IMG/VR virus record: IMGVR_UViG_3300045135_000693
Coordinates: 1 to 20,245 of that record
Strand: one strand, 5' to 3'
Length of the DNA: 20,245 nucleotides
Source of the DNA: a virus
In this document: in pieces, positions 1-20,245 of the stretch
Layout: the number at the start of each line of letters is the position of its first letter
How positions within the stretch are numbered: position 1 is the first letter of the stretch
Made by a program: the position numbers and the translations under genes
The notes under the pieces: generated by a model
Told to the model about the DNA's origin: nothing
Databases searched by the model: none
What the model saw: only the letters and a program-made list of their open reading frames with translations

Positions 1-190
1 TGATGCAGATATAACACAATTACAAAAAGATTGGAACACGCTTACTTATGGACTTAGTGTTCCTAAAAACCAACAAAATATTGATGAAGAATTAAAAGAT
101 AAAGATGGTGGAATGAGAATACCATTTACAGGATATTCTTTAAAAGAAATGTATGGTGATGATGCTAGTAAAATGATGTTAGGACTATAA
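1..190 (+). CDS. 3' end of an unidentified late protein (partial)
   Basis: An open frame enters from the left edge (codons start at base 2) and stops at TAA 188-190, giving 62 residues. The visible tail contains a stretch reading DGGMRIPFTGYSLKEMYGDD. No family is recognised. It is followed after one base by the next ATG with the same direction, so the two are co-transcribed. Its position at the end of a rightward block, facing the leftward early operon, suggests a late (virion or internal virion) protein, but that rests on context only. Confidence 0.75.
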   Translation, partial: DADITQLQKDWNTLTYGLSVPKNQQNIDEELKDKDGGMRIPFTGYSLKEMYGDDASKMMLGL

Positions 191-191
191 T

Positions 192-821
192 ATGAATGAA
201 ATGCAAAAACGCTTGTTGTCTGGATATTCTACTGAAGGACTGCCTTTTTATAATCAACAAACAGGAGAGGCATTACCAGAGGCTACAGAGTACCCAGAAG
301 GCACACAATTTGATAGCGAAGGTAGACCTATACCTATAAGCGAAAGAATGTTAGCTTTAGAGGCTATTCCTAAAAGCATGGATGGCCCTGTAAATACATC
401 TGCTATGACTGATAATGAAATTCATGAAGCAAATATTATAGGACAAGAACTATTAAGCGAATGGCAAAAAGGTTTTGCAGATTTTTTTAGTAGTAATAAC
501 AAAGGAATGTTAAGTCCAGTTACTAAGAAAATTGAACAAAAAAAACAAACACAGTTTACAGGTCATCCTTCTGAAATAGTTAAAACACAAGAACCCTCTA
601 GGCCAGGATGGATGTTACCTAGAGATGCAGAAGGCAACATTAATGGTAATTATTGGAGTGTTAACACAGAAGATCCTTATTGGCAGACTAAAGAAGGATA
701 TGAGGAGGCTATGGATTTATATGGTTTTAAACCTGCTTGGATTCAAGAGCCTGTAGAAGAAGAGGATTTTGTAGATTTAGCAGTACAATCAATTGCACCA
801 AACTTAAAAAAATATTTTTAA
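192..821 (+). CDS. unknown late-region protein, 209 aa
   Basis: The ATG at 192 follows the previous stop by one base, with an AGGA ribosome site (TTAGGACTATAAT) inside the end of the previous gene. The protein is acidic and soluble-looking, without a signal peptide or membrane segment. It is rich in short aromatic/proline patches, for example PGWMLPRDAEGNINGNYW around residues 138-155, and ends in SIAPNLKKYF. I do not recognise a family. As the second-last gene of the rightward unit, beside structural genes of a circularly permuted genome, it may be a minor virion protein; this is inferred from location alone. A later in-frame Met at codon 4 is a possible alternative start. Confidence 0.75.
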   Translation: MNEMQKRLLSGYSTEGLPFYNQQTGEALPEATEYPEGTQFDSEGRPIPISERMLALEAIPKSMDGPVNTSAMTDNEIHEANIIGQELLSEWQKGFADFFSSNNKGMLSPVTKKIEQKKQTQFTGHPSEIVKTQEPSRPGWMLPRDAEGNINGNYWSVNTEDPYWQTKEGYEEAMDLYGFKPAWIQEPVEEEDFVDLAVQSIAPNLKKYF

Positions 822-823
822 TT

Positions 824-1156
824 ATGAATAATTTTATACAAGAATTTTCAAGAGGTTTATTCAATACAGGTGGTGGTAATTATAAACAAACAACTGCCTC
901 AAATTTAGGTAAAGGAACTAGGATGTTTGTTAAAAGACATCCTATAGGCATGTTAGTAACTGGTGTAGGTGCTGCAACAGGTGTAGCAGGAATATATGGA
1001 GCAAATAAAGCAGATAACGCTATAAATGAGTATGAACAGTTTTGGTTAAATAAACAAGGTCATACTGGAGTTCCTCGTATTGAAGATTACGAATCAGAAG
1101 AAGAGTTCCAAAAAGATTACAGTTTGTATTGGACTACTAGACCTTTGGTTTACTAA
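824..1156 (+). CDS. small protein with Gly/Ala-rich hydrophobic segment, 110 aa
   Basis: The likely start is the ATG at 824, two bases after the previous stop. An upstream in-frame start at 737 would overlap the 209-aa gene by 85 bases and add a basic, cysteine-containing extension unlike the rest. Residues about 40-60 (HPIGMLVTGVGAATGVAGIYG) are hydrophobic and glycine-rich with GxxxG-like spacing, as in a short membrane helix or a membrane-penetrating virion peptide. The C-terminal half is charged and aromatic, ending YWTTRPLVY. It is the last gene of the rightward unit. Its TAA (1154-1156) overlaps the stop codon of the converging regulator gene on the other strand. No ribosome site is obvious, so translation is probably coupled. 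The function is unknown. Confidence 0.7.
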   Translation: MNNFIQEFSRGLFNTGGGNYKQTTASNLGKGTRMFVKRHPIGMLVTGVGAATGVAGIYGANKADNAINEYEQFWLNKQGHTGVPRIEDYESEEEFQKDYSLYWTTRPLVY

Positions 1157-1329
1157 ATAACAGGCTTCTTTAAAGATTGTGCCATTTGTACAGTCAATTC
1201 ACCATTAATAGCAAACAACTTTAACATAGCAGACCTAGATATACCTAGCTTATCTGCTTTAGCATCAATCAAAGCCAAGTCTTTAGAATCTACTTTAATG
1301 TTGATTTGATGTATTACGCTTTTTTTCAT
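1153..1329 (-). CDS. small ribbon-helix-helix (Arc/CopG-like) DNA-binding protein, 58 aa
   Basis: ATG at 1329 to TAG at 1153-1155 encodes 58 residues. The pattern fits the ribbon-helix-helix fold. A short beta strand with alternating residues (HQINIKVDSKDL, residues 7-18) is followed by helix A (ALIDAKADKLGI) and then helix B starting at the typical S-R-S-A turn (SRSAMLKLFAING). Members bind DNA as dimers through the strand and often repress their own promoters. The gene is the most downstream on the minus strand but has its own TATAAT upstream, flanked by a 9-bp inverted repeat, which suits autoregulation. Its stop overlaps that of the converging late gene. No strong ribosome site is visible. 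Family assignment is by pattern only; the DNA target is unknown. Confidence 0.72.
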   Translation of the reverse strand: MKKSVIHQINIKVDSKDLALIDAKADKLGISRSAMLKLFAINGELTVQMAQSLKKPVI

Positions 1330-1345
1330 AATTTAATTATTTGTT

Positions 1346-1386
1346 GTTGTAATACACTTATTATACATTGAGTAAACTATTACAAC
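1346..1386 (-). promoter_or_regulatory. TATAAT box flanked by a 9-bp inverted repeat, upstream of the RHH gene
   Basis: On the minus strand a perfect TATAAT lies at 1365-1360. Two arms, GTTGTAATA (1346-1354) and TATTACAAC (1378-1386), form a perfect inverted repeat around it, with 23 bases between the arms (32 bases centre to centre, about three helical turns). The expected transcription start falls at or next to the near arm. No good -35 hexamer is visible at 17 bases, so the promoter may be weak or activated. The layout is that of an operator bracketing a promoter, plausibly bound by the downstream ribbon-helix-helix protein. Confidence 0.5.
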
Positions 1387-1646
1387 TTACAAACACCATC
1401 TTCGCAATCATCTTCTGATGGAGCAGATATAATATATTCGTTGTCATTTAACACAGGTTTAATCTTTACAGGATTAGACAGATTACCAACAGTAAATTGT
1501 TGTAGTAGGTTTTCATATGTTCTCACACTACATCTTTTAACATATCTATCATAAGCCTCTTCAAATTTAAGGCCCAACACCCTTGCTCTTCTTCCATAAT
1601 CTTTAGCAAGTTCTACTATTAATTCATCTCTGGTAAGTGTTTCCAT
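1380..1646 (-). CDS. unknown protein, 88 aa
   Basis: ATG at 1646 is preceded by a strong AGGAG (ACAGGAGAAAAATG), and the start lies inside the end of the RusA gene (28-base overlap), so the two are translationally linked. The N-terminal two thirds looks helical and basic (RDELIVELAKDYGRRARVLG, then FEEAYDRYVKRC). The tail is acidic with two cysteines spaced CEDGVC near the end, possibly a disulphide or metal site. No family is recognised. Its link to RusA suggests a replication/recombination accessory role or a small DNA-binding protein, but this is inference. Confidence 0.75.
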   Translation of the reverse strand: METLTRDELIVELAKDYGRRARVLGLKFEEAYDRYVKRCSVRTYENLLQQFTVGNLSNPVKIKPVLNDNEYIISAPSEDDCEDGVCKL

Positions 1647-2059
1647 TTTTCTCCTGTAGGTATCATTTCAATCTTAATATTTGGAGTATCACTCCATTTC
1701 TTTACAGTCATTATCTTAACAACTTGGCGATCGTCTATGTATAAGACACCATTCAGAGAGTCTAATATAGCTTTCTGATAGTTGTCTAAGTCTACATTGT
1801 TGTCGCAATATTGACCATTCTGTTCTAGTTTTTTCTTCTTGGGCCAGGAGGTAGGCATCTTGACATTAAACACCATACCCATAGCAACCAAATTTTCAGT
1901 AGGAGTAACATCCAACTCACTTGTTAGTGCTAACATATCTTTTTTGAATTGAGTGTACTTCTTTGGGTAGTATGTAGACCATCTTGAAACTCTGGGCCTG
2001 GAAGCAGGAATTGGATTGATGTTAAACTTTAAAGCAATCCTTTTATATTTTTTCCCCAT
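1619..2059 (-). CDS. rusA: RusA-like Holliday junction resolvase
   Basis: RusA proteins are dimeric, metal-dependent endonucleases that cut Holliday junctions symmetrically, and phages use them to resolve replication and recombination intermediates. The family signature is clear. An N-terminal basic PIPASRPRVSR lies at about residues 16-26. A DNNVDLDNYQKAILDSLNG block follows at about 86-104, then YIDDRQV at about 107-113, which supplies the acidic metal ligands. At 146 residues it is slightly longer than the usual ~120. I start it at the ATG at 2059, because GAGAGG lies 8 bases upstream; the GTG at 2068 would sit directly against that ribosome site. It overlaps both neighbours and lies with NinB-like and YbcO-like genes, a common phage recombination grouping. 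Confidence 0.88.
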   Translation of the reverse strand: MGKKYKRIALKFNINPIPASRPRVSRWSTYYPKKYTQFKKDMLALTSELDVTPTENLVAMGMVFNVKMPTSWPKKKKLEQNGQYCDNNVDLDNYQKAILDSLNGVLYIDDRQVVKIMTVKKWSDTPNIKIEMIPTGEKWKHLPEMN

Positions 2060-2231
2060 ACTCTTCACCTCTCAAGATGTCTAAATCTTTTACAACTAAC
2101 GCTAATAAAAATCTTATTTCAACATCTCTAGGTGTATCTTCTTCCCTTGCCAACTCTAAAGCATCTTTTGTGTTTTCAGTTATCTCATCTAGTATTTGAT
2201 ATCTTTTGGCTTTTGTACTATAGGTTGACAT
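2043..2231 (-). CDS. unknown small helical protein, 62 aa
   Basis: The protein starts at the ATG at 2231, inside the last codons of the NinB-like gene (14-base overlap), and ends within the start of rusA (17-base overlap). Tight coupling on both sides and continuous same-strand organisation support it as a real gene. The sequence is almost entirely predicted helix with mixed charge (YQILDEITENTKDALELARE, then RFLLALVVKDLDILRGEE) and could form a small helical bundle or dimer. There are no cysteines or recognisable motifs. Its place between NinB-like and RusA suggests a recombination accessory factor; no family is recognised. Confidence 0.65.
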   Translation of the reverse strand: MSTYSTKAKRYQILDEITENTKDALELAREEDTPRDVEIRFLLALVVKDLDILRGEEYGEKI

Positions 2232-2640
2232 TTCCGTAAATAGCTAATTGATAATCATCATTATGTGGAAGAGTCATATTCCAATCCTCACATAACATTT
2301 CAATTTCGCATAAATAATCTATAAATTCATCAACTGTTAATTGTGTTGTTGATGGTATTTGAGCAATATTTTTGCCCTTTTTTGTTACAACTTCTATTTT
2401 TTTTAGGAATCGATCGCCTAAAATAATATGCATTTCGTCTTTTGTATAACCCAGTTCTAAGGCTATGATACCCACCCATGTCCAATATAATCTGTTCTGG
2501 GCGTTTGATCGTTTAGGCTTACCCTCTTCGATAGAAACTGTTGCAATATTTACACCAGGATTTTCTACAAAAAAATCTTGGACTAAAGATTTAAATACTG
2601 CTTCTTTGGGTTTATCTTTGTGTATAACTCTGTGAGTCAT
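2218..2640 (-). CDS. ninB: NinB-like recombination protein, 140 aa
   Basis: NinB (Orf of lambda) family proteins bind single-stranded DNA and help load recombinases, acting in RecFOR-like steps. The hallmark visible here is KPKRSNAQNRLYWTWVGIIA at about residues 41-60, matching the family pattern of a basic residue then S-x-x-QN-x-x-x-W in the first helix. The length (140 aa) matches the family. It begins at 2640 with a TAATG overlap with the DUF3310 gene and is followed by a 62-aa gene and rusA, as expected for a phage recombination module. Assignment is by signature and context and is not alignment-checked. Confidence 0.75.
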   Translation of the reverse strand: MTHRVIHKDKPKEAVFKSLVQDFFVENPGVNIATVSIEEGKPKRSNAQNRLYWTWVGIIALELGYTKDEMHIILGDRFLKKIEVVTKKGKNIAQIPSTTQLTVDEFIDYLCEIEMLCEDWNMTLPHNDDYQLAIYGNVNL

Positions 2641-2891
2641 TACTGATATTTTGTTTTGCTATCTTGTTTTAACAATTTATCAATTTCAATCTCAATGTTT
2701 TCTATAGCTTTTCTGAGATCCTGGATACGCCCCTCACCTTTGTGTTTCCATCTATACCTAACAAGATATTTAGTAGCATTTCCTATTGCCCATGTCATAT
2801 CTTGGTCAATAATAAATTCTTTAGCCTCTATATCTCCTTGAGTATAGTGTGAGGGGTTTGTAACATTGTCGTGTACTGCGTTTTTATCCAC
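2640..2891 (-). CDS. DUF3310 family phage protein, 83 aa
   Basis: DUF3310 proteins occur in very many phages, often near replication genes; their biochemical role is unsettled. The signature is plain: NPSHYTQGDIEAKEF near the N-terminus and GNATKYLVRYRWKHKGEG followed by DLRKAIENIEIEI. I place the start at the GTG at 2891, which overlaps the stop of the upstream membrane microprotein (GTGGATAA) and has GGATGGG just upstream. That yields MDKNAVHDNVTNPSHY, a typical family N-terminus. A GTG at 2921 would add ten residues (MYWHCFLDGS) that lie inside the other gene. It overlaps ninB by one base. Confidence 0.82.
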   Translation of the reverse strand: MDKNAVHDNVTNPSHYTQGDIEAKEFIIDQDMTWAIGNATKYLVRYRWKHKGEGRIQDLRKAIENIEIEIDKLLKQDSKTKYQ

Positions 2892-2991
2892 CGACCCATC
2901 CAAAAAACAATGCCAATACACAAATTCCTAGAAAAACTGTCAAGGATCTATTTTTAAGGACTGTGTCTACAACTTCCATTAACTTTTCCAT
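2884..2991 (-). CDS. single-pass membrane microprotein, 35 aa
   Basis: The ATG at 2991 is preceded by a strong AGGAG (AGGAGAGAGAGTATG), and the frame stops at TAA 2884-2886, overlapping the GTG start of the DUF3310 gene. The peptide starts MEKLMEVVDTVLKNRSL and continues with one hydrophobic stretch, TVFLGICVLALFFGWVGG, long enough to span a membrane. Length, ribosome site and stop-start coupling argue that it is expressed. Small membrane proteins of phages include holins, lysis regulators and exclusion factors; nothing in the sequence chooses between these. Confidence 0.65.
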   Translation of the reverse strand: MEKLMEVVDTVLKNRSLTVFLGICVLALFFGWVGG

Positions 2992-3012
2992 ACTCTCTCT
3001 CCTAGTTATAAC

Positions 3013-3095
3013 AAATTAAGGCACTCATTAGCTATATTTATCCTTGAAGCACTAATGTAATACTATAATTAAATAATATTTGAGTACCTTAATTT
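3013..3095 (-). repeat. long-range inverted repeat in the non-coding gap between two small membrane genes
   Basis: Arms at 3013-3027 (AAATTAAGGCACTCA) and 3081-3095 (TGAGTACCTTAATTT) can pair over 15 positions. In the leftward transcript the only non-Watson-Crick pair is a U-G wobble, so the helix is continuous in that RNA; in rightward RNA it would be an A-C mismatch. The 53-base loop contains an alternative inner pairing (CATTAG at 3026-3031 with CTAATG at 3052-3057). The element fills the 112-base gap between the lipoprotein and membrane microprotein genes, and could be an RNA processing, stability or translation-control structure. There is no U-run, so it is not a typical terminator. Confidence 0.55.
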
Positions 3096-3103
3096 CTTAC
3101 AAC

Positions 3104-3247
3104 TTAGAAAATACTTTCATTACCTGCCCAACCTATACATCCTGTAGCATCTTTTGGGTAACATTTAATATCATTTGGTGTCTTACTACAAGCACCCAAT
3201 AAACCAATTATAAACAATATTATTATTAACCTACTATTATTTTTCAT
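3104..3247 (-). CDS. small predicted lipoprotein, 47 aa
   Basis: ATG at 3247 has AGGAG eight bases upstream and follows the stop of the YbcO-like gene with no gap. The protein has a lipoprotein signal peptide: basic start (MKNNSR), hydrophobic core (LIIILFIIG) and lipobox LLGAC with the cysteine at residue 20. The mature peptide would be 28 residues, CSKTPNDIKCYPKDATGCIG and on, with two further cysteines that could form a disulphide. Phage lipoproteins of this size include Rz1-like outer spanins and superinfection-exclusion proteins of the Cor/Llp kind. Here there is no inner spanin next to it, and it is made from the early operon, which leans toward an envelope-modifying or exclusion role (inference). 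Confidence 0.72.
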   Translation of the reverse strand: MKNNSRLIIILFIIGLLGACSKTPNDIKCYPKDATGCIGWAGNESIF

Positions 3248-3541
3248 TTAAATTACTCCTTCTTTAGCCATTATCATTTGTGTTTTTATTACTGCTCTTA
3301 GGACTTGTAGTTCCAACCATTCTTTTTCTATCGGTGGAGCAAGTGATATTCTTCCGTCATATAAATCATGACAGTTGGCACACGAATAAAAACCGAAATC
3401 GAAATTATTGATCCTTTGTTTCATAGCCATACCTGCTCCATTTAAATGTGCAAAAACAGTAGTTTCAGTATTAGGAGATAAGCAACCCTCCAACCTCAGT
3501 TGACATTGCTTACCCCTTGCAGATTTTGTCATTTTAGACAT
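3248..3541 (-). CDS. YbcO-like (DUF1364) putative HNH-type nuclease, 97 aa
   Basis: DUF1364/YbcO proteins are small zinc-containing HNH-like nucleases found beside rusA in lambdoid elements. Features seen: SARGKQCQLRLEGC at the N-terminus, TTVFAHLNGAGMAMK giving the conserved histidine, YSCANCHDLYDGR with the CxxCH metal/active-site segment, and a C-terminal helix ending MIMAKEGVI. These match the family order and its ~96-residue length. The start at ATG 3541 overlaps the previous stop and leaves MSKMTKSARG; the GTG at 3565 would add eight unrelated residues. It probably acts with RusA and the NinB-like protein in recombination or DNA processing (inference). Confidence 0.8.
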   Translation of the reverse strand: MSKMTKSARGKQCQLRLEGCLSPNTETTVFAHLNGAGMAMKQRINNFDFGFYSCANCHDLYDGRISLAPPIEKEWLELQVLRAVIKTQMIMAKEGVI

Positions 3542-3743
3542 CATAATCAAACTCAGAATGCACAATAATTTTTAAATCTTCATGCTTGACTGGTTTACCT
3601 TTATAATAAAATTTAAATCTATTATAGACAATGTCATCAACTTCTCTAACACACATATCTCCTAGTTGTTCACCATCCAAACTTACTGCTCCATCATACT
3701 GAATGTTATTTTCTGCACATATTTTTTGCAATTTACTTATCAT
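3534..3743 (-). CDS. unknown small protein, 69 aa
   Basis: The gene starts at ATG 3743 inside the last codons of dnaB (11-base overlap) and ends inside the start of the YbcO-like gene, so it is held within a coupled series. The protein begins with a short helix (MISKLQKICAENNIQYDG). It continues as mostly beta sequence with acidic and aromatic residues (REVDDIVYNRFKFYYKGKPV), ending IIVHSEFDYDV. No family is recognised. Position immediately after the helicase gene would suit a replication accessory role, but this is not shown by any motif. Confidence 0.68.
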   Translation of the reverse strand: MISKLQKICAENNIQYDGAVSLDGEQLGDMCVREVDDIVYNRFKFYYKGKPVKHEDLKIIVHSEFDYDV

Positions 3744-5013
3744 ATATATTTAACTCCATATCTTTAAATTTAGAAAACTGACCATGAAACTCTGTTTTAA
3801 CATAACCTATTTCACCCATTCTATTCTTGGCAACTATAAGTTCTGCTAAACCTTTATCTACAGTTTCTTCTGGATGATAATATTCATCTCTATAAACCAT
3901 AATAATGCAATCTGCATCTTGTTCAATTTCACCAGAAGAGCGTAGATCGCTCATGAAGGGTCTTTTGTTCTCTCTCTGCTCTACCCCACGACTCAACTGA
4001 GAAAGTAGAATTATGGGTATTCCTAGCTCCTTAGACAAGAATTTTAACTCTCTAGTTATATTGCCTAACTCATGTATTTCTTTGCCTTTGTCATACTTAA
4101 TAATTTGTAAATAGTCAATGACTATCATATCAATCTTGTTTTCACTATTAAGTTGTCTTGACTTGCTTACTATGTCATGAACAGTCATTCCAAATTTATC
4201 AATAATTGTCATGTTTTGATTAGCAAGGTTAGACAAAGATTTATAAAAAACATCTGCTTCATTATCTGACATATTTTGCTTAGTAACTTTAGTCAAATGA
4301 ACGGAAGAATGTGAGGCTGCCATCTTTAGCATCAACTGTACTTGACTCATTTCTAATGAATAAAACAACACATTGTTACGCTTAGATACTTCATCTGCGA
4401 TATTTAGGGCCAGGGTAGATTTACCCATACTTGGTCTACCTGCTATAACAGTTAAAGTTTCTGGTCTAAAGCCAGTAATTAAGGCATCTAAAGACTTAAA
4501 TCCAGTAGGCAACCCAATACCCTTAGTTGTTAAAGTTTGCATGTAATCAACAGTTTTACCAACAATAGCTTTTATAGAACTTTCATCTTTATCTTCGAGT
4601 TCTAATTCAAGGTTCTGTATTCCAGAAACTGTATCTTGGTAATTATCGTAATTAATACCTTGTTTAAGGTTTTCTATTTCATTTTTAATACGACACTCTC
4701 TAATATGCCTACAATAAGATTCAATGTTTTGTGTTCCAGTAGAGTTTTCTGCCAGTAAAGCCAAATCTTCAAAGATTACTTTCCAAGTTCTATCTTTAGG
4801 TTGGTAATCATTTTCGATATAATCTCTGACTGTGACAATATCTATTGGCTTACTATCAACATCCATTTTCATTATTGTTCTAAAGATATAGCCATTTTTT
4901 TCATTGCTAAAATCTTCTTCCCTCAACCTTGTTGAAAGAACTCTTTCGCAACAAGGATCGATTAATAAACCACCTACAACTGCTTTTTCTGCATCAAGTG
5001 AATCAAACTTCAT
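3733..5013 (-). CDS. dnaB: DnaB-family replicative helicase
   Basis: This is a hexameric 5'-3' DNA helicase that unwinds the fork during phage replication. The N-terminal DnaB domain (SLDAEKAVVGGLLIDPCCE at the start) is followed by the RecA-like ATPase domain. It contains Walker A AGRPSMGKST (about residues 191-200), the SLEMS motif, Walker B MIVIDYLQII, LSQLSRGVEQR, and the DLRSSGEIEQDADCIIMVYR block with its arginine finger region. At 426 aa it is close to the usual 440-470. The ATG at 5013 is chosen because it overlaps the upstream stop as ATGA and has AAGGGTGG before it; the GTG at 5022 is the alternative. No separate primase or DNA polymerase is seen here. Confidence 0.96.
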   Translation of the reverse strand: MKFDSLDAEKAVVGGLLIDPCCERVLSTRLREEDFSNEKNGYIFRTIMKMDVDSKPIDIVTVRDYIENDYQPKDRTWKVIFEDLALLAENSTGTQNIESYCRHIRECRIKNEIENLKQGINYDNYQDTVSGIQNLELELEDKDESSIKAIVGKTVDYMQTLTTKGIGLPTGFKSLDALITGFRPETLTVIAGRPSMGKSTLALNIADEVSKRNNVLFYSLEMSQVQLMLKMAASHSSVHLTKVTKQNMSDNEADVFYKSLSNLANQNMTIIDKFGMTVHDIVSKSRQLNSENKIDMIVIDYLQIIKYDKGKEIHELGNITRELKFLSKELGIPIILLSQLSRGVEQRENKRPFMSDLRSSGEIEQDADCIIMVYRDEYYHPEETVDKGLAELIVAKNRMGEIGYVKTEFHGQFSKFKDMELNIYDK

Positions 5014-5129
5014 ATTAACCACCCTTTCCTTAATGCTTCAAGCCATTGCACTATATAAATTAAACAACCTGCAGAAATTATTGAAGATAAAAACGCAGTA
5101 TAAATTAAAAATCTTTTAATATATTTCAT
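5010..5129 (-). CDS. membrane microprotein, 39 aa
   Basis: ATG at 5129 is preceded by TTAGGAGAAGTT, the same ribosome site as for the gene starting at 5910. The frame runs to TGA 5010-5012, forming an ATGA overlap with dnaB. The peptide begins MKYIKRF and continues LIYTAFLSSIISAGCLIYIV, one long hydrophobic segment flanked by positive charge, then QWLEALRKGWLI, an amphipathic tail. A cysteine after SAG resembles a lipobox but lacks the usual -3 Leu/Val/Ile, so a plain membrane anchor is more likely. Its coupling to the helicase is striking: it might only serve to couple translation, or it could tether or regulate replication at the membrane (speculative). Confidence 0.62.
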   Translation of the reverse strand: MKYIKRFLIYTAFLSSIISAGCLIYIVQWLEALRKGWLI

Positions 5130-5137
5130 AACTTCTC

Positions 5138-5563
5138 CTAATATAAGTGCCTTTCTATTTGAGCATACAAGTAATCACCATCCATATTAAGTTCATCTAA
5201 TTCTTCATCCATTAGTTTTGAACCATCTGCCCAACTTGCTTCAGTTATATAGCTATCACAAAAGTCTGGATAATCGCTTCTATTAATATCTATATCTTCG
5301 ACATCAACTAAGGCAGTATTAACTCTTTTAACTAACCTCTTGTGACCTTTGCGACCTTCCCAGACCCATTTATACTTTTGCTCTTCTGTAAGTCCTATTG
5401 TGTACTCTTCTTTTTTCACATCCTGTCCACAATCAACGCACTTTATAGCAGTCCAAGCAAAATGAAATACTCTTATTGGAGCATTGCATTTACAAACTAT
5501 TACTCTGCCATCTTGACCTGCTCTTGTGTATCTATCAACTTTTTTTATTTGTACTGTATTCAT
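5138..5563 (-). CDS. zinc-ribbon-like protein of unknown function, 141 aa
   Basis: The N-terminal half carries RVIVCKCNAPIRV followed by AIKCVDCGQDV, a CxC and CxxC pair about 20 residues apart that could bind zinc. The C-terminal half is very acidic (DYPDFCDSYITEASWADG, then DEELDELNMDGDYLYAQIE). The start is the ATG at 5563: it forms an ATGA overlap with the preceding stop and has GGAGG eight bases upstream, whereas the TTG at 5578 has no such support. Flanked by a second small zinc-type protein and dnaB, it probably belongs to the replication module. No family is recognised with certainty. Confidence 0.75.
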   Translation of the reverse strand: MNTVQIKKVDRYTRAGQDGRVIVCKCNAPIRVFHFAWTAIKCVDCGQDVKKEEYTIGLTEEQKYKWVWEGRKGHKRLVKRVNTALVDVEDIDINRSDYPDFCDSYITEASWADGSKLMDEELDELNMDGDYLYAQIERHLY

Positions 5564-5910
5564 TCTTGATTCCTCCAATCAAATTCATCACCATATGGTT
5601 TATATAGTGTTACAGATTTAATTTCATACATCTCCCATTGCCTTTGATTTATAAAAGTCTGGAAGTGTGGTATGTATTTTTTACTTGTGCCATACTCTAC
5701 ATGCAATTTATTGAGCATAGGTAAAACCTCTCTCCAATCGCTATGTTTTTTTACAAAGTTGTTCATTTCAGTATACAAACCACGCTTCTTGCCTTTGTAG
5801 TTTTCTCTGAATCTATCGAACTCAATCAACTCCTCATCAGTTGGTGGCTTTGTATTTTTTTTAGCCTCAACTTCATGTGGTTTTGCACAATGTGGGCATA
5901 TTACTAGCAT
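5560..5910 (-). CDS. possible replication/helicase-loading accessory protein with CxxC knuckle, 116 aa
   Basis: The N-terminus VICPHCAKPHEV has one CxxC followed by a histidine, a likely half zinc knuckle. The rest is helical and basic: DRFRENYKGKKRGLYTEMNN and LPMLNKLHVEYGTSKKYIPH, with a C-terminal HFQTFINQRQWEMYE. The last element, a His then TFIN/TWLN then QRxWE, resembles the C-terminal end of many phage replication-initiation (lambda O-like) proteins that recruit helicase loaders. With dnaB two genes downstream, a helicase-recruiting or loading role is plausible, but this is a weak motif-level inference. It has an AGGAG ribosome site and starts nine bases after the upstream stop. Confidence 0.72.
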   Translation of the reverse strand: MLVICPHCAKPHEVEAKKNTKPPTDEELIEFDRFRENYKGKKRGLYTEMNNFVKKHSDWREVLPMLNKLHVEYGTSKKYIPHFQTFINQRQWEMYEIKSVTLYKPYGDEFDWRNQE

Positions 5911-5918
5911 AACTTCTC

Positions 5919-6242
5919 CTATTTAAGCATTAATTTAGTTAATGGGTCTTTGTACCAACTGCGAGAGTCCATAAGATGGGCAATGTCGTTTGTCTTTCTA
6001 GTTCTTCCTTCAACCTTTTGCACTTCCTTGTAAACTCTTTTAGGGTCAGACGAGGCATTTAGCCTCGCCCTAGCACATGAATTTCTACACTTTAATTTGT
6101 TAGCTAACATTTCTACAGTCAACTTAGTTCCATCATCAAGTGTGTAAACTCTTGACCTATTAACACCTGTTTTAGTCTTGTCAACAATGTATTCTTTATC
6201 ACCTATTGTTACAAGAAATTCCCTTTCTTTTTTTGAGATCAT
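5919..6242 (-). CDS. possible HTH DNA-binding protein, 107 aa
   Basis: The N-terminus (ISKKEREFLVTIGDKEYIVD) looks like beta strands, followed by LDDGTKLTVEMLANKLKCRN and then SCARARLNASSDPKRVY. The segment VEMLANKLKCRNSCARARLN has the spacing of a helix-turn-helix: a first helix containing A at the buried position, a short turn, then an Arg-rich recognition helix. The C-terminus is basic (VEGRTRKTND, then KDPLTKLMLK). The start at 6242 overlaps the previous stop as TAATG. It may be a DNA-binding regulator or a replication origin-binding protein; both are inference. No close family is recognised. Confidence 0.7.
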   Translation of the reverse strand: MISKKEREFLVTIGDKEYIVDKTKTGVNRSRVYTLDDGTKLTVEMLANKLKCRNSCARARLNASSDPKRVYKEVQKVEGRTRKTNDIAHLMDSRSWYKDPLTKLMLK

Positions 6243-6484
6243 TAGAATGGGATATCTTCATCAGTATTGTCTACTGATGTTTCAGTCTGTTTTTTTGGAG
6301 CATTCTGTACACCATCTTTCATTAGCCTAACTTTTGGTGCTTTAGGATTATCAGACTTATTAACCCATGCAGAAATTTTAGTTTCGACACCATCTATATT
6401 AATGTGTCCTTTATATTGTGGCGCACCTGCAGTTTGCGAATCATTTTTCCATAATGCACCAGTATTAGTATTATCGTATTCCAT
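6242..6484 (-). CDS. short SSB-like protein with SSB-type acidic tip, 80 aa
   Basis: The last residues, DNTDEDIPF, are the classic acidic single-stranded-DNA-binding protein C-terminal tip that recruits replication and repair partners. The N-terminal part (GALWKNDSQTAGAPQYKGHI, then ETKISAWVNKSDN and PKVRLMKDG) looks like a reduced beta-barrel with the aromatic residues typical of OB-type ssDNA binding. It is well short of the normal ~110-residue OB domain. I infer a phage ssDNA-binding or SSB-mimic protein. ATG at 6484 has AGGAAAA upstream. A 158-base non-coding stretch separates it from the ERF-like gene; I see no confident promoter there, only short GGGTC/GACCC pairing near 6507-6527. Confidence 0.68.
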   Translation of the reverse strand: MEYDNTNTGALWKNDSQTAGAPQYKGHINIDGVETKISAWVNKSDNPKAPKVRLMKDGVQNAPKKQTETSVDNTDEDIPF

Positions 6485-6642
6485 TTTTTTTCCTGTTTAA
6501 TGAAGGGTCACTTAGTGGTAGACCCAAACACCAGACTTATTCTTAACCTAACGACAAAATACCAAAAAGCATAAAGGAGAAAATGCTTTAACGAGGATTG
6601 ATATTTTACCGATTAACATTGGAAAGTCAGACCCCGTTAATT

Positions 6643-7263
6643 CTATAGATTATCTTCGAGTAACTCATCCCCTCTGGTGTAAAACTCATCACCAAATTCA
6701 TTCATTGCTACATTGATGACTGCCATCCAAGGAGAGTTAGGATTTTCTGCTTCACGCTCTTGCATATCTTCCATGATTTCTTTGGCTCTTTCCAAAGTAC
6801 ATGACTTATCCTTTAACTCATCAGATAATCGTTTAATTTCTGTACTAATTTGTTGACTTCTGGTAGGTGCTTTAAAGTCCTCAGATTCGTCCTCACCCAT
6901 ATGACCAAGTTCATACAAACCTGCAAGTTTTAATACACATCTTGACAAGGCTCTTTTTTCACAAATCTCCATTACATACCATGAAGATGTATTACCATCA
7001 CCTTTAGTAGTTGGAACTTTGCCTCTCTTAGCAGAACCAAATGTTTCGACTGTAGTGTTACCCATAATGCCAGTTGCTTTAACACATGCAAATTCTGGCT
7101 CACAGACAACGACCTCATAGCTTATTTTTATTTCACACCCTCTTTGTACCTTTTCGATACCACTACGAGTCAATATAGTGTAGTGAGCGTGTTTAAATGT
7201 ATCTTCTGTTTCTAATCCGAACTTTTTATAGAGTGTGTTCAACCTCTCTCTTTTTGTAGCCAT
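6643..7263 (-). CDS. ERF-like single-strand annealing protein candidate, 206 aa
   Basis: The centre reads SSWYVMEICEKRALSRCVLK then LAGLYELGHMGEDESED. A conserved M-E-x-x-E-K-R-A-x-x-R-x-x-L-x-L-x-GLY block is typical of the ERF/Rad52-like annealing proteins and their relatives in phages. Upstream is a beta-rich segment (CEIKISYEVVVCEPEFACVK, then KATGIMGNTTVETFG). Downstream is a charged helical tail (STEIKRLSDELKDKS and on), also as in that group. Such proteins coat and anneal single strands during phage recombination. The ATG at 7263 is preceded by GAGAGGAG at five bases; the GTG at 7269 overlaps that site and is disfavoured. It neighbours the SSB-like gene, as expected. Confidence 0.6.
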   Translation of the reverse strand: MATKRERLNTLYKKFGLETEDTFKHAHYTILTRSGIEKVQRGCEIKISYEVVVCEPEFACVKATGIMGNTTVETFGSAKRGKVPTTKGDGNTSSWYVMEICEKRALSRCVLKLAGLYELGHMGEDESEDFKAPTRSQQISTEIKRLSDELKDKSCTLERAKEIMEDMQEREAENPNSPWMAVINVAMNEFGDEFYTRGDELLEDNL

Positions 7264-7279
7264 AGCCACTCCTCTCTAG

Positions 7280-7462
7280 TTAAAATTTAGGTATAAATTC
7301 CTCACCATTTCTGATAAGTTTTTTTAAATGTTTGATTCTCATATTGTGCTTATTAGCATCTTCATCTCTGTCCTCAAACATGGCATCAAAATACTTGTCC
7401 TGTTCTTGCCTTAATTTAGTGCTTACACACTCTAATAATTCATCATTAAAACCAACAATCAT
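7280..7462 (-). CDS. unknown small charged protein, 60 aa
   Basis: ATG at 7462 lies nine bases after the previous stop, with AAGGG upstream, and the gene stops 16 bases before the ERF-like gene. The 60 residues are highly charged and probably helical throughout (LLECVSTKLRQEQDKYFDAM then FEDRDEDANKHNMRIKHLKK), with a coiled-coil look. No membrane segment or known motif is present. It sits in a group of small early genes between the methyltransferase and the recombination genes, where host-takeover proteins commonly lie; the function is unknown. Confidence 0.65.
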   Translation of the reverse strand: MIVGFNDELLECVSTKLRQEQDKYFDAMFEDRDEDANKHNMRIKHLKKLIRNGEEFIPKF

Positions 7463-7471
7463 TTGATGCCC

Positions 7472-7684
7472 TTACTTTCCAAATTGTCCAATATATCTCC
7501 ACAAGCCTTGATAAAACATTTCTGGATATTCATCCTTAAATCGTACTTTATCCTCTTTTGAGAGTATGTTGCCATCCTTATATCTACCACTTCTTACAGT
7601 AGCAGAATCTAAGTCTGGATATTCACCTAGCTTGTAATAATAAGTGATGCTAGACAAATCAATTTGGTCAATTAAATTATGCAT
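7472..7684 (-). CDS. unknown small protein, 70 aa
   Basis: The start is the ATG at 7684, with GAGG six bases upstream, lying inside the last codons of the Api92-like gene (8-base overlap); a TTG at 7690 is the alternative. The protein is aromatic and charged (SSITYYYKLGEYPDLDS, then EDKVRFKDEYPEMFYQGLWR) and ends YIGQFGK. It has no signal or membrane segment and no recognised family. Coupling to the Api92-like gene indicates co-expression early in infection. Confidence 0.65.
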   Translation of the reverse strand: MHNLIDQIDLSSITYYYKLGEYPDLDSATVRSGRYKDGNILSKEDKVRFKDEYPEMFYQGLWRYIGQFGK

Positions 7685-8123
7685 TAGCAACCTCTTCTAT
7701 TTGGTAGCCTTCGCCATCAGTATCATCATCTTCATCAAGACAATGCCATTCAATATTTATTGCAGGACATCCTTTAACTTGACCAGAGTAAATGTTACTA
7801 AGTGCTATCCAGATAGGAACTGGCGCACACCATGCAGTTTGGAATATGTACATTCCTACTTTGTCATCAAATCTTTGAAACTCAGTATGGCAAGAGTTCC
7901 ATTTTGTACCCCAGTTTTTCCATGACCAATCGTACCAATTATTTTCACCATGTATTTCCCTTTCTTTTTGACCAAGATTACCTCTGAAAATATTTTCTGG
8001 CATAGGTTCTATTTTTTCAAAATCAAAAGGGTTATCTTCACTTTCGATTTGCTTAATAAACTTAGATAAATCTTTAGCAGATTTAGCAGTTACAGTTACT
8101 TCATTAGTTGTCCAGTTTGGCAT
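7677..8123 (-). CDS. Api92-like phage protein (ferredoxin-like domain), 148 aa
   Basis: The start MPNWTTNEVTVTA, the middle PFDFEKIEPMPENIF, the WYDWSWKNWGTKWNSCHTEF block and FQTAWCAPVPIWIALSNIY match the Api92-like/DUF1281 pattern found in phages and plasmids. In that family MPNWxxN opens a beta strand and W-G-T-K-W is the most conserved part. The fold is ferredoxin-like; its function is not settled, with a role against host defence sometimes proposed. Length fits the family. The tail here is unusually acidic (DEDDDTDGEGYQIEE). AGGAG precedes the ATG at 8123, one base after the previous stop codon. Confidence 0.78.
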   Translation of the reverse strand: MPNWTTNEVTVTAKSAKDLSKFIKQIESEDNPFDFEKIEPMPENIFRGNLGQKEREIHGENNWYDWSWKNWGTKWNSCHTEFQRFDDKVGMYIFQTAWCAPVPIWIALSNIYSGQVKGCPAINIEWHCLDEDDDTDGEGYQIEEVANA

Positions 8124-8124
8124 A

Positions 8125-8298
8125 TTATTCTCCTATTTTTTCGAGTTGTTTTTTAAGCATATCTTCTTTCTTTTTAATGATAGCTTGTTGAAATTTTATT
8201 ACTGAAAGTTGAGTTTTTAATTTGTTGTTTTCAGTAATTAAGTTGGCAAACTTTTTGTTGTTCTTATGAAAGCCACGAGTTCCAAAATTTTTTTGCAT
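8125..8298 (-). CDS. small coiled-coil protein, 57 aa
   Basis: ATG at 8298 overlaps the previous stop (TGATG), with GGAGG six bases upstream, and TAA lies at 8125-8127 directly before the Api92-like start. The peptide is strongly basic: MQKNFGTRGFHKNNKKFANL followed by a long helix with regular hydrophobic spacing (ITENNKLKTQLSVIKFQQAI then IKKKEDMLKKQLEKIGE), as in a short coiled coil. It could dimerise and bind nucleic acid or a partner protein. The strong ribosome site and coupling on both sides support expression; no family is recognised. Confidence 0.68.
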   Translation of the reverse strand: MQKNFGTRGFHKNNKKFANLITENNKLKTQLSVIKFQQAIIKKKEDMLKKQLEKIGE

Positions 8299-8510
8299 CA
8301 CTTACCTCCAAATATTTCTCTAAATGAATTAGTCACAGGCTTGTAGTTCTCTACAAACTCTTTGATATTGTGATTAAAATCATCAATAGAAATGTCGTTT
8401 TTGTCAGTAAGATCATTTTTGTCATTCATCTCATCTGGTGATGGTTCGTTATGTTCATCAAAAAAACCATCTTCAGTCATCTGAATGTGTATGTCGCTCA
8501 TTCTACCCAC
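8298..8510 (-). CDS. unknown acidic protein, 70 aa (GTG start)
   Basis: The GTG at 8510 is preferred because GGAGG lies exactly five bases upstream; the first ATG (8501, giving 67 aa) would be 14 bases from that site. The start lies inside the end of the upstream gene, and the stop overlaps the coiled-coil gene. The protein is acidic and Asp/Asn-rich (NEPSPDEMNDKNDLTDKNDI) with a short helical end (FNHNIKEFVENYKPVTNSFR). The composition suggests a disordered, DNA-mimic-like or partner-binding protein, but that is not demonstrated. Confidence 0.62.
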   Translation of the reverse strand: MGRMSDIHIQMTEDGFFDEHNEPSPDEMNDKNDLTDKNDISIDDFNHNIKEFVENYKPVTNSFREIFGGK

Positions 8511-8814
8511 TATATCCTCCTTTTTTTTGTTGGTTTAATTTATCCCATTCATTGCATGTAACAATTGCATTCTCAGTTGCCTCAAGCACATCATCAGAAA
8601 AGTTCCAGATTTCTCCAGACATCTCAAATTGATTAACCCAAGACTCAGACTTCATTTCAGATATAAAGTCCTCAAGAGCATTGATATTTTGCCTCTCATG
8701 GGGTGGTAGTAAATAAAGTTCACGAGTCAAATCGTGTTCAAATATTCCATAGACACACTCATTTTTATCTTGCTTGTCATAATGAGCGTTTAATAGTAAT
8801 TGATTGTATGACAT
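8503..8814 (-). CDS. unknown protein, 103 aa
   Basis: ATG at 8814 has AGAGGAAATAAT upstream. The gene ends in GGA GGA TAT AGT GGG TAG, so its last codons carry the ribosome site for the next gene. The sequence (NECVYGIFEHDLTRELYLLP, then EDFISEMKSESWVNQFEMSG, then DDVLEATENAIVTCNEWDKL) is soluble and acidic, with probable alternating strands and helices. No known motif is recognised. It is the first gene after the methyltransferase, with a 24-base gap. Confidence 0.68.
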   Translation of the reverse strand: MSYNQLLLNAHYDKQDKNECVYGIFEHDLTRELYLLPPHERQNINALEDFISEMKSESWVNQFEMSGEIWNFSDDVLEATENAIVTCNEWDKLNQQKKGGYSG

Positions 8815-8838
8815 ATTATTTCCTCTGGTTAGTTAATA

Positions 8839-10110
8839 TTATACACTTTCGGTAATAGATAAATTAGAATCGAAATCAAAAGATTCTTGTGGCATATTAG
8901 GTGGAAAGTCTTGTCCTATATGACTTAGTATGTGTTCTATTACAGGCACACAAAAACCATTACCTAGCATCTTTAATCTCTGAGTATTGCTTATAGTACC
9001 ATCACCAATAGTCCAATCTTCACAACCTTGTAAGCGTTCTGCTTCTCTTACAGTTAGCTTTCTCACAGTAGGGTGTTCATAGACCATAAAGTTTGGCTTA
9101 GTTTCTAAGCAATTACTCTTGTGCTTCATATTTCGCCCTCTTCGTGTCTTTGAGTTCGGAAAGGTGTAATCAAAGGCATCACCATTTTCTATGTCTGTAT
9201 AGCCTTTTTTCGTAGCCTCTGGAACTCTTAGAACTACATTGTCTTTTTCAACTGTAGTAAGTGTGTTTGTTTTTTCATCATCACGAATTTCTAATTGTTG
9301 AACATATTTAGCATCTGGGTTGTTATCATCCCTAACGCCTTGTTCGTTAATCTTGCGACCTCTCCAAGCACCACATTTAACTTCATAGAGTCCAGTTTTT
9401 CCACCTTGTCCACCACCATTAGCAGTTAAGCATTTAGATTTTTGGTCAATTGAATAAACTCTGGTAGCTTGTGCAGGTTTGTTACCTACATAACCTAAAA
9501 CTCCAGAAGTGTTTCCGTTTGGCTTGTAATATGGTTCACGATATATAATCTCAGACTCAACATTTGGCTCTAATATGTCCTTTAACACAATACCCCTGTC
9601 TTGTGGTTGGGTAATGTGAAAATTTGCCCAAAAACATCTTTTTCTTGATTGAGCAGATACTAATGATGCATCAATTTCTACATGCTTAACACCAATAATA
9701 TCGTCTAACAAATCTAGCCATTCAGTTTTCATTCTGACATTCTCAAATATCCAATACTTAGGCTTTACCTTTTTCATTAATTCTAAAGCAGGTATTAGTA
9801 AACCAGAGCGTTCATCTTCTAGTCCTAATCTTTTTCCAGAATTACTAAAGCCTTGACATGGTGAACCAAGAACCATTAAATCACATTCACCAATATCATC
9901 AACATTAGCATCCATAATGTCACCCATATGTTCAATATTAGGAAAATTAAAGGATGTTAATTCAATAGCATGTTTGTCAATCTCAAAACTTTTGTATGAC
10001 TTAATTTTTACTTTTTGATTTATTAAAGCAATCATAAGTCCTTCCATTCCACCAAAGCAAGATACAACTCTGATTCCATCTGGGTACATTTCGTTAAGTA
10101 AATTTTTCAT
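8839..10110 (-). CDS. C5 cytosine DNA methyltransferase with long target-recognition region
   Basis: The enzyme transfers a methyl group from S-adenosylmethionine to C5 of cytosine in a specific sequence. Motifs in order: I (VVSCFGGMEGLMIAL, residues 15-29), IV with the catalytic cysteine (GSPCQGFSNSG, C85), VI (FENV, 122-125), VIII (QSRKRCF, 154-160), then a long target-recognition region of about 190 residues, then IX (RKLTVREAERLQGCEDW) and X (KMLGNGFCVPV). All key residues are present, so it should be active. The recognition region contains echoing segments (KCLTANGGG, NTLTTVEKDNVV, NCLETKPNF). No restriction partner is nearby, so it is probably an orphan that protects phage DNA from host restriction. 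It starts with a TAATG overlap with the first operon gene. Confidence 0.93.
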   Translation of the reverse strand: MKNLLNEMYPDGIRVVSCFGGMEGLMIALINQKVKIKSYKSFEIDKHAIELTSFNFPNIEHMGDIMDANVDDIGECDLMVLGSPCQGFSNSGKRLGLEDERSGLLIPALELMKKVKPKYWIFENVRMKTEWLDLLDDIIGVKHVEIDASLVSAQSRKRCFWANFHITQPQDRGIVLKDILEPNVESEIIYREPYYKPNGNTSGVLGYVGNKPAQATRVYSIDQKSKCLTANGGGQGGKTGLYEVKCGAWRGRKINEQGVRDDNNPDAKYVQQLEIRDDEKTNTLTTVEKDNVVLRVPEATKKGYTDIENGDAFDYTFPNSKTRRGRNMKHKSNCLETKPNFMVYEHPTVRKLTVREAERLQGCEDWTIGDGTISNTQRLKMLGNGFCVPVIEHILSHIGQDFPPNMPQESFDFDSNLSITESV

Positions 10111-10526
10111 TAGCTATTTGCCCTAAAAAGACGAACTGCCATTGACTCTGAACAAACAAATTTATCATTAGTTTTGATGTCTTGAATGACAAAAGGTTTT
10201 TTTCTTGCTCGTTTTTTAAAACCAACTAATTTAAATTTTCTACTTCCTTCAGTAGCAATAATAGATGCATCAAGATTAAAAGCGTATGGACTTGTTTGTC
10301 TAAAATCCAATTCTGATTCTAATGCTTTTTCTTCTTCAGTTTTAGCATCAGATAAAGATATTATAAAACCATTAAACTTGACTGAGTCTGAGTCATAACT
10401 TCCGTTGCCTAATTCAAACCTCAAATTGTTATCTTCCATAATGTCTGATAATGAGTCTTTGATTATTTGACGAATTTGTTTAATAGTTTCTGGGTTTATT
10501 TGTGTAATGTTATATTTAGTTTTCAT
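10110..10526 (-). CDS. unknown protein, first gene of the leftward operon, 138 aa
   Basis: ATG at 10526 has AGAGGATAAA before it and is the first gene after the leftward promoter (-10 at about 10570), about 35 bases from the predicted start of transcription. The N-terminus is helical and charged (TIKQIRQIIKDSLSDIMEDN). The middle is beta-rich (SVKFNGFIISLSDAKT). The C-terminal part is basic, with a KKRARKKPFVI cluster, then IQDIKTNDKFVCSESMAVRL. The basic patch suggests nucleic-acid contact. Being expressed first and coupled to the methyltransferase, it may be an early regulator or host-takeover factor; no family is recognised. Confidence 0.72.
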   Translation of the reverse strand: MKTKYNITQINPETIKQIRQIIKDSLSDIMEDNNLRFELGNGSYDSDSVKFNGFIISLSDAKTEEEKALESELDFRQTSPYAFNLDASIIATEGSRKFKLVGFKKRARKKPFVIQDIKTNDKFVCSESMAVRLFRANS

Positions 10527-10545
10527 TTTATCCTCTTAAGTTAGT

Positions 10546-10560
10546 CCAACAAAATGTTGG
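10546..10560. promoter_or_regulatory. perfect 6-3-6 palindrome at the start of the leftward transcript
   Basis: CCAACA-AAA-TGTTGG is a perfect inverted repeat. Relative to the TATAAT at 10570-10575 it would lie at about +3 to +18 of the leftward transcript. It could be a repressor operator just past the promoter, or a small hairpin at the 5' end of the operon mRNA that protects it from decay. The sequence cannot distinguish these. Confidence 0.55.
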
Positions 10561-10569
10561 GTTGTATTT

Positions 10570-10598
10570 ATTATAGAGAATATTTTTAGAGATTGCAA
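10570..10598 (-). promoter_or_regulatory. sigma70-type promoter of the leftward early operon
   Basis: On the minus strand TTGCAA (10598-10593, 4 of 6 to TTGACA) is separated by exactly 17 bases from a perfect TATAAT (10575-10570). Transcription would start near 10563, some 37 bases upstream of the first gene. This is the best housekeeping-type promoter in the window and is suitably placed to drive the ~9-kb replication operon. Confidence 0.72.
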
Positions 10599-10717
10599 CC
10601 TAAAGTGTATAACATTTAAAAATACGATTTGTTTTTTAGGTGGGGTAAACTCCCTTAGGGGGTTTTACAAAATGATCTTTTGGAGCAAATAATGGTCCAT
10701 ATGGTTGTGGTCTATAT

Positions 10718-10747
10718 GAGAATCGTTATCATTATCATTATCATTTG
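10718..10747. promoter_or_regulatory. Fur-box-like array of GATAAT repeats (site 1)
   Basis: On the minus strand the bases read GATAAT-GATAAT-GATAAC, three direct hexamers of the kind described for the Escherichia coli Fur site. The 19-mer at 10742-10724 matches the Fur consensus GATAATGATAATCATTATC at 15 of 19 positions. The plus-strand window 10718-10736 also reaches 15 of 19. It lies upstream of the rightward acidic/cysteine operon. An alternative is a simple ATTATC microsatellite, here also read as Ile codons of a possible leader peptide. Confidence 0.5.
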
Positions 10748-10889
10748 AAATTTCAGATCCTGGGAGCATCTCAAAAATCCAGGTTGTAAACTTGATGCAA
10801 AAATTGACAACAAATACAGGCTAAATTATTGGGTGTGTCTTTTGTGTATCTTTTGGTAAAAGGTTCTTTTTTTCGTGTATATTAAATAG

Positions 10890-10903
10890 TGTCAATTTTG
10901 ACA
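10890..10903. promoter_or_regulatory. TGTCAA-TT-TTGACA palindrome before the rightward operon
   Basis: A perfect 6-2-6 inverted repeat lies seven bases after a TATATT (10878-10883) and 20 bases before the first rightward gene start (10924). Related half-sites occur at 10799-10809 (AAAAATTGACA) and 12288-12298 (TGTCAATTTTT). It could be an operator for a phage regulator controlling rightward transcription. Confidence 0.45.
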
Positions 10904-10923
10904 ATTTTTAAAGGATGAAAATT

Positions 10924-11067
10924 ATGGATGAATTAACACTAAAATTTTTAAAGAGTTTTGTTGATAACAAATTGAATCAAACAAGATGTACCGACCCTTT
11001 TATGTGGTCAAGGGTTCATGACTATATTACAAAACAACTAAACCAATTAAAGGAGGTAAAAAAATGA
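10924..11067 (+). CDS. unknown small protein, 47 aa
   Basis: The ATG at 10924 has AAAGGA nine bases upstream; the ATG at 10915 would sit directly against that site. The frame ends at TGA 11065-11067, giving an ATGA overlap with the next gene. The peptide (MDELTLKFLKSFVDNKLNQT, then RCTDPFMWSRVHDYITKQLN) looks helical and basic. The last codons contain the AAGGAGG of the following gene. As first gene of a three-gene operon with coupling it is likely real; the function is unknown. Confidence 0.68.
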   Translation: MDELTLKFLKSFVDNKLNQTRCTDPFMWSRVHDYITKQLNQLKEVKK

Positions 11068-11354
11068 TATATGAAGAACTAACAGAGTCACAAATGCATC
11101 ACACCTTGATGAGTGATGAGTATGCAAACTGGACATATGAACAGGCACAAGGCATAGTTGACTTTTTTATGGACATGTATGGTGATGATGAAAATTATCA
11201 ATGGGATGTCGTTGCCATTCGTTGTGAGTTCTCAGGCTATGAAAGCATAGAAGAGGCAGAAGATAATTACATACTTGATGAAGATGAATCACTAGAGGAT
11301 GTGACACTAGTGATTTTTTGTGATGATGGTCATGTAGTTGTACAAGATTATTAA
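11064..11354 (+). CDS. conserved-type acidic phage protein, 96 aa
   Basis: AAAGGAGGT gives a very strong ribosome site before ATG 11064. The protein is highly acidic. The run EDNYILDEDESLEDVTLVIF is preceded by WDVVAIRCEFSGYESIEEAE, a phrase I associate with a widespread small phage/plasmid protein group of unknown function (W-D-V-V-A-I-R-C-x-[FY]-S-x-Y-x-S-I-E-E). The low-pI surface invites a DNA-mimic interpretation, as in some anti-restriction proteins, but no such family motif is certain. It overlaps the preceding gene by four bases and is followed 19 bases later by the six-cysteine protein gene. Confidence 0.78.
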   Translation: MIYEELTESQMHHTLMSDEYANWTYEQAQGIVDFFMDMYGDDENYQWDVVAIRCEFSGYESIEEAEDNYILDEDESLEDVTLVIFCDDGHVVVQDY

Positions 11355-11373
11355 TAATAAGGAGATAAATAAA

Positions 11374-11946
11374 ATGCATATAAATAATTTAAATTACAGA
11401 GATAGAGATTTCTTAAAGTCTTTAATTGTGGCTAGTCAAGAAGTCATCATTAATCAATATCAACATCACATTAATCAGTTTGAACAAATTGACTCAGAGT
11501 TGTTTGAAAAATTGGCTAATGTTGACTTGAAAATAAAGTATCAATCACCACAAGGTGTATCCATTGGATATGATAAAAAAATAGAGCAATTGACTCAAAA
11601 TTTCTGTGACTTATTGGGGAGATTAAGGACGCAAGGAGAACACGCAGGATACATGGATATGTGTGGTCACTTGATAGTCAATGAGTTAGTTGACTCTTAT
11701 GAAATTAGTGAGGTCATGGATATGTACAACATTGATGCACATGAACTTAGGGAACATGTTTTTGACTACTGTGAAGATGAAACAACAATAGAATATTTCA
11801 AAGACCTTTTCATGGAGTTAGATTTATCTTGTTCATGGTGTGAAGAGGAGTTTGATGACTGTGGAGTTTGTCAAAATACTGAGTGTGATGAATGTGATGA
11901 TGCTTATCTATCAGACGAACAACTAGAGGAAAAATACGGAGAATAA
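11374..11946 (+). CDS. acidic protein with C-terminal triple CxxC cluster, 190 aa
   Basis: ATG 11374 is preceded by AAGGAGATAAATAAA; an earlier in-frame ATG at 11338 lies inside the previous gene and has no ribosome site. The N-terminal ~100 residues are helical (DFLKSLIVASQEVIINQYQH then KIEQLTQNFCDLLGRLRTQG). A middle acidic helical part follows (VNELVDSYEISEVMDMYNID). The end is LSCSWCEEEFDDCGVCQN and TECDECDDAYL: three CxxC pairs with spacing x6 and x4. Six cysteines in that order suggest a metal-binding knuckle (zinc or iron). It closes the rightward operon, before a strong terminator and behind Fur-box-like site 1. The family is unknown. Confidence 0.75.
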   Translation: MHINNLNYRDRDFLKSLIVASQEVIINQYQHHINQFEQIDSELFEKLANVDLKIKYQSPQGVSIGYDKKIEQLTQNFCDLLGRLRTQGEHAGYMDMCGHLIVNELVDSYEISEVMDMYNIDAHELREHVFDYCEDETTIEYFKDLFMELDLSCSWCEEEFDDCGVCQNTECDECDDAYLSDEQLEEKYGE

Positions 11947-11968
11947 TTTAAACTAACAAGGAGAAAAG

Positions 11969-11994
11969 AACCCCCTTTATTGGGGGTTTTTTTT
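11969..11994 (+). terminator. strong rho-independent terminator
   Basis: Stem AACCCCC (11969-11975) / GGGGGTT (11982-11988), loop TTTATT, running into eight T (11987-11994). It lies 22 bases after the stop of the six-cysteine gene and ends the rightward three-gene operon. Confidence 0.9.
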
Positions 11995-12168
11995 GGTCTG
12001 CAAAATATGCCAAAATTGAGATTATTAAAAAGACATAGCAATATAAGCCTAAACAACAAAGTACCGAAATATCGAATATTTGGAATTATTAGAGCATATT
12101 ACAAAATTAGTATTACATCTATTTAATTTATAGGCTAAACTCTAAAGTATCAACTTAACCAGATAAAC

Positions 12169-12195
12169 AAAAGCCTTCTTTACAGAGGCTTTTTT
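12169..12195 (+). terminator. second rho-independent terminator
   Basis: Stem AAAAGCCT (12169-12176) / AGGCTTTT (12186-12193), nine-base loop, and six T (12190-12195). No gene ends here: the previous gene stop is 220 bases away and already has its own terminator. It may therefore be a backup, or the 3' end of a short untranslated RNA. Confidence 0.78.
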
Positions 12196-12300
12196 ATTAT
12201 CTTGAATCTATTTAATATCTAATTAATTAAGTCCTCTAGTATCTAAAATTTGATAGCTTAAATGATGGCAGCCAAACAAGAAATAAATGTCAATTTTTCA

Positions 12301-12322
12301 TAGATCGGTTTAGATCGGTTTA
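12301..12322. repeat. 10-bp tandem repeat TAGATCGGTT x2
   Basis: Two exact adjacent copies of TAGATCGGTT followed by TA. The 10-base period equals about one turn of the helix, so two protein subunits would lie on the same face. It sits upstream of the late operon, in non-coding DNA. Confidence 0.6.
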
Positions 12323-12489
12323 AATTTTATTAATGAAATCTTTTAAAAAAAATCATTATCCGACATTTTTATTTTTAAATTTTAATTTGTTTTTTTTGTC
12401 ATTATTGTCATAAAAATATTGAATACCTTAGTAATTTAGTCAAGTATTATGTGTTTCTTGTCAGTAAACTTTATTTCTCCTGGATCAAC

Positions 12490-12509
12490 TGATAATGATA
12501 ATCATTCGC
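12490..12509. promoter_or_regulatory. near-consensus Fur box (site 2), upstream of terS
   Basis: GATAATGATAATCATTCGC (12491-12509) matches the 19-base Fur consensus at 17 of 19 positions; the core AATGAT-A-ATCATT (12494-12506) is a perfect 6-1-6 palindrome. It lies 106 bases before the small terminase gene in non-coding DNA. The match is seen directly; binding by Fur is inference. Confidence 0.62.
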
Positions 12510-12614
12510 ATTAGAGGGGCCATACCCCCTACAAAATTAAAATTTGTCTTAGACTATAACCCCAGACACAAAAAACGAAATTTCAAAAAAATTTGACTTT
12601 TAGGACTAAAAACT

Positions 12615-13004
12615 ATGTCAGAAAAGAAAAAAAGAGGTAATCCTAACTTCTATAAAGGAATGCCATCTTTAAATCCTGCAGGAAAACCTAAAGGAACTAT
12701 GAATAAGTATGCTGCTCTCTCAAGAGAACTTATGAATGAGAACGCAGTAGAAATTGTAGCTACTGTTCTGCAAAAAGCTAAAGATGGAGATGTGCATTGC
12801 TTAAAAATGTGCATGGATAGAATATTACCTGTACAAAAAGCCATAGATCCGAATAGAACAAAAAATGATGCTCAAGTTATTATTAATGTTGCTTCTATAG
12901 AGTCTATTGAAAAAAAAGCTAGTGAATATGACGAGGCTGAGTTAGTAGAACCAGAAGAAAAGAGTGACGATGAAATAATTGTTAATGTAGCAACTAATGG
13001 CTGA
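12615..13004 (+). CDS. terS: putative small terminase subunit (DUF5681-like N-terminus), 129 aa
   Basis: The N-terminus GNPNFYKGMPSLNPAGKPKG is the DUF5681-type signature (G-N-P then N-P-A-G-x-P-K-G), a small DNA-packaging-associated domain often encoded directly before a large terminase. It is followed by a helical part (YAALSRELMNENAVEIVATV then LQKAKDGDVHCLKMCMDRIL) and an acidic tail. As the small subunit it would recognise packaging sites and stimulate TerL. ATG 12615 has AGGA about ten bases upstream; the end overlaps terL by eight bases. The role rests on signature and position. Confidence 0.78.
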   Translation: MSEKKKRGNPNFYKGMPSLNPAGKPKGTMNKYAALSRELMNENAVEIVATVLQKAKDGDVHCLKMCMDRILPVQKAIDPNRTKNDAQVIINVASIESIEKKASEYDEAELVEPEEKSDDEIIVNVATNG

Positions 13005-14247
13005 ACTAAATATTGATTTGCATCCTGCGCAGTTGCAAATATTTAATTCTAAAAAGAGATTTAAGATTGTAGCTGCTGGGAGAAGATTTGGCAAGTCTTA
13101 TTTGTCTGCTTGGATGTTACTTATTAATGCTATACAGTCTGAATCCAAAGATGTGTTTTATATTGGGCCTACTTTTCAACAAGCCAAAGATATTATGTGG
13201 GCGATGTTAAAAGACTTAGGTAAAGATTTAATATCACAAGCACACGAAAACACAGCAGTTCTTACATTAATCAATGGTCGCAAAATATATCTGAAGGGCA
13301 GCGATCGGCCCGACACGCTGCGTGGCGTAGGCTTGGCATTTTGCGTTTTGGATGAATATGCCTCAATGAAACCACAAGTCTGGGAGCAGATTATTAGACC
13401 TACGCTTTCAGATGTACAAGGTGGTGCTTTATTTATCGGAACACCTGCGGGTAAAAACCATTTTTACGAATTATATAAAGATGCGTTTGATGATGACGAT
13501 TGGGATGCGTTTCAATTTACATCAACAGACAACCCCTTTATACCAGATAGCGAAATAAAGGCCGCTAGTAAAACCATGTCATCTATGTCATTTAGGCAAG
13601 AATTCGAGGCATCGTTTGAAACTAACTCTGGCGGCATATTCAAAGAAGAATGGTTTCAAAAAGCAGAAGAGCCAGAAGAAGGAGCGTATGTTATAGCAGT
13701 TGACCCTGCTGGTTTTGAATCTATAGAAAAAGAACGCAATTTAAAAAGATCCAGGCTAGACGAAACAGCTATTGCGATTGTTAAGATAGATCGTGATAAG
13801 TGGTGGGTTAAAGACATTCTACATGGTCGGTGGAATGTAAAAGAAACTGCTAAAAAAATTCTTTCATCTGCGATGAAGGTAGAGGCAGCTACAGTTGGAA
13901 TAGAAACTGGGTCGCTGCGTAACGCTATATTACCCTACTTAGAAGATGAAATGCGTATCGCAGGAAGATGGATTACTATTATAGAATTACGACATGGCGG
14001 CAAAAAGAAAACAGAACGCATTACATGGGCATTACAAGGTCGCATGGAACATGGTCAAATTAGTTTTAACGAAAAAAAAGATTGGAAAGATTTTTTAGGT
14101 CAACTTAATGACTTTCCTAATCATTTAGCACATGACGATCAACTCGATGCTTTGGCTTATATAGACCAAGTAAGTGTTGCAGATTTTGCTCATAGCATTG
14201 AATTGGCAGATGATTGGGAGGTACTAGATAGTGTCGCTGGATATTAA
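12997..14247 (+). CDS. terL: terminase large subunit (packaging ATPase/nuclease)
   Basis: This is the motor ATPase and endonuclease that cuts and pumps phage DNA into the prohead. The ATPase domain has Walker A AAGRRFGKSY (residues 26-35), Walker B LAFCVLDEYA (113-122, catalytic E120) and the coupling-type segment GGALFIGTPAGKNHF. The RNase H-like nuclease domain has VIAVDPAG with the first Asp, IETGS with the next acidic residue, and near the C-terminus HDDQLDALAYID with the last metal ligands. The 416-aa length is at the short end for TerL but all motifs are present. No ribosome site is seen; it is coupled to terS by overlap, and overlaps the next gene by 17 bases. Confidence 0.97.
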   Translation: MAELNIDLHPAQLQIFNSKKRFKIVAAGRRFGKSYLSAWMLLINAIQSESKDVFYIGPTFQQAKDIMWAMLKDLGKDLISQAHENTAVLTLINGRKIYLKGSDRPDTLRGVGLAFCVLDEYASMKPQVWEQIIRPTLSDVQGGALFIGTPAGKNHFYELYKDAFDDDDWDAFQFTSTDNPFIPDSEIKAASKTMSSMSFRQEFEASFETNSGGIFKEEWFQKAEEPEEGAYVIAVDPAGFESIEKERNLKRSRLDETAIAIVKIDRDKWWVKDILHGRWNVKETAKKILSSAMKVEAATVGIETGSLRNAILPYLEDEMRIAGRWITIIELRHGGKKKTERITWALQGRMEHGQISFNEKKDWKDFLGQLNDFPNHLAHDDQLDALAYIDQVSVADFAHSIELADDWEVLDSVAGY

Positions 14248-14482
14248 GACAATATTTGAAGAAGATATGACTGAAGAGGAGATAGTAGAACTATTAAAAT
14301 ACAGTTCTGACGATAGCACCCTCACAAAAAGATACATGGTAGCTTGTCAAATCATTAGTAATTTAACAAGTGAAATACCAGAAGATGTTTTAGAGCAAAA
14401 TGAACTTGTCGATTTAACAATTTGTAAAATGTTGGTAGATGGTTTAATACAAGTAGAAGAAGAAAATCATTCTTTACACTAA
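14231..14482 (+). CDS. unknown small acidic protein between terL and portal, 83 aa (GTG start)
   Basis: GTG at 14231 has GGGAGG nine bases before it, inside the end of terL. The first ATG (codon 13, 14267) has no ribosome site. The protein is acidic and helical: MTEEEIVELLKYSSDDSTLT then RYMVACQIISNLTSEIPEDV. There are no motifs. Its location in the terminase-portal block suggests a packaging or head assembly accessory role. Its stop is directly followed by the Fur-box-like site 3. Confidence 0.7.
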   Translation: MSLDIKTIFEEDMTEEEIVELLKYSSDDSTLTKRYMVACQIISNLTSEIPEDVLEQNELVDLTICKMLVDGLIQVEEENHSLH

Positions 14483-14483
14483 A

Positions 14484-14498
14484 TGATAATGATTATCA
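14484..14498. promoter_or_regulatory. perfect 7-1-7 Fur-type inverted repeat (site 3), upstream of portal
   Basis: TGATAAT-G-ATTATCA is a perfect heptamer inverted repeat, the 7-1-7 form used to describe Fur-family operators; the overlapping 19-mer 14485-14503 matches the Fur consensus at 15 of 19. It begins two bases after the preceding stop codon and ends one base before a -35-like TTGCAT. Confidence 0.65.
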
Positions 14499-14499
14499 A

Positions 14500-14528
14500 T
14501 TGCATCTATTATAAAAAAGTGTTAAAAT
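14500..14528 (+). promoter_or_regulatory. promoter-like sequence driving portal and capsid genes
   Basis: TTGCAT (14500-14505, 3 of 6 to TTGACA), a 17-base spacer, and TAAAAT (14523-14528, 5 of 6), with a TGT just before it making an extended -10 (TGTTAAAAT). The start would be near 14535. The Fur-type repeat abuts the -35, so a bound dimer would affect polymerase access. Confidence 0.55.
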
Positions 14529-14552
14529 CGGCTACTATAACTGGAGAACTCG

Positions 14553-14570
14553 ATGAACCCATATGAATAA
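14553..14570 (+). CDS. possible five-codon leader ORF overlapping the portal start
   Basis: ATG AAC CCA TAT GAA TAA encodes MNPYE and has GGAG six bases upstream, an ideal spacing. The portal ATG (14563) lies within it in another frame, 16 bases from that ribosome site, too far for direct use. No in-frame upstream start exists for portal because TGA occurs at 14554-14556. Ribosomes ending the mini-ORF at 14570 could re-initiate at the portal start. Coding of a functional peptide is not claimed. Confidence 0.4.
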   Translation: MNPYE

Positions 14571-16524
14571 ACAAGAAAATAAATATCAAGCACTTGCTAG
14601 TTGGTTAAGTTATCGTCTTGAAGGGTGGAGAACTCACAGAAATATTAATTACATTCCAATGTGGGATGAATATTACAGATTATGGCGTGGTATTTGGTCT
14701 GCTGAAGATAAAACTAGAGCAAATGAGAGATCCAGGCTTATTTCTCCCGCATTACAACAAGCAGTTGAGTCATCTGTTGCTGAATTAGAAGAGGCAACTT
14801 TTGGCAGGGGAAAATGGTTCGATATACAAGATGATTATTTAGACCAGGATCCTAGTGATGCTGAGTATGTTCGTAATTTATTGCAAGAAGATTTAGAAAA
14901 AACAGGTTGTAAAGATGCAATTTGTGAAGTTTTCTTAAATAGTGCTATATATGGCACAGGTATTGGCAAAATTGTAGTCAAACAAAAGATAGAGCGGGCC
15001 CCAGCAGAAGTGCCAATTGAAGGAACAATGGCTACAACTCGTACAGTTGTTGAATACCCAGCTATTGATGTTCATGTTGAGCCTATATCTCCGAAAGAAT
15101 TCTTAATTGACCCATCAGCAAACTCAATTGACGATGCTTTAGGCGTTGCTCACGAAGTTATTAAGCCTAGATACCATGTTGTAGAAGGAATACGCTCTGG
15201 AATATACAGAGATGTTCCTCTTGATGGTGATTATGAGTCAGTAAAATTTGGTTATGACCCAGAAACAAAACAAGCAGACGAATCTGACTCTGTAAAAATA
15301 TGTGAATACTGGGGTTTAGTTCCAAAAAGGTTTTTAAAACCAAATCAAGACAAAGATGATTTTGAATATGATAAATCTAATGCAAATGAGTTAGTAGAAG
15401 CAGTTGTTACTATGTGTAACGACCAACATATTCTTAGAGTTGAAGAAAATGCGTTTATGATGGAAGATAGACCATTTATTTCTTATCAACATGACATCGT
15501 ACCAAATAAATTCTGGGGTAGGGGTGTTTGTGAAAAGGGGTATAACCCGCAAAAAGCCTTAGATGCTGAAATGAGAGCAAGAATTGATTCTTTAGCATTA
15601 ACTACTACGCCAATGATGGCCGCAGACGCTAGTAGACTACCTAGAGGTGTAAAGTTTGAAGTGAGAGCAGGAAAAACTGTTCTGACCAATGGAAATCCAC
15701 GAGAAGCTATCATGCCTCTCGACATGGGTACTACAGATCCTAATACATTTAATCAGGTTGCCTCACTTCAAAACATGATTCAAATGGGAACTGGTTCTGC
15801 TGATAGTGCTTCACAAGGTGGTGAAACTGCTAGTGGCATGTCAATGATGCAAAGTGCTGCAATTAAAAGACAAAAGCGTACTTTAATGAATTTTCAAAAC
15901 ACATTCCTTATACCTTTAATACAAAAAGCAATGTGGAGAAAGATTCAGTTTGATGTAGACAGATATCCTGTTAATGATTACAAATTTATACCATATTCGA
16001 CTATGGGTATTATGGCTAAAGAGTTAGAAATGACTCAAATGGTGCAAATGTTACAAACGATTCCACAAGATTCACCTGCATTTGATGTAATCTTGTTAGC
16101 ATTGTTCCAAAACTCATCTATACATAATAGAGATCAGATTGTTAATGCACTTATGGAAGGCGGTGAGCCAGACCCACAAATGGAAGAAATGCAACAAATG
16201 GGTATGCAGATAGAAATGCAGCAATTACAAGCTAATGTACAGAAAACACTTGCAGAAGCTAAAGAAGAAGAGGCACAGGCTATATTGCATCAAGCTGATG
16301 CTATGAGCAAACAGCCTAATGATATAGATGTGCAAGAAAAAATACTTAAATTGCAAAAAGATTCTATAGCCATCGAAAAAGGTATTGCAGATATTGAAAA
16401 TATGCGTTCTGAAACTGCCAGAAACATACCAGAAGTAGAACATTTACAATCTGAAACAATTTTAAACCTAGCTAAAGCTAGAGAAGCAGGTAAAAAAACA
16501 CAGGTAACTAATACCGTACAATAA
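14563..16524 (+). CDS. portal protein, 653 aa
   Basis: The portal forms the dodecameric ring through which DNA enters and leaves the head. Size, position after terL and before scaffold/capsid, and the sequence all fit. A helical N-terminus (WRTHRNINYIPMWDEYYRLW) and RSRLISPALQQAVESSVAEL then EEATFGRGKWFDI are typical of portals of podovirus-like marine phages. A core with VHVEPISPKEFLIDPSANSI follows, then GRGVCEKGYNPQKALDAEMR (wing/stem part) and SASQGGETASGMSMMQSAAI. The C-terminal ~120 residues are Gln/Glu-rich coiled coil (MQQLQANVQKTLAEAKEEEA), possibly the barrel extension. The start is the only ATG available near the gap (stop in frame just upstream). Confidence 0.92.
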   Translation: MNKQENKYQALASWLSYRLEGWRTHRNINYIPMWDEYYRLWRGIWSAEDKTRANERSRLISPALQQAVESSVAELEEATFGRGKWFDIQDDYLDQDPSDAEYVRNLLQEDLEKTGCKDAICEVFLNSAIYGTGIGKIVVKQKIERAPAEVPIEGTMATTRTVVEYPAIDVHVEPISPKEFLIDPSANSIDDALGVAHEVIKPRYHVVEGIRSGIYRDVPLDGDYESVKFGYDPETKQADESDSVKICEYWGLVPKRFLKPNQDKDDFEYDKSNANELVEAVVTMCNDQHILRVEENAFMMEDRPFISYQHDIVPNKFWGRGVCEKGYNPQKALDAEMRARIDSLALTTTPMMAADASRLPRGVKFEVRAGKTVLTNGNPREAIMPLDMGTTDPNTFNQVASLQNMIQMGTGSADSASQGGETASGMSMMQSAAIKRQKRTLMNFQNTFLIPLIQKAMWRKIQFDVDRYPVNDYKFIPYSTMGIMAKELEMTQMVQMLQTIPQDSPAFDVILLALFQNSSIHNRDQIVNALMEGGEPDPQMEEMQQMGMQIEMQQLQANVQKTLAEAKEEEAQAILHQADAMSKQPNDIDVQEKILKLQKDSIAIEKGIADIENMRSETARNIPEVEHLQSETILNLAKAREAGKKTQVTNTVQ

Positions 16525-16525
16525 A

Positions 16526-16768
16526 ATGTCAAAAACTGATATAAAGTTCCTAGAAGATAGACTAGGAATGACAGAAACAGAAGGCTGGTTAGATTTAGTT
16601 GCCGATTTAAAAAATTTAGAAGAAAGTATTGTTAATTTGAACAATATTAATTCTGAACAAGACCTTTGGGTAATCAAGGGTCAGTTGCGTATTATAAATT
16701 ACATTGTTAATTTAGAAAATGCAACACACCTAGCGTTGGAAGAACTCCAAGACGGAAATCCAACATAA
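16526..16768 (+). CDS. unknown small protein between portal and scaffold, 80 aa
   Basis: ATG at 16526 lies one base after the portal stop; no ribosome site, so probably coupled. The sequence is helical: KFLEDRLGMTETEGWLDLVA then DLKNLEESIVNLNNINSEQD and LWVIKGQLRIINYIVNLENA. The pattern of a long helix containing W-x-x-x-G-x-L resembles small phage head proteins encoded between portal and scaffold, but I cannot name a family. It may be a head completion or assembly factor. Confidence 0.7.
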   Translation: MSKTDIKFLEDRLGMTETEGWLDLVADLKNLEESIVNLNNINSEQDLWVIKGQLRIINYIVNLENATHLALEELQDGNPT

Positions 16769-16807
16769 TTCAAACTTCACAATCCTGAAGAGGACGGAGA
16801 AAACACA

Positions 16808-17608
16808 ATGAGTGAAAGTATAGTAGTAGATGAGGCCCCTCAACAAGAAGAGCCAATAACAGAAACGCAAGAATTAGAAACACAACAAGCACAGACGGAA
16901 GAAACACCACAATCTGAGCCAGAAATTCCTGCTAAGTATGCTGGTAAAACTTTGTCAGAGGTTATTGAAATGCATCAAAATGTCGAACAGGCATTAGGTA
17001 AGCAAGGAGCAGAACTTGGTGAACAAAGGAAGCTAATGCAAAGCCTAATTGAAGCACAAAATAAAGCCAATGAAACTACTCCACCAGAAGAACCTGTAAT
17101 ACAGGAGGATAACTTCTATGACGATCCAGTTTCGGCTGTAAATAAAGCCATAGAAAACCACCCAGATGTTATAAAGGCTAGAGAAGAAAGAATGAACAAT
17201 ATGCAAAAGCATAATTTGGAGGCTTTAGATAAAGCATATCCAGATTGGCAAAAAACTGTTGCTAATTCTGATTTTCAAAAATTTATTGGTGATAGTGCAA
17301 CAAGAACAGAAATGTTTCGTAAAGCTGATACAGAATATAGATCAGATTTAGCGATTGAACTTTTTGATTGGTATTCACAGACACAAATGTCTGGGGCCAC
17401 ACAAGAGGCAGTAGCTGAAGAAAAGTCTAAAATTGAAAAGCAAATGAAACAAACAAGTTCTGAAAGCAGAACATCATCAGATTCCGTAGGTGGAAAGAAA
17501 ATTTACCGTAGAGCAGATTTAATCAATCTACAGGTAACAGATCCTAACCGTTATGCATCGTTGTCTGATGAAATTCAGTCAGCATACGCAGAGGGAAGGG
17601 TTAAATAA
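16808..17608 (+). CDS. capsid scaffolding protein, 266 aa
   Basis: Scaffolding proteins guide coat protein assembly and leave the prohead. This one is directly upstream of the capsid gene and has the usual make-up: an acidic, disordered Glu/Gln/Pro/Thr-rich N-terminus (first ~55 residues), then PAKYAGKTLSEVIEMHQNVE and a coiled-coil (EQALGKQGAELGEQRKLMQS). A middle segment NFYDDPVSAVNKAIENHPD follows, then a helical, charged tail ending KIYRRADLINLQVTDPNRYA, basic as expected for the coat-binding end. The ribosome site is GGAG eight bases before the ATG. No protease motif is visible, so it seems to be a pure scaffold. Confidence 0.88.
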   Translation: MSESIVVDEAPQQEEPITETQELETQQAQTEETPQSEPEIPAKYAGKTLSEVIEMHQNVEQALGKQGAELGEQRKLMQSLIEAQNKANETTPPEEPVIQEDNFYDDPVSAVNKAIENHPDVIKAREERMNNMQKHNLEALDKAYPDWQKTVANSDFQKFIGDSATRTEMFRKADTEYRSDLAIELFDWYSQTQMSGATQEAVAEEKSKIEKQMKQTSSESRTSSDSVGGKKIYRRADLINLQVTDPNRYASLSDEIQSAYAEGRVK

Positions 17609-17632
17609 TAATACTATAACAGGAGAAGTAAA

Positions 17633-18562
17633 ATGGCTTTGGGTACAAACCAAGTAACGACTGCCGTAGCTAATAACTTCATCCCCGAATTGTGGAGTGA
17701 TGAAGTAATAGGTGCGTATAAGTCAAATCTAGTGGTTGCTAACCTAGTAACTAAACTTTCTCATAAAGGCAAAAAAGGCGATACAATCTATATTCCTGTG
17801 CCGGCAAGAGGAAGTGCAAGTGCTAAAGCAGCAAACACACAAGTAACACTATCAGCAGCTACTAATACGAAAGTAACAGTCAGTATTGATAAGCATTACG
17901 AATATTCAAAACTAATTGAAGATATTGCAGAAGTGCAATCACTAGCTTCAATGCGCAAGTTCTACACAGATGATGCTGGCTACGCTCTCGCCAAGCAAGT
18001 TGATACTGACCTTTTTGCACTAGCAGAAGGTTTTCAAGGCGGTACAGTAGGCGGTTCAGGTTCTTCATCATATGAGAATGCTGTTATCGGTTCAAACGGT
18101 AGCACAGCTTACAATGGTGGTTCATCTAACGCTGCTGACATTACAGATGCAGGTATTCGTAGAATGCTTCTAACTCTTGATGATGCAGATGTACCGATGG
18201 ACAACCGTGTACTAATCGTACCACCAATTTGTGCTAATGACATGCTTGGAATCAACAGATTCACAGAGCAGCAGTTCATTGGTTCTGGTGATGCTATCCG
18301 TACTGGTAAGATTGGACAAATCTACGGTGTTGATGTTTACATTACATCTAACGCACCTTCGGCAGCAGGTAACTCTGGTGCTGATAGAGTAGGTATGCTT
18401 ATGCACAAGGATGCTATGGTTCTAGCTGAACAGGTTGGTGTTCGTTCACAAACACAGTACAAGCAAGAGTATTTAGGTGATCTATTCACTTCAGATACTA
18501 TTTATGGAGTTGCAGAACTTCGTAACGATGCAGCTGTTGCGTTTGTAGTACCAGGATCTTAA
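17633..18562 (+). CDS. major capsid protein (HK97-fold type), 309 aa
   Basis: The gene follows the scaffold by 24 bases with a strong ACAGGAGAAGTAAA ribosome site, and has the most GC-balanced codon use in the window, as expected for the most abundant protein. Sequence features fit HK97-fold coat proteins of marine podovirus-like phages. An N-terminal arm (NFIPELWSDEVIGAYKSNLV) leads to a basic E-loop-like region (LSHKGKKGDTIYIPVPARGS) and a spine helix (MRKFYTDDAGYALAKQVDTD). A Gly/Ser-rich insertion lies about 140-165, then LDDADVPMDNRVLIVPP and GQIYGVDVYITSNAPS, and a terminal GVAELRNDAAVAFVVPGS. No N-terminal delta domain is fused, consistent with a separate scaffold. Confidence 0.93.
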   Translation: MALGTNQVTTAVANNFIPELWSDEVIGAYKSNLVVANLVTKLSHKGKKGDTIYIPVPARGSASAKAANTQVTLSAATNTKVTVSIDKHYEYSKLIEDIAEVQSLASMRKFYTDDAGYALAKQVDTDLFALAEGFQGGTVGGSGSSSYENAVIGSNGSTAYNGGSSNAADITDAGIRRMLLTLDDADVPMDNRVLIVPPICANDMLGINRFTEQQFIGSGDAIRTGKIGQIYGVDVYITSNAPSAAGNSGADRVGMLMHKDAMVLAEQVGVRSQTQYKQEYLGDLFTSDTIYGVAELRNDAAVAFVVPGS

Positions 18563-18577
18563 TAGTTAATTAAGGTG

Positions 18578-18601
18578 TAACCCCTTCTTACGAGGGGGTT
18601 A
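18578..18601 (+). terminator. stem-loop after the capsid gene (leaky terminator)
   Basis: TAACCCC (18578-18584) pairs with GGGGTTA (18595-18601) around a ten-base loop. It lies 15 bases after the capsid stop, but is followed only by TTCTGAATT rather than a clean T-run. It is therefore better read as a partial terminator or mRNA-stabilising hairpin that keeps capsid mRNA more abundant than downstream mRNA. Confidence 0.6.
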
Positions 18602-18623
18602 TTCTGAATTAATTAAAAGTCAT

Positions 18624-18806
18624 ATGCAAGACGAAGAAGGCAAACTTGAAATATCTGTAAGGATATTAGGTAATGAAATAATTGGTTTTAAAATGACTGT
18701 TGATGATTTTAAAATGAAGTGGATGCTAGTTGGGTTGTTTGCAGTTGGTATCTTGTCTTGGATAATGGTTGAATTTGCACCACCTATAATGGAAACATTT
18801 ACATAA
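18624..18806 (+). CDS. small single-pass membrane protein, 60 aa
   Basis: The soluble N-terminus MQDEEGKLEISVRILGNEII then GFKMTVDDFKMKW is followed by one membrane helix, MLVGLFAVGILSWIMVEF, and a short tail PPIMETFT. The stop overlaps the next start as TAATG. No good ribosome site precedes the ATG at 18624. Similar short membrane proteins lie after the capsid gene in other phages; a role in host membrane or lysis is possible but not shown. Confidence 0.7.
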   Translation: MQDEEGKLEISVRILGNEIIGFKMTVDDFKMKWMLVGLFAVGILSWIMVEFAPPIMETFT

Positions 18807-19027
18807 TGCCTTTTTACGACTTTAAATGTAAAGAAAATCACATAAGCGAAGAACTTCGCACTTACGATGAAATGAAAATGGGTATTGAATGCCCTAAATG
18901 TGGCAAACCTGCCCAAAGAATATATTCAATTAACGATGTCAGACCTAGTTACGGATATGAAATGACTAGATTTGCCATGAGAGAAAAGAAAAGACTAAGC
19001 AAGGACAAATTTAATGGACATATTTAG
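18806..19027 (+). CDS. FmdB-type zinc ribbon protein, 73 aa
   Basis: MPFYDFKCKENHISEELRTY then IECPKCGKPAQRIYS matches the FmdB-type zinc ribbon: M-P-x-Y-x-F-x-C-x3-H, a gap, then C-P-x-C-G-x-x-A-x-R. The first ligand pair is C8 with H12 (instead of the common CxxC), the second is C29/C32. The C-terminus is basic (MREKKRLSKDKFNGH). Family members are small regulators of unclear function; in phages they sit among head-tail genes. It is coupled to both neighbours by overlaps of one and 14 bases. Confidence 0.8.
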   Translation: MPFYDFKCKENHISEELRTYDEMKMGIECPKCGKPAQRIYSINDVRPSYGYEMTRFAMREKKRLSKDKFNGHI

Positions 19028-19586
19028 TAGCACTATAGACTCAGACTCAACCGATTTATTAGAAATAGATCGCTTCAAAGCAAAAATACTTGAAATATGG
19101 TCTAAGATGCTAACTGAGTGTTATTCTCATTACTACGATGAGAATGATAAAGATAGTCCATCTATGGAAGAATTTATGAAAGCTAATGCTCTTAAATTTG
19201 CCAATGATCCAGAACCTGAAAGCGAATTAGATGAACTAATGGACATGCTAGATGGTCTTATGGATGAAGATGAAGAACTAGAAAGTGTCAAATCAGAAGG
19301 TAAAGCACCTACTTATGGTGGTAAGCAATTATCAGCACACAACGAATCAAGCAAAACGGAAAAAACAGATTATGAATATAACCACAAAACTACAAAAACT
19401 CCAAGCGACTCTCGTGCTAGAAAGCAAGGTGGCTCGTATGTGGGTACGCCTACAGGCAAAATCAGTAAAAGAACAAGTGCTAAAGTGGTTACAAAGTATT
19501 CCCCTCTTATCGAAGAAATAAAAGACGAGTTAAAAGATTTAGCTGCAAGACAAGCTATTGGTAAACGCAGACAGTTGTTCAGATAA
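19014..19586 (+). CDS. unknown late protein with acidic middle and basic tail, 190 aa
   Basis: Start ATG 19014 has AAGGAC upstream and overlaps the zinc ribbon gene. The N-terminal ~65 residues are helical (FKAKILEIWSKMLTECYSHY). They are followed by a very acidic helix (EPESELDELMDMLDGLMDED), then a Ser/Thr/Lys-rich, probably disordered linker. The end is a basic helix (YSPLIEEIKDELKDLAARQA then IGKRRQLFR). This layout resembles small phage assembly or tail-completion proteins but I recognise no family. Position in the structural operon suggests a virion or assembly role. Confidence 0.7.
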   Translation: MDIFSSTIDSDSTDLLEIDRFKAKILEIWSKMLTECYSHYYDENDKDSPSMEEFMKANALKFANDPEPESELDELMDMLDGLMDEDEELESVKSEGKAPTYGGKQLSAHNESSKTEKTDYEYNHKTTKTPSDSRARKQGGSYVGTPTGKISKRTSAKVVTKYSPLIEEIKDELKDLAARQAIGKRRQLFR

Positions 19587-19774
19587 TGGCTAGATTTTGG
19601 AGAAAAACTAAAGCTATTGCGATGTATATCAATAGAAGGCAATGGGAAAGAGAATTTGATCCTAATGCTTCAGCACCTAGAGAAATAGAAATTGAACAAG
19701 GTGGATATTACATTATTACTGAAGGTTCTAATGCAGCTACACCTAATTATATTATTACGGAGAATATAAGCTAA
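19586..19774 (+). CDS. unknown small protein, 62 aa
   Basis: The gene is coupled on both sides (TAATG with the previous gene; its TAA shares a base with the next ATG). The N-terminus is basic (ARFWRKTKAIAMYINRRQWE) and the rest is beta-rich (REIEIEQGGYYIITEGSNAA, then TPNYIITENIS). No known motif. It lies directly before the fibre gene, so it may be a small virion or adaptor protein; the function is not shown. Confidence 0.68.
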   Translation: MARFWRKTKAIAMYINRRQWEREFDPNASAPREIEIEQGGYYIITEGSNAATPNYIITENIS

Positions 19775-20245
19775 TGGCAACAACTAAGGTATCACAATTA
19801 GCAGCTAAAACTTCGCCTTCTGGTAGCGAAGAATTATTAATTAATGATGGTGGTACTTCTAAAAAGATTACCATTGCTAACTTACCAGATACAAACACAA
19901 CTTATTCAGCAGGTACAGGTCTTACACTTACTGGAACGACATTTGCTGCTGCCCCAATAGCACTTACAACAGTACAAACTGCTGCTAATCAAACCGCACA
20001 TTTAGCACTTACAGCACAAGAAGGTGATGTAGTAGTTCGCTCTGACGAGAACAAAACTTATATGCACAATGGTGGTTCAGCAGGAACTATGGCTGACTAC
20101 ACATTACTGGCTACACCTACAGATGCAGTAACAAGTGTTGGTGGAAATACTGGAGTTGTAACAAATGCACAAATTGCTGCTTCAGTTGAAGCTGCTAGTG
20201 ACTCAAATACATTTACTGATGCTGACCATAGCAAACTTAATGCTA
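19774..20245 (+). CDS. tail fibre-like protein, 5' part (runs off the window)
   Basis: The first 157 codons are present. The N-terminus MATTKVSQLAAKTSPSGSEE then LLINDGGTSKKITIANLP is a conserved virion-attachment-type opening. It is followed by a beta-rich, Thr/Ala/Gly-rich segment (TYSAGTGLTLTGTTF), then AHLALTAQEGDVVVRSDENK and TYMHNGG, then VTSVGGNTGVVTNAQIAASV with SDSNTFTDADHSKLNA. The SVxGxTGxVT and FTDADHxKLN phrases are repeat units common in phage tail fibres and appendage proteins that contact the host surface. The C-terminal receptor-binding end lies outside the window. Confidence 0.82.
   Translation, partial: MATTKVSQLAAKTSPSGSEELLINDGGTSKKITIANLPDTNTTYSAGTGLTLTGTTFAAAPIALTTVQTAANQTAHLALTAQEGDVVVRSDENKTYMHNGGSAGTMADYTLLATPTDAVTSVGGNTGVVTNAQIAASVEAASDSNTFTDADHSKLNA

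Follow-up and report, generated by a model that had tools for sequence, protein, structure and literature searches.

The Fur-like boxes upstream of the small terminase (terS) and portal genes in this viral DNA are probably operators for a Fur-family repressor of the host, acting on the terS-terL promoter and on the promoter that serves portal and the genes beyond. What is observed here, in the window (the whole stretch of 20,245 nucleotides that was analysed), in related phage contigs and in bacterial genomes, is that the boxes exist, where they lie, that they are conserved, and that the same motif occurs at bacterial iron genes.

Fur-like boxes in the window

Motif matching places Fur-like sites at three loci: an array composed of TGAGAATCGTTATCA and further ATTATC repeats (10717-10743), a double box upstream of terS in which TGATAATGATAATCA overlaps TGATAATCATTCGCA (12490-12510), and a perfect 7-1-7 box, TGATAATGATTATCA, before portal (14484-14498). 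The best site per locus deviates from the 7-1-7 sequence TGATAATNATTATCA at 0, 1, and 2 of 14 positions, and the sequence expected of a Fur operator is present, be it as a 7-1-7 repeat of TGATAATNATTATCA or as three or more GATAAT-type hexamers. The 9-mer GATAATGAT occurs five times in the window (10728, 10734, and 12352 on the minus strand; 12491 and 14485 on the plus strand), always in non-coding DNA, which agrees with an earlier by-eye scan that had seen no copy in genes; the 12352 copy is isolated and lies outside any 7-1-7 box. Dinucleotide shuffles contain on average 0.52 copies, and 0/100 reach five. With up to two mismatches allowed, TGATAATNATTATCA has seven sites in the window, compared with a mean of 0.44 in shuffled sequence (0/2000 shuffles reach seven). 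Five of the seven make up the three loci, with overlapping pairs at 10717/10729 and 12490/12496, while the remaining two (2249 and 11186) are intragenic and have two mismatches each. The three loci noticed in the sequence-only reading are thus non-coding and well above chance; by the gene set used here, approximately 10% of the window is non-coding. Scored against the 19-base E. coli Fur consensus, the site at 12491-12509 matches at 17/19 positions, as reported before; 10718-10736 and 14485-14503 both match at 16/19, and the earlier value of 15/19 at 10718 and 14484 is revised.

Boxes at the portal and terS promoters

On the plus strand, the terS candidate (12615-13004; assigned by its position before terL and by Pfam DUF5681) is followed by the large terminase gene terL (12997-14247; Pfam Terminase_6N), an 83-aa ORF that is also present in relatives and ends directly before the portal box (14231-14482), the portal gene (14563-16524; phrog_1216), and the major capsid protein gene (17633-18562; Pfam Phage_capsid_2 and P22_CoatProtein). 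Sequence and geometry predict a sigma-70-type portal promoter at 14500-14528 on the same strand, consisting of TTGCAT (14500-14505), 17 bases ending in TGT, and TAAAAT (14523-14528). The portal box starts 39 bases upstream of the predicted -10 hexamer and occupies approximately positions -51 to -37. Alignment of the relatives' promoters gives the same 39-base distance in 18/20 distinct boxed portal regions, with a variable spacer sequence; the exceptions are L147, where the distance is 68, and L146, where no -10 is visible. When portal promoters were picked by the pattern TTGCR-15-TGn-(-10)-CG, without reference to the box, all 23 distinct promoters carried a box; three of these stem only from loci fetched via the box pattern, and 20 are independent of it. 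Conversely, when the box was fixed and the spacer was free to range from 12 to 24, a spacer of 15 came out in 22/22 distinct promoters. Column entropy averages 0.26 bit across the box, 1.21 across the spacer, and 0.79 across the preceding 10 bases. In the viral collection, the box followed by CTTGCA was found in 42 contigs, 33 of which have it at portal or terS of the boxed group, and the reversed pattern in one; for the ATTGCA variant, counted without a control, the boxed group accounts for only 9/33 viral contigs.

The terS box of the window itself has no recognisable extended -10 in its vicinity. Among the 19 terS regions of relatives with a site of at least 11.5 bits, an extended -10 is visible in 13. 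In 11 of these 13 the start of the box follows that of the -10 by 10, 13, or 16 bases, so that the box lies over the start site, and in the other two it starts 26-27 bases before the -10. A Fur-like box that overlaps or abuts the promoter is consequently seen both at portal and at terS of relatives. Since the boxes occur on either side of the -10, a repressor would fit these sites better than an activator. An activator is possible for the portal box taken alone (approximately -51 to -37); for the group as a whole this reading is disfavoured by the position over the start site at terS.

Conservation and the early divergent region

Conservation of the sites in related phages had been proposed as a check, and the terS and portal promoters of one group of related contigs do keep the box. 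In the 33 boxed loci, 53/54 matches of at least 15 bits fall inside promoter zones, although these zones are wide (approximately 760 bases around up to four anchors) and the scoring matrix was built from phage sites, which makes its box counts partly circular. No box of at least 13 bits was detected within 400 bases in 48/68 distinct terS and 54/77 distinct portal upstream regions, and boxless relatives include phages with portals that are 80-90% identical. The wider family therefore does without the box. One further locus, L022, is boxless by the scan and has a portal 97% identical, but its portal start is unmatched.

The early array at 10717 behaves differently. It is kept in 7/17 contigs, all in the window's subclade, and missing in 10/17. 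It sits halfway across a divergent gap of 388 bases, approximately 170-190 bases from either gene, and no recognisable promoter, let alone one overlapped by the array, was found beside it. The view that the three sites are equivalent, each before a rightward unit, is thus not upheld, as the early site is not general and its placement differs from that of the other two. The gap separates a leftward early operon, the first gene of which (10110-10526, minus strand; 138 aa) matched no family, from a rightward early operon (10915-11946, plus strand) whose three products have 50, 96, and 190 aa, with the ATG at 11374 taken as the start of the third. A second palindrome, TGTCAATTTTGACA, was read in the sequence at the early rightward promoter (10890-10903) and is seen in relatives: the TGTCAA palindrome TGTCAANNTTGACA is present at the early promoter in 15/16 contigs that reach that position. 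It is possible that TGTCAATTTTGACA at 10890 is the operator of a phage regulator.

The same motif in bacteria and in published Fur operators

The box followed by (A/C)TTGCA occurs at least 121 times in bacterial genomes. In neighbour-gene tallies, made without a control and among the matches listed, solute-binding proteins account for 19-20/91 ORFs on one side, together with TonB receptors (4/91) and FUR (3/91), and ZnuA (4/77) and FecCD (3/77) ORFs are found on the opposite side. Pelagibacteraceae titles appear on 9/80 of these bacterial matches, again among the matches listed. Candidate marine orders carry the Fur-like motif. In the order of a Pelagibacteraceae record the box was detected in 50/58 genomes (centre included) and the reversed pattern in 7/58. 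The SAR11-order box precedes a rubrerythrin gene as well as a gene whose Fe(III)-binding product matches the solved structure of the iron transport protein 2pt1 (E 1.9e-106), and genes adjoining the motif in SAR11-order loci are mostly iron genes. A TTGCA flank common to phage and SAR11-order boxes was considered and rejected (0/31 SAR11-order boxes have it).

According to the accessible part of PMC4506495, an alphaproteobacterial Fur protects TTAATCGCAACTCATTCGCAATTGC, with which some phage sites share CATTCGCA, and some relatives' terS sites contain TGATAATAATTATCATT, identical to the core 17 bases of the Vibrio Fur consensus as given in the available text of PMC7536154. HTCC1062 is described, in the portion of PMC3090418 at hand, as being without classic Fur boxes, which counts against the Fur reading. 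Taken together, what stands of the earlier Fur assignment is the match to family operators, the terS and portal conservation in one group, and the motif at bacterial iron genes; what falls is the generality of the early site.

Candidate regulators

The sites could instead serve a regulator encoded by the phage, the likeliest candidate being a 58-aa ribbon-helix-helix protein (1153-1329, minus strand), in which case the likeness to Fur would be due to convergence. This protein represents the sole regulator-like DNA-binding family found: one such family was detected among 74 Pfam-searched ORFs (of 101, from three boxed-group sequences). Relatives with 75-100% identity are encoded in 29 fetched loci, many of which lie on boxed-group contigs. 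Ribbon-helix-helix proteins can bind tandem short repeats. Against this, the motif also marks iron genes in bacteria, where it shows the same substitutions, related genes reside on the boxless contigs L120 (52% over 50 aa) and L158 (63% over 41 aa), none was seen in the record of boxed L153 (a fragment), and the TGTCAANNTTGACA palindrome at the early promoter could be the operator of the 58-aa protein instead. We regard this explanation as rather unlikely, while giving it some weight. A phage-borne Fur was not encountered: no FUR family member was found in 10 relatives' records, all fragments, or among the ORFs searched against Pfam, and the PHROGs tally shows only 25 of 77 families.

The boxes might also be read by another Fur-family member of the host that senses manganese, zinc, or peroxide. 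Binding proteins of the ZnuA type, some of which handle manganese as well, adjoin 4/77 composite sites among the matches listed, and metal use varies among alphaproteobacterial Fur relatives; the genes beside the motif in SAR11-order loci, however, are mostly iron genes, and we consider this unlikely. A very unlikely alternative is that the boxes are decoys that titrate host Fur and raise the cell's iron uptake with no control of phage genes. The sites are near-perfect boxes and a replicating phage genome would offer several of them, but a decoy needs neither the 39-base distance to the -10 nor two promoters with nearly all strong matches in their zones, wide as these are. Chance, or a regulator-free promoter element of AT-rich DNA, is suggested by the base composition of the window (34.5% G+C) and by boxless relatives that manage without it, but is hardly credible given the shuffles, the conserved box and spacing, and the occurrence of the box on either side of the -10 across promoters.

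Proposed model of late gene control

For a host Fur repressor, we infer binding, repression, and a release step as follows. Metal-loaded Fur would sit against the portal -35 and, in relatives, over the terS start site, keeping RNA polymerase off. Release of Fur would turn on the packaging and head genes, and the trigger might be a cell short of iron or replicating phage DNA, the boxes of which outnumber Fur. The fuller proposal is that host Fur runs the switch to late genes in a group of virulent marine phages, with release by iron shortage or by titration through multi-box genome copies, such that packaging would be tied to both genome replication and iron state with no need for a phage late regulator; it is put forward tentatively and may well prove wrong.

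Relation to known systems

Host regulators other than Fur, namely LexA, Spo0A, and CtrA, provide precedents. The accessible part of PMC9437464 describes CtrA-binding sites in alphaproteobacterial phages and "lytic deferment". As here, phage promoters carry sites for a host transcription factor, there in several phage groups, and a role in lysis timing is proposed; in contrast, CtrA is a cell-cycle regulator and the genes are few and uncharacterised, whereas an iron-repressor motif is found here at packaging and head genes. In LexA-controlled phages and Spo0A-controlled phi29, a host regulator likewise restrains or triggers the lytic programme, but the signals are DNA damage and sporulation and not a metal as proposed here (same source, same part). 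Phage-borne genes in the host Fur regulon are represented by the Fur box in the stx1 promoter (PMC5552940) and that before sitABCD in lambda-like coliphages (PMC6969025). Those are accessory genes, as far as the available text of both papers goes, whereas the boxes here stand before packaging and head genes of the phage itself. Classical bacterial Fur operators, as presented in the accessible parts of PMC7536154 and PMC4506495, share the 7-1-7 or GATAAT-array sequence at promoters; the present ones precede viral late genes and are predicted from sequence. In the open-licence literature, no paper among the matches listed describes Fur boxes at packaging or head promoters of phages.

Iron limits life across much of the ocean (PMC2864753), and the name Ferrojan Horse has been used, in the text accessible to us, for connections between phages and iron. 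If Fur operators control packaging and head promoters, the lytic cycle itself responds to the metal state of the host, and the capture of host regulators (LexA, Spo0A, CtrA) is extended to metal sensing. The data suggest that a host's iron regulator may be able to delay or time the final phase of infection. If so, the box also offers a sequence mark for seeking iron-gated phages in metagenomes.

Host and nearest isolates

The phage group is uncultivated and probably marine. Two short peptide patterns recovered no portal relatives in genome contigs; the corresponding result in SAR11-order genomes (0/297) had no positive control and is uninformative. No tRNA genes were found in 30 loci. The nearest isolates are distant by portal (approximately 20-28% identity), below 60% by large terminase (best long stretches approximately 46% over half the protein), and at approximately 35% identity by capsid. 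One early gene resembles those of flavobacterial phages (approximately 56% over 60% of its length).

Fur-like boxes in the window

Seven sites in the window match a 7-1-7 Fur motif with two mismatches or fewer; the mean over 2000 dinucleotide shuffles is 0.44, and no shuffle (0/2000) reached seven. The sites thus exceed a shuffled background, the check that the sequence-only reading suggested. A 9-mer shared by the sites has five exact copies (expected 0.52), all of them non-coding, in line with the by-eye scan of that reading. Models of a 7-1-7 Fur operator are described in two earlier papers (PMC3090418, PMC7536154). Five of the seven motif sites compose three loci, an early site (10717-10743), a terS site (12490-12510) and a portal site (14484-14498). 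The remaining pair (2249 and 11186) is intragenic and looks like background.

Together with their distribution in relatives, discussed below, these results indicate that one phage group has a real and conserved, putative Fur-type operator on its late promoters. The boxes are probably read by host Fur, the leading candidate. If so, iron-gated or titration-gated late expression would be an attractive possible consequence.

The record (20,245 bases, 34.5% G+C) is listed as linear and hence is perhaps a fragment. The leftward early operon begins with a 138-aa gene, and its last gene encodes a 58-aa ribbon-helix-helix protein (1153-1329, minus strand). A short rightward early operon is followed by terS (12615-13004), terL (12997-14247), an 83-aa gene (14231-14482), portal (14563-16524) and capsid (17633-18562); the third gene of this early operon (11374-11946) is acidic with a cysteine-rich end and lacks a family match. 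By portal, the nearest isolates are Pelagibacter and roseobacter phages, which are distant (about 25% identity). From these isolates and from the meaning of contig names we infer a marine origin.

Conservation in related phages

Portal, terS and the genes of 138 and 58 aa, used as queries, gathered 188 loci (L-numbers), some sharing a contig. A weight matrix built from the phage sites gives a site of at least 13 bits, no more than 400 bases upstream, in 20 of the 68 distinct regions before terS and in 23 of the 77 distinct regions before portal. In the 33 boxed loci (253,038 bases), 53 of the 54 hits of at least 15 bits lie inside promoter zones, a figure that overstates the focus on promoters because each zone is broad, extending over some 760 bases around as many as four anchors. 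The regions counted as lacking a box include some with weak sites (the portal of L039, TACGAATGATTATCA; terS of L018 and L021, CAATAATGATTATCATTTGCAT), L022, where the portal start was unmatched, and a truly boxless set. In this set, L026 and L028 have the portal promoter TGTGATATAATCGGC with the box absent, and no portal promoter was seen in the 125 bases viewed of L045-L047. In relatives without terS or portal boxes, a gene related to the cytosine methyltransferase of the window (8839-10110) lies between terS and terL or, where terS was not seen, directly before terL (L066, L070, L071, L079-L081, L084 and L085).

Position of the boxes at the late promoters

The portal promoter of the window consists of TTGCAT at 14500, 17 bases and TAAAAT at 14523 (plus strand), and the box spans -51 to -37 relative to the inferred start near 14535. 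Portal-type promoters were also selected blind to the box, with the pattern TTGCR-N15-TGn-(-10)-CG. In all 23 distinct promoters so obtained the box lies 16 bases before TTGCR; three come only from loci fetched by the box pattern, and the other 20 do not. The mean column entropy is 0.26 bit in the box, 1.21 in the spacer and 0.79 in the ten bases preceding the box. Variability inside the box is greatest at columns 4 (G/T), 7 (T/C), 3 (A/C), 11 (T/A) and 10 (T/G). In this set the selection itself imposes the spacing, for which the evidence comes from two other counts. Of 20 distinct portal regions that have a box, 18 show 39 bases between box start and -10 start (L147 has 68, and L146 no visible -10), and, with the box given and 12-24 allowed, the spacer is 15 in 22 of 22 distinct promoters.

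An extended -10 is visible in 13 of the 19 terS regions having a site of at least 11.5 bits, and none was seen in the other six, the window included. The box starts 10, 13 or 16 bases past the -10 start in 11 of these 13, and 26 or 27 bases ahead of it in two. Since boxes occur both on the start site and at the -35 edge, the regulator reading them would most simply be a repressor. The sequence-only reading placed a box before each rightward unit; the three differ in placement, the portal box lying at a promoter edge, the terS box of the window having no visible extended -10 near it, and the early site adjoining no recognisable promoter.

Candidate readers of the boxes

Host regulators, namely LexA, Spo0A and CtrA, govern some phages, according to one source (PMC9437464), and two others place Fur boxes on phage accessory genes, at the stx1 promoter (PMC5552940) and the sit operon (PMC6969025). 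Among the open-licence papers listed we found no report of Fur boxes on phage packaging and head promoters.

Of 42 contigs in the viral collection that have the box followed by CTTGCA, 33 carry it at a terS or portal promoter belonging to the boxed group; the reversed pattern occurs in one contig. With ATTGCA the raw count is 33 contigs, nine of the boxed group and 24 outside it (those of L387-L417 that are not members of the group). Among the matches listed, the composite of box and (A/C)TTGCA is also widespread in bacterial genomes. For 121 listed occurrences we took from each flank the longest ORF (70 aa or more) whose start is no further than 300 bases away, giving 91 and 77 ORFs. In raw Pfam tallies, the former include solute-binding proteins (19-20), a metal exporter family (6), TonB receptors (4) and FUR (3), and the latter ABC transporters (5), ZnuA (4), FecCD (3) and ApbE (3); the rest are mixed. 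Among 40 genomes from the order to which a Vibrio record belongs, 35 have the motif and 12 the reversed pattern; among 58 from the order of a Pelagibacteraceae record that was itself picked for carrying a box, the figures are 50 and 7.

Thirty loci of the latter set (L323-L352) have two kinds of ORF 14-95 bases from the box: 11 share length and spacing with L327, whose solved relatives mark it as an Fe(III)-binding protein, 17 resemble L333, a rubrerythrin, and two loci fit neither. Pfam assigned ten of these box-adjacent ORFs to rubrerythrins (six), solute-binding proteins (three) or no match (one). Genes for Fe(III)-binding proteins and rubrerythrins are iron genes, commonly Fur-controlled. 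A Fur-like box precedes such genes in SAR11-order genomes, although HTCC1062 was reported to be without any classic Fur box (PMC3090418). Ca. Pelagibacter ubique encodes Fur (PMC2864753).

Alternatively, the 58-aa ribbon-helix-helix protein of the phage might read the boxes. Its relatives (75-100% identity) occur in 29 loci, and it is the sole regulator-like DNA-binding family among 74 Pfam-tested ORFs of 101 picked from three boxed-group sequences, where AP2 and zinc-ribbon matches are also present. This alternative is, however, weakened because relatives of the protein exist in the boxless L120 (52%) and L158 (63%) and none was seen in the record of the boxed L153, a fragment; a search of 16 records turned up the gene in 8. 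In L187-L192 the 58-aa gene has 74-78% identity vs about 37-67% for its neighbours, and in closer contigs the neighbours are as conserved as the gene itself. A PAPS reductase family gene, an HNH endonuclease and an AP2 match are found among group ORFs (L192, L193 and the window).

The early divergent region

Conservation in relatives, which the sequence-only reading set as a check for all three boxes, holds for terS and portal within one group and is partial at the early site. The early array is present in 7 of 17 contigs read (the window, L086, L087, L089, L090, L091 and L100) and missing in 10; its sequence varies among carriers yet remains Fur-like (TGATAATCATTATCA in L089). The early rightward promoter has a second palindrome, TGTCAANNTTGACA (window 10890-10903). 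Of the same 17 contigs, L086 ends short of this position; 15 of the other 16 carry the palindrome, either exactly or in the form TGACAANNTTGTCA, and L034 has AGTCAATTTTGACA. The form TGACAANNTTGTCA, in L089 and L091, is a symmetrical change. Carriers of the palindrome include L006, L008, L087, L094, L181 and others; it is present in boxed-group loci and was not found in the identified boxless loci scanned, some of which do not extend that far. A phage regulator may use this palindrome as its operator. In the early intergenic regions of L008 and L092, tandem TTTAGGTTATTTAGG repeats stand at the position of the early box of the window, as do tandem TCGTGTATTGACTATT repeats in L095 and L097; these are perhaps replication-origin repeats.
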